From: Lampropedia aestuarii
GTDB taxonomy: Bacteria; Pseudomonadota; Gammaproteobacteria; Burkholderiales; Burkholderiaceae_C
Direction: 5' to 3'
NCBI RefSeq assembly: GCF_004803635.1
Contig: NZ_SSWX01000008.1
Location: 62,001-126,000 of the forward strand
DNA length: 64,000 bases
This document shows positions 1 through 64,000 of this stretch, piece after piece (position 1 is the stretch's first letter; each line of letters begins with the position of its first letter). Below the pieces are notes generated by a model, which was not told the origin of the DNA, did not search any database, and was given only the letters and a program-made list of their open reading frames with translations. The position numbers and the translations under genes were made by a program.

Positions 1-145
1 TGCGCGCCGCAGGTCCAAAGCCCGGCATGACAAATTCGTGCTCGGTCACGCACAGCGCCTCCAGCGCTTGTGCATCAATGCCACTGCCCTGTGCATCCCC
101 AGCTGCACTGCTGCGCTGGAGCTCGAATCCACTCTCAACCTTCAT
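1..145 (-). CDS. Unidentified protein, N-terminal 48 residues only (runs off the left edge)
   Basis: An open frame starts with ATG at 145 and continues to base 1 without a stop. The start overlaps the stop of the upstream HAD phosphatase gene as ATGA, the usual mark of translational coupling, so it is probably the next gene of the exporter operon. The visible N-terminus has no signal peptide or membrane segment and is rich in Gly, Ala and Ser. I do not recognise the family from 48 residues, and no function is proposed. Confidence 0.55.
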   Translation of the reverse strand, partial: MKVESGFELQRSSAAGDAQGSGIDAQALEALCVTEHEFVMPGFGPAAR

Positions 146-840
146 GCCAGCGCCTCGTGGCCCAGCACGACTTTGTCCAGCAACGCAGTGGCTGCTTCAA
201 AATTCGTGAACGGCGCATGCGCAATGCCCTGCTGCTCGCAATACGCGATCAGCTTGTACTTGGCCAGCACAAAATCGGCCTTGTGAGAGACACAGAAATC
301 CGAGGTGCTGTCGCCCACATACAGCACGCGGCCATGCACAGCCTGCTGCTCGGCCAGGCGCTCGCACTTGCAGTTGCCACTGGCACGTGTGCAACGTGCA
401 CTGGCCCACGGCGACTCCAGGCGCCAGCGGCGCTCACTGACTTGCACCAAGTGGTTGGCAATCACCTCCAGATGGCCCAGGCCATGGCGTTCCAACACAT
501 GGCGAATCGCGTAATCGATGCCGTCGCTGACCACCTGCACCTGCATGCCATGCGCGGCAGCGGCGGCCACAAAGCCGGCAAAACCGGGATCGATCTCCAG
601 CGTGTCCAGCAGCGCCTGCAATTGCGCCTCGTTCATGTCCAGCAGCGCGACCTGGCCCTTCATGCACTCGCGCGAGCCAATCTCGCCGCGCTCCCATTGC
701 TCTTCAAGCTCAACCCAGCCGGGCAAGCCAAAGCGCGTAAGCAGGGTGTCGGTCACGTCGAGCACGCTGATCGTGCCGTCAAAATCCGATTGCACCATCC
801 AGCCTGGAGCCACAGGCAACAGTGGGGTTGGCTCATTCAT
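142..840 (-). CDS. MtnX-like HAD-superfamily phosphatase
   Basis: 232 residues. The HAD nucleophile motif DFDGT is at residues 19-23 (Asp19 nucleophile, Asp21 acid/base). The distal motif GDSTSD near residue 175 supplies the metal-binding acidic residues. Size and motif spacing fit HAD-IB / MtnX-like small-molecule phosphatases, soluble cytoplasmic enzymes. The substrate cannot be read from sequence: MtnX itself acts in methionine salvage, but no other salvage gene is visible here. The start overlaps the end of the adaptor gene by 8 bp and the stop overlaps the next start by 4 bp, so it is embedded in the exporter operon. The context suggests a phosphorylated precursor linked to the exported compound, which is inference. 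Confidence 0.8.
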   Translation of the reverse strand: MNEPTPLLPVAPGWMVQSDFDGTISVLDVTDTLLTRFGLPGWVELEEQWERGEIGSRECMKGQVALLDMNEAQLQALLDTLEIDPGFAGFVAAAAAHGMQVQVVSDGIDYAIRHVLERHGLGHLEVIANHLVQVSERRWRLESPWASARCTRASGNCKCERLAEQQAVHGRVLYVGDSTSDFCVSHKADFVLAKYKLIAYCEQQGIAHAPFTNFEAATALLDKVVLGHEALA

Positions 841-1795
841 AAAAAGTCACTCTCACGTTCTGCCCCACGCGCGCATTCGCCGGGGGCTGGTCAAACGCCA
901 GCACGCTTTCAACAATGCGCACCGGGCCGCGTTGGGTATCGTCTTGCAAATTGGCCGGGCCATAGACTGGGCTGATGCGCAGCACCCTGGCCTCGGGCAG
1001 AGCAGCCGCCGCCGAGCTGGCGGCATCGCCATCGATCACGACAGTGGCACGCATGCCCTCGCGCACGGCACTGACATAGCTTTCATTGAGCTCGGCCCGC
1101 ACAATCAAGGGTTTATGCGGCAGCAGTGTGACCACTGGCTGCGCTGGGCTGACCTGGCTGCCCGCATGCGTGGCCACGTGCACCACCGTGCCCGCCTCAG
1201 GCGCGCGCAGCTCCAGGCGTTTTTGCAAGGCGCGCAGCTGCTCCATTCTGGCTTGCGCGACTTTGGCTTCGGCCTTGGCCAGACTGGCTTCGGCTTCGGC
1301 ATCGCGCAGTTGCTGCGCGGCTTCGTCCACACTGCGCGCATCGGCCGCACCTTCTTGCGCGGCCGTTTGCCAGCGCGTGAGCATGGCTTTGAGTGGCTCA
1401 ACACGCGCAGCTTTGGCCTTTTCACGTGCCTGGGCCAATTGCCATTCAGACTCGGCCACGCTCAGGTCTGCGCGCGAGATGTCATCGGCCAGGCGCAGCA
1501 GCACCTGCTCGCGCTGCACGCTTTGGCCATCCTTGACAGCCAGCTCCTGCACCAGGCCATCGACACTGGGGGCCAGCTCAATCAGGCCGCCTTCGACTTC
1601 AATTTTGCCGCGTGCGATGGCCACCGGGGCCTGGCTTTGCTGTGTGCTGGAGGCAGTTTGCGCCGCAGCAGCCGCTGGTGCCGCGGTAGCCGCCTCGGCC
1701 TTGTCAGAGGGCGAGCAGCCAGCCAATAGCGCGGCGGCCGCCACCAGCGCGATCGCACTGCCGATGGGTGTTGACAGCTTGTGGGACTGGTTCAT
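833..1795 (-). CDS. HlyD/MFP-family periplasmic adaptor lipoprotein of an ABC exporter
   Basis: 320 residues. The N-terminus is a lipoprotein signal ending in the lipobox LLAGC. A lipoyl-like half follows (about residues 60-90), then a long Ala/Glu/Lys/Arg/Gln-rich helical hairpin (about 100-200), then the second lipoyl half (LRAPEAGTV) and a beta-barrel domain, the order typical of membrane fusion proteins. It should bridge the inner-membrane ABC permease and the outer-membrane factor encoded just upstream. The closest functional type is DevB of DevBCA exporters. Start ATG at 1795 overlaps the ATPase stop by 4 bp. Confidence 0.88.
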   Translation of the reverse strand: MNQSHKLSTPIGSAIALVAAAALLAGCSPSDKAEAATAAPAAAAAQTASSTQQSQAPVAIARGKIEVEGGLIELAPSVDGLVQELAVKDGQSVQREQVLLRLADDISRADLSVAESEWQLAQAREKAKAARVEPLKAMLTRWQTAAQEGAADARSVDEAAQQLRDAEAEASLAKAEAKVAQARMEQLRALQKRLELRAPEAGTVVHVATHAGSQVSPAQPVVTLLPHKPLIVRAELNESYVSAVREGMRATVVIDGDAASSAAAALPEARVLRISPVYGPANLQDDTQRGPVRIVESVLAFDQPPANARVGQNVRVTFYE

Positions 1796-2589
1796 TGCAT
1801 ATTTCCTTGGTCATTGCCCTGCGCAGCGCTTTGGCGCCAGTCGTTGCGAATCGCGCCATCTTCCATGCTCAGCACGCGATCGGCATGGCGCACCAGCCGC
1901 GGGTCATGGCTCACGCACAGCACGGTTGTGCCATGGCCGCGTGCGGCGCGGTGCAAGATATCGATGACACGCTGGCCGCTTTCGGCATCGAGCGCGCTGG
2001 TGGGTTCGTCGGCAAATAAGAGCTGGGGCCTTTTGGCCATCGCCCGGGCAATCGCCACGCGCTGCTTTTCACCGCCCGACAGCTGTGAGGGACGCATATG
2101 GATGCGGTGCGACAGGCCAACCTCCTCCAGCACCTGCTCGGCGCGGCGGCGGCTCTCGGCCGCTTTGAGGCCCATATAGCCCAGCGGCAATTCGACTTGT
2201 TCAATCGCCGTCAGCGCCGGAAACAGGTTAAAGCCCTGAAACACAAACCCGGTGTGGGCGAGGCGAAAGCGTTCAAGCTCGCGCGCACTCATCAGCGACA
2301 CGTCCTGGCCTAGCGCATAGGCCTTGCCAGCATCGGGCGTCAGCAAGCCTGACAGCAATGACAGCAGCGTGCTTTTGCCGCAGCCAGATGGACCTGAGAT
2401 CAGCGACAACTCGCCCGCAAACAGATCAACACTCAGCGCTTGCAGCACATGCACACGCACGACACCGGACAGGTAGGATTTCGTCAGCTCTACAGCACGC
2501 AGGCTGGGCTGGGCCTTGCTTGGCTCAACCACGGCCTGCTGGCTGTGCACGGGCGCTGCATGGGAGGTGGGGGAGGTCATGGGCTTCAC
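1792..2589 (-). CDS. ABC transporter ATP-binding protein (LolD/DevA/MacB type)
   Basis: 265 residues. Walker A is GPSGCGKST, the ABC signature is LSGGEKQRVAIARAM, and Walker B is LLFADEPTSALD followed by the His switch SHDPR. This is the MacB/LolD/DevA subfamily that pairs with FtsX-fold permeases and drives extrusion from the inner membrane or periplasm. The frame opens with GTG at 2589; an in-frame ATG at 2580 is an equally plausible start. It lies 4 bp after the permease stop and overlaps the adaptor start by 4 bp, so the three proteins should be co-translated. Confidence 0.9.
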   Translation of the reverse strand: MKPMTSPTSHAAPVHSQQAVVEPSKAQPSLRAVELTKSYLSGVVRVHVLQALSVDLFAGELSLISGPSGCGKSTLLSLLSGLLTPDAGKAYALGQDVSLMSARELERFRLAHTGFVFQGFNLFPALTAIEQVELPLGYMGLKAAESRRRAEQVLEEVGLSHRIHMRPSQLSGGEKQRVAIARAMAKRPQLLFADEPTSALDAESGQRVIDILHRAARGHGTTVLCVSHDPRLVRHADRVLSMEDGAIRNDWRQSAAQGNDQGNMQ

Positions 2590-2593
2590 CGTA

Positions 2594-3739
2594 CTACCTC
2601 AACAAAGCGGCAGGCTCAGCGCGCAACAAACCACGCATCGCGCCAATGCCAGAGAACAAGGCCAGCACCGCAATCAGGCCAGCACACGCCAAAACGGCGG
2701 ACAGATTGAGCCTCACCGGCACCTGGTAGTGGTGGGCCAGCGTCAGCAACGCCGCACTGGCCACCAGAGCCAGCACCATGCCGGCCGCGCCAATCCAAAA
2801 GGCCTGCTCGACCACGACCCGGCCCAGCGCGCCACGGCTCACGCCCAAGGCGTTGAGCACTGCATATTCGCGGGCCGAGCCTGCCACCACGGTTCTGAGC
2901 GATTGGCTGGTCACTACCGCGCCGACCAAACACACGACAATCGCCATGAACAACACGCCAGCGCCAGCGCCGGTGTTGAACATCCAGTACATCTCCGAGC
3001 GCAGCGCAAACTCTTTGGCCAGCCAGGTCTCGGCGGGGCCAAAACTGCCGCCAGCGGCATTGAGGCGTTGCTGCACCTGTTTGGCATCGGCACCAGCGCG
3101 GGTGCGGGCCAGCAAATAGGTCGTGCCCTGCGCACGCGGTACGTCGGCGATCTCACGCACGCTGGCCAGCGAGCCAATCACATTGACGCCGCCCAGCCCG
3201 CGCAGGCCATTGACCACCGCGACAATGCGCACCTTGTGGTTGTTGATCCAGGCAACATCGCCTTCTTTGGAGGCGAGCGTGTCCAGGTCGGCCCGATCCA
3301 CAATCACCGCGCCCGGCTCACGCAGCAACTGCCGCTGCCAAGGCGCCAGCACGCGGTCAAACAGCATGCCTTGCTCGGTGGGGGAAATGCCCGACAAATA
3401 CACCGAGACGCCCCCCATTGCGTCTTCGCCCGGGTCATTGGCGCGCCAGTCACCATCGAGCCACAGATAAGGCTCGACCTCGGCGATATCCGGGTCCATG
3501 CGCAGGCGCATTTCCACATCCTGGTCAATCGCGCGGCCGTAGTTCACGCTTTGCGTGCCTGGGTAACCGACCCACAGATCGGCCGAGCTGGCATTCACAT
3601 AAATCGCTGCAGTGCTGAAAATGCCCAGCACCAAGGCCACTTGCATGACCAACAGCACACCAGCAAAGCCGACGGCAAAAATCGACGGAACAAAGCGCCG
3701 CCATTCATAGACCAGGGTTTTACGTGCCAGTGCAATCAT
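2594..3739 (-). CDS. ABC exporter permease, FtsX/DevC-like
   Basis: 381 residues. It has an N-terminal transmembrane helix (about residues 18-45), a large periplasmic domain (about 45-250) and three C-terminal membrane segments (near 265-290, 315-340 and 350-370), the FtsX/MacB/DevC topology. It begins inside the end of the outer-membrane factor gene (4 bp overlap) and is followed directly by its ATPase. The Cys-poor periplasmic domain and the separate, unfused ATPase favour DevC over MacB. Substrate unknown; these systems move lipids, lipoproteins, glycolipids or small toxins. Confidence 0.85.
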   Translation of the reverse strand: MIALARKTLVYEWRRFVPSIFAVGFAGVLLVMQVALVLGIFSTAAIYVNASSADLWVGYPGTQSVNYGRAIDQDVEMRLRMDPDIAEVEPYLWLDGDWRANDPGEDAMGGVSVYLSGISPTEQGMLFDRVLAPWQRQLLREPGAVIVDRADLDTLASKEGDVAWINNHKVRIVAVVNGLRGLGGVNVIGSLASVREIADVPRAQGTTYLLARTRAGADAKQVQQRLNAAGGSFGPAETWLAKEFALRSEMYWMFNTGAGAGVLFMAIVVCLVGAVVTSQSLRTVVAGSAREYAVLNALGVSRGALGRVVVEQAFWIGAAGMVLALVASAALLTLAHHYQVPVRLNLSAVLACAGLIAVLALFSGIGAMRGLLRAEPAALLR

Positions 3740-5238
3740 GGCGCAGGCCTTTGAACTGCGTCCGGCGCTGCGCCGACCGCAGGCTGAGCCAAGGCAGCAC
3801 TGTCAGCCGCTGGCAAGGGCGCGCCACCCAGGGCCTTGAACACGGCCACATAGGCCAGTGCCTGCGCACCAATGGCCACATCTTGCGCGCTGGCATTGCT
3901 CAGGCTGGCGCGGCGCTCACCCAGCACGTTGTAATCACTGGCCAGGCCCAGTTGCTGGCGCCGTTGCAGCAGTTCGCTGCGTTGCTCGAGCTGCTTCTGC
4001 ATCGCGCGCAAGGACTGCAAACGCACAGTTTGCGCAGCCCAACCGGCCAGCGCCGACTCGACCTCGGCCACGCCATCGAGCACACTTTGGCGATAGGCTT
4101 TCACAGCAGCTTCCATCGCCAGTTCGTTGGCATCGACCTGGGCCTTTCTGCGGCCCCAGTCAAACAGCGGAATATCAATCACCGGTCCCAGCTGCGGCAT
4201 GCGGTCAGAACCAGCATGCTGGTTCTGCGTCATGTTGTAGGAATACAGCAGCGAGCCGTTCAGCGCAAAGCGTGGGTACAACGCCGCGCGCGACCGCCCC
4301 AGCTTGGCAGCGGCTTGCTCGACCTGCGCCTGGGCCAGCTGCACAGACGCGCGCGTGCGCAGCATATCGGCGGGCAAGATCTGCAGTTGCAAGGCAGCAG
4401 GGCTGGGCAGACGGGCATTGGCGTCGGCCTGCAGCCACGCGGCTTCAGGCGTTATGCGGCCCAGCAGCGCGGCCAACGCATGGGCTGCGCGGGCCTGGTT
4501 TTCTTGGAGCGCCGCGCGTTCGGTCTGCAATTGGGCCAGCTCCAGTTGCTGCTGGTGCAGAGCCTCTGAGCTGTCTATGCGTTGCTGCAAACGCACACCG
4601 GCCAAGGCCACCAGGCGCTGGCTCAGCGCTATGCGCTCTTGCAGCAGCGCGTGTTGGCGTTGCGCCATGCGGATATCCAGGTAGCGCAACACCACATTGG
4701 CCACCAGTTCAACACGCAACTGGTGCAATTGCGCCTGCGCGCCCAGCAAGTCCGCATACACGGCCAGCTGGCCGGACTCGCGCGCACCAAACAGGCCCGG
4801 ATCCCAGAGCATGTCAACGCTGGCATGGAAGAAGGAGTCGGTGGCCGAGACGTCTTGCAAAGTGTTGATTGCAGCGGAGAACTCCGGCAGATAAGGGGTG
4901 TTTGCGACACCCAGCACAATGCGCTGGGCCTGCAGCAAGTCCTGTGCTTGGCCCAGACTCAGATTGCGCGCCAGAGCCTGATCGACCAAGGCATTCAAAC
5001 TGGGATCGCCCAGCCGCTGCCACCAACCATGCAACTGCTCAACTCCGAGTGTCTGCGCGTCAGCTGACTCGGGCACAGGCTGCGTCCACTGAGCTGGCAT
5101 GCGCTGGTCCAGCACTGGCTGCGGTGGCGCAGCACAACCTGCGATCAGGCCTGCTGCGCCCGTAGCTAAAAATGCACTGGAGAATTGAAATTTCACGATG
5201 AAGAAGCGGAGCAAGACCATGCGCCAGATTGACTCCAT
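3736..5238 (-). CDS. Outer-membrane efflux lipoprotein (NodT/TolC family)
   Basis: 500 residues as the longest frame. A lipoprotein signal ends in LIAGC, followed by two repeats of the outer-membrane efflux fold with long Ala/Gln/Leu-rich helices, as in NodT-type RND/ABC outer-membrane factors. The annotated start is the ATG at 5238. A GTG at 5196 would place a conventional signal peptide at the N-terminus and may be the true start; no strong Shine-Dalgarno decides it. It is the first gene of the operon and gives the outer-membrane exit duct. Having the outer-membrane factor first and the adaptor last is less common than adaptor-first operons. Confidence 0.87.
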   Translation of the reverse strand: MESIWRMVLLRFFIVKFQFSSAFLATGAAGLIAGCAAPPQPVLDQRMPAQWTQPVPESADAQTLGVEQLHGWWQRLGDPSLNALVDQALARNLSLGQAQDLLQAQRIVLGVANTPYLPEFSAAINTLQDVSATDSFFHASVDMLWDPGLFGARESGQLAVYADLLGAQAQLHQLRVELVANVVLRYLDIRMAQRQHALLQERIALSQRLVALAGVRLQQRIDSSEALHQQQLELAQLQTERAALQENQARAAHALAALLGRITPEAAWLQADANARLPSPAALQLQILPADMLRTRASVQLAQAQVEQAAAKLGRSRAALYPRFALNGSLLYSYNMTQNQHAGSDRMPQLGPVIDIPLFDWGRRKAQVDANELAMEAAVKAYRQSVLDGVAEVESALAGWAAQTVRLQSLRAMQKQLEQRSELLQRRQQLGLASDYNVLGERRASLSNASAQDVAIGAQALAYVAVFKALGGAPLPAADSAALAQPAVGAAPDAVQRPAP

Positions 5239-5308
5239 CGCATTGGGCAGTCACAATCTTTCGCAAGTTTGTAGGATTTATGGAGAAAGCATGTAGGCGG
5301 GGTCGACC

Positions 5309-5314
5309 TATAAT
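5309..5314 (+). promoter_or_regulatory. Possible -10 box in the divergent exporter/two-component intergenic region
   Basis: A perfect TATAAT lies in the 260-bp divergent region, 185 bp upstream of the response-regulator start. No good -35 hexamer stands 16-18 bp before it, so this is weak. The rest of 5239-5498 shows only short ACCTAAGCC-type direct repeats near 5338-5358. Confidence 0.3.
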
Positions 5315-5498
5315 CGCCCGCTGTTGCTAGGCAGGCACCTAAGCCACACACACCTAAGCCCACACTTATGCGTCCCCATCAGCGCACAGTTATCTAAGAT
5401 CGGCCATTGTGCCAAAAGTTCATACGCCTGTCCCATCACTTTGGCCTGCGCGCCATGCCCTGTGACAAGAGGCGCAGACGCCATACAGACGATCTGTT

Positions 5499-6224
5499 AT
5501 GAAATTGTTAAATGCTTCCATACCAGTGCCCCTGGTGCTTGTGATTGAAGACGAGCAGGGCATCTCCAGCATTCTTGCTGCCTATTTAGAGCGTGACGGC
5601 ATGCGCGTGCAATTGGCGCAAGACGGCCACGAAGCAGTGCAGCTTTTCAACCAGTACCTGCCCGATCTGGTCTTGCTGGACATCCACCTGCCCCAGGTCG
5701 ACGGCCTTGATGTGCTGCGTGCGATCCGCTCGCATGGCGAAACCCCAGTGATCATGGTCACGGCCCTGGCAGACGATGTCAATAAGCTGGTCGCATTGCG
5801 CATGGGCGCTGACGACTATGTGGTCAAGCCCTTCAACCCCGCTGAAGTGGTCGCCCGGGTGCGCGCCGTGCTGCGGCGCAGCCAACCGCATAGCGAATCG
5901 CGTGAGCCTGCGCCAATTCGCGTCGGCGCCCTGGAGATCAACGAGCAAGACCATATGGCAGTGGTGTATGACAGCAAGGCCAGGCCCAAGCCGCTGGCAC
6001 TGACCTTGACCGAGTTTCGCCTGCTATCGCTGCTGGCCTCGCAACCCAAGCGCTGCTTCTCGCGCTCGTACCTGGTGGACAACTGCCTGCCTGAGAGCGA
6101 TGCCCTGGAACGTGTGATCGACTCGCACCTCTCCAAACTGCGCCGCAAATTGCAATTGGCCGGACAAGACAATCTGATCGAGACCGTGCGGGGGGTTGGC
6201 TATCGGTTATGTCCCGAAGTCTGA
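5499..6224 (+). CDS. OmpR/BaeR-type response regulator
   Basis: 241 residues. The receiver domain has the acidic pair Glu17/Asp18, phospho-acceptor Asp61 (LVLLDIHLP), Thr88 and Lys110 (VVKPF). A C-terminal winged-helix DNA-binding domain (about 145-238) ends in the OmpR-family motif VRGVGYRL. The sensor-kinase gene starts inside its 3' end (16 bp overlap). It is transcribed divergently from the ABC exporter operon, so that operon is the obvious candidate target. Similarity is best with BaeR/CpxR-like envelope-stress regulators. The ligand or stress is unknown. Confidence 0.92.
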   Translation: MKLLNASIPVPLVLVIEDEQGISSILAAYLERDGMRVQLAQDGHEAVQLFNQYLPDLVLLDIHLPQVDGLDVLRAIRSHGETPVIMVTALADDVNKLVALRMGADDYVVKPFNPAEVVARVRAVLRRSQPHSESREPAPIRVGALEINEQDHMAVVYDSKARPKPLALTLTEFRLLSLLASQPKRCFSRSYLVDNCLPESDALERVIDSHLSKLRRKLQLAGQDNLIETVRGVGYRLCPEV

Positions 6225-7381
6225 ACCGCATCTGGGTCCATTTCGGCCTGTGGATTGCCGCCACGGTACTGAGCACGGTGGCCTTGCTCTCGGCCGCAAG
6301 CTGGGTCTACGCCAGCATCCAGTACAACAAGTTCTACCAAGCGCTACCAGATGCCGTGCGCGTCGAGCTCGATGACCTGATTGCGCGCGACCTGGACGAC
6401 AGCGCGCGGGCCATACAAATCTACAACCAGTACTGGCATGGCGATGTGCGCTTTAGCGAGCAGCTCTCGCTGCTGATTGGCCTGATTGTCTGCCTGCCCT
6501 TTGGCCTGACCGTGGGCTTTTGGGTCTCGCGCTACGTCACGCGGCCGCTGGCCTCGATTGTCGAGGTCTCGCAGCGGGTTGAGCAAGGCGACTTCTCAGC
6601 CCGCGCAGTCGCCAACGGTGCGCGCGGTGAGATGGCCGAAGTCGTGCACAGCGTCAACACCATGATCGATTCACTGCACGACCTGGAGAGTGAGCGGCTG
6701 GCAACAGCGGCCTCGATCTCGCACGAATTGCGCACCCCGATCACCGTGCTCAAGGCCCGCCTGCATGCGCTGTGCGATGGCGTGATCCCCGTCAACGATA
6801 CGGAACTGCAGACCTTGCTGGCACAAACCGAGCACCTGGGGCGCCTGGTCAACGACCTGCACACGCTGTCAATGGCCGAGGCCAACCAGCTACCGCTGGA
6901 GCAAGAACGTTTGAATCTGGCGTTGCTGGTGAGCGAGACACTGGAGCACATGCAGCCGCAACTGCAAGACGCGAACATGGCGCTGGACCTGACACTGGAC
7001 CCACAGGCCGAAGAAGCCGCAGGCGACATCCGCGCCGATCCCCTGCGCATGCGGCAAATCATCACCAACCTGGTGAGCAACGCCGTGCACCACGGCGCCA
7101 GCGGCCATTGGCTGGGTGTGGCCGTGGCCCCTGTGTACGACGAGCAGGGCTTGGCATGGGTCGAGCTGAGCATCAGCGATGCCGGCCCCGGCCTGCCCAA
7201 AGAGCTGCGGGCCCACCCCTTTCAGCGCTTTGCGCAAGCACCTGGCAAACGCGCCCGCGACAGCTCAGGCCTGGGCTTGTCGATTGTGCGTGTGCTGACC
7301 GAGCTGCAAGCGGGCCAGGTGCAAGCCGGCGTCTCAGAGCATGGCGGTGCCCGCTTCACGCTGCGATTTGCACGGGCTTAG
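6209..7381 (+). CDS. Sensor histidine kinase partner of the response regulator
   Basis: 390 residues. Two membrane helices (about 10-35 and 90-112) flank a short periplasmic domain. A HAMP segment follows, then HisKA with His172 in SISHELRTPITV, and a HATPase domain with the N box (NLVSNAVHHG), DAGPGLP and SSGLGLSIV. This is the BaeS-like architecture. The stop codon is TAG, formed from TA of the TNA junction plus the first base of a TNA-MITE that starts at 7381, so the present C-terminus was set by that insertion. Confidence 0.92.
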   Translation: MSRSLNRIWVHFGLWIAATVLSTVALLSAASWVYASIQYNKFYQALPDAVRVELDDLIARDLDDSARAIQIYNQYWHGDVRFSEQLSLLIGLIVCLPFGLTVGFWVSRYVTRPLASIVEVSQRVEQGDFSARAVANGARGEMAEVVHSVNTMIDSLHDLESERLATAASISHELRTPITVLKARLHALCDGVIPVNDTELQTLLAQTEHLGRLVNDLHTLSMAEANQLPLEQERLNLALLVSETLEHMQPQLQDANMALDLTLDPQAEEAAGDIRADPLRMRQIITNLVSNAVHHGASGHWLGVAVAPVYDEQGLAWVELSISDAGPGLPKELRAHPFQRFAQAPGKRARDSSGLGLSIVRVLTELQAGQVQAGVSEHGGARFTLRFARA

Positions 7382-7490
7382 AGCCTGTGCATAATCTCCA
7401 CGCAATCGGGCAATGCCGCAATGCGGTTTTTGCCGTGCATTGCATCCTTGTGGGCTTCAGCGCGGCTGCCTGGAGATTATGAACAGGCTC
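7381..7490. mobile_element. TNA-MITE copy 1 (short, internally deleted, 110 bp)
   Basis: It begins GAGCCTGTGCATAATCTCC and ends with the near-perfect inverted partner GGAGATTATGAACAGGCTC. It is flanked by TTA at 7378-7380 and TTA at 7491-7493. The centre is a shortened version of the 264-bp copies at 13768 and 47101. There is no coding capacity. It lies immediately after the sensor-kinase frame. Confidence 0.85.
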
Positions 7491-7627
7491 TTAACGACCG
7501 CACCTGCTGTATGGCTGCCAGCTCCTTGAGTAACAGTAATTTCGCCTAAGCCGTGTCAATGCACGCATCGCCTGGATGCATAGTGGCTTGTGATGGCCGA
7601 TGTGTGCAACTAAGCCCATCACAGCCC

Positions 7628-10327
<2,700 letters not shown>

Positions 10328-10381
10328 GGCGGGTCTTTCTTCTGGAATGTGTGAGGAACAACAGGTTCTCAGCGCCGGCTA

Positions 10382-11398
10382 TCAACCATTGCGGAAGATG
10401 AAGCTGTAAGCATTCAGTGCAGGCACGCCACCCAGGTGGGCATACAGCACTTTGGAGCCTTCAGGGAATTCGCCGTTACGCACCATGTCAATCATGCCGT
10501 GCATGGATTTACCTTCATAGACCGGATCCGTCAGCATCGCTTCCTGGCGTGCGCACAAACGAATCGCCTCCAGTGTGCCTTCGTTAGGAAGGCCGTATTC
10601 TGGGCCGCCATAACGCGTATCCAGCACAATATCTTCTTCAGTGATTTCGCGGCCCAGTTCCACCAGTTTGGCGGTGTTTTGCGCAATGCGCAGCACTTGT
10701 GCGCGCGTTTGCTCTGGCTTGGCCGATGCATCAATCCCAATCACTTTATTGGCGCGACCGTCAGCGGCAAAGCCCACCACCATTCCGGCTTGGGTACTGC
10801 CAGTGACTGAGCAAACCACGATGTAGTCAAACTTGAAGCCCAGTTCAGCCTCTTGCTGGCGCACTTCTTCGGCAAAGCCAACAAAGCCCAAACCGCCTTT
10901 GGGGTGCTCAGAGCAGCCAGCTGGAATCGGGAAAGGCTTGCCACCGGATTGGCGCACGCCTTCCATCGCCTGCTCCCAGCTGGGGCGGATGCCGATGTCA
11001 AAACCTGCAGCATCCAGGCGCACATCAGCGCCCATGATGCGGCTCATCTCGATGTTGCCAACGCGGTCGTACACGGCGTCGGAATAGTTCACCCAGTTCT
11101 CTTGCACCAACACGCATTGCATGCCCAAATGCGCGGCCACGGCGGCGACCTGGCGAGTCTGGTTGGACTGGATGCCACCAATCGATACCAGGGTGTCGTA
11201 GCCGCCTTCAATGGCCTCAGGAATGAGGTATTCGAGCTTGCGGGTTTTATTGCCACCAAAGGCCAGGCCCGAGTTGCAATCTTCACGTTTGGCATACAGC
11301 TCAACCTTGCCACCCAGATGCGCAGACAGACGCTTGAGAGGCTGAATGGGAGTCGGGCCGAAAGTCAGGCAATAGCGGGGAAATTTTTGCAGATTCAT
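10382..11398 (-). CDS. acdS: 1-aminocyclopropane-1-carboxylate (ACC) deaminase
   Basis: 338 residues, exactly the family length, starting at ATG 11398 with GGAG 8 nt upstream. A longer frame to 11488 adds an implausible Lys/Phe-rich leader. The PLP lysine is Lys51 in [10 protein letters not shown]. The nucleophilic Ser is in [10 protein letters not shown]. The Tyr-Glu pair in [12 protein letters not shown] and Leu in YAHLGG are the residues that separate true ACC deaminases from D-cysteine desulfhydrases. It cleaves ACC, the plant ethylene precursor, to ammonia and 2-oxobutyrate in the cytoplasm. It is divergent from an Lrp-type regulator, as in known acdR-acdS loci. Confidence 0.95.
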
Positions 11399-11462
11399 GA
11401 TCAAAACTCCAGACAGGTTGTCAACAGGTATGGCATGAATGATAGATTTTTTCTCGAAAAAT

Positions 11463-11510
11463 GTAATTTTGAATTTTGATAATTTCAAGAAATTAAAAAT
11501 TCAAAATTAC
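11463..11510. promoter_or_regulatory. 48-bp nested palindrome between acdS and its regulator, probable operator
   Basis: GTAATTTTGAATTTT (11463-11477) has an exact 15-bp inverted partner at 11496-11510. Inside it, AATTTC (11481-11486) and GAAATT (11489-11494) form a second dyad on nearly the same axis. The whole 11440-11565 stretch is very A+T-rich in a GC-rich neighbourhood. The centre lies about 89 bp from the acdS start and 80 bp from the regulator start. Lrp-family proteins bind A+T-rich dyads, so this is the likely AcdR site and promoter control region. A further small dyad, TTTTTC/GAAAAA, is at 11448-11461. Confidence 0.7.
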
Positions 11511-11565
11511 TATTAATTATTTTTTAAATTTCCTAAAAAATTTTATTTGATTAATAATATTTCAC

Positions 11566-12054
11566 ATGAAAAGCGAAAACTCTTTAGATGGTTTAGAGGC
11601 CCTGGATCGCACCGATCGCCACATCCTGCGCTTGCTGCAAGCCGATGCCTCGATCTCCAACCAGGCGCTGGCTGACAAGGTGCATTTGAGCCCGCCAGCG
11701 TGCCTGCGCCGGGTCGAGCGTTTGAAGAAATCGGGGCTGATCCGGCAGATCGTTGCACTGCTCGAACCCAAGGCCCTGGAGATGGGTATGCTGGTGATGA
11801 TTGGCGTGGTGCTTGACCGCTCAACACCCGAGGCGTTCAAGGATTTTGAAAGCGCCGCGCAAAAGGTTTCGGGCTGTATGGAGTGCCATGTGGTCACCGG
11901 CGAGTTTGACTACATGATGCTGCTGCGCACCAAGGACAACGACAGTTTTAACCGCCTGCATGCCGAGCAGTTGCTGTACCTGCCTGGCGTGCGGCAAATC
12001 CGCACCTTTATTGGTTTGCGGCAGGTACTGTCATCAACCAGTCTGCCCATCTGA
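11566..12054 (+). CDS. acdR: Lrp/AsnC-family regulator of ACC deaminase
   Basis: 162 residues. It has an N-terminal AsnC-type helix-turn-helix (DRHILRLLQADASISNQALA, about residues 13-60) and a C-terminal RAM ligand-binding domain (about 75-150) with the usual VTGEFDYMML segment. It is divergent from acdS across an A+T-rich region with a long palindrome, the classic acdR arrangement. I infer that it activates acdS when ACC is present. No clear Shine-Dalgarno precedes the ATG. The stop codon TGA (12052-12054) is also the left junction triplet of a TNA-MITE. Confidence 0.88.
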   Translation: MKSENSLDGLEALDRTDRHILRLLQADASISNQALADKVHLSPPACLRRVERLKKSGLIRQIVALLEPKALEMGMLVMIGVVLDRSTPEAFKDFESAAQKVSGCMECHVVTGEFDYMMLLRTKDNDSFNRLHAEQLLYLPGVRQIRTFIGLRQVLSSTSLPI

Positions 12055-12212
12055 GAGCCAGCGCAAAATCTGCGCGCAGCCGCGCTGAAGCCCCAAAGCA
12101 GGCAATGCGCGGCAAAAAACCGTAGTCGGGCTCTCTGTTCGGCGAGGATTTTTAACACAACAGTGCGCCTTTTGGCGCTTCAACGCGACTGCGCAGGGAT
12201 GACGAACAGGCT
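12055..12212. mobile_element. TNA-MITE copy 2 (diverged, about 158 bp)
   Basis: The left end GAGCC follows TGA (12052-12054, the acdR stop) and the right end GAACAGGCT precedes TGA (12213-12215). The interior matches parts of the full-length copies: AATGCGCGGCAAAAAACCG, GGCGAGGATTTTTAACA, then the CAACGCG-ACTGCGC arm. The outer arms are more decayed than in copies 3 and 7, suggesting an older insertion. Confidence 0.7.
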
Positions 12213-12215
12213 TGA

Positions 12216-12337
12216 AAAACGTCACCTAACAGGATCAAAAGGCCAGATCATGCAAAGCCCAAGAATCTTGACGCAGTGGGCACAACACCCTCTGAGAAAA
12301 ATCATTTTCTCGATATAAGCAAAGCCATTGACTTAAA
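12216..12337. other. Intergenic, no gene seen
   Basis: A short spacer between the MITE and the tRNA 3' end. No frame, hairpin terminator or repeat stands out. Confidence 0.6.
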
Positions 12338-12413
12338 TGGCGCGACTGGTAGGAATCGAACCTACGGCCCTTGGCTTCGGAGGCCAATACTCTATCCACT
12401 GAGCTACAGTCGC
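12338..12413 (-). tRNA. tRNA-Arg (anticodon CCG)
   Basis: 76 nt including an encoded CCA. The acceptor stem is GCGACTG with CAGTCGC, discriminator G. The D arm is GCTCAGTGGATAGAGT, the anticodon arm is TTGGC/GCCAA around loop CTCCGAA, and the T arm contains GGTTCGATTCC. The CCG anticodon reads CGG arginine codons. It stands alone. Confidence 0.97.
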
Positions 12414-12722
12414 GTTGCTGGCAAGACCGCGGCGCTAGCGGCTTGTGCATGGCTTGGCTGCATTCTGTGCAAATGCACAGCAGAGCCAAGCGGCAGATTA
12501 TCGCATGACTTGCCTGCGATTGGGCAATCTGTTGGGCTGAGACAGCAAACTGCAACAGATGCTGCTGCCAAACTGAAGCCGCAGGCTGCTCCAACGCCAC
12601 TGTCAAAGACGGTGAATGCCTGGCTCCAGCCCTTGCACGGCAAGCAAAACATCACAGACCACCATATAATGATTATCCATTCTTAATAAAATCGCGCCAA
12701 ATTCCACTGGGCGCTTCGCTCT
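12414..12722. other. Intergenic region between tRNA-Arg and the ZIP transporter
   Basis: 309 bp without a convincing gene. The only candidate signal is an A+T-rich patch at 12664-12690, listed separately. The frames that cross it have no family likeness. Confidence 0.6.
12665..12683. promoter_or_regulatory. Fur/Zur-like box upstream of the ZIP transporter
   Basis: TATAAT-GATTAT-C (12665-12677) matches 10 of 12 bases of the two GATAAT hexamers of the Fur consensus, but the third, inverted hexamer is poor. It lies about 45 bp before the transporter ATG. TATAAT may instead be a -10 box; no -35 is evident. Confidence 0.35.
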
Positions 12723-13736
12723 ATGACTCTCGGATTGATCTTGCTAGCAACCTTGTTGGCCGGTGTTGGCAGTGTGTGGGTTGCAGCCAGCCTGATTCGA
12801 CTCGGGGTCGGCAAAACCTCTTCACGCATTCAAGAGCACCACCTATTGAGCTTTGCCGCCGGCGCCTTGCTGGCCACGGCATTTGTGCATTTGCTACCTG
12901 AAGCCATGGAGATGCAAACTGTCAGCGCGCACAGTTTGTTTGCGGTATTGCTCGGTGGCTTGGTGGTATTTTTCCTGCTGGACAAGGCCGAGATCTGGCA
13001 CCACGGCCATGAACACGGTGACAGCCACGACCACCATCACGGGCATGGCCATGGGCACAGCCCGGCCGCGTCGCATGCGCACCACCACCACAGCCACCCC
13101 CCACAAACAGGTACCTGGTCGATTTTGGCCGGTGACAGTGTGCATTGCTTTGGCGATGGAATTTTGATTGCTTCGGCTTTTTTGGTGGATTGGCGCCTCG
13201 GCCTGATTGCCGCCTTGTCGGTGCTGGCCCATGAGGTACCCCACCACATGGGGGATTTGGCGGTGTTAATGGGCCGCGCCAACCACAAGGAACTTGCTGC
13301 TGGCACCACAGGCGCGCGGCCACCACAAACGGCGGCGATTGTCAAACTCTCGATTGCTGGTGCCGTGACGATGCTGGGGGGCTTGCTTGGGTATTTGCTG
13401 TTGAGTCTTTTAAGCGACTCACTGCTGCCTTATTTTTTAGTGGTGGCCGCCAGCAGTTTTGTGTATGTCGCCTTGGCTGACCTGATTCCGCAGCTGCAAA
13501 TGAAACTCAGCGGCAAACAGACCGCAATCCAAGTGGCTTGGTTATTGGCTGGTATGGCGCTAGTGGCCTTGGTCAGTTCCACTTTGCACCACGAGCACGA
13601 TGGCCACGCGGGCCACGACCACGCGCATGGCAGCGCCGCAAAAGCCACGGATCTTGGCAGCTTTCGCCAACACCCGCTGAACATTGACAATATGCGCAGT
13701 CCAGCCCAGTCCATGCCACGCCAAAACGGGCTGTAA
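12723..13736 (+). CDS. ZIP-family divalent metal transporter
   Basis: 337 residues with seven or eight hydrophobic helices. A long His/Asp-rich cytoplasmic loop (about residues 95-133) contains repeated HDHHHGHGHGH-type runs. The ZIP signature HEVPHHMGD lies in helix V, whose His and Asp residues line the metal site. The C-terminus has a second His-rich patch (HHEHDGHAGHDHAHG). It should import Zn(II), Fe(II) or a similar cation across the inner membrane. Substrate specificity cannot be settled by sequence. Confidence 0.9.
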   Translation: MTLGLILLATLLAGVGSVWVAASLIRLGVGKTSSRIQEHHLLSFAAGALLATAFVHLLPEAMEMQTVSAHSLFAVLLGGLVVFFLLDKAEIWHHGHEHGDSHDHHHGHGHGHSPAASHAHHHHSHPPQTGTWSILAGDSVHCFGDGILIASAFLVDWRLGLIAALSVLAHEVPHHMGDLAVLMGRANHKELAAGTTGARPPQTAAIVKLSIAGAVTMLGGLLGYLLLSLLSDSLLPYFLVVAASSFVYVALADLIPQLQMKLSGKQTAIQVAWLLAGMALVALVSSTLHHEHDGHAGHDHAHGSAAKATDLGSFRQHPLNIDNMRSPAQSMPRQNGL

Positions 13737-13767
13737 GCCCACTAGCGGAGGCCAAACTCGCGCCTTA

Positions 13768-14030
13768 GAGCCTGTTCAAAGTCTCGACGCAGTCGCGCAA
13801 GGCACAAAAAAGAGGCAGTACAAGACGCCCGTTTAGCTCATACGTCTGTATGAGCTAAACGGGCAACGCAGTAATGCGCTTTTTTATGTCTTGCCCTTCG
13901 GGTTGGAGCGCAAAAGGCACGCTGCTTTGTTAAAAATCCTCGCCGGGCAGATAGCCCGACTGCGGTTTTTGCCGCGCATCGCATCCTTTTGGGCTCCAAC
14001 GCGGTCTGCGTGGAGACTTTGAACAGGCTC
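13768..14030 (+). mobile_element. TNA-MITE copy 3 (full length, 263 bp)
   Basis: The left end GAGCCTGTTCAAAGTCTC pairs with the right end GAGACTTTGAACAGGCTC, and TTA flanks both sides (13765-13767, 14031-14033). Inside, a perfect 16-bp hairpin GCCCGTTTAGCTCATA (13827-13842) pairs with 13849-13864 around loop CGTCTG. Copy 7 at 47101 is nearly identical in inverted orientation. There is no transposase; small frames inside are by-products of the repeat. Confidence 0.92.
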
Positions 14031-14062
14031 TTAGAAACTACAACCAGCATTGCCAGCTGTAC

Positions 14063-14081
14063 CAGCTGTCACAAACAGCTG
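14063..14081. repeat. Small hairpin upstream of galU
   Basis: CAGCTGT (14063-14069) and ACAGCTG (14075-14081) pair around CACAA, and a further AGCTGT copy lies at 14055-14060. It sits between the MITE and galU, about 75 bp from the galU start. Function unknown. Confidence 0.4.
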
Positions 14082-14154
14082 ACAGAGATTGCCGGCAAGC
14101 CCCTCTGGGCGATTTACACTGGATGCTGTCGAATCAATGCCGCAAAGGCCCATA

Positions 14155-15075
14155 ATGCATTCCTCTTTCGCCCCATCTTCTGCTTTGTTTGCTCCTATTC
14201 GCAAGGCTGTATTCCCTGTTGCTGGTTTGGGAACGCGTTTTTTGCCCGCTACCAAGGCAGCGCCCAAAGAAATGCTCAACGTGGTGGACAAGCCCATCAT
14301 TCAGTACGCCGTTGAAGAGGCCTACGCCGCAGGCATTCGCCATATGGTGTTTGTGACTGGGCGCAGCAAACGCGCAATTGAAGACCATTTTGATACGGCC
14401 TACGAGCTCGAAAGCGAGCTGGAAAGCGCCGGTAAAAACGCGCTGCTGGAGGTGGTGCGCAGCGTCAAGCCCGAGGACATGGTGGTGACCTATGTGCGCC
14501 AGCCACGTGCACTGGGTTTGGGCCACGCGGTCTTGTGCGCCGAGCCCTTGGTAGGCGCGCAGCCATTTGCCGTGTTGCTGGCAGACGATTTGATGACCGG
14601 TATGGCCGGCGGCCCGAATGTGCTGACACAAATGGTCAAGGCGTACGAGCAAACTGGTGCGTCGATTCTGGCCGTGCAAGAAGTGCCTGAGGCCCATGTC
14701 TCGCGCTACGGCATTGTGGCCGGCAATGCACTGGACGGCCAAACCACCAAAGTTGAACGCATTGTCGAGAAACCCAAACCAGCCGAAGCCCCGTCACGCC
14801 TGGCAGTGGCGGGTCGCTATATTTTGTCTGGGAATATTTTTGATGAGATTCGCAACCTGCCCAAAGGCGTGGGTGGCGAGATCCAGCTCACCGATGCGAT
14901 TGCCAGCTTGCTGAAAAAAGAGCCGGTGCATGCTTTTGCTTATGAAGGCAAGCGCTATGACTGCGGCAGCAAGGAAGGCTTTTTGCAAGCCACCGTCGAG
15001 ATGGCTTTGCAGCACCCTCAAGTGGGCGATTTCTTCCGCAGTTACCTCAAAGAGCTGCCAATCAGCGATTTGTAA
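14155..15075 (+). CDS. galU: UTP-glucose-1-phosphate uridylyltransferase
   Basis: 306 residues from the ATG at 14155. In-frame ATGs at 14089 and 14137 would add a non-conserved leader. The nucleotidyltransferase signature AGLGTRFLPATKAAPKEML lies at about residues 20-38, followed by the DKPIIQYAVEEA segment and the later KPxP sugar-binding motif (VEKPKPAEAPS). It makes UDP-glucose for lipopolysaccharide, capsule and exopolysaccharide. Transcribed alone, convergent with the downstream phosphatase gene. Confidence 0.94.
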   Translation: MHSSFAPSSALFAPIRKAVFPVAGLGTRFLPATKAAPKEMLNVVDKPIIQYAVEEAYAAGIRHMVFVTGRSKRAIEDHFDTAYELESELESAGKNALLEVVRSVKPEDMVVTYVRQPRALGLGHAVLCAEPLVGAQPFAVLLADDLMTGMAGGPNVLTQMVKAYEQTGASILAVQEVPEAHVSRYGIVAGNALDGQTTKVERIVEKPKPAEAPSRLAVAGRYILSGNIFDEIRNLPKGVGGEIQLTDAIASLLKKEPVHAFAYEGKRYDCGSKEGFLQATVEMALQHPQVGDFFRSYLKELPISDL

Positions 15076-15108
15076 ACCTTGAGCGCCGCGCTGGCCATTC
15101 ATCAGGAA

Positions 15109-15131
15109 CGCCAGCGCCCGCAGCGCTGGCG
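15109..15131. terminator. GC-rich hairpin between convergent genes
   Basis: CGCCAGCGC (15109-15117) pairs with GCGCTGGCG (15123-15131) around CCGCA. It lies between the galU stop and the stop of the opposing phosphatase gene, so it could end transcription from both sides. There is no T-run on either strand, hence only moderate confidence. Confidence 0.45.
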
Positions 15132-15141
15132 CACAAGACCA

Positions 15142-15867
15142 TCACAAGTAGTTCTTTTGCATCACATCAGCCGCACCTGAATTGGCCTGCATCGCCGCCA
15201 GTTCGGCCAGGTGCGATACATCGCCCCAGGCCAACAAGCGCAAGCCCTCGCTGGTCCACAGCAAACGGTGCACCGAAGTGTTGTCAATCGTCCAGCTACG
15301 CTGGGCTTGCAAGTCCAGCCCAACCGCATCGCGGTAAACCATGTCCAACACTCCGCCATGCGCAACGATGGCGATGTGCTCGCCTTGGTGCTGCTGTGCC
15401 AAACGGTAAACGGTCTCAAGCACCCTCTGGCGAAACTCCAGCATCGACTCCCCTTCCGGGGGCTGGTAATGCGGATCGCGGGTTTGGAAAGCGGTCGCCA
15501 GCACCGGGTCTTGCGCAAACATTTCTTCCAAGGTCTGGCCCTGTAGGCGGCCAAATGAGCGCTCGCGCAAGCCTTGCTCGGCAATCAACGGAATCTGCGT
15601 ATGGGCTTGCAAGGCTTTGGCCGTGTCCCAGGCGCGCGCCAAGTCGCTGCTGTAAATCACATCGATGCCGTTGTCAGCCAGCGCCGCGCCCATGCGCTGG
15701 GCTTGTTGCTGCCCCAATGCGTTGAGCGGGATGTCCAGATGGCCTTGAATGCGACCTCCGTGGTTCCAATCAGTCTGGCCGTGGCGGATGAAGGTCAGGC
15801 GCGTTGCTAGCAGCGGGTCAGCAGCGCCAGCGGGCACGTCCAGTGTCAAAGAATCAGCAGCATTCAT
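15142..15867 (-). CDS. Histidine-phosphatase family protein (phosphoglycerate-mutase-like)
   Basis: 241 residues. The catalytic RHG motif is at residues 28-30 (His29, FIRHGQTDWN). The second Arg is in SSDLARAWDTA, the Glu in LRERSFGRLQG, and the second His in IVAHGGVLDMVY. This is the histidine-phosphatase fold of GpmB/CobC-like enzymes. The substrate is not predictable; most such proteins are phosphatases, not glycolytic mutases. The N-terminal 20 residues are extra relative to the core. It starts 19 bp after the DUF4136 lipoprotein gene and is probably co-transcribed. Confidence 0.88.
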   Translation of the reverse strand: MNAADSLTLDVPAGAADPLLATRLTFIRHGQTDWNHGGRIQGHLDIPLNALGQQQAQRMGAALADNGIDVIYSSDLARAWDTAKALQAHTQIPLIAEQGLRERSFGRLQGQTLEEMFAQDPVLATAFQTRDPHYQPPEGESMLEFRQRVLETVYRLAQQHQGEHIAIVAHGGVLDMVYRDAVGLDLQAQRSWTIDNTSVHRLLWTSEGLRLLAWGDVSHLAELAAMQANSGAADVMQKNYL

Positions 15868-15886
15868 GGCAAAAGAAGTCGTCTAT

Positions 15887-16507
15887 TCAAGGAATTATTT
15901 CATGGCGGATACGACGCTCGCCTTGGGGTGGCGTTGGAAAGCCTTCCAGGGCCGACTGCAACAGTGAGCGGAAGATTTGCTCGTCGTTGCTCCAAATATC
16001 ATCGTAACGTGCCGTGCTTTCAAACACAGGTGTGCCTTCGGCATTTCTAAACACAATGCGTACATCACGCACATACATCGTCGGCGGCATATCACGCCAG
16101 CTACCACCATAGCCAAAGCCAGGCGCCCAGCCCCAAGGGCCATAGCCAAAGCCCATATTCCAGCTGCTGTAATGCGGCCAGTTGGGCATGTAGGCATTGG
16201 CGTAGGCATTGAGCTCCAAGCGCAATGTGCCGTTACGGTCATCGCGCTGCATGCCCACATCGGCCAAGGCAGAGGTGGCCAAGCGCTCGATCATATCTCT
16301 GAATGGGGAGTCCACTTGCTGCGAAGGCAGGCGCTCCAAACGGTAAGTCGGCGGCGCAGGCATGGCCTTGAGGCTGGAGTAGCTGCGCACGTCGTTGTCG
16401 ATCACACGCGTTGAGCTGCAACCCGCCAGCACAAGCGCCATTGCACACAGGCCCAAGCCGATGCAGCGCGCCAGCCAGCGCCCAACAGAAAATTGACCAA
16501 TCGCCAT
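15887..16507 (-). CDS. DUF4136-type lipoprotein
   Basis: 206 residues from the ATG at 16507, chosen because GGAGG stands 7 nt upstream; an earlier ATG at 16528 lacks one. The lipobox is LVLAGC, so it is exported and lipid-anchored. The mature part has the DUF4136 pattern: an N-terminal DYDP-like region, then a Gly/Tyr/Trp-rich loop (about 105-135) and a C-terminal beta-rich segment. Function is unknown for the family. Confidence 0.75.
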   Translation of the reverse strand: MAIGQFSVGRWLARCIGLGLCAMALVLAGCSSTRVIDNDVRSYSSLKAMPAPPTYRLERLPSQQVDSPFRDMIERLATSALADVGMQRDDRNGTLRLELNAYANAYMPNWPHYSSWNMGFGYGPWGWAPGFGYGGSWRDMPPTMYVRDVRIVFRNAEGTPVFESTARYDDIWSNDEQIFRSLLQSALEGFPTPPQGERRIRHEIIP

Positions 16508-16635
16508 GCCACGCCTCCGTTCAATCATGAATACCAGAAAACTCGCCCAGTATAGAGAGCCATGAATTCAAATACCAGCGCAGCTTGCAGCTTTACCAAA
16601 GCTGCTCGCTTTGGCGCAAACGCTTGGATTTTTAA

Positions 16636-16791
16636 GAACCAGTTGACGACCTTTCGCAGTCGCGCAAGGCCCAAAAAAGAGGCAGTGCAAGGCGCCTGTT
16701 GCAGCTCAGACATGCGTATGAGCAAAACGGGCAACGCCACAATGCGTTTTGTTGTACCTTGCCCTTCGGGTTGGAGTCTAAGAACAAGCCT
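16636..16791 (+). mobile_element. TNA-MITE copy 4 (about 156 bp), overlapping the ttcA 3' end
   Basis: The left end GAACCAGTTGACGACC follows TAA (16633-16635). The interior carries the family sequence (CGCAGTCGCGCAAGGC, AAAAAAGAGGCAGTGCAAGG, the ATGCGTATGAGC hairpin centre, TTGCCCTTCGGGTTGGAGTC) and the right end reads GAACAAGCCTC. Read on the minus strand, that right end supplies the last codons and TAG stop of ttcA. Confidence 0.75.
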
Positions 16792-17737
16792 CTTGCGTGG
16801 CTGATTTTTGCACGCTGATGGCAATGCCCAGCGTGTCGCCCTCTGCCTGCGGTGCAAAGTTTTCTGTAAAGGTGTCCGGATCAAATGCCGTATCGCCATC
16901 CGGGTTGGCCTGGCCAGTGGCCTTGGCGCCTTTGAAGTCGTGCAGCTTGGGGTCCATCATGTGCGTGGTGACGACGTTTTGCATCGAGCGGAACATGCTC
17001 TCCAGACGGCCTGGGTATTTTTTGTCCCAATCACGCAGCATATCGCCCACCACCTGGCGTTGCAGGTTGTCCTGGCTGCCGCACAGGTTGCACGGGATGA
17101 TCGGGAACTGCTGGTACTCAGCCCACTGACGGGTGTCTTTCTCTGGGATATAGGCCAGCGGGCGAATCACCACGTGCTTGCCATCGTCGCTCACCAGCTT
17201 GGGCGGCATGCCTTTCATGCGGCCGCCAAAGAACATATTGAGCATCATGGTCTGCAAGATGTCATCGCGGTGGTGGCCCAGCGCAATTTTGGTCGCGCCC
17301 AGTTGCTCGGCCACGGTGTACAAAATCGCGCGGCGCAGGCGGCTGCACAAGCCGCAGGTGGTTTTGCCCTCTGGAATCACGCGCTTGACGATGCTGTAGG
17401 TGTCTTGCGTCTCAATGTGGTAGTCCACGCCCAGCGACTTGAAGTACTCGGGCAGGATGTGGTCAGGAAAGCCCGGCTGCTTCTGGTCGAGGTTGACGGC
17501 GACGATGCTGAACGAGATTGGTGCGCGTTTTTGCAGCTTGCGCAAGATATCCAGCAAGGTGTAGCTGTCCTTGCCGCCGGACATGCAGACCATGATCTTG
17601 TCGCCCTCTTCAATCATGTTGAAGTCGATGATGGCGCGCCCCACCTCGCGGCACAGGCGTTTTTCCAGCTTGATGGCCTCGCGCCGGGCTTTGTCAGCAG
17701 ACTGGAGGCTTTGTTGGGGCTCAGTAATCGTATTCAT
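16778..17737 (-). CDS. ttcA: tRNA 2-thiocytidine biosynthesis protein
   Basis: 319 residues from ATG 17737; the longer frame begins at a TTG. The PP-loop SGGKDS is at residues 53-58. CxxC pairs in [11 protein letters not shown] (near 130) and IPCNLCGSQ (near 215) bind the iron-sulfur cluster. The enzyme adenylates and thiolates C32 of certain tRNAs. The final residues (EACS) and the stop are encoded within the end of a TNA-MITE, so the native C-terminus was replaced or trimmed. Catalytic parts are unaffected. Confidence 0.95.
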
Positions 17738-17798
17738 GGCAGGCAATCAAACGGGGGCAACAGGAAGAGTCAAAAAAATAGCGCCGTACAAGGCAAGG

Positions 17799-17825
17799 GC
17801 TGGTGCAAGGCGCTTGTGCACCAGC
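17799..17825. terminator. 9-bp hairpin between hemB and ttcA
   Basis: GCTGGTGCA (17799-17807) pairs perfectly with TGCACCAGC (17817-17825), loop of 9 nt. In the direction of transcription (minus) a run of seven T follows about 22 nt later (17771-17777), too far for a classic intrinsic terminator. It could be a processing or attenuation element. The rest of 17738-17951 shows no gene. Confidence 0.4.
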
Positions 17826-17951
17826 GGTGGCAGTCTGTTGGCCTATGGTGCAATGTTGGCAGGCTAAGGCGCGCATTTTAACAAGTCTGGCTTTTCCCAT
17901 GCCAGGGCTTTGTTTACCCGAGCCAATCCGCTGCCCTACCATGCAGCGCAT

Positions 17952-18965
<1,014 letters not shown>

Positions 18966-19054
18966 TCACACAAGGCCCCCCAGATGCGCTGGGCATCGCA
19001 GGGGCAAACAAACATGGAAGGCCGGGGTCGCTGCCTAGTTCGCAGCAAAGCGGC

Positions 19055-20938
19055 TTAAGGTTTCCAGCCGTCTTTGAGGCTGCAGGCACGGTTAAACACC
19101 AGCTTGTCCGCAGCCCAAGGCGCTTGGCGATCGCGCACAAAATAGCCCAGTCGTTCAAACTGCAAAGGCTTGGGCTCGGCACCCTCTGCCTGCAGGGCTT
19201 GCGCCAGACCAGCCTCGACATAGCCTTGCATGGTGCTGAGGCTGCTCGGGTTCAACTCATCGGCCAAATCAGCCTCGCCGGGGTGCTCGACCTTGAACAA
19301 ACGCTCGTACAGGCGGAACTCGGCCGGTGTGGCATTGTGCGCGCCAACCCAGCCAATCACGCCCTTGACCTTGACGCTGTCTGCGCCAGGTGTGCCGCTC
19401 TTGGTGTCGGGAATGACTTCGGCCAGCACTTTACTGATCGAGCCATCGGCGTTTTTCTCCACGCCAGTGCACTGGATCACATAGCCGTATTTGAGGCGCA
19501 CTTTATTGCCCTCTTTGGGCTGGCCATCGCCACCGGTGTGCGGTGGGAACAGGCGGCGGTAGCCTTTGGCTGGCACCTCCATGAAGTCCTCGGCCTCGAT
19601 CCAGATTTCGCGCCCCAGCGTGAACTCGCGCTGGCCCGCAGCTTCGTCGTGCGGATTCACCGGCGCATGGCAAGGCTCTTCGTGGCCCGCGCCAAACAGG
19701 CTGTCCCAGTTGGTCAGCTCCAGCTTGACGGGCTCCAGCACGGCCAAGGCACGGGCCGCAACTGGGTCAAGCACATCGCGCAACGTGCCTTCGAGCGTGG
19801 CGTAATCAATCCAGCCACCCGATTTGGACACGCCAGAGCGCTCGCAGAACAGCTTGATCGCATCCGGCGTAAAGCCACGACGGCGCAGGCCGGCAATCGT
19901 TGGCATGCGTGGGTCGTCCCAGCCATCCACATGGCCTTCTTCGACCAGTTGGCGCAGGCGGCGTTTGCTGGTGATGACGTGGGTGACGTTCAGGCGTGCG
20001 AATTCGTATTGGCGCGGCGGCGGTGTTTGCAGCATACCGCCTTCGCACAGCTTGGCCAGCAACCAGTCATAAAACGGGCGTTGGTCTTCAAACTCCAGCG
20101 TACAAAAGCTGTGGGTGATTTGCTCCAGCGCGTCTTCAATCGGGTGGGCAAAGGTGTACATCGGGTAGATGCACCATTTGTCGCCGGTGTTGTGGTGGGT
20201 GGCGCGGCGGATGCGGTAGAGCGCCGGGTCACGCATGTTGATGTTGGGGCTGGCCATGTCGATCTTGGCGCGCAGCACAGCAGCGCCATCAGCCAATTGG
20301 CCATCGCGCATCTCACGCAGGCGTGCGAGGTTTTCAGCCGGGGTGCGGCTGCGAAATGGGCTGTCCTTGCCGGGTGTGCCAAAGTCACCGCGATTGGCGC
20401 GCATGTCTTCGGGCGATTGCTCATCGACATAGGCGTTGCCGGACTCGACCAGGTACTCAGCTGCGCGGTACATGAAGTCGAAGTAGTTGCTGGCAAAGTA
20501 CACATGGGCCTGGCTTGTGCCGGGCTGGCCTGGCACATCGGCGTATTCGGTGGAATAGCCCAGCCAATTGACCATATCGCGGATGGAGTCGACGTATTCC
20601 TGCTCTTCTTTTTCAGGGTTGGTGTCGTCAAAGCGCAAATGGCAGGCACCGCCATAGTTGTGCGCCATGCTGAAGTTGACCCAAATGCTTTTGGCATGGC
20701 CCAGGTGTAGGTAGCCATTGGGCTCGGGCGGAAAGCGCATGCGCACAGCAGCGGGATCGGCGATACCTGCTGAGTGGTGCGCTGCATCGCCAGGGCTTCC
20801 ACCCCAGCGGCGTTGGCTGTAAGTGCCGCGCGCCAAATCCTGCTCAATCGCATTGCGCAGGAAATTACTGGGTTTGACGGCGCCGTCCACGGAGTTGGTG
20901 GCAGCGGAGGTGGCAGAAGAAATGTCTGGTGTGCTCAT
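19055..20938 (-). CDS. glnS: Glutaminyl-tRNA synthetase
   Basis: 627 residues from ATG 20938; a longer frame to 20965 adds an unlikely leader. The class I HIGH-type motif is in PEPNGYLHLGHAKS (about residues 68-81) and the KMSKS-type motif is VITSKRRL (near 320). The C-terminal beta-barrel anticodon-binding domains follow. It is longer than E. coli GlnRS (554) through an N-terminal extension of about 40 residues and insertions in the C-terminal half. Direct charging of tRNA-Gln fits a beta/gammaproteobacterium. Confidence 0.95.
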   Translation of the reverse strand: MSTPDISSATSAATNSVDGAVKPSNFLRNAIEQDLARGTYSQRRWGGSPGDAAHHSAGIADPAAVRMRFPPEPNGYLHLGHAKSIWVNFSMAHNYGGACHLRFDDTNPEKEEQEYVDSIRDMVNWLGYSTEYADVPGQPGTSQAHVYFASNYFDFMYRAAEYLVESGNAYVDEQSPEDMRANRGDFGTPGKDSPFRSRTPAENLARLREMRDGQLADGAAVLRAKIDMASPNINMRDPALYRIRRATHHNTGDKWCIYPMYTFAHPIEDALEQITHSFCTLEFEDQRPFYDWLLAKLCEGGMLQTPPPRQYEFARLNVTHVITSKRRLRQLVEEGHVDGWDDPRMPTIAGLRRRGFTPDAIKLFCERSGVSKSGGWIDYATLEGTLRDVLDPVAARALAVLEPVKLELTNWDSLFGAGHEEPCHAPVNPHDEAAGQREFTLGREIWIEAEDFMEVPAKGYRRLFPPHTGGDGQPKEGNKVRLKYGYVIQCTGVEKNADGSISKVLAEVIPDTKSGTPGADSVKVKGVIGWVGAHNATPAEFRLYERLFKVEHPGEADLADELNPSSLSTMQGYVEAGLAQALQAEGAEPKPLQFERLGYFVRDRQAPWAADKLVFNRACSLKDGWKP

Positions 20939-21234
20939 AGTGCCGCAATTGTAGGCTGGAGCCACCGCAATTGCAGCACAATGGCTGCGATTTGCGTGCC
21001 CTATGCAGGGCTGGCGAAACCGTTTGGGACACAGCGTGATCAGCCTGCACCCATGTCTGGTTGCATCTGCACACGCTTGGTTTTGTCAAAAATGGTTGTT
21101 TTGGTGTTCCAATAGCAGGCGTTAGGTAGGAGGCATAGGCCACCAGCCCCATAGCGCCTGAGAACCTGCATGCGGTCTTGGGCGCGCAAGCGGCCATGCA
21201 TACGCAGATATCAACATTCCATTTTATTTACTTT

Positions 21235-22371
21235 ATGGCTAAAACTTTGCTCAGCCTTCTCGTTGGCGCTGCCGTCGGTGCAGGCGCCTTGGTGGCACTC
21301 AACCACTATGGCTTACTCGTGCCACTGGCTACGACAATCAATGGAGAGGCCCGCCCTGCAGCCCATTCGGTGGTGACAGCCAATCAGCCACTCGCGGGAG
21401 AAATCAACAAGAGCAGCTATATCAACGTCGCTGATGGCAGTCGCAGCCAGGTGTTTCGCTTTGATGCCCAAGAAGGCCAGCTGCTCGACATCCGCAGCAA
21501 AGGCCCATTGGATGCGCGTCTGAGTGTGTTGCGCGATGGCTATCTGATGGCCAACAGCGAGCAAATGGGCGGTTTCAATTTGTGTGAATCGTCTGGCAAC
21601 AGTTCTTTGCTCAAGCAAACCCGCCTGTTCTACCAGGCCGATCGCACCGGCAGCTTGGAGATCGCGGTCAGTGGCACAGGCCCCTATGCCTTCGGCCCCT
21701 TTGAGTTGGAAGTGCAGTCGGTGGCAACCACAAGCCCCAGCACCACCACGCTGACTCCGGGCACGCCGATTGAGGCGATTGCAACAGGCAAAACGCACAG
21801 CTATGACCTGACAATTGCAGAGCCTGGCTTGTACGCTGTAGCACTCTCAAGCTGTGACTTTGATGGCTACCTCAGGCTGACAGGTGCAGGCGTGAACCTC
21901 ACCGATGATGACAGTGGTGGCAACTACTATGACCCACGCATTCTGGCCTGGTTAGAGCCGGGCCAGTACACGGTCACAGCCAGCAGCAGCAGCGGTCAGC
22001 CGATGCGCGGTCAATACTCCCTCAAAGCCGAGCAGCAGCCTTTGCCAAGCAATGCCAAATTCCAGCGCGGCGGCGCCATCCAAGCCGGCCAGACCCTGCT
22101 GAGCTTGGTGGACCACAATTCGGATTCAAACTTTAGCTTCACCCTCAACCAGCCCACCGAAGTCATCCTGACTGCGCGCAGCGAGAGTGTGGATGTTTAC
22201 CTGACACTCGACAACGACGAGGAGTCTTGGAGCGATGACGACAGCGGCGGTGGCAGTCGCGGCACGGACGCCCAGATCCACGAGATACTGCCAGCGGGCC
22301 AATACAGCGTGCGCCTTGGTGGTTACGGCCAAGGCCTGGTGTATTTGAGCCTGGAGACCCGGTCGCGCTAA
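21235..22371 (+). CDS. Exported protein with three PPC-like beta domains
   Basis: 378 residues from ATG 21235; the longer frame to 21178 is not supported. A signal-anchor helix (about residues 3-25, LLSLLVGAAVGAGALVAL) is followed by three repeats resembling bacterial pre-peptidase C-terminal (PPC) domains (about 45-155, 165-270 and 280-378). The second and third contain DDDSGG-type acidic turns followed by LxPGQYTV or LPAGQYSV strands, the PPC hallmark. No protease or other catalytic domain is present. It may be a periplasmic or surface binding protein; function unknown. The stop TAA directly precedes a GAGCC solo MITE end. Confidence 0.65.
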   Translation: MAKTLLSLLVGAAVGAGALVALNHYGLLVPLATTINGEARPAAHSVVTANQPLAGEINKSSYINVADGSRSQVFRFDAQEGQLLDIRSKGPLDARLSVLRDGYLMANSEQMGGFNLCESSGNSSLLKQTRLFYQADRTGSLEIAVSGTGPYAFGPFELEVQSVATTSPSTTTLTPGTPIEAIATGKTHSYDLTIAEPGLYAVALSSCDFDGYLRLTGAGVNLTDDDSGGNYYDPRILAWLEPGQYTVTASSSSGQPMRGQYSLKAEQQPLPSNAKFQRGGAIQAGQTLLSLVDHNSDSNFSFTLNQPTEVILTARSESVDVYLTLDNDEESWSDDDSGGGSRGTDAQIHEILPAGQYSVRLGGYGQGLVYLSLETRSR

Positions 22372-22411
22372 GAGCCACGCTGAGCCCATGGCGCACAAAG
22401 GCGCCGTGGGC
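22372..22411. terminator. Hairpin after the PPC-like gene, with a MITE-like GAGCC junction
   Basis: The PPC-gene stop TAA (22369-22371) abuts GAGCC, the same junction seen at TNA-MITE copies. GCCCATGGCGC (22384-22394) then pairs with GCGCCGTGGGC (22401-22411), an 11-bp stem with one T-G wobble and a 6-nt loop. It is a plausible terminator and perhaps a strongly decayed MITE. 22412-22564 shows nothing else. Confidence 0.5.
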
Positions 22412-22564
22412 TTGTCGTACGCACCTTGAGCCTGCACTTAGCCCCCCAGCGAACCACAGGCAGTGCAACAGGTACGATCCAGTTTTACAACGGCGTATCA
22501 AGGGCGGTGTGAGCGGCGCTTAGGAGGCGCAGCAAGCCAGCGCACGAAGCGCCCCAATAGACCG

Positions 22565-23161
22565 CTAATTCCCTTTGTAGGCACCCGCTTGCGCCACGGG
22601 CGCAAAGCTTTGGCGGTGCAGATTGCAGGCGCCGTGCGCTTGCAGGGCCGCCATGTGCTGGGCCGTGCCATAGCCTTTGTGCTTGGCAAAGCCATATTCT
22701 GGAAAGCTCAGATCGACTTGCTCACACCATTGGTCGCGGTGGACTTTGGCCAGGATCGAGGCCGCTGAAATCGCCTGCACCTTGGCATCTCCGCCGACAA
22801 TTGCCACGGAGGGCACGGACAGCACCGGGCAGCGGTTGCCATCGACACATACCAGGCGCGGCACAATGCGCAAACCTGCAACGGCGCGCTGCATCGCCAG
22901 CATCGTGGCCTGGAAAATGTTGAGGCGGTCAATTTCCTCTACGCTGGCCTCAGCAATGCAAAATGCCAATGAATGGGCCTTGATCGCGCTGGCCAGCTCT
23001 TGGCGCTTTTTGGCGCTGAGTTTTTTGGAGTCGTTCAGGCCCGCAATCGGGTACAAGTCATCCAGGATCACGGCAGCGGCCACGACTGGGCCTGCCAGGG
23101 GGCCACGCCCAGCTTCGTCAACGCCAGCATGCAGAGGGGGAAATGTGTCGTCCCAAGGCAT
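22565..23161 (-). CDS. rnhB: Ribonuclease HII
   Basis: 198 residues from ATG 23161, matching the usual family length, with AAGG upstream. An ATG at 23203 overlapping lpxB is an alternative. The catalytic motif [19 protein letters not shown] begins near residue 11, the second acidic segment is in VCVDGNRCP, and the third in [13 protein letters not shown]. It removes RNA, including single ribonucleotides, from RNA-DNA hybrids. It is the last gene of the envelope block, in its common place after lpxB. Confidence 0.93.
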
Positions 23162-23174
23162 CTCTGACTGGGCC

Positions 23175-24359
23175 TTAGCGTGCAACAAGGGTTTGGATCG
23201 CATGCGCGGAAATCTCTGCGGTATTGGCCTGCAGGGATTGGTGCAAGCCTTGTAGTTTTTGTTGTAATTGCTGCCACAGCACGCTGCGGCTCTGGCTGGC
23301 ATCCAGCCATTGCTGTACGGCTTCTGCCAAGGCCGCTGGTGTGGCCGCGTCCTGTAGGAGCTCGGGCACGGCCATCTCGCGCAGCAAGATATTGGGCAAC
23401 CCCACCCAGGGCTGCAACTGCTTGCGGCGCATCAGCAGCGCGCTGATCGGATGCATTGCATAGCTGATGACCATGGGTTTTTTAAACAGCGCGGCCTCCA
23501 GCGTCGCGGTGCCGCTGGCTATCAGCGTGACATCGCAGGCCTGCAAAGCCAGATGGGACTGCCCAGGCAAGAGGCGTACATGCGCTTGCATACCGTGCGC
23601 TTGCAGCAGCCGCGTGACTCTGGGCACTTGTGCGGCCACACTGGGCAGCACCAGTTGCAGACCTGGATTCTGGGCCCGCAAAGCCGCCGCCGCCTGCAAA
23701 AAGCGCGGCAATAAGTAGTCAATTTCTTTGCTTCGGCTGCCGGGCAACAAGGCCAGCACCGGCGCATCGGGCAGCAGCCCTATCGCGCTGCGCGCCGCTT
23801 GCATATCGGTATGCAGTGGAATCGCGTTGGCCAATGGGTGGCCGACAAAGCTCGCTGCAATGCCGTGGCTTTGCAACAATGCAGGCTCAAACGGAAACAG
23901 ACACAGCACATGGTCAACAGCGGCGCGGATCGTGTGTACGCGCTCGGGCCGCCAAGCCCAGATCGAAGGGCAGACAAAATGCACGGTCGGCAAACCAGCG
24001 TCACGCAGCCGTTTTTCCAAGCCCAGATTGAAATCAGGCGCATCCACACCGACAAACACATCGGGTTTGCTGTGCAGCAGCTGGCTGCCCAGTTCTTTGC
24101 GGATGCTGAGCAAACCGGCAACGCGCTTGAGCACTTCCCAACTGTAGCCATGCACGGCCAAACGCTCACTAGGCCACTGCGCCTCAAAACCTTCTTGCTG
24201 CATGCGCTCGCCGCCAATGCCAAAGGCCTTCACAGCGACGTTCTGTTGGGCCAGGCCTTGCAAGAGCAAGGAGGCCAGTAAATCGCCCGAGGCCTCACCC
24301 GCCACCATGCCCATGTGCAGGCTGCGGGTGCTTGGAGAGAGGGAATTCAACTCAGGCAT
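23175..24359 (-). CDS. lpxB: Lipid-A-disaccharide synthase
   Basis: 394 residues. The N-terminal [19 protein letters not shown] segment, [30 protein letters not shown] and [10 protein letters not shown] are all typical of the GT-B-fold LpxB. It joins UDP-2,3-diacylglucosamine and lipid X at the inner membrane to form the lipid A disaccharide. It lies 45 bp after lpxA. Confidence 0.96.
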
Positions 24360-24404
24360 ATCGTGGGCAATGCAGTCGCTGGCAAGGCCGCGCTACAGCA
24401 TCTC

Positions 24405-25208
24405 TTAACGGGCAATGCCCCGCTCAGCGTGCTGCACAAACGACAACACGGTCATGATGTCTTCCCAACCATCGCCTTGCACCACGCGCGACTGCAAGTC
24501 TTGCAGCTGCTCACAGGCTTGCTGCAAGGTATAGCCTTCACGGAACACGAGGCGGTAAGCCGTTTTCAGCGTACTGATCTGGTTGCCATTGAAGCCGCGC
24601 CTGCGTAATCCTTCGATATTGAGGCCGCGCACTGCAAACGGATTGCCGCCAGCCAGCACAAATGGCAGCACGTCTTGCGAGACATGGCTGGAAAAGCCAA
24701 TCATCGCGTGCGCGCCAATGCGGGTGAATTGGTGCACACCCGTCAGGCCACCAATAATGGCCCAGTCGTCAACATGCACGTGACCTGCCAGCGCCACACT
24801 ATTGGCGATCACGGTATTGCTGCCCACCATGCAGTCATGTGCTATGTGTGCATAGGCCATGATCCAGTTGTCATCGCCCACACAGGTCTTGCCGCCGCCT
24901 TGGGTGGTGCCGGTGTTGATGGTGGTGAACTCACGAATCGTATTGCCAGAGCCAATCACCAGCTCGGTCAACTCCCCCGCATACTTTTTATCCTGCGGTG
25001 GCCCGCCAATACTGGCGTGCGGATGGATGGTGTTGTTCTGGCCCAGGCTGGTGACGCCATCGATCACGCAGTGCGCACCAATGCGGCTGCCCGCACCAAT
25101 GCGGACATGCTGTCCAATCACGGCGTAAGGGCCGACCTCAACGCTGGCATGCAACTGGGCATCGGCATGGATGATGGCGCTAGGGTGAATACGGGCGTGC
25201 TCTGTCAT
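24405..25208 (-). CDS. lpxA: UDP-N-acetylglucosamine O-acyltransferase
   Basis: 267 residues. The N-terminal two thirds are hexapeptide repeats of a left-handed beta helix, with the catalytic-His region in AYAHIAHDCMVGS. The C-terminal helical domain starts at GLNIEGLRRRGF. It catalyses the first step of lipid A synthesis using 3-hydroxyacyl-ACP. It follows fabZ by 33 bp, which ties acyl supply to use. Confidence 0.96.
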   Translation of the reverse strand: MTEHARIHPSAIIHADAQLHASVEVGPYAVIGQHVRIGAGSRIGAHCVIDGVTSLGQNNTIHPHASIGGPPQDKKYAGELTELVIGSGNTIREFTTINTGTTQGGGKTCVGDDNWIMAYAHIAHDCMVGSNTVIANSVALAGHVHVDDWAIIGGLTGVHQFTRIGAHAMIGFSSHVSQDVLPFVLAGGNPFAVRGLNIEGLRRRGFNGNQISTLKTAYRLVFREGYTLQQACEQLQDLQSRVVQGDGWEDIMTVLSFVQHAERGIAR

Positions 25209-25241
25209 AGGCGTGCTGCAGCAAACGGGTGTCTTGGGCTA

Positions 25242-25691
25242 TCAACCACGGTCCACCGGACGCATCGTACACATCAAGTCGGCCTCGGCCACGACTTGGC
25301 CGTCCACTTTGGCCACGCCCTTGAATTTGTAAATACCACCGCGCACGCGGTCGATGCTGGCTTCCAAAATCAGCTGGTCACCAGGCACCACGGGGCGTTT
25401 GAAGCGGGCATTGTCAATGCCGACAAAGTAAAACACCTTGTCTTCACCCGGCGCTTCACCAAAACTCTCGAAGGACAGCAAGCCAGCAGCTTGCGCCAAG
25501 GCTTCCAGCACCAACACGCCAGGCATGATGGGGTTTCTGGGAAAGTGGCCATTGAAAAATGGCTCATTGACCGTCACGTTCTTATAGGCCACGATGCGTT
25601 CACCCAGATGAATCTCAGTGACCCGATCAACCAGCAAAAAAGGATAGCGATGCGGCAGTAGATCGAAAATTTTATGAATATTCATAGTCAT
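25242..25691 (-). CDS. fabZ: 3-hydroxyacyl-ACP dehydratase FabZ
   Basis: 149 residues from ATG 25691, whose ATGA overlaps the lpxD stop; ATG 25685 is an alternative. The longer frame to 25805 lies inside lpxD and is not coding. The hot-dog fold active site is [19 protein letters not shown], with His in NGHFPRNP and Glu in VLEALAQ. It dehydrates 3-hydroxyacyl-ACP, competing with LpxA/LpxD for the same substrate pool. Confidence 0.96.
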
Positions 25692-26699
25692 ATTTTTTGC
25701 TGTGTCGCAACGGATGCTTGCACCGCTGTCAGTTCTTTTTCCAAACTCTTGATTCGGTCGCGCATTTTTTTGAGCTGACGCAACGAGGCAGCATTTTGCT
25801 CCCACTTGGCATGGTGCTCAAACGGGTAGACCCCTGTATAGCGACCGGGCTCTGTCAGTGAACGAGAAATCACTGTAGCGCCCGAAACATGTGTATTGTC
25901 GGCCAATTCGATGTGGCCAACCACGCCCACACCCCCTGCAAGCGTGCAATTGGCACCAATTTTTGTGCTGCCGGAGATGCCCACGCACGCTGCCATGGCG
26001 GTGTTCTCACCCACTTGCACGTTGTGCGCAATCTGAATGAGGTTATCGAGCTTGACGCCATTGGCCAAAATGGTGTCACCCAATGCGCCGCGGTCGATGC
26101 AGGTATTGGCCCCAACCTCCACATCATCCCCAATCACCACCGCGCCCAACTGTTCGATTTTGACCCAACTCTGCCCCTCTTTGGCAAAACCAAAACCGTC
26201 GCCACCGATCACAGCGCCCGATTGGATCACGCAGCGCGCACCAATCACGCAATCACGCTCAATCGTCACGCGCGAGCCAATGCGGGTGTGCGCACCAATC
26301 TTGACACCGGCCTCAATGACACTCAAGGGACCAATGCTTGCGCTCGCATCCACTTGCGCATCGGGGTGCACGACTGCACTAGGATGAATGCCTGGCTCAG
26401 GGTACTGGCCATGGCGCTTGCGCCACCATTGGGTCAGGCGAGCAAAATAAAGATAAGGATCGGCAGTGACGATACAAGCGCCTCTGGCTTGTGCCTGCTC
26501 GGCCTGGGCGGGATGCACGATGACACAGGCCGCCTGCGTGGTTTGCAAGGCTGCCGCCAGACGCGCATCGCTTAAAAAAGCAATCGCGCTCGCATCCGCA
26601 CTATCCAAAGGAGCAATGGTCTGTATTGGCATCTCTGCATTGCCATGCAACTCCCCCCCCCAACGCCTGTACGATCTCAGCAAGAGTTATAGCCGTCAC
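25688..26699 (-). CDS. lpxD: UDP-3-O-(3-hydroxyacyl)glucosamine N-acyltransferase, frame broken near its 5' end
   Basis: The body is a normal LpxD: an N-terminal uridine-binding domain, hexapeptide repeats (about residues 100-300) with [17 protein letters not shown] and the catalytic [15 protein letters not shown], and a C-terminal helix. The continuous frame can start only at a TTG (26683), giving 331 residues with an odd MLRSYRRW start. One base differently phased, a GTG at 26699 (AGGC upstream) opens the family-typical [19 protein letters not shown]. The two frames meet at a run of nine G (plus-strand C at 26653-26661); eight G would join them. This is a sequencing indel, a phase-variable tract, or real use of the TTG start. 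Confidence 0.85.
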
Positions 26700-26723
26700 T
26701 GCTGCCTTTCTCAAATAATGAAG

Positions 26724-26758
26724 CCCAGTCGTGTTAATAAATCATTAACACAGCTGGG
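26724..26758. repeat. Hairpin between skp and lpxD
   Basis: CCCAG (26724-26728) and GTGTTAAT (26731-26738) pair with ATTAACAC (26744-26751) and CTGGG (26754-26758), giving an 8-bp stem, a 2x2 internal mismatch and a 5-bp lower stem. No T-run follows on the minus strand, so it is more likely an RNA-processing or attenuation structure than a terminator. Confidence 0.5.
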
Positions 26759-26859
26759 CAAATGGCGTGGTTATCGGCGTTTTACGCACTATACAACCGT
26801 CTCGCCTCTGCGTTGTTTGTCACTATTGGCTGTGAATGCAATCAACGCCTATTACACAA

Positions 26860-27372
26860 TTACTTCGTTGCGTTGAGCGCCCGGATGACTTTGTCGGTGA
26901 TGTCGTGCTGCGGATTGATCCACACGGCTTCTTGCAAAATCACATCGTACTTTTCGCTCTCAGCCACTTGCTGCACGACTGCGTTGGCGCGCTCCAGGAC
27001 TTGCGACAGCTCTTCCGTTTTACGCGCGGCCAGGTCTTCCTGGAATTCGCGGCGTTTGCGTTGGAACTCGCGGTCTTGGTCTACCAGCGAGCGCTGACGC
27101 TGGGTGCGCTGCGAGTCCGACAGTGTCGGTGCTTCGCGCTCAAAACGGTCAGAGGCCGTTTGCAGGCTATTGCCCATGTCCATGATTTCTTTTTCACGGC
27201 GAGAGAATTCAGTCTCCAAACGCTGCTGGGCAGTTTTCGCCATATTCGCATCGCGCAGAATGCGATCCGTATTGACAAAACCAGCTTTGAAGCTTTGAGC
27301 CTGAGCGGGCACCCATGCCAGCATCGCAGCCAAGGCCAGGGCAGAGGTTAATTTGATGCTTGTCTTTTTCAT
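26860..27372 (-). CDS. skp: Periplasmic chaperone Skp/OmpH
   Basis: 170 residues from ATG 27372; the frame extends to a TTG at 27378. A signal peptide ending near AQAQS is followed by a small beta core and two long charged helices (about residues 50-125, Glu/Arg/Gln-rich, coiled-coil), the jellyfish-like Skp trimer arms. It carries unfolded outer-membrane proteins through the periplasm to BamA, whose gene is just upstream. Confidence 0.92.
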   Translation of the reverse strand: MKKTSIKLTSALALAAMLAWVPAQAQSFKAGFVNTDRILRDANMAKTAQQRLETEFSRREKEIMDMGNSLQTASDRFEREAPTLSDSQRTQRQRSLVDQDREFQRKRREFQEDLAARKTEELSQVLERANAVVQQVAESEKYDVILQEAVWINPQHDITDKVIRALNATK

Positions 27373-27392
27373 AATCAACTCGACTTCACGTC

Positions 27393-29687
27393 TTAGAACG
27401 AAGTTCCGATTTGGAACTGTATTTCTTCAATTCTATCCCCAGGTTTTTTCTTGATTGGTTTCGCATACGCGATACGCAAAGGACCGACTGGCGAAATCCA
27501 GCTCAAGCCCAAACCTGTCGATGCTCTGAGATCCGAGGCACGTACTTTTTCATGCTCACCAAACACATTGCCCGCATCCACGAATGCAAAGACCCTCAGT
27601 GTACGATCATTACCAGCGCCTGGGAACGGCGTGACGAACTCGACATTCAAGTTCACTTTCTTACTGCCGCCCAGGGAGGCGCCTGTCAAATCGCGCGGGC
27701 CGAGTGTGCCTTGCTCAAAGCCACGCACGGTTCCCAAACCACCCGAGTAGAAATTCTTGAACACGGGGAATGGTTGTCCATTGAGTCCTTTGCCCCAGCC
27801 TAACTCACCATTGAACGCCAGTGTGTAGCGATTGGTTAACGGCACAAACTGTTGGTATTGGTAATTGGCTTTCGCATAACGGGTATCACCAAAGCTTGCC
27901 AGCTCACTGTTAAAGCGCTGGTAAGTACCATCGTTTGGAGCCAGGGCGCTGTCACGGGTGTCACGTGACCAACCAATTGTGAATGGGAACGAGGTGCTGG
28001 TGTAGCCAAAACGATCGGCGTAATACAGGTACGCCGCTGGAATGGCCGTGCCTGGTTTGATCCGGTTGCGCTCAGCACCCAGTCCGAAGAACACCGTATC
28101 GCGTTCAGTGAACGGCACACCAAAACGGATCGAGGTGCCGTAAGTCACCAACGAGTAATTGCCGCCCATGCGGTCATAAGGGCGGTCGGTGCGGTAGTAG
28201 GCATCCAGCGTGCGCGAGACGCCTGACTGCGTGAAGTACGGATCGGTGGTGCTGAACACCAAGGTGCGGTTGTACTTGCTGGTGTTCAGGTCTACGCCCA
28301 GATAATGGCCAGAGCCCATGAAGTTTTCTTGCTTCAAACCAAACGAGAACGACAGCTTGTCGGCACTGGAGAAGCCCGCGCCCAGCTGCAGTGAGCCGGT
28401 CGGCTTCTCAGCCACAGTCATTTGCAAGTCGACCTGGTCAGGCGCGCCAGGCACCTCTTGGGTTTCAATGCCGACTTCCGTGAAGTAGCCCAAGCGGTCA
28501 ACCCGGTCACGCGAGAGGCGAATTTTTTCGCCGTCGTACCAGGAAGCTTCAAACTGGCGCAGCTCACGGCGAATCACTTCGTCACGGGTCTTGGTATTGC
28601 CTGCGACGTTGATGCGGCGCACATACACACGCGCTTGTGGTGAGGCGCGCAGCACCACTTCAACCGTATTGGCTTCGCGGTTCACATCTGGCACGGCTTC
28701 AACGCGGGCAAAAGCAAAACCGTAGTTACCGAAGTACTCTGAAAACGCCTGCTGCGTATTGGTCACTTCTTCTTCGTTGTAGGGCTGACCTGGGCGAATT
28801 TGCACCAGGGATTTGAATTCATCTTCACGGTCGAGGTAGTTGCCCTCCAGGCGCACGCCTGACACGCCAAAACGCTCGCCTTCATGCACGTTGATCGTGA
28901 TGCCGATGTTTTGCTTGTCTGGAGAGATCGCCACTTGCGTGGAATCGATACGGAAGTCCAGATAACCACGCTGCAGGTAATACGAACGCACGGCTTCCAA
29001 GTCGGCGTTGAGCTTGGCGCGCGAATAGCGGTCAGACTTGGTGTACCAGCTCAACCAACCGCCAGTGTCCTGGTCCATCAAACCACGCAAGGTCGACTCG
29101 CTGAATGCCTGGTTGCCGGTAAAGCGGATGTCGCCAATTTTGGCCACATCGCCTTCGGTCACGGTGAACACCAGATTCACGCGATTCAAGTCAACAGGTG
29201 TGACCGTGGTGACCACCTGCGCGCCATAGTAGCTGCGCGACAGGTATTGGCGCACCAGCTCTTGCTCGGCGCGGTCAGCCAGCGAGCGGTCAAACGGGCG
29301 GCCTTCGGTCAAACCCACATCGCGCATGGCCTTGGTCAAGGCGTCTTTGTCAAATTCGCGCGCACCGGAGAATTCCACATTGCCAATCACCGGACGCTCT
29401 TGCACGACCACCACCAGCACATTGCCATCGGCTTCAATGCGCACGTCGTTGAAAAGACCCAGCGCAAACAGCGCACGGATCGAGTCAGAGGCCTTGGTGT
29501 CGTTGTACTGGTCACCCACACGAATCGGCAAGGACGCAAAGATGGTCCCTGGTTCGACCCGTTGCAAGCCCTCAACGCGGATATCACGCACGGTGAAAGG
29601 CTCAACCGCCCACAAGGTCAGACTGGTCGCACAAGCAGCCACCGTTACAACGGCACGTGTACAAAAACGTTTTAACAAATCATTCAT
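27393..29687 (-). CDS. bamA: Outer-membrane protein assembly factor BamA
   Basis: 764 residues from ATG 29687; a TTG at 29696 opens the longer frame. A signal peptide is followed by five POTRA domains (about residues 28-425; the first begins FTVRDIRVEGLQRVEPGTIF). The C-terminal 16-strand Omp85 barrel contains the VRGFEQGTLGPRD loop and a terminal Phe (IQFQIGTSF). It inserts beta-barrel proteins into the outer membrane. It lies between rseP and skp in the conserved order. Confidence 0.97.
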   Translation of the reverse strand: MNDLLKRFCTRAVVTVAACATSLTLWAVEPFTVRDIRVEGLQRVEPGTIFASLPIRVGDQYNDTKASDSIRALFALGLFNDVRIEADGNVLVVVVQERPVIGNVEFSGAREFDKDALTKAMRDVGLTEGRPFDRSLADRAEQELVRQYLSRSYYGAQVVTTVTPVDLNRVNLVFTVTEGDVAKIGDIRFTGNQAFSESTLRGLMDQDTGGWLSWYTKSDRYSRAKLNADLEAVRSYYLQRGYLDFRIDSTQVAISPDKQNIGITINVHEGERFGVSGVRLEGNYLDREDEFKSLVQIRPGQPYNEEEVTNTQQAFSEYFGNYGFAFARVEAVPDVNREANTVEVVLRASPQARVYVRRINVAGNTKTRDEVIRRELRQFEASWYDGEKIRLSRDRVDRLGYFTEVGIETQEVPGAPDQVDLQMTVAEKPTGSLQLGAGFSSADKLSFSFGLKQENFMGSGHYLGVDLNTSKYNRTLVFSTTDPYFTQSGVSRTLDAYYRTDRPYDRMGGNYSLVTYGTSIRFGVPFTERDTVFFGLGAERNRIKPGTAIPAAYLYYADRFGYTSTSFPFTIGWSRDTRDSALAPNDGTYQRFNSELASFGDTRYAKANYQYQQFVPLTNRYTLAFNGELGWGKGLNGQPFPVFKNFYSGGLGTVRGFEQGTLGPRDLTGASLGGSKKVNLNVEFVTPFPGAGNDRTLRVFAFVDAGNVFGEHEKVRASDLRASTGLGLSWISPVGPLRIAYAKPIKKKPGDRIEEIQFQIGTSF

Positions 29688-29757
29688 GAAAATCAATCAC
29701 TTACACCGTTATCGGGTTGCAAAGCACCAGTGCCTGAGGGAGCCCATCTCACACCAC

Positions 29758-31119
29758 TTATGCAAACAAACGCGTCAAATCATTCGTCAATGCCAGCGCC
29801 ATCAACATCAGCAGCGCAGCAATCCCAAGGGCTTGCAAGCGCTGCATCCATAGTGGCGATACGGGGCGGCCTGTGACAGCCTCCCAAAGATAATACATCA
29901 GGTGCCCTCCGTCGAGCACCGGTAATGGCAGTAAATTCAACACACCCAAGCTCAAACTGACCACCGCAAGGAAGTGCAAAAACTCCACCACGCCTATGCT
30001 AGCGGATTGGCCTGCATATTGCGCAATAGACAGCGGGCCACTGAGATTTTTTAACGAAGCATCGCCCACCAGCATTCGCCCTAGCATTTTGAGGGTTAGG
30101 CCCGCCATCTCCCAGGTGCGTTTGGCCCCTTGTACCAAACCATCCCATGCGCCATAGCGCACCCAGGTAGAAGCATAACGATCGCTGCCACCTAAACGCG
30201 CGCCAATGGCACCGCGCAGCACGCCATCGACTTCATGTACGCGCGGCGCCAACTCCAGCTGCACACGCTGATCGGCACGCACAACCTGCCAAATTTGCGC
30301 CGCATCGGTGGCTTTGGCACCTTGAATCATGGCCATCAGCTGCGGCACATCACGCACAGCCACGCCATTGACCGATTCGACCAGATCGCCAGCTTGCAAA
30401 CCCGCAGCAGCCGCAGCGCCATCGGCAAGGACCTCACCGACTTGCGGCTGGGCCAGCGGCGCAACAATGCCGACTTGGCGGCGTGTCTGGTCATTCCAGT
30501 CTTTGATGTTCAGTGCCGCCAATCGCAACGTGATACTGGCATCGGGCTGGGCCTCACGCTGCACCTGCAGCACCACGTCTTGGTGGTTCAAGGCGGCACG
30601 GCTGATCAGCCAGTTCAGCGCGTCAAATGAAGGCACAGCCTCCCATTGCGCCGCATCACCCACCCGCGCTTGCAGCACCTTGTCGCCTTGGGCCAGGCCG
30701 GCTTGCGCGGCCACGGAGCCGGCCTCAGGCGTGGCCACGACCGGCAAAGGCGCTTGCATGCCCCACCAATTGACCGCAGAGAACAGCAGCACGGCCAACA
30801 CCAGATTGGCCAGCGGTCCGGCCAGCACAATGGCCACACGCTTGGCCAGGGACTGGCGGCTGAGCGCACGCTCGGCTTGTTCGGGCGGCACATCCCCCTC
30901 TTGCTCGCCCAGCATTTGCACATAGCCACCCAAAGGCAGTGCAGCAATCACAAACTCGGTCTCATTGCCAGGGCGGTGCCAGCGAAAAATGGGCTTGCCC
31001 ATGCCAACAGAAAAACGCAACACTTTGACCCCACAGGCCTTGGCCATGCGGTAATGCCCCCATTCGTGCACCGTGACCAGCACACCAATGGTGACAATAA
31101 AAGCCAAAAAAGTCAGCAT
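29758..31119 (-). CDS. rseP: Site-2 membrane zinc metalloprotease RseP
   Basis: 453 residues. HEWGH is at residues 18-22 in the first membrane helix. PDZ domains occupy the middle (about 115-310). The third metal ligand is in NLLPLPVLDGGHL (near residue 400), with four membrane segments in all. It cleaves anti-sigma factors and signal-peptide remnants in the inner membrane during the sigma-E response. It overlaps the dxr stop by 7 bp. Confidence 0.96.
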   Translation of the reverse strand: MLTFLAFIVTIGVLVTVHEWGHYRMAKACGVKVLRFSVGMGKPIFRWHRPGNETEFVIAALPLGGYVQMLGEQEGDVPPEQAERALSRQSLAKRVAIVLAGPLANLVLAVLLFSAVNWWGMQAPLPVVATPEAGSVAAQAGLAQGDKVLQARVGDAAQWEAVPSFDALNWLISRAALNHQDVVLQVQREAQPDASITLRLAALNIKDWNDQTRRQVGIVAPLAQPQVGEVLADGAAAAAGLQAGDLVESVNGVAVRDVPQLMAMIQGAKATDAAQIWQVVRADQRVQLELAPRVHEVDGVLRGAIGARLGGSDRYASTWVRYGAWDGLVQGAKRTWEMAGLTLKMLGRMLVGDASLKNLSGPLSIAQYAGQSASIGVVEFLHFLAVVSLSLGVLNLLPLPVLDGGHLMYYLWEAVTGRPVSPLWMQRLQALGIAALLMLMALALTNDLTRLFA

Positions 31120-32339
31120 CTTGCCGCCTGTTGCACATAAACCTGCGCCAGGCGACGGGCCTGATGGTCCAGCTCCACCAAGGCGGCTAGCGAGTCCACC
31201 GGACCCGGTGTGCAGTGCTCCAGCACATGGGCATTCAATGCGTAGATCTGGTCGAAGCCCAAGCGCTTTTGCAGGAACGACTCAACCGCGACCTCATTGG
31301 CCGCATTCAAAATTGCGGTGCTGCCTTGCGGGCCGCGCAGGGCCTGCCAAGCCAGTTGCATGCAAGGAAAACGCTGCTGGTGTTGCGGTTCATCAAAGGA
31401 TTCAAACGTCAGCGCTGACAAGGCCATGAAATCCAGGCGATTGGCGCCTGACTCGATGCGCTCAGGCCATGACAGGCCATAGGCAATCGGCACGCGCATA
31501 TCGGGTGTGCCTAGCTGGGCGACGATCGAGCCATCGCGGTACTGCACCATGGAATGGATCACGCTTTGCGGGTGAATCACCACAGCCAGCTGATCAGGGT
31601 CAGTATCGAACAGATAACGTGCCTCGATCACTTCCAAGGCCTTGTTCATCATCGTGGCCGAATCCACCGAGATTTTGCGCCCCATGCTCCAGTTAGGGTG
31701 CGCGCAGGCTTCTGCTGGCGTGACCTGCGCCAAAGTGGCCGGATCGCGTTGGCGGAATGGCCCGCCTGAAGCTGTCAAAATGATTTTTTCCACCCGCGCA
31801 GGCCAGGTGCTGGCATCTTCTGGCAAGGACTGGAAGACTGCCGAGTGCTCGCTGTCGATGGGCAGCAGCACCGCGCCATGGGTTTTGACTTGCTGCATGA
31901 ACCACGCCCCGCCAACCACCAAAGCTTCTTTATTGGCCAGCATCAGGCGTTTGCCTGCTTGCGCTGCCGCCAAGGCAGGCGCGAGGCCGGCCACGCCGAC
32001 AATGGCGGCCATCACTGCATCGACTTCGGGATGGGCGGCCAACTGGGCAATCGCCTCAGCACCGGCCAAAACTTCGATCGCCAGGCCCTGTGCTTGCAGA
32101 CGCTCGCGCAGCAATTGTGCAGCGGTGTCATCAGCCATCGCCGCAAAGGCCGGTTTGAATTGCACGCACTGCTGGGCCATCAAATCGACGTTGTGGCCGG
32201 CAGTGAGCGCAAACACCTGCCATTGCTCAGCATGTCTTGCCAGTACATCCAGCGTATTGGTGCCAATCGAGCCGGTGCTGCCAAGCACGGCCACACGCTG
32301 GCGTGTGGCGGGGGTATCGCGCAGAGAATGCATGTTCAT
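31113..32339 (-). CDS. dxr: 1-deoxy-D-xylulose-5-phosphate reductoisomerase
   Basis: 408 residues. The NADPH-binding motif is VLGSTGSIGTNTLDV at the N-terminus. The metal/substrate region contains IDSEHSAVFQ, and SASGGPF occurs as TASGGPFR. It makes 2-C-methyl-D-erythritol 4-phosphate in the MEP isoprenoid pathway. The same window carries ispH, another step of this pathway, and uppS, which uses the product. It overlaps cdsA by 4 bp and rseP by 7 bp. Confidence 0.97.
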   Translation of the reverse strand: MNMHSLRDTPATRQRVAVLGSTGSIGTNTLDVLARHAEQWQVFALTAGHNVDLMAQQCVQFKPAFAAMADDTAAQLLRERLQAQGLAIEVLAGAEAIAQLAAHPEVDAVMAAIVGVAGLAPALAAAQAGKRLMLANKEALVVGGAWFMQQVKTHGAVLLPIDSEHSAVFQSLPEDASTWPARVEKIILTASGGPFRQRDPATLAQVTPAEACAHPNWSMGRKISVDSATMMNKALEVIEARYLFDTDPDQLAVVIHPQSVIHSMVQYRDGSIVAQLGTPDMRVPIAYGLSWPERIESGANRLDFMALSALTFESFDEPQHQQRFPCMQLAWQALRGPQGSTAILNAANEVAVESFLQKRLGFDQIYALNAHVLEHCTPGPVDSLAALVELDHQARRLAQVYVQQAARC

Positions 32340-33202
32340 GCTGCCCTCGCCACCAAAGCCAATACCAACATGCCCATCGGCATCACCGGCAGCAGTCCGT
32401 CAATGCGATCGAGCACACCACCGTGGCCAGGCAAGACGCCGCTGCTGTCTTTGACGCCTGCGGCGCGCTTGACCAGCGACTCGACCAAATCACCCAACAC
32501 GCTCATGGCCACCAGTGCAACGCACACGAGAATCAGCATAAAAACGCCTTGTTGGCGCACCACGCCGTAAAAACTGTGGCCATATTCGTAAGCCAACGAG
32601 CGGTCCAGCCACAGCCACAGCGAGGCCAGCAACACAACGCCAATCACACCGCCCACCACGCCTTCCCAGCTTTTGCCTGGGCTGACAGTGGGCGCGAGTT
32701 TGCGCGGAAACAGCTTCATACCAAAGGTTTTGCCAGCAAAATAAGCGCCGATGTCCGCCATCCAAACCAGGGCCATCAAGGACAGCAAGTAATTGATGCC
32801 AAGCTCAAATGCGCGCAACATCGCCACCCAGGCGACGGCAAAAACGGCCAAACCAGCAATCAAGCGCAACGCGCGTGGCAATGCATTCCAGCCCTCAACG
32901 CCGCCGCGCAGCACCAAGGCCGCACCAACCAGCCAGGCCATGCAAAACACCAGCCAGAACAGGCTGGGCTTGGTGACCTCTGGCACATCGTTGAGCGCTG
33001 CAATCGCGCAAGCAATGCCAAACACCACGCCAATGGAGACGGCTGGCGCGCCACTGAAGCCGTTCAGGCGCGACCACTCCCAAGCGGCCAAACTCAATGC
33101 GAGCGTGGCCAATACAGCAAGCGGCCAATCCCAGGGCGCAAACAAACAGGCCAGTACAACTGCCAATAAAACAATGGCCGTAATGACGCGTTGTTTGAGC
33201 AT
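32336..33202 (-). CDS. cdsA: Phosphatidate cytidylyltransferase
   Basis: 288 residues with about eight membrane helices. The C-terminal CDP-alcohol signature is present (VKRAAGVKDSSGVLPGHGG followed by DRID). It makes CDP-diacylglycerol from phosphatidate and CTP for all phospholipids. It is placed 23 bp after uppS and overlaps dxr. Confidence 0.95.
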   Translation of the reverse strand: MLKQRVITAIVLLAVVLACLFAPWDWPLAVLATLALSLAAWEWSRLNGFSGAPAVSIGVVFGIACAIAALNDVPEVTKPSLFWLVFCMAWLVGAALVLRGGVEGWNALPRALRLIAGLAVFAVAWVAMLRAFELGINYLLSLMALVWMADIGAYFAGKTFGMKLFPRKLAPTVSPGKSWEGVVGGVIGVVLLASLWLWLDRSLAYEYGHSFYGVVRQQGVFMLILVCVALVAMSVLGDLVESLVKRAAGVKDSSGVLPGHGGVLDRIDGLLPVMPMGMLVLALVARAA

Positions 33203-33225
33203 GGATTCTCCTCGTGCAACCAGGC

Positions 33226-33969
33226 TTAGTGCTTGGCTGTGCTGTTGGGTTTAGGTGTGGCCTGCACAATCTGCTCGCCGGTTTTACCAAAGCGGCGCTG
33301 GCGCTGCTGGTAGTCCAAGATCGCCGCATCGAGCTCTTTGGCATCAAAATCAGGCCACAAGGCATTGCTGAAGTACAGCTCGGAATAAGCGGCTTGCCAC
33401 AGCAAAAAATTGCTGATGCGCTTCTCCCCACCGGTACGAATCAGCAAGTCCGGATCGGCCACATGTGCCAGCGACATGGCCTGCGCCAGGGACTCTTCCG
33501 TAATGGGCTGTTGCTGCAGGCGCAACTGCTCTGCCGCTTGGGCAATATCCCAGCGTCCGCCGTAATTAAAGCAAACATTGAGCACCAAACGGTCATTGCC
33601 TGCGGTTTGGGCCTCGGCTTCTTGTAAACCTGCCTGCACCTTCTCGCTGAGCTGGCTGCGGTTGCCAACGCATTGCAGTCGCACGCCATTGGCCTTGAGG
33701 CTGGCAACTTCTTTGGCCAAGGCGCTGGCCATCAAGCCCATCAAGCCGCTGACCTCGTCTTCAGGCCGACTCCAGTTTTCTGAAGAAAACGCAAACACGG
33801 TGAGCACGCGCACGCCCCGCTCACCGCACAAGGCAACGCAGCGGCGCAGCGCGTCCACGCCTTTTTTATGTCCTGCCAGACGCGGCATAAAGCGCTTTTG
33901 CGCCCAACGCCCGTTGCCATCCATCACGATGGCAATGTGATGAGGCGTGCAAATAGGTGATGCAGTCAT
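33226..33969 (-). CDS. uppS: Undecaprenyl diphosphate synthase
   Basis: 247 residues from ATG 33969; a longer frame to 33999 adds ten non-conserved residues. The catalytic Asp17 is in IAIVMDGNGRWA, and RTGGEKRISNFLLWQAAYSE binds the isopentenyl diphosphate end. It builds the C55 carrier lipid for peptidoglycan and O-antigen. Confidence 0.96.
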   Translation of the reverse strand: MTASPICTPHHIAIVMDGNGRWAQKRFMPRLAGHKKGVDALRRCVALCGERGVRVLTVFAFSSENWSRPEDEVSGLMGLMASALAKEVASLKANGVRLQCVGNRSQLSEKVQAGLQEAEAQTAGNDRLVLNVCFNYGGRWDIAQAAEQLRLQQQPITEESLAQAMSLAHVADPDLLIRTGGEKRISNFLLWQAAYSELYFSNALWPDFDAKELDAAILDYQQRQRRFGKTGEQIVQATPKPNSTAKH

Positions 33970-34030
33970 GTCCAGCGCCCTAAAAGGGCTAGGCAGCATT
34001 AGGTTGTAATGACCAAAGGGCTCAGCAGCC

Positions 34031-34591
34031 TCAAACGGCCATCACTTCTTTTTCTTTAGACTCGACCAAAGCATCCACCTCAGAGATGAACTTGTCGGTG
34101 AGTTTTTGGATGTCTGCATCAGAGCGCTTTTGCTCGTCTTCAGATACTTCCTTTTCTTTCACCAGCTTCTTCACCGCATCGTTGGCGTCACGGCGCAAAT
34201 TGCGAATGGCAATCTTGGCGTTTTCACCATCGCTGCGCACCAGCTTGGTCATTTCACGGCGGCGCTCTTCGCTCATGGGCGGCATGGGCACGCGAATCAG
34301 GTCGCCCATATTGGCCGGATTCAAACCCAGATCGCTCTCGCGAATGGCCTTCTCGATTTTGGCCCCCATGTCGCGCTCCCAGGGCTGAACGCTGAGTGTG
34401 CGCGAGTCAATCAAGGTCACATTGGCCACTTGGCTCAAGGCCACATGCTGGCCGTAGTATTCAACCTGGATCGTATCGAGCAACTGGGGGCTGGCACGAC
34501 CGGTACGGATTTTCGACAGGTTGTGTTTAAACGCGACAATGGATTGCTCCATTTTTGCTTGGGCATTCTTGCGAATTTCGGCAATAGACAT
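34031..34591 (-). CDS. frr: Ribosome recycling factor
   Basis: 186 residues, the standard length. It has the three-helix-bundle/domain-II sequence with [19 protein letters not shown] and the C-terminal [12 protein letters not shown]-like helix. With EF-G it splits post-termination ribosomes. GGAGAG precedes the ATG. It lies 18 bp after pyrH. Confidence 0.97.
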
Positions 34592-34609
34592 GTTGCTCTC
34601 TCCTGTCTT

Positions 34610-35338
34610 TTAAGCGTAAACGAGGGTGCCTTCATCTTCGCCGAGCACAACACGCTGCAATGCGCCTGGCTTGATGATGGAGAACACCTTGATCGGCAGT
34701 TTCTGATCACGGCACAACGCAAAAGCGGTGGCATCCATGATGCCCAGATTTTTTACCATTGCCTCATCAAAACTGATGCGACTATAGCGCGTGGCCGTCG
34801 GGTCTTTCATTGGGTCGGCGGAGTAGACGCCATCCACTTTGGTCGCCTTGAGCACGACTTGGGCACCGATTTCCGCACCGCGCAAAGCCGCAGCGGTATC
34901 GGTCGTGAAGAACGGGTTGCCAGTGCCAGCGGCAAACACCACCACTTTGCCTTCTTCCAAGTACTGCAAGGCTTTGGGGCGCACATAGGGCTCGGCCACT
35001 TGGTCAATCGAGATGGCCGACATCACGCGTGCGGGCACATTTTTGCGGCTAATGGCTTCTGCCAAAGCCAGTGAATTCATCACAGTGGCCAGCATGCCCA
35101 TGTAGTCCGCGGTCGCCCGGTCCATGCCAGCAGCGCCACCAGCAACACCACGGAAGATATTGCCGCCACCAATCACAATTGCCAACTCCACCCCCAACGC
35201 AGACACGGCAATGATCTCATCGACCATGCGGTCAATCGTGTCTCGATTGATCCCAAACGCATCATCGCCCATCAGCACCTCACCGGAGAGCTTGAGCAAA
35301 ATACGCGAATAGGCAGGTTTGGCAACAGTTTCAGTCAT
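34610..35338 (-). CDS. pyrH: Uridylate kinase
   Basis: 242 residues from ATG 35338; ATG 35347 is the alternative. The amino-acid-kinase fold motifs are [26 protein letters not shown] and [16 protein letters not shown]. It phosphorylates UMP to UDP. Conserved place between tsf and frr. Confidence 0.96.
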
Positions 35339-35420
35339 GCTTGGCATTCATCAAATCAATCAATAAATCAGTGGCCATCGGGGCGCCATGGCAGCGCCCT
35401 TGGTCACTTGTAATGCAAGA

Positions 35421-35463
35421 AACCCGTATTGTGCCGCATCTCGCTGTGGCAGCAATACGGGTT
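35421..35463 (-). terminator. Probable intrinsic terminator or attenuator after tsf
   Basis: AACCCGTATTG (35421-35431) pairs exactly with CAATACGGGTT (35453-35463), and GCC/GGC extends the inner stem. On the minus strand it follows tsf by 14 bp and ends GGGTTTCTTG, a weak U-tract. It probably tunes read-through from rpsB-tsf into pyrH. Confidence 0.65.
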
Positions 35464-35476
35464 CCAGAGCCAGCAA

Positions 35477-36361
35477 TTAGGCTTTGGCAGCAGCGATTTG
35501 AGCGGCTACTTCAGCAGCAAAGTCGTCGACTTTCTTCTCAATGCCTTCACCCACTACGTACATGGTGAAGCCTTTGATGCTGGAATTTTTCTCTTTGAGC
35601 ATCTGAGCGACGGTTTGCTTGTCGTTTTTAACGAAAGACTGGTCCAGCAAAGACACTTCTTTGAGGTATTTGGCCACTGCACCGTCAACCATTTTGGCAG
35701 CGATATCAGCAGGCTTGCCCGACTCGACGGCTTTGCCATGGGCAACAGAGCGCTCTTTCTCGATCAGCTCAGCAGGCACATCAGCTGAAGACAGGGCCAC
35801 TGGCTTCATTGCAGCAACGTGCATGGCCACATCTTTGGCAGCAGCTTCGTCGCCTTCGAATTCAACAACCACGCCAATGCGTGTGCCGTGCAGGTAATGG
35901 GCCAGCTTGCTGTCAGCAAAACGTGTGAAGCGACGCAGCGACATGTTTTCACCGATTTTACCAATCAGGCCTTTGCGCACGTCTTCCACAGTGGGGCCAA
36001 AGCCGTCTTGGCTGTATTCCAGCGCGCTCAAAGCAGCAATGTCAGCAGGGTTCTTTTCTGCCACCAGCTTGGCAACTGCGTTGGCAAGCTGCAAGAAGCT
36101 TTCGTTTTGGCTCACAAAATCGGTTTCACAGTTGAGTTCAACCAGAGCGCCTGCATCGCCAACCAAAGCCACGGCGATCACGCCTTCGGCGGTCACGCGG
36201 GAAGCGGCTTTGCCCGCTTTGGTGCCCAGTTTGATACGCAGCAGCTCTTCTGCTTTGGCCATATCGCCTTCGGCTTCAACCAAGGCTTTTTTTGCTTCCA
36301 TCATTGGGGCGTCGGTCTTCGCGCGAAGTTCTGCCACCATGCTTGCTGTTACTGCAGCCAT
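35477..36361 (-). CDS. tsf: Elongation factor Ts
   Basis: 294 residues. The N-terminal UBA-like signature [20 protein letters not shown] is followed by core domain repeats containing [12 protein letters not shown]. It is the nucleotide-exchange factor for EF-Tu. It is separated from rpsB by a strong terminator hairpin, as in many bacteria. Confidence 0.97.
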
Positions 36362-36416
36362 ACTAATCTCCCAATCTAAAATTCAAATAAGCCTGACGCA
36401 TCAGCGCGCCAGAGAC

Positions 36417-36451
36417 AAAAAAAGGGGCGTCAACAACGATGCCCCTTTTTT
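36417..36451. terminator. Bidirectional intrinsic terminator between rpsB and tsf
   Basis: AAAAAAAGGGGC (36417-36428) pairs with GCCCCTTTTTTG (36441-36451, less the last base) around a 12-nt loop. On the minus strand the stem is followed by a run of seven T. This fits the known partial termination between rpsB and tsf. Confidence 0.85.
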
Positions 36452-36504
36452 GTACCGCGCTGGCAATTGCACCACAGCGCGATGAAAAGCCTGTTACAGG
36501 GACT

Positions 36505-37257
36505 TTATTCTGCAGCTTCCTGCACTTCTACAAACTCATCACCCTCTTCGCCAGCAGCCAGCTTGGCCACTTCTTGTACCGCATTGTTGCGGCCATCGAT
36601 GATGGCGTCAGCAATGCCACGGGCGTACAAAGCCACGGCCTTGGCCGAGTCATCGTTACCTGGGATCACGTAGTCAATGCCTTCTGGGTTGTGGTTGGTA
36701 TCGACCACACCGACCAGAGGAATGCCCAATTTGTGCGCTTCAGAAATCGCGATTTTGTGGTAGCCCACGTCGATCACGAAAATGGCGTCTGGCAGGCCAG
36801 CCATATCCTGAATACCACCAATGTCGCGCTCGAGCTTGCTGATTTCACGTGTGAACATCAGCTGCTCTTTTTTGCTCATTGATTCCAGACCAGCTTCTTG
36901 CTGGGCTTTCATGTCTTTGAGGCGTTTGATCGAGGTCTTGACGGTCTTGAAGTTGGTCAACATGCCGCCCAACCAACGTTGGTCAACAAAAGGCATGCCT
37001 GCGCGCTGGGCTTCCTGAGCCACGAATTCGCGCGATTGGCGTTTTGTACCCACGAACAACACGGTGCCACGATTGGCTGCCAATTGGCGCACGAATTTTT
37101 GCGCTTCTTGGAACTTGGGCAGTGTTGCTTCCAAGTTGATGATGTGGATTTTATTGCGGTGACCAAAGATGTACGGAGCCATCTTTGGATTCCAGAAACG
37201 TGTTTGGTGACCGAAGTGGACGCCGGCTTCCAGCATCTCGCGCATTGTGATAGACAT
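36505..37257 (-). CDS. rpsB: 30S ribosomal protein S2
   Basis: 250 residues from ATG 37257; the frame reaches a TTG at 37263. The signatures [22 protein letters not shown] and [19 protein letters not shown] are family hallmarks. It is the first gene of the long translation/envelope block. The 210-bp leader (37258-37473) contains no gene; a TACAAT at 37454-37459 (minus strand) might be a -10 box but lacks a good -35. Confidence 0.98.
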
Positions 37258-37473
37258 ATTCAAAACTCCAAAGGTTTGTTTCCAAGAGCAGGCCCTGTCA
37301 CCGCAGGCATTCCAATCCTATGAAACGCCCAGCAGCACCTAAGTCGAGCCCGTCTGCTATTTGTTCTGCCCCATTAAAACCAGCCAGCTTACAGGCCAGT
37401 CCCCAAGCTGGAGTACTGCATATACGCTGGCCGCTATTTGGCAAAACCCAACTATTGTAGCACGGCGACTATC

Positions 37474-38139
37474 TCAGCGTCTATGGGCACGATCGAGAAG
37501 TACCACCACCGCGCCAGCACCACCGTCGCTGGCCTTGGCTTGCACAAAAGCCAGCACCTCTTGTTTTTGCACCAACCAACGCTGCACCCGCACCTTCAAA
37601 ATCGGCACCCGTCCAGGCGAGCCGTGGCCTTTGCCATGGATGATACGTACGCAGCGAATGCCCTTTTTGTGGCAGTTGCGCACAAATTGCCCCAGCGCTT
37701 CACGCGCCTCATCCAAGCGCAAGCCATGCATATCCAAGCTGGCCTGGATACTCCAATGGCCCAGGCGCAGCTTGCGCGCCACCTCAGGCGCCACGCCCGG
37801 CTGGCGGTAGCTCAGCGCCTCGTCGGTGTCCATCAAGGTGGTGACATCGAAATCATCGCTAATCGACTCGTACAGCGCGCGCTGCTCGTCAATCTCCAGC
37901 TGCAGCGGCAGCGGCAGCACAGGCGCGCGCGCAACCACTGCGCGCGGCGTGACATTCAATGGCGTCACCGCGCCCACCTCATGGCGAAACAAATGGCGTT
38001 CGCGCTCAATCGCCTCGCGCCTGGCCTGCTCTTGCGCCTGGCGAAGTTGCAGGGCTTCGCGCTGCATTTTCAGCACCTGCGCGACCTGTTTGAGATCGGA
38101 GAGCGCGTGCACACGCATCCCCTGCAATGGCTTACTCAC
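37474..38139 (-). CDS. Smr-domain protein
   Basis: 221 residues from a GTG at 38139 that overlaps the radC stop by 4 bp. A charged, coiled-coil-like N-terminal part (about 10-60) precedes the Smr domain (about residues 135-215). That domain contains LDMHGLRLDEAREAL and the second motif IIHGKGHGS, typical of MutS2-C-terminal-like nicking/RNA-binding domains. Role unknown; related stand-alone Smr proteins act in ribosome rescue or DNA processing. Confidence 0.88.
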   Translation of the reverse strand: MSKPLQGMRVHALSDLKQVAQVLKMQREALQLRQAQEQARREAIERERHLFRHEVGAVTPLNVTPRAVVARAPVLPLPLQLEIDEQRALYESISDDFDVTTLMDTDEALSYRQPGVAPEVARKLRLGHWSIQASLDMHGLRLDEAREALGQFVRNCHKKGIRCVRIIHGKGHGSPGRVPILKVRVQRWLVQKQEVLAFVQAKASDGGAGAVVVLLDRAHRR

Positions 38140-38882
38140 ATCAAGCCTCTTTCTGACAAAGACACACTGCCGCCTTGCGCCACAATCACATGGTCAAGCA
38201 CCTGCACATCCAATAACGCCAGCACCTGCTGAACATGGCGCGTCAGCGCCAAATCCGCATTCGAAGGCTCAAGCATGCCGCTGGGGTGGTTGTGCGCCAA
38301 AATCACGCTATGTGCGTGCAATTGCAGCACACGCAACGCTATCTCACGAGGATACACGCTGGTTTGCGACAAGGTCCCGCGAAACAGCTCCTCAAAGGCA
38401 ATCATGCGCAATTGGCTGTCGAGCAACAATACCGCAAAAACCTCATGGCGTTTATGTCCCAGCTGGGCCTGAATGTATTGCCGCACCAGCGCTGGTGACT
38501 GCATGGCCTGCGGCTGCATCAGCTGCTGTGCCAATGCGCGCTTGGCCAATTCCATGATCGCCAGCAGCTCGGCCCGTTTGGCAGGCCCCAGGCCCTTAAT
38601 CTGGGACAAATCGGCACTGCTCGCTCGCAGCAAGCCTGCCAATCCACCAAAGCCTTGCACCGTGCCTTCACCCACAGGCACGGACTCAGAGGGCTTGCGC
38701 TCAGCAGCGCGGCCATTCTTTGGCAGCGCCAATAAATCAGCGGCCAAATGCATCACACTGCGCCCAGCAGTGCCTGTGCGCAGCACAATCGCCAGCAATT
38801 CCGTATCAGACAATGCCGCAGCCCCGCGATTGAGCAGCTTCTCGCGCGGGCGCGCATCGGCAGGCAAATCTTTGAAAGACAT
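38136..38882 (-). CDS. radC: RadC/JAB-domain protein
   Basis: 248 residues from ATG 38882; upstream frame to 38972 is not conserved. An N-terminal UPF0758 helix-hairpin-helix region contains LSQIKGLGPAKRAEL. The C-terminal JAMM/MPN-like metal motif is SVILAHNHPSGMLEPSNAD. Named for DNA repair, but the family's true function is unsettled. Divergent from fkpB. Confidence 0.93.
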   Translation of the reverse strand: MSFKDLPADARPREKLLNRGAAALSDTELLAIVLRTGTAGRSVMHLAADLLALPKNGRAAERKPSESVPVGEGTVQGFGGLAGLLRASSADLSQIKGLGPAKRAELLAIMELAKRALAQQLMQPQAMQSPALVRQYIQAQLGHKRHEVFAVLLLDSQLRMIAFEELFRGTLSQTSVYPREIALRVLQLHAHSVILAHNHPSGMLEPSNADLALTRHVQQVLALLDVQVLDHVIVAQGGSVSLSERGLM

Positions 38883-39096
38883 AAAGGCTAGCGGGGCACC
38901 GCAGTTAAGATCAGGGCAAAGACCAACAGCAAAAGTACAATGCACGCTATCTGGAGATGCTCGGCACAACACCCTGCGCTCGATCCGAGCGCGGTCTCAA
39001 ACGATCCGCCGCGCCCATCTCTGCGGCGAGGTTTTTGTAGAGCCTCCCCAAGCCTGCTCTGCCCTCAGTGTATTCAAAGCGAGAGAACCCCATTCC

Positions 39097-39585
39097 ATGT
39101 CGGCCCAAATGCCCTCCAACGCCCCCGCATCTTCCAACGCAACTGCCGTTGTGCAACCTGGCGCATTCCTGACCTTGCACTACCGCCTAGCTGGCCCTGC
39201 AGGGGACATCATCAACACCTTTGATGGCCAGCCCTCGACCTTGACCCTAGGCAATGGCGAGCTCTCCACCGCCTTGGAGAACCGCCTGATTGGCATGCAA
39301 GAGGGCGAACGCACGACCTACGAGGTGCCAGCGGGTGAAGCGTTTGGCGAAAAAAACCCCGACATGCAGCAATGGGTAGCACGCAAGCTGCTCAATGAAC
39401 TGGGCGACCCTGACGAAGCATACACGTTGGGCGATGTCGTGCAGTTCCCTACACCCACTGGCGACGGTGGCTACGCTGGCACCGTGCTACAGGTGCGCGA
39501 TGACGGCGCCGTGCTGTTTGACTTCAACCACCCATTGGCTGGCCACCCGGTCACCTTTGAGGTACAACTCATTGGAGTCTTGTGA
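39097..39585 (+). CDS. fkpB: FKBP-type peptidyl-prolyl isomerase (SlpA/FkpB-like)
   Basis: 162 residues from ATG 39097; the frame extends far upstream through non-coding sequence. It has the SlyD/FkpB arrangement: LTLHYRLA, the FDGQPSTLTLGNGEL region, an insert-in-flap domain, then the signature VLFDFNHPLAGHPVTFEVQ. It is placed 1 bp before ispH, as in the common fkpB-ispH pair. Cytoplasmic folding helper. Confidence 0.93.
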   Translation: MSAQMPSNAPASSNATAVVQPGAFLTLHYRLAGPAGDIINTFDGQPSTLTLGNGELSTALENRLIGMQEGERTTYEVPAGEAFGEKNPDMQQWVARKLLNELGDPDEAYTLGDVVQFPTPTGDGGYAGTVLQVRDDGAVLFDFNHPLAGHPVTFEVQLIGVL

Positions 39586-39586
39586 G

Positions 39587-40555
39587 ATGGGGGCCCGCGA
39601 GATTTTGCTTGCCGAGCCACGCGGCTTTTGCGCCGGCGTGGACCGCGCCATTGACATTGTCGAACGTGCGCTGGAGAAATTTGGCGCGCCAATCTATGTG
39701 CGCCACGAAATCGTGCACAACACCCATGTGGTCAACGAGCTCAAAGAAAAGGGCGCAATCTTCATTGAAGAGCTGGCCGATGTCCCTGCTGGCGCCACTT
39801 TGGTGTTCAGTGCCCACGGCGTAAGCAAAGCCATCCAAAACGAAGCCAAGGCGCGCGGCTTTCAGATCTTTGATGCGACTTGCCCGCTGGTGACCAAGGT
39901 CCACGTCGAAGTGGCCAAGCTGGCCAAAGAAGGCTATGAGTTCATCATGATCGGCCACAAAGGCCATCCTGAGGTCGAAGGCACGATGGGCCAGCTCACT
40001 GACGGCATCCATCTAGTCGAAGACGTGAACGATGTTGCCACAGTAGCGCCCAGCCAAACTGAGCGCCTTGCCGTCGTCACACAAACGACCCTGTCTGTCG
40101 ACGATGCAGCAGCCATCACTGCAGCCATCAAGGCGCGCTTTCCTCAAATTCGACAGCCCAAGCAACAAGACATTTGTTATGCAACGCAAAATCGCCAAGA
40201 CGCAGTCAAACAATTGAGCTCGCAAGTCGATGTCGTGATTGTCGTGGGCAGCCCGACCAGCTCCAACAGCAACCGCTTGCGTGACCTGGCTGAACAGCTG
40301 GGCACGCCCGGCTACATGGTCGATGACGCCAGCGAACTGCAACCAGAATGGTTTGAGAACGCGCAAACCGTGGGCCTGACCGCCGGCGCCTCAGCCCCTG
40401 AGGTGCTGGTTGAAGGCGTGATCAGCCGTTTGCGCGAACTAGGTGCCTTATCAGTACGAAAAATGGATGGTGTGCAAGAAACCATTCGCTTCCCACTGCC
40501 TAAAGGCCTTAAGCAGCCTGAAGTCGGTCCACCAACAAGCACGCCCACAGCTTAA
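39587..40555 (+). CDS. ispH: 4-hydroxy-3-methylbut-2-enyl diphosphate reductase
   Basis: 322 residues from ATG 39587. The three Cys that bind the iron-sulfur cluster are in AEPRGFCAGVDRA (near residue 13), FDATCPLVTKV and QDICYATQNRQ. It performs the last MEP-pathway step to IPP and DMAPP. The stop TAA (40553-40555) is directly followed by GAGCCTG, the end sequence of the TNA-MITE family. Confidence 0.97.
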   Translation: MGAREILLAEPRGFCAGVDRAIDIVERALEKFGAPIYVRHEIVHNTHVVNELKEKGAIFIEELADVPAGATLVFSAHGVSKAIQNEAKARGFQIFDATCPLVTKVHVEVAKLAKEGYEFIMIGHKGHPEVEGTMGQLTDGIHLVEDVNDVATVAPSQTERLAVVTQTTLSVDDAAAITAAIKARFPQIRQPKQQDICYATQNRQDAVKQLSSQVDVVIVVGSPTSSNSNRLRDLAEQLGTPGYMVDDASELQPEWFENAQTVGLTAGASAPEVLVEGVISRLRELGALSVRKMDGVQETIRFPLPKGLKQPEVGPPTSTPTA

Positions 40556-40576
40556 GAGCCTGCTTACGTTCTAGCA
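40556..40576. repeat. Solo TNA-MITE-like end after ispH
   Basis: GAGCCTGCTTACGTTCTAG starts exactly after the ispH stop TAA. The left part matches the MITE end; the right part, CTTACGTTCT, matches the small AGAACGTGTTTACG dyads at 52294 and 55931. No right-hand partner is visible before purT. Confidence 0.45.
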
Positions 40577-40679
40577 CCGCAACAGCCCGACTCCTGGCCT
40601 ATGCCGGGCTGGGCTGGGCTTAGCACTGCGCGCGCCTCACAAGCGCCACTGATTCCATCCTCTACCTCTTTCACTGACC

Positions 40680-41894
40680 ATGAGCACCATCGGCACCCCA
40701 CTCGGCCCCAACGCCACCCGCGTCATGCTGTTAGGCAGCGGCGAACTTGGCAAAGAAGTCGTGATTGAACTGCAACGCCTGGGCGTTGAGACGATTGCGG
40801 TCGACCGCTACGACAATGCCCCTGCGCAGCAAGTAGCCCACCACGCACGCACCATCACGATGAGCGATTCAGCCGCTTTGCGTGCACTGATCGAAGCCGA
40901 GAAACCGATGCTGGTCGTGCCTGAGATCGAAGCGATTGCCACGCAAGAGCTGGAGAAGCTCGAAGCCGAAGGCCTGGTGCGTGTGATCCCGACAGCCCGC
41001 GCAGCGCGCCTGACAATGGACCGCGAAGGCATTCGCCGCCTGGCTGCTGAAACCCTGGGCCTGCCAACCAGCCCGTACCGTTTTTGCAATTCACAAGCAG
41101 AACTGCAGGCGGCGATTGACGGCACGGATGGGCAAGCCGCAATTGGCTACCCCTGCATCGTCAAGCCCGTGATGAGCAGCTCCGGCAAAGGCCAAAGCAA
41201 GATCGACTCGGCCGCCGATGTCACCCACGCCTGGGACTATGCGATGGCCGGCGGGCGAGTCAGCCACGGCCGCGTGATCGTTGAAGGCTTTATCGATTTC
41301 GATTATGAGATCACCTTGCTGACCGTGCGCAGCAAAGACGCTGCGGGCAGCATCGACACCCAGTTCTGTGCCCCAATTGGCCATATCCAAAAAAACGGCG
41401 ACTACGTTGAAAGCTGGCAACCGCACCCGATGACCGCTACGGCCTTGGCAGAAGCCCAACGCATTGCCAAAGCGGTGACCGACAACCTTGGCGGCCAAGG
41501 CCTGTTTGGCGTGGAATTGTTCGTCAAAGGCGATGCGGTCTGGTTCAGCGAAGTCAGCCCGCGCCCACACGACACCGGCATGGTCACCCTGACCACCCAA
41601 TGGCAAAGCGAATTCGAGCTGCATGCCCGTGCCATTCTGGGCCTGCCAATCAACACCGCCTTGAAGTCGCCTGGCGCCAGTGCGGTGATTTACGGCGGCG
41701 TCGATGCCAAAGACATCGTGTTTGAAGGCCTGGCGCAAGCGCTATCGGTGCCACAAACCAGTGTGCGCCTGTTCGGCAAGCCCGAAAGCTTCGCCAAACG
41801 CCGCATGGGCGTGGCACTGGCCTGGGATGCTGATTTGGAGCTGGCCCGCACACGCGCCAAAGAAGCGGCCAGCCTGGTCAAACCACGCACTTAA
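40680..41894 (+). CDS. purT: Formate-dependent phosphoribosylglycinamide formyltransferase
   Basis: 404 residues. ATP-grasp enzyme with the N-terminal [21 protein letters not shown] nucleotide-fold motif, [11 protein letters not shown], the P-loop-like region [12 protein letters not shown] and [14 protein letters not shown]. It uses formate and ATP in step three of purine synthesis, replacing folate-dependent PurN. Transcribed alone. Confidence 0.96.
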
Positions 41895-42048
41895 AGCAAC
41901 ATGCCTTAGCCACAACAGGCAACTTAGAGCCTGCAGCCTGCATATGAGTGTTAAACCCGCCAAGATGGCGGCTGCAGGCCAGCTCTTGCCAAGCGCATAC
42001 AACATGCCTGCACCCCTCACAGGTGCAAACCTTGCGCAGCACCGCTAA
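41895..42048. other. Spacer with a solo MITE-like end
   Basis: No gene. TTA-GAGCCTGCAGCC at 41924-41935 repeats the TNA plus GAGCCTG junction without a clear right partner. The complete copy at 42049 follows. Confidence 0.5.
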
Positions 42049-42162
42049 GAGCCTGTTCATAATCTCCACGCAGTCGCCAAGGCACAAAAAGAAGCAACGC
42101 AGTAATGCATTTTTTGGTGCCTTGGGCTTCAACGCGGCTGCGCGGAGATTATGAACAGGCTC
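42049..42162. mobile_element. TNA-MITE copy 5 (short, 114 bp)
   Basis: GAGCCTGTTCATAATCTCC at the left and GGAGATTATGAACAGGCTC at the right form a perfect 19-bp terminal inverted repeat. TAA (42046-42048) and TGA (42163-42165) lie outside. The interior keeps ACGCAGTCG, AAGGCACAAAAAG and the matching TTGGTGCCTT arm. It is the same internally deleted form as copy 1. Confidence 0.92.
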
Positions 42163-42165
42163 TGA

Positions 42166-42657
42166 TTGCAACGGCCAGACCTTGCTAGTGCTCGAACAGC
42201 TAGGCGAGCGCACACCCCAGCGACGGCCATCAAGCCTTATCTTCTGGTAAGCACGGCCGTTTCAGCGCCATACGGTGTGGCCTGCATTGACCCAACAGCC
42301 TGCTCACCATCTGCATGGTCAACCGCAAAAAAATTAATAAGTTCCATTTTTGCAAATGTTTTTTTGCAACTTATTGTTTTCAATCATGAGTATTATTTGG
42401 GCTACGTAACACAAACATGCAATAAGAACATTTATAGAGTTAACTACTGTTAACCTGTAGATAACTACTAATTACAATCATTTGCTTGCTGCGGCCTCTA
42501 CCCCCCTTGCGTTGTCATCTGCACACTAAAGACAAGCAATGAATACGCCGCAACATAGGGCTCATCGCCATGTCTGATGCTTGAGACCCAAAGAGAAGGA
42601 TCCGTGCCTGTGTCAAACACTGGATCCGCTGACAATAATCACATGGAGAGAGAAGCA
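42166..42657. promoter_or_regulatory. A+T-rich leader region of the large metalloprotease gene
   Basis: 492 bp without a gene. From about 42330 to 42475 the base composition turns strongly A+T-rich. AATAAGTT and AACTTATT form a dyad near 42335-42375. GTTAAC occurs at 42439-42444 and 42449-42454, one helical turn apart. TAACTACT occurs at 42441-42448 and 42462-42469, 21 bp (two turns) apart. These look like binding sites, but no known regulator is implied. Confidence 0.45.
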
Positions 42658-45600
42658 ATGCGCGCGTTAACACTGCTTGGTAGGCTATTCATGGCCTGCT
42701 TGCTGCTGAGTATGGGTTTGGCCCAGGCCTCCAGCATAGACATTCCCAAAGAACCCTTGGTTTGGGTTGATACACCCAATGAGCAAGCAGGCCTGCCTGC
42801 CAAAGACTTCGCTTTTGAGCTGCAACTCTTCAACCTCAAAGACAGCACAACAGGCCAGATCCGTTTTGAGGTCACAGAGGCCAACCACCAAGACACCAGT
42901 GGCTTGAGCATTCCTGCGGTCACGATTCAAACCTCTGATGCGCAGGCCACAGTCACGGCCACACCTCGCCTGCTCAAAGAAGGCTGGTACACGGTCGCTG
43001 TGCTCACCGAAGCCGCGCAGTTTGAACGCCGCAATACGATGCATATTCTGTTCGTTAATGGCCAGGTGTTCTACGACTGGGAAGGCGCAGATCTGATCAA
43101 CTCCATCGTGCGCCACAACCTGCAAAGCAATGCCGAGTACAAGCAACTGCAAGCGCAGGCCCGAGAAGCCAAAGCCATTCGCAGCAAAACCGTGCCGGTG
43201 AACGCCGAAGCCGAGCCCGCTGAGCGCTTTTTAAGCGCGAATGAGCAAAACGCACTCAACGCACTCAAGCAAAGCGAAAAGCAACGCCTGCTGCAAGACA
43301 TTCGCCAACTCACCGGCCTTGAAAACATCTCCAAAGCAGGTGCCAGCACCCCCGCTGCTGGCGAGCGAGTGACTGTCACTGTGCAATGGCCGACCGATGC
43401 CACACAAGCGACATTTTTGCCTTTGCATGGCGCACCAATTGAGATCATCAACATCGATGAAATTGGCCTCTTTGATGATGGCGTATTTGCTAAAGGCGTA
43501 TTAGATGCCAATGGCCAATTCACCTTCACCTCACCGGTCAACAACCTCAAGTACCGCGTCAAAATCGGCGCCACGCACAGCAGCTTCAAAGTCCTGGTCT
43601 CTGACCAGAACGATGGCGATGCCCCACTGGTGGTGCAATACGACCAAGCCGCTACGATTGACATCAGAACAGACATCACCAATGGCATCAGCGCCCCATT
43701 TGCCAACTCCTGGGCCGCCTTCCAAGCAATGTACGACATGGCCAGCAATGCCCAAGGTTTTACAGGCATGGCGGCGCCTCAATTGGATTTTGTACTGACC
43801 AATGCGCTCAGCAGAGATGGCGGTGCGCCAACGATTGACTTTGCTTATTACACCAGCCCGAATATGGAGTGGTTAGGCATTCCAATTCCTTGGACTTCAG
43901 TGCCTCAAATCGTCTTGGGCGGCGGCAATTTCTTTGATTGGGATGTGTTCAGCCATGAATACGGTCACGCTGTGGCCGACCAAAACAACTCGATCATTTC
44001 AGTCGGCGGCCCTCACAACGGTGAAAACCAATACGATTACGCAAGCAACACAGCCACATTCCACAACAAGCAAAAAGCCAACCGTCTGGCGATGAATGAA
44101 GCCTATGGCACATGGTTTGGCGTGGCATTTTGGCAGTACAGCAGCTACAAAGGAAAAATACCGTTAGTTGGCGATACCAAATATCGTGATGTGACCTCCA
44201 CCAATGCGGTCTTTGAATACGACTTGGAAGACAATGCCGGCGCTGTGTTCTCCTACACCAATATGTTTGGCGAGGACAGCGAGATTGGCGTAGGCCGCCT
44301 GCTGTGGGATTTGACCGATGCGGTCAATGAAGACAATGTGCGCGCAACCTGCTCCAAATACTGCAAAGACGCAATCACCGTACCCATGGCCGGTCTGATG
44401 TCACAAACGATTGCGGGCAAGCAGCTCGATGGTATCTCGGACTTTCACCGCGAGTTCTATCGCTACTACGTGGGCAAACCCATTGGCGATTTGGACAGCG
44501 TGGGCCAAATAGATTCAGCTGCATTGAAAAAAGCCATTCAAGTCGGCTCCGTTTTTGCCGAGTTTGGCATTGCGGCCAATATCAACCAAACCAATAATAG
44601 CGACCCGTTCAAAGACATCGGCAACCCAGCCTTGCGCAACCTGGACACTCAACCAGTTGAGCTGGTTTGGGAGCAGCATAAAACCGGCACGATGCCGGGT
44701 CTGGACCAATTTGAGATCCTGTTCTACAACCAAGCAATGGATACACTGGTCTACAAAACCGACACTATCACGCTGAGCCCGACAGGCAAGCGCTACACCT
44801 ACCAAATGCCCAAAGCCCAGGCCGAGGCGCTGGTTCAGGCCGCAACCCAGCTGCCCTACCAGGCAGAACACACACTGGTGGTCATGATCAAAGGCACGGC
44901 CACTGGCGTGGGTGCAGCCGGTATATCCACTGGCCCTTACTACAGCAATGCCGAAGAGTTCAAACTGGCAACCGACCAACGCTATAGCGTGATTGCGGTC
45001 GACAGCTCAGGCAGCAATTTGAACACCGATCCAAACAGACTGCGCGTTAGCGCTGGTAATGCGATGCTGGGCAATATGGCCGCGCGCAATGACCGGATTC
45101 GCACCGGCAATGAGACAGGCAAGCTGATGTCGGTCGCCGCGATTGACTTCGACTCCAACGTGCGCGTGATCTCTCACTTTGCCGATCCCAACGGGCTGAA
45201 CTTCAACAGCATCGACTCATACGGCGGCACCGAAATTGGCTTGGCGATTAACCACAGTGTGGCGATGATTCAGGGCGTGCGCCCCACTCCTAATCCGCTG
45301 CCTGCAATCGATGCCAACACGCCGCGCATTTATGCACTGACTGACATGGAAGATGCTGGCTCGGATGTGGTTCCGGCGATTCAAAATGCCGGCCAAAACA
45401 ACATCGTCTTCAACTTGGGGCATCTAGTGCCTCTGTCGATCAAAAAAGCCCCAGTGGGCCGCGCAGGCGAAGGCATTGCCTTAAAAGTGGCTGAGCCGAT
45501 GGACAATATCATCGCCGCGACTCTCGCAACCGGTGGCTCTTATGCCACGCTGGAAAATGCTGAATCGCAAGAGGCTTGGGTCGCGTTGATGGATGAAATC

Positions 45601-46050
45601 AACAACACGGCACCTGCCGAGCGCACGACCATCAATTTGCCACTGAACATCAAACTCTATGGTCTGGCGCAAGACACTGGCCTGCCTGAGCCTACGTATG
45701 TATTCACTGCCGTGGACCACGGCACGGTTGCTGTGACGGTTGATGGCAAAGGCAACTTCATTCCTGCCCTGACTGTGGATGGTGCAGCGGGCCAGGAAGA
45801 CATTGGCCAAGACCAGTACCAGCGTGAATTCAGTGTCGCTAAAGGCCAAAGCTACAGCATCAAAATCAACGAAGCAGACACCGCTGCCGGCCTCTACAGC
45901 ATCGTGCTGCGCCAAACATCGATCACGCAAACGCCTCCTGTAGTGGTCCCAGCAGCAGCCGTGCCTGTGCCATCGCTGAATGTCTGGGCCTTGGCTTTGC
46001 TGGCAGCATTGCTGGGTATGGTGGCAATGCAGACGCGCCGCCGCTTCTAA
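42658..46050 (+). CDS. Large exported putative zinc metalloprotease with IPTL-CTERM-like tail
   Basis: 1130 residues from ATG 42658, chosen for GGAGAG upstream; in-frame starts at 42577 and 42643 are less likely. A Sec signal (MRALTLLGRLFMACLLLSMG) ends near AQASS. The zinc motif HEYGH is at residues 433-437 (43954-43968), and Glu481 in MNEAYGTWFG is a candidate third ligand 44 residues later, the gluzincin pattern. The N-terminal 300 residues and the region after about 680 look beta-rich. The C-terminus is a short VPVPSLNVW motif, a hydrophobic helix and TRRRF, like IPTL-CTERM sorting signals. I recognise no close family. Substrate unknown. Confidence 0.75.
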   Translation: MRALTLLGRLFMACLLLSMGLAQASSIDIPKEPLVWVDTPNEQAGLPAKDFAFELQLFNLKDSTTGQIRFEVTEANHQDTSGLSIPAVTIQTSDAQATVTATPRLLKEGWYTVAVLTEAAQFERRNTMHILFVNGQVFYDWEGADLINSIVRHNLQSNAEYKQLQAQAREAKAIRSKTVPVNAEAEPAERFLSANEQNALNALKQSEKQRLLQDIRQLTGLENISKAGASTPAAGERVTVTVQWPTDATQATFLPLHGAPIEIINIDEIGLFDDGVFAKGVLDANGQFTFTSPVNNLKYRVKIGATHSSFKVLVSDQNDGDAPLVVQYDQAATIDIRTDITNGISAPFANSWAAFQAMYDMASNAQGFTGMAAPQLDFVLTNALSRDGGAPTIDFAYYTSPNMEWLGIPIPWTSVPQIVLGGGNFFDWDVFSHEYGHAVADQNNSIISVGGPHNGENQYDYASNTATFHNKQKANRLAMNEAYGTWFGVAFWQYSSYKGKIPLVGDTKYRDVTSTNAVFEYDLEDNAGAVFSYTNMFGEDSEIGVGRLLWDLTDAVNEDNVRATCSKYCKDAITVPMAGLMSQTIAGKQLDGISDFHREFYRYYVGKPIGDLDSVGQIDSAALKKAIQVGSVFAEFGIAANINQTNNSDPFKDIGNPALRNLDTQPVELVWEQHKTGTMPGLDQFEILFYNQAMDTLVYKTDTITLSPTGKRYTYQMPKAQAEALVQAATQLPYQAEHTLVVMIKGTATGVGAAGISTGPYYSNAEEFKLATDQRYSVIAVDSSGSNLNTDPNRLRVSAGNAMLGNMAARNDRIRTGNETGKLMSVAAIDFDSNVRVISHFADPNGLNFNSIDSYGGTEIGLAINHSVAMIQGVRPTPNPLPAIDANTPRIYALTDMEDAGSDVVPAIQNAGQNNIVFNLGHLVPLSIKKAPVGRAGEGIALKVAEPMDNIIAATLATGGSYATLENAESQEAWVALMDEINNTAPAERTTINLPLNIKLYGLAQDTGLPEPTYVFTAVDHGTVAVTVDGKGNFIPALTVDGAAGQEDIGQDQYQREFSVAKGQSYSIKINEADTAAGLYSIVLRQTSITQTPPVVVPAAAVPVPSLNVWALALLAALLGMVAMQTRRRF

Positions 46051-46207
46051 GAGTCTTTCATTATCTAAGGCACAAAAAAGTGGCAATCTAAGGCGCCTGC
46101 TGCAGCCCATACGTCTGTATGAGCAAAGCGGGCAACGCCACAATGCGCTTTTTTGTGCCTTGTCTTTTGGGCTTCAACGCGGCTGCATCGAGAATATGAA
46201 CAAGCAC
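46051..46207. mobile_element. TNA-MITE copy 6 (about 157 bp, partly decayed)
   Basis: It starts at GAGTC directly after the metalloprotease stop TAA (46048-46050) and ends GAACAAGCAC before TTA (46208-46210). The interior keeps AAGGCACAAAAAAG, the ATACGTCTGTAT hairpin centre, CTTTTTTGTGCCTTG and CTTCAACGCGGCTGC. Terminal arms have several substitutions. Confidence 0.82.
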
Positions 46208-46218
46208 TTAGCCAGTGT

Positions 46219-47073
46219 TCAAGCCTGCTGGCTGAGCCACTCACACAGCGCACTGTCGCTGCGCTCAAAGCCGTGCAGGGCCGTGAAATGGTCTGCCTCG
46301 GCTTGGCGCAGCAAGGCACCGGAGTTACCCGCCTCTTGCCATTGCTGCAAAAAATCGGTGGACTGGCGCTCAAACTCCGCGCTTTCACGCCCGCCCCAGG
46401 TCAGCAGCACCTGCGCCGGCGAATGCTGGCAGCCAAACATCGGTGAGTTGCGGCGGATCACACCGTCACTCAACTGCAGCATCGGCTGCAAATAGCTGTA
46501 GCGCAAGGGCGCAATATCAAACAAACCGCTGACCAATAAACCGGCTCGCAAGGGCTGGGCTGGCAAACCGTATTCGCCCACCCAGTCGGTTTGCAAGCAC
46601 ATCGCCGCCAAATGCCCACCGGCCGAATGCCCAGCAATGCTGACGCGCTTGGGATCGCCGTTGTACTTCTCAATATGGCGCAGCACCCAGGCCACTGCCG
46701 CACGCGCTTGACGCGTGATCTCATCAATGCCGACTTTGGGGCACAGCGAGTAATCAATCGACACCACCGTCATCCCCAAAGCGCGTGGGCCCAATGCAAT
46801 ACCGCTGAAATCGGCGGCACTGAGCGAGCGCCAATAGCCACCGTGGATAAACACCAGCACCGGCGCGCCAGCTTGCTCGGCCGGAAAAATATCCAATGTC
46901 TCATCCAGCGTAGGCCCATAAGAGATCTTGGGCAAATAGTCGAGTGTGTTGCGGGCCCGCTCAGCCTGCTGATGAAAATGGGCCATGATGGCTTGTGAAT
47001 CCAAGCCCAATGACGGGTTGTAGGCCGCGTCGATCTCCGCCTGGGTTGTGAACTGTTGGTATAACGTGCGCAT
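46219..47073 (-). CDS. Alpha/beta hydrolase, arylformamidase (KynB)-like
   Basis: 284 residues from ATG 47073. A longer frame to 47247 runs through a MITE and is not real. The oxyanion motif is FIHGGYWRS and the nucleophile elbow is GHSAGGH (Ser near residue 148). Later acidic and His residues complete the triad (the HF in EADHFTALHGFE). The pattern is that of kynurenine formamidase-like esterases of the HGGxW type. No kynurenine-pathway neighbours are present, so another carboxylester or formamide substrate is possible. It lies between two MITE copies. Confidence 0.85.
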   Translation of the reverse strand: MRTLYQQFTTQAEIDAAYNPSLGLDSQAIMAHFHQQAERARNTLDYLPKISYGPTLDETLDIFPAEQAGAPVLVFIHGGYWRSLSAADFSGIALGPRALGMTVVSIDYSLCPKVGIDEITRQARAAVAWVLRHIEKYNGDPKRVSIAGHSAGGHLAAMCLQTDWVGEYGLPAQPLRAGLLVSGLFDIAPLRYSYLQPMLQLSDGVIRRNSPMFGCQHSPAQVLLTWGGRESAEFERQSTDFLQQWQEAGNSGALLRQAEADHFTALHGFERSDSALCEWLSQQA

Positions 47074-47100
47074 AGAAGTAGGTAGATTGTGGCGTGGTAA

Positions 47101-47364
47101 GAGCCTGTTCAAAGTCTCCACGCAGACCGCGTTGGAGCCCAAAAGGATACGATGCGCGGCAAAAACCGCAGTCGGGCTAGCTGCCCGGCGAGGATTTTTA
47201 ACAAAGCAGCGTGCCTTTTGGACTCCAACCCGAAGGGCAAGGCACAAAAAAGCGCATTGCGGCGTTGCCCGTTTTGTTCATACAGACGTATGAACTGCAA
47301 CAGGCGCCTTGCCCTGCCTCTTTTTTGTGCCTTGCGCGACTGCGTCGAGACTTTGAACAGGCTC
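47101..47364 (-). mobile_element. TNA-MITE copy 7 (full length, 264 bp)
   Basis: It is flanked by TAA on both sides (47098-47100, 47365-47367). In inverted orientation it is nearly identical to copy 3 over the whole length, including AAAAATCCTCGCCGGGCAG and the GGCACAAAAAAG/CTTTTTTGTGCC inner arms. The two together define the full-length consensus. The hypothetical frames that cross it (near 47048-47293 and 13838-14050) translate to matching peptides only because the DNA is repeated. Confidence 0.92.
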
Positions 47365-47374
47365 TAAGGATTTA

Positions 47375-48085
47375 TCACACACCAATATAACGCTGCCATA
47401 GCTCAGGCTGGCTCGCCAATGCCTCACTCGGGCCTTGCCAAACGACTTGGCCGCGCTCAATCAGAGTGTGCTGATCGGCCAAGGCGATCAGGCGCTGCAC
47501 GTATTTGTCGATCACCAAAATGGTTTGGCCCTGCGCCCGCAAGGCCGCCAGGCAGTGCCAAATTTCTTCGCGAATCAGCGGTGCCAAGCCTTCAGTGGCT
47601 TCATCTAAGATCAGCAAATACGGGTTGGTCATCAAAGCCCTGCCAATCGCCAGCATTTGCTGCTCGCCACCTGAGAGTTGGTTGCCCATATGGCGGTGGC
47701 GCTCTTGCAGGCGCGGAAACAAGGCGTAGACCCGCTCCAGCGTCCAGGGCTGGGCATGCTGGTTGCGTTTGGCAGCAAAGGCCTGCAAGTTTTCGCGCAC
47801 ACTCAGATTCGGGAAGATCTGCCGCCCTTCGGGCACAACGGCCATGCCCATGCGGGCAATGCGGTCCGGGCTGAGCTGCTCAATGCGCTCACCGCGAAAG
47901 CGAATCTGGCCGCTGCGCGCTGGCGTCAAGCCCAGCACTGAACGCACCGTGGTGGTCTTGCCCATGCCATTGCGTCCTAGCAAGGTGGCCACTTCGCCAG
48001 AGGCGATCTGCAACTGCATGCCAAACAGCACTTGGCTGTGACCGTAAGCGGTTTCGAGTTGGGAGACTTCGAGCAAGGTGCTCAT
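47375..48085 (-). CDS. livF: Branched-chain amino-acid ABC importer ATPase LivF
   Basis: 236 residues. Walker A is LLGRNGMGKTTT, the signature LSGGEQQMLAIGRALM, and Walker B LLILDEATEGLAP, whose EATEGLAP is the LivF-type variant. It overlaps livG by 4 bp and is the last gene of the liv operon, 10 bp from a MITE. Confidence 0.94.
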   Translation of the reverse strand: MSTLLEVSQLETAYGHSQVLFGMQLQIASGEVATLLGRNGMGKTTTVRSVLGLTPARSGQIRFRGERIEQLSPDRIARMGMAVVPEGRQIFPNLSVRENLQAFAAKRNQHAQPWTLERVYALFPRLQERHRHMGNQLSGGEQQMLAIGRALMTNPYLLILDEATEGLAPLIREEIWHCLAALRAQGQTILVIDKYVQRLIALADQHTLIERGQVVWQGPSEALASQPELWQRYIGV

Positions 48086-48885
48086 CGTGCCACTCCTGTT
48101 GAAGCGGCTGCTGCCATGGCCGCACTGCCCTCATCGCCCAGATAAGCCTGGCGCACTTGCGCATCGGCGCGGATGGATTCGGGCGTACCCGTCGCAATCA
48201 CACTGCCAGCAACCAGCACCGAAACCCGGTCGGCCAGCCGGAACACCGCATCCATGTCGTGTTCGACCAGCAGCACGGTGCTCGTAGTTTTGAGCGCTAA
48301 CAGCAATTGCACCATGCGTTCGGACTCTTCAGCACCCATGCCGGCCAATGGCTCATCGAGCAGCATCAGCTGCGGCTGCAAAGCCAGCACCATGCCGACC
48401 TCCAACTGTCGTTGCTCACCGTGCGACAGCGCACCAGCGGTGTGCTGCAGGCGTGCGGCCAGTCCGACTTGCGCAGCCAGCGCATCGGCCTGCTCATAGC
48501 GCCTGCGCTCGGCTCTGGCTGGGCGAAAAAACCGCATGCTACTCCCCAGGCGGCTTTGCAGCGCCAGCGCCAAATTGTCTTGTACCGTCAGGCGCTGAAA
48601 AATACTGGTGATCTGGTAGGAACGTGCCAGCCCCGCATGCACGCGCTGATGCATGGGCATGGCCGTGATGTCCTGGCCCTGAAACAGAATCCGCCCCGCA
48701 GTCGGTGCCAAAGCACCCGAGAGCTGGTGGATCAAGGTCGTTTTGCCTGCACCATTGGGGCCTATCAACGCATGCAGCTCACCTTGCGCAACCCGCAAAT
48801 TGGCATGGTTGGTGGCCGCCAAACCACCAAACTGCTTGACCAGGTCGACAACGTCGAGCAGTGGCGCCTGTGCCTGTGTGTTCAT
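48082..48885 (-). CDS. livG: Branched-chain amino-acid ABC importer ATPase LivG
   Basis: 267 residues from ATG 48885, overlapping the livM stop by 4 bp; the longer frame to 49140 lies inside livM. Walker A is GPNGAGKTTLIHQLSG, the signature LSHGEQRQLEVGMVL and Walker B LMLLDEPLAGM. The C-terminal extension after VSVLVAGSVIATG is the LivG-type BCA_ABC_TP_C tail. It pairs with LivF on the cytoplasmic face. Confidence 0.94.
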   Translation of the reverse strand: MNTQAQAPLLDVVDLVKQFGGLAATNHANLRVAQGELHALIGPNGAGKTTLIHQLSGALAPTAGRILFQGQDITAMPMHQRVHAGLARSYQITSIFQRLTVQDNLALALQSRLGSSMRFFRPARAERRRYEQADALAAQVGLAARLQHTAGALSHGEQRQLEVGMVLALQPQLMLLDEPLAGMGAEESERMVQLLLALKTTSTVLLVEHDMDAVFRLADRVSVLVAGSVIATGTPESIRADAQVRQAYLGDEGSAAMAAAASTGVAR

Positions 48886-49889
48886 GGCTTCTCCTGCGCT
48901 GGTGCAGCCCTGCGCGCGCGCGCACAGCGGCGCAGTGTGCGCGGCAGACTCAGCAAGCCATTGGGCGCAACCAGCACCACCAACAGCAGCACCGCCCCCA
49001 AATACAGCTGCCAATGGATGGTGTAGCCAATCAGCACCTCCTCCATCAGCAAAAAGGCCACGGCCCCCAGCAAGCCACCATACAAATAGCCGACACCGCC
49101 CAAAATCACCATGATCAGCAGCATGCCAGACTGGCTCCACTGCATCGCCGCCGGGCTGACGTAACTGGACTGGTTAGCCAGCAGTGCCCCGGCCAAGGCG
49201 GCAATCGCACCAGACAAGGTAAACGCCACCAACTGGTAACGGTAGACCGCAAAGCCCAGCGCGCGCATGCGCGTTTCGTTTTCACGAATGCCTTGCAGCA
49301 CATGGCCAAACCGGGCATTGAGCAGGCGTGCGACGGCCCAAAACACCAGCGCAAATACGGCCAACACCACGTAATAAAAATGGCTGTCGTTGGATAAATC
49401 CAGGCCCAGACCCAAGTCGGAGCGCTGCATCAACGACATGCCGTCCTCCCCGCCGTAAGGCTTGAGCGAGACCATCAGATAAAACAGCATTTGCGCAAAT
49501 GCCAGGGTGATCATGATGAAGTACACACCACGCGTGCGCAGGCTGATCGCGCCAATCACTGCAGCGCACAGCGCCCCAACCAGCATCGCCAGCGGCCAGC
49601 TCAGCCAGGCCGAGGTACTGCCCGACTGCATCAAAATGCCCACCGTGTAAGCACCCATGCCGATAAAGGCGGCATGGCCAAAACTGACCATGCCACCAAA
49701 GCCCAACACCAGATTCAGGCTGGTTGCGGCCAGCGCAAAAATCAGCATGCGGCTGGCCACGCCTGTGTAGAAGTCGTAGTCAGTGGCCTCAAACAGCGAT
49801 GGCAAGGCCGCCAGCGCGGCCAGCACCAGCAGCGCTGGCACGGGCTGCAATCGGTGGTCCAAAATACTCGCAGATGGAAGAGCTGGCAT
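48882..49889 (-). CDS. livM: Branched-chain amino-acid ABC importer permease LivM
   Basis: 335 residues with eight or nine membrane helices. The segments NLVLGFGGMVSFGHAAFIGMGAYT and LSGAIAALAGALLANQ are typical of the LivM branch. It lies 3 bp downstream of the livH stop and overlaps livG. Confidence 0.94.
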   Translation of the reverse strand: MPALPSASILDHRLQPVPALLVLAALAALPSLFEATDYDFYTGVASRMLIFALAATSLNLVLGFGGMVSFGHAAFIGMGAYTVGILMQSGSTSAWLSWPLAMLVGALCAAVIGAISLRTRGVYFIMITLAFAQMLFYLMVSLKPYGGEDGMSLMQRSDLGLGLDLSNDSHFYYVVLAVFALVFWAVARLLNARFGHVLQGIRENETRMRALGFAVYRYQLVAFTLSGAIAALAGALLANQSSYVSPAAMQWSQSGMLLIMVILGGVGYLYGGLLGAVAFLLMEEVLIGYTIHWQLYLGAVLLLVVLVAPNGLLSLPRTLRRCARARRAAPAQEKP

Positions 49890-49892
49890 CGC

Positions 49893-50813
49893 TTAACCTC
49901 GGGCCGGAAACAAACCACTGGGCTTGAAGAACAATACTGCCGCCATCAGCACATAAATCAGAATCGAGGCCACTGCCGGCCCAGCACTGGCAGCAATGTC
50001 TGGCGCCATCAGTTGACGAAACAGCACCGGGATCAAGGTGCGCCCGGCGGTATCGACCAGCCCCACCAGCAAGGCGCCTAGCAAAGCGCCACGGATCGAG
50101 CCAATGCCGCCAATCACCACGACGACAAAAGCCAAAATCAAAATGCTCTCGCCCATGCCCACTTGCACCGACAGGAGCGGCCCCAACAAGCCCCCAGCGA
50201 GCGCACACAGCACGGCGCCAAACACAAACAAACCGCTGAATAACCAGCGTACATTCGCGCCCATGGCCAGCGCCATCTCGCGGTTCGATGCGCCAGCGCG
50301 CACTTGCATGCCAATGCGGGTGCGTGTGATCAACACATACAGCACAGCCGCCACCAGCAAGCCCATCGCAATGATGAACAAACGGTAGGCCGAGTAGAAA
50401 AAGCCGGGCCATAGCTCCACCGGCCCCGCCAAGGCATCAGGTGGTGACAGCTGCAACGGCTGCGGGCCCCAAATCATGCGCACGGCCTCATTGGCCATCA
50501 GCAAAATCGCAAATGTGCCCATCACTTGGGACAGGTGGTCGCGCTTGTAGAAACGCTGGATGGTGGTTTTTTCCAGCACCAGGCCCAGCACCGCAGTCGC
50601 GGCAGTCCCAGCTGCCAGACCAAGCCAAAACGAGCCCGAAGCCGCCGCAATCGTCGCGATCAGGTAAGCCCCCAGCATGTAGAGCGAGCCGTGGGCCAGA
50701 TTGATCAAATCCATGATGCCAAACACCAGGGTCAGACCAGCGGCGAGCAAAAACAGCATCAGCCCAAACTGCAAGCCGTTGAGCAATTGCTCCAAAATCA
50801 AGATCGTATTCAT
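49893..50813 (-). CDS. livH: Branched-chain amino-acid ABC importer permease LivH
   Basis: 306 residues from ATG 50813; the frame extends to 50846 without support. It has eight membrane helices with LTLVFGIMDLINLAHGSLYMLGAY and the EAA-like loop GASNREMALAMGANV. It pairs with LivM to form the channel. Confidence 0.94.
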   Translation of the reverse strand: MNTILILEQLLNGLQFGLMLFLLAAGLTLVFGIMDLINLAHGSLYMLGAYLIATIAAASGSFWLGLAAGTAATAVLGLVLEKTTIQRFYKRDHLSQVMGTFAILLMANEAVRMIWGPQPLQLSPPDALAGPVELWPGFFYSAYRLFIIAMGLLVAAVLYVLITRTRIGMQVRAGASNREMALAMGANVRWLFSGLFVFGAVLCALAGGLLGPLLSVQVGMGESILILAFVVVVIGGIGSIRGALLGALLVGLVDTAGRTLIPVLFRQLMAPDIAASAGPAVASILIYVLMAAVLFFKPSGLFPARG

Positions 50814-50905
50814 CAGAGAATGGGTGCAAGGTGCCGCACCAAGCAAGCATCTAGTGGGAAGTCACGCTGGCTGGCAGCATCCGCTGCACTGGCCAGCGAC
50901 AGGCA

Positions 50906-52090
50906 TTACATCTTGCATTCGCCCACATAAGCATCGGCATGGTTCTCAAACACCGTGCCAATGAGCTTGTTCGTCACCTTGCCATCGGCGCCCTTGACCA
51001 CTTCGCGCAGGTAGTAGTTTTGGATCGGATAATGGTTGGTATTGAATGTGAATGGGCCACGCACCGAGTCGAATTGCGCCGCTTGCAAGGCCTTGCCAAT
51101 CGCTTCTTTGTCCTTCATATCACCGCCGACCGCCTGCACGGCAGAGCCAATCAGCTGGGCTGCGTCATAGCCTTGCGCCGCATACAGCGTTGGCAGGCGG
51201 CCGTATTCCTTTTGGAAATCCGCGACAAAGCGTTTGTTGGCGGCATTGTCCAAGTCGTGCGCCCACAACGAGGAGTTGAACATGCCCACCATCGGCTCGC
51301 CGACGGCGCTGATCACGTCTTCATCGGCTGAAAAGCCTGGGCCAAACAACGTCATGTCCTGACCAAGGCCCGCGCCGTTGAACTGCTTGATAAAGTTCAC
51401 ACCCAGGCCACCGGGCAGGAAGATATAGACCGCATCAGCGCCCGAGGCACGCATTTGCGATAGCTCTGCACCATAGTCCAGTTGCTGCAGTGGTGTGTAG
51501 GTCTCCAGCACCACCTCGCCTTTGTAGAAGCGCTTAAATCCGGCCAATGCATCTTTGCCTGCTGGGTAGTTCGGTGCCAACAAGGCGACTTTTTTGAAGC
51601 CACGGTCTTGCACGGTTTGTCCCACCGCTTCGTGCAGGTTGTCGTTTTGGTAAGAAGCGCTGAAAAAGTACGGATTGCACTGCGCACCGGCCAATTGCGA
51701 TGGCCCGGCGTTGGAGCTGATGTAGTAGGTTTTATTGGCAAACACGGGCGGCGCAACGGCCAGCATGATGTTGGAGAACACCACACCGGTCATGAAATCG
51801 ACCTTGTCGCGCTTGAGCAGGCGGTCCGTGGTTTGTTTGGCCGCATCGGGGTTTTGCTGGTCGTCCACGACAATCACCTCGGCTTTGATACCGCCGAGCA
51901 TGCCGTTGTTCTGTTTAACGGCCAAATTGAAGCCATCGCGCGTGTCCACCCCCAAGGCTGCGCCTGGCCCTGACAAGGTACTGAGCAGGCCAATCTTCAC
52001 CTGGTCCGCTGCATGTGCAAACTGGGCAGCACACAATGCGCTAAGGCCTGCAAGCAGTGCAGGGGCGAGAGGTCGAAGACGGCTAGGCAT
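50906..52090 (-). CDS. livK: Branched-chain amino-acid-type periplasmic binding protein
   Basis: 394 residues from ATG 52090 (AGGAG 12 nt upstream); the frame runs on to 52270 without support. A signal peptide ends near AAQFAHA. The mature protein begins DQVKIGLLSTLSGPGAALG, with type-I periplasmic binding fold segments through FTFNTNHYPIQNYYLREV. It feeds LivHMGF. The true ligand may be a branched-chain amino acid, an amide or an aromatic acid; many burkholderial paralogues are specific for non-amino-acid ligands. Confidence 0.9.
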   Translation of the reverse strand: MPSRLRPLAPALLAGLSALCAAQFAHAADQVKIGLLSTLSGPGAALGVDTRDGFNLAVKQNNGMLGGIKAEVIVVDDQQNPDAAKQTTDRLLKRDKVDFMTGVVFSNIMLAVAPPVFANKTYYISSNAGPSQLAGAQCNPYFFSASYQNDNLHEAVGQTVQDRGFKKVALLAPNYPAGKDALAGFKRFYKGEVVLETYTPLQQLDYGAELSQMRASGADAVYIFLPGGLGVNFIKQFNGAGLGQDMTLFGPGFSADEDVISAVGEPMVGMFNSSLWAHDLDNAANKRFVADFQKEYGRLPTLYAAQGYDAAQLIGSAVQAVGGDMKDKEAIGKALQAAQFDSVRGPFTFNTNHYPIQNYYLREVVKGADGKVTNKLIGTVFENHADAYVGECKM

Positions 52091-52292
52091 GGTCGGCAAA
52101 CTCCTGATGGTGGGGTGGCAATAAACACGCACGAGGCGCGAGATTACCAGCAAGCACACAAATACGATGCCAATTGCCCTGGTGCAAGGGCAAAAAAACA
52201 AAGAAATGGCCTGTCTTGATGCCCAAAATCCGTATAAACCCTTTGCCTGCCCAGGCAAGCTTTGCAACACAGCTTGTCGTAGTCTGGGCTCT

Positions 52293-52313
52293 CAGAACGT
52301 GTTTACGTTCTCA
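52293..52313. repeat. Small dyad AGAACGT-GTTT-ACGTTCT
   Basis: A perfect 7-bp stem, AGAACGT and ACGTTCT, around GTTT, with CT/AG partly extending it. A similar unit is at 55929-55950, and a half-unit at 40565-40575. It lies between livK and the Nudix/MBL gene; the rest of 52091-52375 shows no gene. Confidence 0.5.
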
Positions 52314-52375
52314 GGCAATCCGTTGGATTGCCCTTGCCGTCCATAGCTGCAGCGATGGCCTTCCAAAGACGGGGG

Positions 52376-54088
52376 TTAATGCGGCGCCAATGCCACTTCA
52401 GGCATCGCAATGGCCTGCAAACCCAGCTGCGGATGCAGGGCCGCCAAACGCTGCACATGCGCCAGCAGCGACAGGCGCGCCACTGGCCACAATGCTTGCG
52501 GGGTATCGGCATAGGCCAGCGCCAACCAGTCGTCCAGCGCCCCATTGGGCACTTGCTCTATCGCCTGCAGCACTTTGACTTCGCGCTTGAGGCGGTGCGC
52601 CTTCAACTGGGCGATCACGCTACCAGCCTGGTCCAAAACATGGCCGTGTGCAGGCAAGATAAATTCGATCTGCCACTCTTTGCACAGTGCCGCCAGCCGG
52701 TCGAGCGAATCTAAAAAGTCCTGCATGCCACCGTCTGGTGGAATCACCACGGTGGTCGTGCCTCCCAAGATATGGTCGCCGCTGAACAGCAAGCCGTCCT
52801 CTTGCAGAACAAAGCACAGGTGGTTGGCTGCATGGCCTGGCGTGTGCACCGCTTGCAGTGTGTGGCCAATGGACTCCCCATTGGCGCGCACGCCGCTGAG
52901 CACCACAGTATCACCGGTCCGCAGCGTTTGCTCAGGGCGAAAATAACTGTCAGCGCGGGCAAACGGGCCCGATGCCATGCCGGCAATACGGGGGGCGGCT
53001 CTGCCTGTGTCGACCACCAGCTGCTGCAAGGGCGCAGCGCCCGGTGAATGGTCTGGGTGTGAGTGCGTGCAAACAATGTGGCGTATGTCCCCACCAGTCA
53101 GCGCGACAATGCGCTGCAAATGCGCCGCATCGGCAGGACCTGGGTCCATCACCACATAGCCGGTCGCAGGCTCGCCAATCAAGTAGGTGTTCGTGCCAGG
53201 GCCGGTCATGATGCCGGCATTCGGTGCCGTCAGGCGCTGAATATGGCGCAGCAAGGGCACGGCACGTTCATGCTGCCAGGCCAGCTCATGGCCTGGCTCG
53301 CCGCTGGGGCAAACCATATGCAGTTCACCAAAACCGGGCTCATGTTCCATCAAGCGGATTTCTGCGCCGTTTTTCAAACCCACGCGTGGGCAGCTGGGCG
53401 GCATGACCGGGCCCTGCTGGCAAGCCTGCAATACGGCCTCGGTGTTTGCAAAATCCGCCAAACGCTCCAAAGTGCGAATCGTTGGATAGACCAGCAGCAA
53501 TTGGCCTTGCTGGTGTTGCTGCAAGGCGTCTTGCGGGCTGATCCACAAAGCATCGAATTGCTCAAACCCATCGGCTTGGGCATCTTGCTCAGCCGGTGCT
53601 CGCGCAATCAAAAACGGAACATCAAAGCGGCGCGGGTAGTCACGGTCGGTGGTCCAATGCGCAAAGGGCAACACCGCTTCCAGCGCCAGCTGCCAGCCCT
53701 GAGCCTGCAACTGCGCTGCCAATGGCGCGTGGCGCTGCATACCGGCAGCGGCAAGCATGGCTCCAGTGGGCATCTGGCCTTGCGCATCGCGCGCCAATAG
53801 CAAACCCAGCTCTTCATAACACTCGCGCAGCGCCGCCGCGGCCAGTTGTGCTTGCTGGGGCGTCTGGCCAGCTGCCTGCGTGGCCTGCTGCGCCAGCAGC
53901 GCATCATCGGGCTCCAAGCGACCGCCTGGAAACACATAGGCGTTGGGCACAAAGCGGGCTTGGGCGTTGCGGCGCGAGAGCAGCACCTGCAGGCCTTGCG
54001 CAGTATCGCGCACCACCAGCAAAGTCACAGCCGCGTCGGGCTCAGCGGGGGCAATTGCGGGGTAGACAAAAGAATCGGGGCGGATCAT
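52376..54088 (-). CDS. Nudix hydrolase / metallo-beta-lactamase fusion protein
   Basis: 570 residues in two catalytic halves. The Nudix half (about 20-235) has NAYVFPGGRLEPDDA and, after an insertion, RECYEELGLLL, together a Nudix box of the NUDT7/NUDT19 CoA-hydrolase-like type. The MBL half (about 285-510) has CTHSHPDHSPGA near residue 340, VHTPGHAANH, LFSGDHILGG and AHGH, the zinc ligands of LACTB2/glyoxalase-II-like hydrolases. Both halves appear intact. Their fusion suggests sequential hydrolysis of a nucleotide- or CoA-linked compound, which is inference. Confidence 0.85.
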   Translation of the reverse strand: MIRPDSFVYPAIAPAEPDAAVTLLVVRDTAQGLQVLLSRRNAQARFVPNAYVFPGGRLEPDDALLAQQATQAAGQTPQQAQLAAAALRECYEELGLLLARDAQGQMPTGAMLAAAGMQRHAPLAAQLQAQGWQLALEAVLPFAHWTTDRDYPRRFDVPFLIARAPAEQDAQADGFEQFDALWISPQDALQQHQQGQLLLVYPTIRTLERLADFANTEAVLQACQQGPVMPPSCPRVGLKNGAEIRLMEHEPGFGELHMVCPSGEPGHELAWQHERAVPLLRHIQRLTAPNAGIMTGPGTNTYLIGEPATGYVVMDPGPADAAHLQRIVALTGGDIRHIVCTHSHPDHSPGAAPLQQLVVDTGRAAPRIAGMASGPFARADSYFRPEQTLRTGDTVVLSGVRANGESIGHTLQAVHTPGHAANHLCFVLQEDGLLFSGDHILGGTTTVVIPPDGGMQDFLDSLDRLAALCKEWQIEFILPAHGHVLDQAGSVIAQLKAHRLKREVKVLQAIEQVPNGALDDWLALAYADTPQALWPVARLSLLAHVQRLAALHPQLGLQAIAMPEVALAPH

Positions 54089-54144
54089 GGCTCATCTCCA
54101 TACGCTCAAGCGGCGCTCTGGCTGGTTATACCAGCATTCATGCC

Positions 54145-54262
54145 GCGGCGCAGTCGCTGGCGTTGGCCGTTTTGCCCATACGGGCGTATGCGCTGCAACC
54201 GGCGTCTCGCACTGCGTCTTTTTTGTGCCTTGCGCAACTGCGCTGAGATGGTGAACAGGCTC
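54145..54262 (+). mobile_element. TNA-MITE copy 8 (left end lost)
   Basis: Only the interior and right end remain. They include CGCAGTCGC, GCCGTTTTGCCCATAC, the GGGCGTATGCGC hairpin half, CTTTTTTGTGCCTTGCGC and the right end GGTGAACAGGCTC followed by TGA (54263-54265). It lies between the divergent Nudix/MBL and HerA-like genes. Confidence 0.75.
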
Positions 54263-54366
54263 TGAGGGCGCGGTGTTCGCACACCGCCAAACCGCGATTG
54301 TCAAACAGCGGGCATGCAGCTCTCATAGAATCATGGCATCTCTGCTTTTACACCTAGGGCCTCTGC

Positions 54367-55869
54367 ATGACCGAACCCCTATTAATTGCCAAAAATGCCG
54401 ACATCGATTGCCTGCTGCTACCAGCGCTGGCCAATCGCCATGGTTTGATAACAGGCGCCACCGGCACCGGAAAAACCGTGACATTGCAAGCCATGGCCGA
54501 GCAGTTCTCGCGCCTGGGCGTACCCGTGTTCTTGGCCGATGTGAAAGGCGATCTCGCTGGCATTAGCCAAACGGGCAGCATCGGTGAAAAGATGGCCGGC
54601 ATCCTGGCCGGGCGTGGCATTGAGGCGCCCGAGCCCTTTGCCGCACCGACCATGCTCTGGGATGTGTTTGGCAAAAAAGGCCATCCGGTGCGCGCCACGG
54701 TCTCTGACATGGGCCCACTGCTGCTGGCGCGCATGATGGGTTTGAACGAAACCCAAAGCGGCATTCTCAATATTGTCTTCAAGGTCGCCGATGACAGCGG
54801 CTTGCTGATTCTGGACATGAAGGACTTGCGCGCCATGCTGCAGCATGTGGCCGACCACGCGTCCGAGTACCGCACCAGTTACGGCAATATCAGCGCCGCC
54901 AGTGTCGGCGCGATTCAGCGCGCCTTGCTGCAAATTGAGCAAGAAGGCGGCGACCAGTTTTTTGGCGAACCGATGCTCGATATCGCCGACTTCATGCAAA
55001 CCGATGCCAAGGGCCACGGCTACATCAATATTCTGGCGGCCGACCAGCTGATGAATGCCCCGCGCCTGTATGCGACCTTCCTGCTGTGGATGTTGTCGGA
55101 ATTGTTTGAACACTTGCCCGAGATTGGCGACCCAGAAAAACCCAAGCTGGTGTTCTTTTTTGACGAAGCGCACCTGCTGTTCAACGACGCACCCAAGGCC
55201 TTGCTCGAGCGCATTGAACTGGTTGTGCGTCTGATTCGCTCTAAAGGCGTGGGCGTATTCTTTGTGACGCAAAACCCCACTGATATTCCCGACACAGTGC
55301 TGGCGCAGCTGGGCAACCGTGTGCAGCATGCGCTGCGCGCCTTTACCCCACGAGACCAAAAAGCCGTCAAAGCCACGGCCCAGACCATGCGGCCTAAAGC
55401 GGGCCTGAATATTGAGCAGGCGATTACTGAGCTGGCCGTCGGTGAGGCGTTGGTGAGCTTGCTGGATGCCAAAGGCAGCCCCGGCATCACCGAGCGGGTT
55501 TTTGTGGTGCCGCCAGGCAGCCAGATTGGCCCAATTGACGATGCCCAGCGCCAGGCCTTGCTGCAGCAGTCGCTGGTCGCGGGCGTGTATGAGGCCACGG
55601 TCGACCGGGAGTCGGCCTATGAGGTGCTGGCACAACGCGCGCAAGAAACCATGGCACAAGCCGAAGCAGCCGCTCAGGCCAACAGCGGCGTGGGCGGTAT
55701 GGTCAATGACTTTTTGTTTGGCAGCACCGGCCCACGCGGCGGCAAAAAAGACGGCTTGGTGCAATCGGTGCTCAAGTCCACCGTGCGCACCCAAGCCAAC
55801 CGCATGGGGCGTGAGCTGCTCAGAGGCGTGCTCGGTGGGCTGTTCGGCGGTGGCAAGGGCCGCAAATAG
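54367..55869 (+). CDS. HerA-like ATPase (DUF853/YjgR family)
   Basis: 500 residues. Walker A is GATGTGKT (residues 30-37). Walker B is [11 protein letters not shown] near residue 270. [25 protein letters not shown] contains the arginine-finger region. The C-terminal part (about 425-500) has a Gly-rich [15 protein letters not shown] segment and a basic [11 protein letters not shown] end. It belongs to the FtsK/HerA ATPase group; the family's role is unknown. Confidence 0.88.
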
Positions 55870-55928
55870 CACTGACGCAGTCCAGCGAACATGGATTTTG
55901 CAGCCGATCTGTGGCCAAGGCCTATTTT

Positions 55929-55950
55929 TAAGAACGTGTTTACGATCTTA
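55929..55950. repeat. Small dyad TAAGAACGTGTTTACGATCTTA
   Basis: TAAGA and TCTTA pair as outer arms and GT/AC as inner arms around GTTT, with one two-base mismatch. Same unit type as at 52293. It follows the HerA-like gene by about 60 bp and may end its transcript. Confidence 0.45.
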
Positions 55951-56098
55951 GGGATTTCAAAGCGCGGCAGGCCTGGTTCTTCTGTCATGATAATGGCCCT
56001 CGCAGCACGCACGTTCGAATCCCGGCCACCCCGGATCTTGACCGCTCCTGCAAGCCCATGCCTGCTGCGTCAACTCACAATATCCAAGGAGACTGTTC

Positions 56099-57094
56099 AT
56101 GACCACATTCAATCGCCGCCAATGGCTTGGCGTCAGTTTGCAAGCGGCAGCCGCAACAGCAGCGGTTGCCCATTGGCCGGCCGCGCTGGCACAATCGGCG
56201 CGCCCCATTTATGTGCTGGTGGGTTTTCCACCAGGCGGCGGCTCCGATGCTTTGGCGCGTTTGCTCGCAGTGCATATGCAAAAAGAGCTGGGAGCCACTA
56301 TGGTGGTTGACAACCGCCCTGGCGCTGGCGGGCAAATTGCCGCACAAAACCTGAAGGCGGCTGCGCCCGATGGCAATACCGTCTTCCTCAGCCACGACCA
56401 CACAGTGACCATCGTGCCTAAAGTGGTCAAAACACCCGGTTTTGACACCGAGAAAGATTTCCAGGCCGTCGCTGGCGTGGCGAACTTCGTCAATGCCTTT
56501 GCCGTCACCGCCTCGCATCCGGCGAAGACCTTCGACGAATACGTGGCCTGGGTGAAAGAGCAGAAAAGCGCGCCGATGCGTGCCATTGGTGTGCCAGCGC
56601 CGGCCTCCACGCTGGAGTTCATTGCCAAATCGCTGGATAAACAATACGAACTCGATATTGAAACCGTGCCTTACCGCGGCAGCGGCCCGATGCTGGCCGA
56701 CCTGATGGGCGCGCAAATCCAGGCCGGTTTTGCGACCTTGCCTGAATTGATCGAGCTGCACAAAGCAGGCCGCGTGCGCATTCTGAACGTGCTGGGCGAC
56801 AAACGCCAGCCGATCGTGCCCGATGTGCCGACCTTTGCCGAAATTGGTGTGGCTGGTTTTGAGCAAGCGCCTTTTTATGGCTTTTTTGCCCCCAAAGGCA
56901 TCAGCGCCGAGAAAATTGCCCAATGGGAGCAAGCCACGCAAAAAGTGCTGCAAGTGCCGGAAGTGCGCAAGCAGCTCGAAGACTGGGGCATGACCGTGGA
57001 GTACATGGACCACCAACAGCTGCAAGACGCCGAGGCGTCCTACAGCAAAACCTGGGCGCGCATCATCGATGATTTAGGCTACGAGCCTCAATAA
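56099..57094 (+). CDS. TctC/Bug-family tripartite tricarboxylate transporter binding protein
   Basis: 331 residues with AAGGAG 8 nt before the ATG. The signal peptide RRQWLGVSLQAAAATAAVAH has a twin-Arg-like start. The mature protein opens IYVLVGFPPGGGSDALARLLA, then VVDNRPGAGGQIAAQNL, the Bug-family hallmarks that bind small carboxylates. No TctA/TctB membrane genes are nearby, so it is an orphan, as is usual in Bordetella/Comamonas relatives. Ligand unknown. Confidence 0.92.
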   Translation: MTTFNRRQWLGVSLQAAAATAAVAHWPAALAQSARPIYVLVGFPPGGGSDALARLLAVHMQKELGATMVVDNRPGAGGQIAAQNLKAAAPDGNTVFLSHDHTVTIVPKVVKTPGFDTEKDFQAVAGVANFVNAFAVTASHPAKTFDEYVAWVKEQKSAPMRAIGVPAPASTLEFIAKSLDKQYELDIETVPYRGSGPMLADLMGAQIQAGFATLPELIELHKAGRVRILNVLGDKRQPIVPDVPTFAEIGVAGFEQAPFYGFFAPKGISAEKIAQWEQATQKVLQVPEVRKQLEDWGMTVEYMDHQQLQDAEASYSKTWARIIDDLGYEPQ

Positions 57095-57152
57095 TGGTGA
57101 TGGACGGCCCTTGCATTGGATTGTTTGACTTGAAAGAACAGGCTGGCTAGAC

Positions 57153-57971
57153 ATGTTGATGTATCCTGAAATCAACCCGATTGCCCTGCAAATCGGGCCA
57201 TTGGCCGTCCACTGGTATGGGCTGACTTACTTGGTTGGCTTCATCCTCTTTGTGATTTTGGGCCGCCAACGGCTCAAGCACCCGCCCTACGACCGCTTAA
57301 CGGCGCAAGGCATTTGGAATAAGCGCGACGTTGAAGACTTGCTGTTCATTGGCGTGATCTGCATTATTGTCGGCGGGCGGCTGGGCTATGTGCTGTTCTA
57401 CAAGCCAGGCTACTACTTTGCCAATCCTTTGGAGATCGTGATGATCAACAAAGGCGGCATGGCCTTTCATGGCGCCTTGATTGGCTCGATTGTTGCGATG
57501 ATCTGGTTTTGCGTCACGCGCAAGCGCCCATTCTGGCAGGTAGCCGATTTTGTCGCACCCTGCGTACCACTGGGCTTTGCGGCTGGGCGCATTGGCAACT
57601 TCATCAACGGCGAGTTGTGGGGCCGTTTTGCCCCGCCGGATTTGCCCTGGGGCATGGTATTTCCGCAAAGCGGCAGCATGCTGGCGCGCCATCCTTCGCA
57701 AATCTACCAGTTCTTGCTCGAAGGGGTTTTGCTGTTCATCCTCGTATGGATGTATGCCCGCAAGGAGCATGCACAGGGCCGTGTAGCTGCCGTTTTCCTG
57801 ATGGGCTATGGCGCATTGCGCTTTATTGCCGAGTTCTTCCGCGAGCCCGACGACTTCCTCGGCCTGCTGTCGCTTGGCATGAGCATGGGCCAGTGGCTGT
57901 GTATTCCGATGATTGCCGCCGGGGCGATTATTTGGGTCTGGGCAGGTAAACGTACGGCTGCGGCGCACTGA
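57153..57971 (+). CDS. lgt: Prolipoprotein diacylglyceryl transferase
   Basis: 272 residues with seven membrane helices. The Lgt signature [13 protein letters not shown] is near residue 146, with the essential His region [11 protein letters not shown] near 105. It attaches diacylglycerol to the lipobox Cys of prolipoproteins, including the three lipoproteins in this window. ATG 57159 (MYPEINP) is an alternative start. It is the last gene before the island-like right end. Confidence 0.97.
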
Positions 57972-58123
57972 ACCAGACGCACCGGCCCATAGTACAAAAA
58001 AGCCCTCAGCGCGCTTCCTTCTGTTCAAGAAAATATATTGAACCATCAAAACCTGGGATCAAACACCTAGGCCACGAAAAACATTGGGCTACGAAACCCC
58101 TGCAGAGATCTTTTTAAAAGGCG
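57972..58123. other. Spacer after lgt
   Basis: No gene. GTTCAA/TTGAAC arms near 58023-58043 give a weak 6-bp dyad. It marks the transition from the core lgt gene to the IS remnant. Confidence 0.5.
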
Positions 58124-58397
58124 TTACCTTGACCGGTTGAATCCAAGGCCGCCTTTTTTAAGATATTCCTCTCTTCGGTGACCCGTTTGAGCTCGGCTTT
58201 TAAACGGCGCAACTCCTCGCTTTGGCCGACCTGCGCGTGCCGCTATGCTGCGGGCACTTGCTGCAGCTTGATCCACTTGTAGAGGCTGTGGGTGCTCACG
58301 CCAATCGACGTGAAACATCGCCCACGCTGTGGCCATGTTCAAGAATTTGCTTGACTGCTTCAATCCTGAATTCTTCGGGGTAACGTTTTGCGTTCAT
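58124..58397 (-). pseudogene. Decayed IS3-family transposase orfA
   Basis: Starting at ATG 58397 the sequence reads MNAKRYPEEFRIEAVKQILE then HGHSVGDVS and, after frameshifts, THSLYKWIK and RRLKAELKRVTEERNILKKA. These are the helix-turn-helix and leucine-zipper parts of IS3-group OrfA. At least two frame disruptions are present, and orfB (the DDE catalytic part) is absent. It is a remnant at the boundary between lgt and the helicase gene. Confidence 0.75.
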
Positions 58398-58486
58398 ATG
58401 GGCTCCTATTAAAACTGAAATAGGAGGCTGAGAACTATCTATAAAACCCTGGTCGATTCAAGGTGCGCCGCACAAGCCACTCGACT

Positions 58487-61400
58487 CTAACTCACCTCTT
58501 CAGCTGTTCGCGCGACAAAGCGCAAAAACAGGTCGGTTGAGAACCTTTGATCAAAATTCTCAACTGAAGAAGCTATGCTTTTTTGAATCAGCTCTTTCAA
58601 CTGCTCGTGCGCCCGATTGCTGAAATCGAAAGAGATTCTTTCAGGGTGCTGCACATCCAATCGCCAGTAGGCAAAGCCTTGATCGAGCCGCAGCGTCAGC
58701 TCGCTTCCGTCACTGAAGGCGAGTTCAAGCTTTCTGTAATGCGGAATATCGCGATTGGTGCTGTGCGTGGTGAAAACGAGTTTGTTTTCTCCAACCAAGG
58801 TATCGAGCCATTGCTGGCAGACCGCTCGGTAATCGTGGGGATCTGCCCAATCGTGGCGAATCGTGGTGCCTTGAAACTTCTCCGCTTTAAACAAGGTTTC
58901 CACTTCCACTGTGGCATCGCTGCTCAATCTTTCGCGCAAGGCGCCGAGCGCCATGCCCAAAATCGCAATCACACTGGGGTTTTGCATATAGCGATCGCTG
59001 TAATGAATGGTCGTGATCTGTCCTTGCGTGAGGGCTGTTTTGATCTGCGGATCCAATGTGGCTATTTTGGCCCAGAGTCTATGACCGAAATCCTCGAGTT
59101 TGCCGTTGAACTCTTGCTTGATGGACAGAGCCGCATTGATATCTGCAGCATTGATCTTTTGCTCAGTTAGCGCAATTTCAGCCACCTTCCACTTCAATGC
59201 GGGCTCAGTCGCGGACTGCACGACCAAACTCCCCTCTTGATGCCAGTACTTTCCTGGTGTGAAGTGCGCGCTCTTGCCTGTGGCCAAGCTGAAAAGGCCT
59301 AGCGGCATCTGCACTTGCACTGTAGCACCACTTACGCTGCCGCCATCAGGGATACCAAAACGAACCCCCAAAGCAGCCAAGTGCCTTAGATCCACCAGTA
59401 ATTCTGGCGATGCCATGGCTGCCTGGGGGATAAGCAAGACGACGTCCACTTTGTCAATAACTACGAGGTGCTCAACGGCCTTCTTAAATTGCGGTGCTAA
59501 CAAGTCCCAGTCACTGAGACTCTCACTGGTTTTCAGAACCACGCTGCTTGCCCCTGCGTGAACTAGACTTCGAAGCGCTGTCTCCAAGCTACCGGGCACA
59601 AACTTGCCATCCACAAATCCCAGCTTTTCGTCTTCACTTAGCCCGACATGGCTGGTGAAGTCATCGCCAAGCCAAGTTTTGGCCAGACTGCGGTTTATAC
59701 GCGGGTGATCCCGGCGCGTGAGGCTGTCATGCAAGCATTCGCTGCAACCTTTGGTGCAATGTTTGCAAGAAAGGATGTCATCTACACGAACCAGTAAACG
59801 CTCGATGTATTGCGGCGCGTTGGTGGCAAACCCAGCTCCGCCACTGATGACATCAAAAATCTGAATCAGCAAATACGCCTGCCCCCCAGCGGCCTTGCTT
59901 GGGCGGATCGCATAAGCCAACTCAGAGCGCGAGATACCTAAAGTCTCTGCCAGTGCGGCGCGCAAGGCGACTGCCAACGTCAGCGCAATACTGCGGCTGT
60001 CCTCGTTTTGGTCGAGTAAATACTCGCCAGTTGAAGGATGACGCAATGCCAACTCAAACACATCTGTTGGCGTGACCACGCCCAAATGAACGCCAGACAC
60101 AAGGCTGCTGCTGCCGGGACAGGTTCTGTCTTTATCGTTTTTCTTTTCCCCTTTGCTGGGCCGCAAAGTGTTGTGCGCCGATTGTGGATTGAGCTCTGGT
60201 GGAAACTCGCCATTGGCATGCATCGACTCAGCACGTCCGCAATGCAAGCACAGTGCATAGCCCTGTCCCCACAGGCCTGATGAATGCTGAAAAATTTGTC
60301 CGTCCGCGCTTGCAGCCATGCTGCCGATCGCCGGGTTGGGAAGCGGAGTTTGAGCCCCGTTCTGGAACACCCATGGTTCCTGAACCGGCATGTAGCTGTG
60401 CTGTTCAATGTTGTTACGTGGCTCCTCATAGGCATCGGTAACGAAGCCAGTGGGCTGCAACACTTTGCGCGTGTTCTTCAGATTAATTTTAGCGCCGCAG
60501 GCTGGGTTCTTGCATGTCAAGGCCGCGGTGCTAAAAGCCCCTTCTGCATAACCCACATGCCCGCAGTGGTGACAGCGCCACGCCACATCCAATCGCTGCG
60601 CCTCTTTGCCATTGCTGTGCAGGTTGTGCCATTGCAGAGAAACGCCGCGAGAGCGGAACACGCGGCCATCGAGCACGATGTCTGCACCGGGCGCATATTC
60701 ACGGATAGCCACGCCCAAATTGCGAGAGGGCAAACCTTTGTAGCGCGCGGCATTGTCTTCACGCTCGTTCTTCAAATTGTCGTTTTTGGCGTTAATGTAA
60801 TCACCGATGCTGAAGTTATCAAACGTCACCACATCGGTGGGAAAGCCATAGCCCGGCAAGAATGCGCGTGCAGCCAAATCGCGCAGCAAGTACTCATTGC
60901 AGTGGCGTTTGAGTTCAAGCTGCAGGCGTTTGCCATAGGAGGAATCCGCTCTTTGCGAAGCCTGCTCAGCGCGTAAATAGGTATAGGTAGCCAACCAGCG
61001 CTCCTGCTGCTGTGCGAGATGGCTCAGTGTCGCTGCGCGCAACGTAGCCGCCGGCACAGCAGACAACGCGGTTGCGACCGTCATGGCCACGATCGAATCG
61101 TCCAGCGGCAGGCTGGGCAGACTCAAGCGATCTCTAAAACGCTGCGCGTGCGATGGCCCAGTGTCTTGGCTGAAGAACCACTCGGTGGTTAAGCTGGTAC
61201 GCGTGGTTTGCGTCTCACCCACCACATTGCACAGATAGTCGGCGAGTACAAAGGCATTGATGTGCCGTTGGATCAAGCGCTCTGAGTTCAGCGCAACAGC
61301 AGGCGCTGGAATCTGCGTGATGAACGGCCAACTGGGGTTGGCAAACACCTGTTGATCGTGCGGGTTGTTCTTGCACAAGGTGTAGGCCAGTGCTCGCGAC

Positions 61401-64000
61401 TCTCGGCTGCGGCCGGCACGGCCGGCACGCTGCAAGTAGTTGGCCGGGTGCGGCGGCACATTATTCATCACCACCGCGGAGATGCCACCGATGTCAACGC
61501 CCATCTCCATCGTTGTAGAACAATTCAAAACATTGATTTTGCCCTTCTCAAAGTCGGCTTCGTAGGCTTTGAGCCGCTCTGAGGACTGCTGCGCAGAGTG
61601 TTCAGCCGTGCGGTAGTAGTAGCCGCCTTCGAGCGTACGGTCGCTCACATCAGTCCACAAATTTTGCTCGCGCAACACTTGGATGCGGGCGTCTTGTGCG
61701 ATCTGGCCGCGAATGTGTTCGACTCCGGGGGTGTAGTCCAACTGCGAGCGATCAAACTCCCACATCCTTGGTAGATCAACCGATGTGGTCTGCCACTGCT
61801 TGATGTCCTGCACATCCAGTGCCTCGAAATCAATGTGCGCAGGCAGATAAGGGCTGAGCCCTTTGAAGCTGGTATCGAGCAGCTTGTTGGTGATAGGGCA
61901 AATGTAGGCACGCTCGATCAGCGAAAAAGTCAATCTTTCGCGGCGCAGCGAAAACAGGTTGCCATCGGCTTTGAGTGGCATGCCCGGCGCGCTTAACTGG
62001 TTCCACGCAGCAGTCAGCCAGAGGTTGATGGTGTCTTGATCGCTGGGCTTTTTGGGGTCGAGCTTGGCGCCCAATGCCAAGAGTTTGATTAAGCGTTGCG
62101 AGTGCACGTTTTTGCGCAGCAGGGGCCAGCGGCGGATGCGGTTCTCATCCTCCTCCACCGAGCTGGGGTTGCGCAAAGTCTTAGGCGCAAACCTCGTGCC
62201 AATCCAGTTGCGCCAATCGTCACTGACCTGCACAAAGCTGTTTTCACGCACAAAGAAGTCGAGTGTGACTTTGAGAAAGTCACGCCAGTCTTGTAGGCTT
62301 AAATTGTGCTTTGTCCAGAGATCTGGCAGGCTGCTGTGCGTATCCACACCGGCGTAGCCCAGCTTGACCATGCCCAGCGTCTCTAAGCTGTTCAAGTACT
62401 TAGGCCGCCGCATGAACTCACGAAATAGCAGCATTTCTGCCACCGCATATATTCCATTGTCTCCCGAGAAAAGCTGCTTATTGAGGTAGGCGTGACTAAG
62501 GTGGATACCACCGCGAATGTCCGTGCGGGTGCACAGCTCTTTGATCATCTCTGGCCACGGCAGCGCCTGCAAAGGCAAATCGCGCGCACCACCTGATTGC
62601 GCCGCTTCTACAAGCGCCTGCACCTCGGCTAAACGGGACTTGGCCTCAGCAAAGCCGGGATCTTGGGGAAAGTCTTTGTAATCGGCGAAATCTTCTTGCG
62701 CACGTTTGAGTTTTTTAGCCAACAGCGCAGGATCTGTGTTGTGTGCCCGCATCCGGATCTCTCCCAAGGCGTCTTGATGCCTGCCTTTGAGGATTTCCAC
62801 CACTAAGCCGCGCAAGATGCTGCGCTCGGCCTCTTGCTGCATGCGCACCGACATGCGCGCTGTGCCCTGGCGGCTATCGGTGAAGGTAATCAGGCGCCGC
62901 CCACGCCCAGGCAGCGAGTTAGGGCCTAAACCGCTGTCGTTGGATTTGGCATCAAAGTCAGGGCAATACTCCAGCACAGTAGGCACGGCGTTGGCCACGT
63001 AAAAAGGCCCGCCGAGCATCGCGCGGCGAAATGCGAACTGCGCCTGCTCTTTGCTGCCAGCCTTACAACGGGGATTGGCGCAAAGTTGCTGCGAGCTGTT
63101 TTGAACCAAGTCGACACCACTTTGGTCTCCAGCGACAAATGCACCGCTGGTTTTGTCAAAGTGCGCAGCCAAATAACCCTTGCTCCCATGCGCCGCGCTG
63201 GCCAAAGTTATCGCATTGGTACTAGGCTGCTGCTGGACTGTGGTTTTCTCTGGTTCATCTAACTCATCTGGATCACCAGCATCATCCAATGCAAACTCAT
63301 CCGCGGCCTCACCAAGCCACTGGGTGAGCTTGCCGTTGACGTCACTGGCCAGCAAATGCGGCTCACCGCACTCTTTGCAAAACGCCAGCTCAAACACTGG
63401 GCTACCACAACTGCATTTTTCACGGTGGGCCACATACACTCGGCCAAAGGGCCAGTCAGGCTCCAAAGTCGTTTTCGCTTTGGCACCGCAGGCTTTGTCA
63501 AAGCAAGCCCACAGGCCATGGGTGGTGCGCTGAAAAATGTGTCCGCGCAGCATCAAAAATGCCGGCTCGCGCGCGGCGGCACGCGTGCCTGTGCACACAT
63601 CCAGCCAACGCAGAATGTGAGCCTGACTCAAACCCTCGCCCGTACGCTCTTGCAAGCGATCCACCAACTCAGTGGCCATCAAAGGCTTGCCAGCAGACAC
63701 CAAAATATCGCGTAACGCCCGTGCAATCGGTGAATGGATCAGGGCGTTAAACCGAGCTGGGTGGATACTGGGGTCTGACTCGGGCGTATCATTTGCCAAC
63801 GCTTCAATGGCATCAAGGCTCTGTTCTTGATTAGCGCTTGGTGGCAAACCGGGCACCACGCGGCTACCGCCGAGCACATCAATTTGTGTAACTGGCACCC
63901 CCGAAATATCTGAGAGAAAGCGTTTGAGCTGGCTCTCACTGTCTTCGCCTGCGATTGTGGCCGACGTGGCGATGAACCGCACATCTTTTGGCGACACGCC
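58487..64000 (-). CDS. Giant SF2 helicase with DUF1998-like C-terminal region, DruE-like (N-terminus beyond right edge)
   Basis: 1837 residues are visible and the frame is open to base 64000, so the N-terminus with Walker A and the DEAD/DEAH box is missing. The first residues contain motif III (FIATSATIAG). Near 195-212 lies a zinc knuckle (CSCGSP and CKECGEP). Motif V (STTMEMGVDIGG) and motif VI (QRAGRAGRSR) are near 825-865. A second zinc site (CHHCG and CKNPACG) is near 1140-1165. A DUF1998-like domain spans about 1325-1435, ending CKHCTKGCSECLHDS. About 400 unassigned residues follow. Total length above 2000 fits DruE of Druantia better than DrmA, DpdJ or MrfA-like helicases. It would be the last gene of its operon. 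Confidence 0.72.
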   Translation of the reverse strand, partial: GVSPKDVRFIATSATIAGEDSESQLKRFLSDISGVPVTQIDVLGGSRVVPGLPPSANQEQSLDAIEALANDTPESDPSIHPARFNALIHSPIARALRDILVSAGKPLMATELVDRLQERTGEGLSQAHILRWLDVCTGTRAAAREPAFLMLRGHIFQRTTHGLWACFDKACGAKAKTTLEPDWPFGRVYVAHREKCSCGSPVFELAFCKECGEPHLLASDVNGKLTQWLGEAADEFALDDAGDPDELDEPEKTTVQQQPSTNAITLASAAHGSKGYLAAHFDKTSGAFVAGDQSGVDLVQNSSQQLCANPRCKAGSKEQAQFAFRRAMLGGPFYVANAVPTVLEYCPDFDAKSNDSGLGPNSLPGRGRRLITFTDSRQGTARMSVRMQQEAERSILRGLVVEILKGRHQDALGEIRMRAHNTDPALLAKKLKRAQEDFADYKDFPQDPGFAEAKSRLAEVQALVEAAQSGGARDLPLQALPWPEMIKELCTRTDIRGGIHLSHAYLNKQLFSGDNGIYAVAEMLLFREFMRRPKYLNSLETLGMVKLGYAGVDTHSSLPDLWTKHNLSLQDWRDFLKVTLDFFVRENSFVQVSDDWRNWIGTRFAPKTLRNPSSVEEDENRIRRWPLLRKNVHSQRLIKLLALGAKLDPKKPSDQDTINLWLTAAWNQLSAPGMPLKADGNLFSLRRERLTFSLIERAYICPITNKLLDTSFKGLSPYLPAHIDFEALDVQDIKQWQTTSVDLPRMWEFDRSQLDYTPGVEHIRGQIAQDARIQVLREQNLWTDVSDRTLEGGYYYRTAEHSAQQSSERLKAYEADFEKGKINVLNCSTTMEMGVDIGGISAVVMNNVPPHPANYLQRAGRAGRSRESRALAYTLCKNNPHDQQVFANPSWPFITQIPAPAVALNSERLIQRHINAFVLADYLCNVVGETQTTRTSLTTEWFFSQDTGPSHAQRFRDRLSLPSLPLDDSIVAMTVATALSAVPAATLRAATLSHLAQQQERWLATYTYLRAEQASQRADSSYGKRLQLELKRHCNEYLLRDLAARAFLPGYGFPTDVVTFDNFSIGDYINAKNDNLKNEREDNAARYKGLPSRNLGVAIREYAPGADIVLDGRVFRSRGVSLQWHNLHSNGKEAQRLDVAWRCHHCGHVGYAEGAFSTAALTCKNPACGAKINLKNTRKVLQPTGFVTDAYEEPRNNIEQHSYMPVQEPWVFQNGAQTPLPNPAIGSMAASADGQIFQHSSGLWGQGYALCLHCGRAESMHANGEFPPELNPQSAHNTLRPSKGEKKNDKDRTCPGSSSLVSGVHLGVVTPTDVFELALRHPSTGEYLLDQNEDSRSIALTLAVALRAALAETLGISRSELAYAIRPSKAAGGQAYLLIQIFDVISGGAGFATNAPQYIERLLVRVDDILSCKHCTKGCSECLHDSLTRRDHPRINRSLAKTWLGDDFTSHVGLSEDEKLGFVDGKFVPGSLETALRSLVHAGASSVVLKTSESLSDWDLLAPQFKKAVEHLVVIDKVDVVLLIPQAAMASPELLVDLRHLAALGVRFGIPDGGSVSGATVQVQMPLGLFSLATGKSAHFTPGKYWHQEGSLVVQSATEPALKWKVAEIALTEQKINAADINAALSIKQEFNGKLEDFGHRLWAKIATLDPQIKTALTQGQITTIHYSDRYMQNPSVIAILGMALGALRERLSSDATVEVETLFKAEKFQGTTIRHDWADPHDYRAVCQQWLDTLVGENKLVFTTHSTNRDIPHYRKLELAFSDGSELTLRLDQGFAYWRLDVQHPERISFDFSNRAHEQLKELIQKSIASSVENFDQRFSTDLFLRFVARTAEEVS

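What the first reader, a model, noticed from the sequence alone, without database searches (positions are those of the whole stretch)
58487..64000. DruE-like giant helicase at the right edge points to a Druantia-type defence island
The sequence shows an SF2 helicase fragment of 1837 residues with motifs III, V and VI, three Cys clusters and a DUF1998-like region followed by about 400 unassigned residues. Established knowledge: Druantia anti-phage systems are defined by DruE, a DUF1998 helicase of about 2000 residues, usually the last gene after type-specific genes (druABCD, druMFG or druH). It lies next to a dead IS3 element beside the core gene lgt. The identity and subtype are inference, since the partner genes lie outside the window and could be known or new.
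Basis: partly seen in the sequence, partly recalled or inferred. Interest (0 to 1): 0.75.

Follow-up and report, generated by a model that had tools for sequence, protein, structure and literature searches.

The report
Two-gene Druantia type III phage defence
The giant helicase at the window's edge, together with the gene just beyond it, is an ordinary example of a known two-gene bacterial system against viruses called Druantia type III.

Summary
The 1837-residue fragment is part of a complete 2123-aa DruE. Extending the contig shows one partner directly upstream: DruH, 1114 aa, overlapping druE by 4 bp. PADLOC's type III models match best, over nearly full length (DruE3 2410 bits, DruH3 1171 bits). 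NCBIfam's DruH family NF038336 gives 803 bits, cut-off 150. So this is Druantia type III, with no unknown partner.

The "400 unassigned residues" model as two PLD-like domains, as published for type III DruE. The pair and IS debris fill about 12.1 kb between lgt and a thioesterase gene; these are neighbours in 3 of 9 other genomes of the genus, and DruH matched in 0 of those 9: probably an acquired cassette.

A mechanism is published (PMC13192584): DruH as likely sensor and nuclease, DruE as 3'-ssDNA-loading helicase-nuclease. Modest addition: across 23 DruE proteins, 12 of 30 residues named there (helicase and ssDNA path) are invariant and 17, mostly PLD-pocket and assembly residues, vary, whereas a YxDRY ... 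HxR ... DxG motif is invariant. New member of a known kind; low interest.

The parts
58487..64000 (-). druE, C-terminal 1837 of 2123 codons. The gene continues 858 bases past the window edge, to C74:126858. Its partner druH (1114 aa, same strand, overlapping druE's start by 4 bp) lies wholly outside the window at C74:126855-130199 (L009:7856-11200)
   Evidence: PADLOC DruE3 2410 bits over residues 3-2112 and DruH3 1171 bits; NF038336 803 bits for DruH, cut-off 150
61406..61618 (-). Helicase_C / RecA2 core with motifs V-VI (DruE residues 1081-1151)
   Evidence: Pfam PF00271, 47.5 bits
59732..59974 (-). MrfA-type Zn-binding domain (DruE residues 1629-1709), includes the Cys group 1698/1701/1705/1708
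   Evidence: Pfam PF09369, 42.1 bits; Cys invariant in 23 of 23
59165..59623 (-). first PLD-like domain (about DruE 1746-1898); the upstream PLD domain is described as inactive (PLDi) in the E. coli preprint
58508..59146 (-). second PLD-like domain (about DruE 1905-2117); the downstream PLD domain is described as active (PLDa) in the E. coli preprint
58976..59002 (-). invariant motif Y1953-x-D1955-R1956-Y1957-x3-P1961
   Evidence: identical in 23 of 23 DruE proteins
58664..58741 (-). invariant motif H2040-x-R2042 ... G2051 ... D2059-x-G2061 ... W2065; candidate PLD catalytic residues
   Evidence: identical in 23 of 23 DruE proteins; the catalytic role is inference
58117..58397 (-). broken IS3-type orfA remnant downstream of druE
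   Evidence: frames with stops; HTH_Tnp_1 34.2 bits and NF033516 18.5 bits, the latter below its cut-off of 160
58400..58460 (+). 61-bp stretch with ten further full or partial copies in the genome, at least four of them at contig ends: probably an IS end (inference)
57153..57971 (+). lgt, the core gene flanking the insertion
   Evidence: TIGR00544, 268 bits

Best explanation
A complete Druantia type III anti-phage system: druH then druE, overlapping by 4 bp, inserted between lgt and a thioesterase gene. Most likely mechanism, transferred from the E. coli system: DruH (YjiT family) senses a late phage structural protein and, as a dimer, nicks or exposes DNA. DruE, a dimeric SF2 helicase of the YprA family, loads on exposed 3' single strands, unwinds, and assembles along the ssDNA; its C-terminal PLD module then cuts phage replication intermediates. 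Shown here: gene content and order, intact helicase and ssDNA-path residues, a tandem PLD-like model of the C-terminus, and conservation of most of the key DruH N-terminal patch. Inferred from the literature: sensing, unwinding, cutting and protection.
For: Family: DruE3 and DruH3 are the best models over nearly full length, with NF038336. Solved homologues: 9tu7 (1009 bits, residues 6-2092; deposited as 'DEAD/DEAH box helicase', 2108 aa) and 9tud, named DruH (72.7 bits, residues 6-249 only). Order: DruH directly followed by DruE on the same strand in 28 of 29 loci, the own one included, and DruE beside DruH in 5 of 5 further order-level loci with a near-full-length DruH. Function residues: 12 of the 30 preprint residues followed are invariant in 23 of 23 DruE, among them own K129, R174, D262, E263, R1147, R1379. 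DruH: 10 of the 14 residues of the preprint's loss-of-function patch are identical to E. coli. Mechanism read in PMC13192584. Acquisition: lgt and the thioesterase are neighbours in 3 of 9 other genomes of the genus; DruH matched in 0 of those 9.
Against: No activity was tested. The other type III study, in M. smegmatis (PMC13316683; abstract and passages seen), reports a required DruH-DruE interaction, a block of phage DNA circularisation and abortive infection, while the E. coli preprint saw no stable DruH-DruE complex, so the mechanism is not settled. E. coli residues of the PLD nucleotide pocket vary: R1258 (R in 6 of 23; A in own), N1987 (5 of 23; K in own), Y1995 (2 of 23; R in own), Q1990 (9 of 23; Q in own but F). 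Of nine CTD assembly residues (H1415, K1546, H1572, H1574, E1913, E1961, E1965, E1968, R2075) own keeps three (E1913, E1968, R2075). None of 5 DruH ATP-site residues and 1 of 5 gain-of-function residues are identical to E. coli (at 19% overall identity, so the alignment is uncertain). No ZorE match was found in the own genome (no positive control). IS debris on both sides could mean decay, though both genes are open.
Confidence: 0.88

Rival explanations
1. The helicase belongs to another YprA-type system (DISARM DrmA, Dpd DpdJ) or is a housekeeping MrfA/Lhr-like repair helicase.
For: Shares the SF2 core and MrfA Zn-binding domain; weak PADLOC hits to DpdJ (96.9 bits) and DrmA (38.7 bits); TIGR03817 118 bits against a cut-off of 874.
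Against: DruE3 scores 2410 bits over residues 3-2112; none of the 19 NCBIfam models listed for DruE reaches its cut-off; the neighbour is DruH.
Confidence: 0.01
2. A decaying, no longer working Druantia III remnant pinned between dead IS elements.
For: IS3-type remnant about 90 bp from the druE stop, and broken IS5-type transposase remnants in opposite orientations upstream of druH; the one promoter-like site upstream of druH is no more than chance (1 found, 0.8 expected).
Against: Both genes are full length without internal stops and keep the 4-bp overlap, and the family's invariant DruE residues are present.
Confidence: 0.07
3. Druantia III in which DruE acts mainly as an ssDNA-engaging helicase and the C-terminal PLD pair is structural or an assembly platform, with cutting done by DruH or another host nuclease.
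For: The PLD pocket residues named in the preprint vary; the M. smegmatis DruE is 1667 aa and described with helicase and DUF1998 domains only; the preprint reports dimeric DruH nuclease activity. The C-terminal part evolves fastest (median pairwise identity 24% against 45% for residues 1-1715, 22 loci).
Against: Eleven positions of the second PLD-like domain are identical in 23 of 23 proteins (YxDRY...P and HxR...G...DxG...W), which looks like a kept active site (inference); the preprint reports DruE nuclease activity in vitro and loss of defence with R1258A, placed in the PLD pocket.
Confidence: 0.12

Closest known systems
Druantia type III of E. coli (DruH-DruE; preprint PMC13192584; compared here through the E. 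coli plasmid locus L026)
   Same: Gene content and order; alignment over the whole DruE; helicase and ssDNA-path residues; Zn-binding module; tandem C-terminal PLD-like domains; DruH N-terminal patch (10 of 14 residues identical)
   Different: 36% (DruE) and 19% (DruH) identity in the alignment (34% and 17% in that); most PLD nucleotide-pocket residues, 6 of 9 CTD assembly residues and 5 of 5 DruH ATP-site residues differ; ZorA-ZorB-ZorE lie beside the plasmid copy, but no ZorE match was found in the own genome (no positive control)
Druantia III of Pseudomonas otitidis, P. schmalbachii, P. delhiensis, P. luteola, Aeromonas sanarellii and Larsenimonas suaedae (L041, L030, L048, L031, L046, L032)
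   Same: Closest relatives found: DruE 54-55%, DruH 41-43% identity; same two-gene order
   Different: Other hosts; insertion sites were not compared
Druantia III of Mycolicibacterium smegmatis (PMC13316683)
   Same: Two genes, DruH and DruE, with a short overlap (17 bp in that paper)
   Different: DruE 1667 aa in that paper against 2123 aa here; sequences not compared here
Druantia types I, II and IV (PADLOC's DruE1, DruE2, DruE4)
   Same: DruE-type helicase core and Zn module (530, 402 and 369 bits)
   Different: The partner here is DruH; the best type III model scores more than four times higher

Membership tests
Druantia type III | DruE-type YprA-family helicase of about 2000 aa matching the type III model best | tested here: met
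   DruE3 2410 bits, residues 3-2112 of 2123; DruE1 530, DruE2 402, DruE4 369
Druantia type III | DruH (YjiT / STY4851 family) encoded next to DruE | tested here: met
   DruH3 1171 bits; NF038336 803 bits, cut-off 150; 4-bp overlap
Druantia type III | Gene order DruH then DruE | tested here: met
   Here and in 27 of 28 other loci
Druantia type III | Intact SF2 helicase residues (K121, R165, D251, E252, R1135 in E. coli numbers) | tested here: met
   K129, R174, D262, E263, R1147 in own; each invariant in 23 of 23
Druantia type III | MrfA-like Zn-binding module | tested here: met
   PF09369 42.1 bits, cut-off 24.2; Cys invariant in 23 of 23
Druantia type III | Two C-terminal PLD-like domains | tested here: met
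Druantia type III | E. coli PLD nucleotide pocket and CTD assembly residues (R1258, N1987, Q1990, Y1995, R2075, H1415, K1546, H1572, H1574) | tested here: inconclusive
   Own keeps R2075 (both alignments) and Q1990 (one of two); the rest differ. Each is kept in 2 to 9 of 23 family members, so I take them as clade properties rather than defining features; loop alignment is uncertain
Druantia type III | Protection against phage | not testable with these tools
   needs a bench test
DISARM (DrmA) or Dpd (DpdJ) | Best match to DrmA or DpdJ models | tested here: not met
   DpdJ 96.9 bits (NCBIfam DpdJ 90.7 against a cut-off of 800), DrmA 38.7 bits
Housekeeping MrfA / Lhr helicase | NCBIfam equivalog over its cut-off | tested here: not met
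   PRK09751 45.9 of 1496; TIGR04121 76.6 of 850; TIGR03817 118 of 874; that these stand for Lhr-type helicases is recalled
Druantia III - Zorya II pair | ZorE in the same genome | tested here: inconclusive
   no match to E. coli ZorE in the own genome, without a positive control

The most novel reading that the evidence does not exclude
In Druantia III outside the E. coli clade, nuclease activation does not use the nucleotide pocket and most CTD-CTD contacts seen in the E. coli cryo-EM trimer. The true catalytic centre of the family is the invariant YxDRY / HxR / DxG motif of the second PLD-like domain, an HxK-type PLD site with Arg in place of Lys. (Odds lowered from 0.3 to 0.25 on recheck, because own keeps 3 of the 9 CTD assembly residues and, in one alignment, Q1990.)
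Probability: 0.25. Interest if true: 0.35.

Novelty: new member of a known kind. Interest (0 to 1): 0.15.

Why it matters
The family comparison is the useful by-product: it separates residues kept in all 23 DruE examined (helicase, ssDNA path, a C-terminal motif) from residues emphasised in the E. coli structure that most of the others lack, which can direct loss-of-function mutagenesis in the model system.

Tried and rejected
DISARM, Dpd, MrfA and Lhr identities were rejected by score. Unknown partner genes: upstream of druH I found broken IS5-type transposase pieces (DUF4096 61.8 bits, DDE_Tnp_1_2 44.2 bits; NF033580 79.6 bits, below its cut-off of 110), then the thioesterase (4HBT) and an SPFH-domain gene. 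Wider defence island: of ten right-flank ORFs scanned with PADLOC, eight had no hit, one SPFH-domain protein gave 23.5 bits to mad1 over its C-terminal HTH stretch, and one 873-aa ORF hit six models (PDC-M37B 128 and 108 bits, DolB 104, TRIP13 37, mad8 31, IetA 27); its AAA-then-protease order looks like a Lon-type protease to me (inference, not tested). Other right-flank ORFs and the left flank were not given to PADLOC. A promoter for druH: nothing above chance. Exact insertion junctions: the spacers of relatives differ too much to fix the target site; the repeat search looked within each flank, not between them. A tree of DruE and DruH was not built; only pairwise identities were compared (22 loci, 231 pairs, r = 0.99, DruE more conserved than DruH in 230 of 231). 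L051 was dropped from that count because its DruH ORF was under 1000 aa. The 23 DruE rows include near-duplicates (Escherichia L026/L047; P. luteola L027/L031); the six other loci were left out of it because DruE was truncated or split (L013, L014, L029, L035, L040) or not found (L044). The preprint residue K97 is Q in the E. coli protein I used (39 of 40 listed DruE residues and 26 of 26 DruH residues matched). DruH structure prediction was not run: a solved DruH exists, and the protein lies outside the window. The family search in genomes came with a control over 14 named genomes, none of which rang. Papers listed but not opened: PMC12904381, PMC11090510, PMC10542128.

Full report
WHAT IS THERE. 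The frame at 58487-64000 (-) is open at the window edge and 1837 residues long. The window is G000:C74:62001-126000 of a 75-contig, 4.17-Mb genome. Reading on in the contig (L009; window position = L009 position + 56999) completes it to 2123 aa (L009:1488-7859). Directly upstream, overlapping by 4 bp on the same strand, is an 1114-aa gene (L009:7856-11200). Upstream of that are broken IS5-type transposase pieces in opposite orientations, then a thioesterase (4HBT), an SPFH-domain gene and others.

IDENTITY. PADLOC gives DruE3 at 2410 bits over residues 3-2112 and DruH3 at 1171 bits over 4-1105; DruE1, DruE2, DruE4, DpdJ and DrmA score 530, 402, 369, 97 and 39 (25 of 37 families shown for DruE). 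NCBIfam NF038336 (YjiT family) gives 803 bits against a cut-off of 150 for the partner, while none of the 19 NCBIfam models listed for DruE reaches its cut-off. Pfam finds DEAD, Helicase_C, ResIII and the MrfA Zn-binding domain in DruE and nothing in DruH. Solved homologues exist: 9tu7 (1009 bits, residues 6-2092; deposited as 'DEAD/DEAH box helicase', very likely a type III DruE) and 9tud, named DruH (72.7 bits, residues 6-249). The preprint lists other entry codes, so these may be a separate deposit (inference). This is Druantia type III, complete with its single partner.

CONTEXT. In three of the nine other genomes of the genus (L016, L017, L018) lgt and the thioesterase gene are neighbours, no more than about 70 bp apart. 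In the other six the thioesterase was not found within the 1.5 kb held beyond lgt. DruH matched in 1 of 10 genomes of the genus, the own one (two of the nine others are only 77-80% complete), in 3 of 299 of the family sample, the own included, and in 9 of 399 of the order sample, the own included, 8 of them over the cut-off. Apart from the own genome, the order sample gives five with a near-full-length DruH, each with DruE beside it, and three with partial matches only, without a DruE hit in the short stretches held. So the roughly 12.1 kb between lgt and the thioesterase is most simply a rare acquired insert with IS remnants at both sides. The remnant beside druE is IS3-type by weak evidence (HTH_Tnp_1 34.2 bits; IS3 model 18.5 bits, below cut-off); a 61-bp stretch next to it recurs in full or part at ten further places, at least four of them at contig ends.

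RELATIVES. A scan of genome contigs with a DruH alignment found 22 loci. With four plasmid-collection records, two genome-search loci and the own locus, 29 loci were examined; 28 have DruH followed by DruE on the same strand (DruE is only partly held in L013, L014, L035 and L040). The exception (L044) has a DruH N-terminal match and no DruE hit. In L029 an IS1380-like element lies between two DruE pieces. Nearest relatives are from Pseudomonas, Aeromonas and Larsenimonas (DruE 54-55%, DruH 41-43%). DruE is more conserved than DruH in 230 of 231 pairs and the two sets of identities correlate at r = 0.99, in line with the preprint's statements that DruH diverges faster and that the pair travels together (PMC13192584).

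RESIDUES. Preprint numbering was transferred through an E. coli protein that carries 39 of 40 listed DruE residues and 26 of 26 DruH residues. Of the 30 DruE residues followed through 23 proteins, 12 are invariant (K121, R165, D251, E252, R1135, R1372, N156, R207, N221, Y227, R231, R647 in E. coli numbers) and R652 is kept in 21 of 23. The other 17 vary: R1139 (12 of 23), Q1990 (9), R1258 (6), N1987 and E1961 (5 each), R2075, E1968 and R914 (4 each), E1913 and E1965 (3 each), and H1415, K1546, H1572, H1574, Y1995, E1343 and N596 (2 each). Of these 17, own keeps R2075, E1913 and E1968 in both alignments and Q1990 in one of two. The 23 rows include two near-duplicate pairs, and the C-terminal part is only 24% identical at the median, so single columns there are uncertain. 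By contrast YxDRY...P (1953-1961 in own) and HxR...G...DxG...W (2040-2065) are identical in 23 of 23. I propose, as inference, that these form the nuclease centre, with Arg where classical PLD sites have Lys (classical motif recalled). In DruH 10 of 14 residues of the loss-of-function patch, 1 of 5 of the gain-of-function residues, 1 of 3 of the synergy residues and 0 of 5 ATP-site residues (K1067 counted in both of the last two) are identical to E. coli; the alignment is weak at 19% identity.

MECHANISM. From PMC13192584 (abstract, sections 5, 9-14 and the discussion read): DruH is the likely sensor with dimer-dependent nuclease activity; DruE loads on 3' ssDNA, forms dimers and higher assemblies, and cuts long DNA. 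PMC13316683 (abstract and passages) reports instead a required DruH-DruE interaction, a block of phage DNA circularisation, activation by a minor tail protein and abortive infection. I adopt the first as the better-resolved model and mark the difference as open. PMC12458937 (start of abstract and passages only) places DruE in the YprA family.

VERDICT. The finding is correct and ordinary: a new member of a known, recently characterised kind. Whether the C-terminal motif has been described elsewhere I cannot say; my three searches listed six papers in all, of which I opened three in part, without supplements.

Noticed in passing
58400-58460: 61-bp stretch with ten further full or partial copies in the genome, at least four of them at contig ends, as expected of a multicopy IS end that breaks the assembly.
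   Followed up: partly
L009:11565-13010 (outside the window): Broken IS5-type transposase remnants in inverted orientation (169-nt arms, 78% complementary) between druH and the thioesterase gene.
   Followed up: partly
L029:13298-21079: In Marinobacter nauticus pMAQU02 an IS1380-like element lies between two DruE pieces.
   Followed up: no
L044:10001-10726: Marinobacter changyiensis shows only a DruH N-terminal match and no DruE hit: a possible remnant or a shorter relative.
   Followed up: no
L028: A 4.9-Mb record filed as an E. coli plasmid is probably a chromosome by its size; it holds a complete DruH-DruE closer to the own one than the E. coli plasmid system is (51% against 34% DruE identity to own).
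   Followed up: no
58490-59761 (DruE C-terminal region): The C-terminal part evolves much faster than the rest of DruE (median pairwise identity 24% against 45%, 22 loci) yet keeps eleven invariant positions in its second PLD-like domain.
   Followed up: yes
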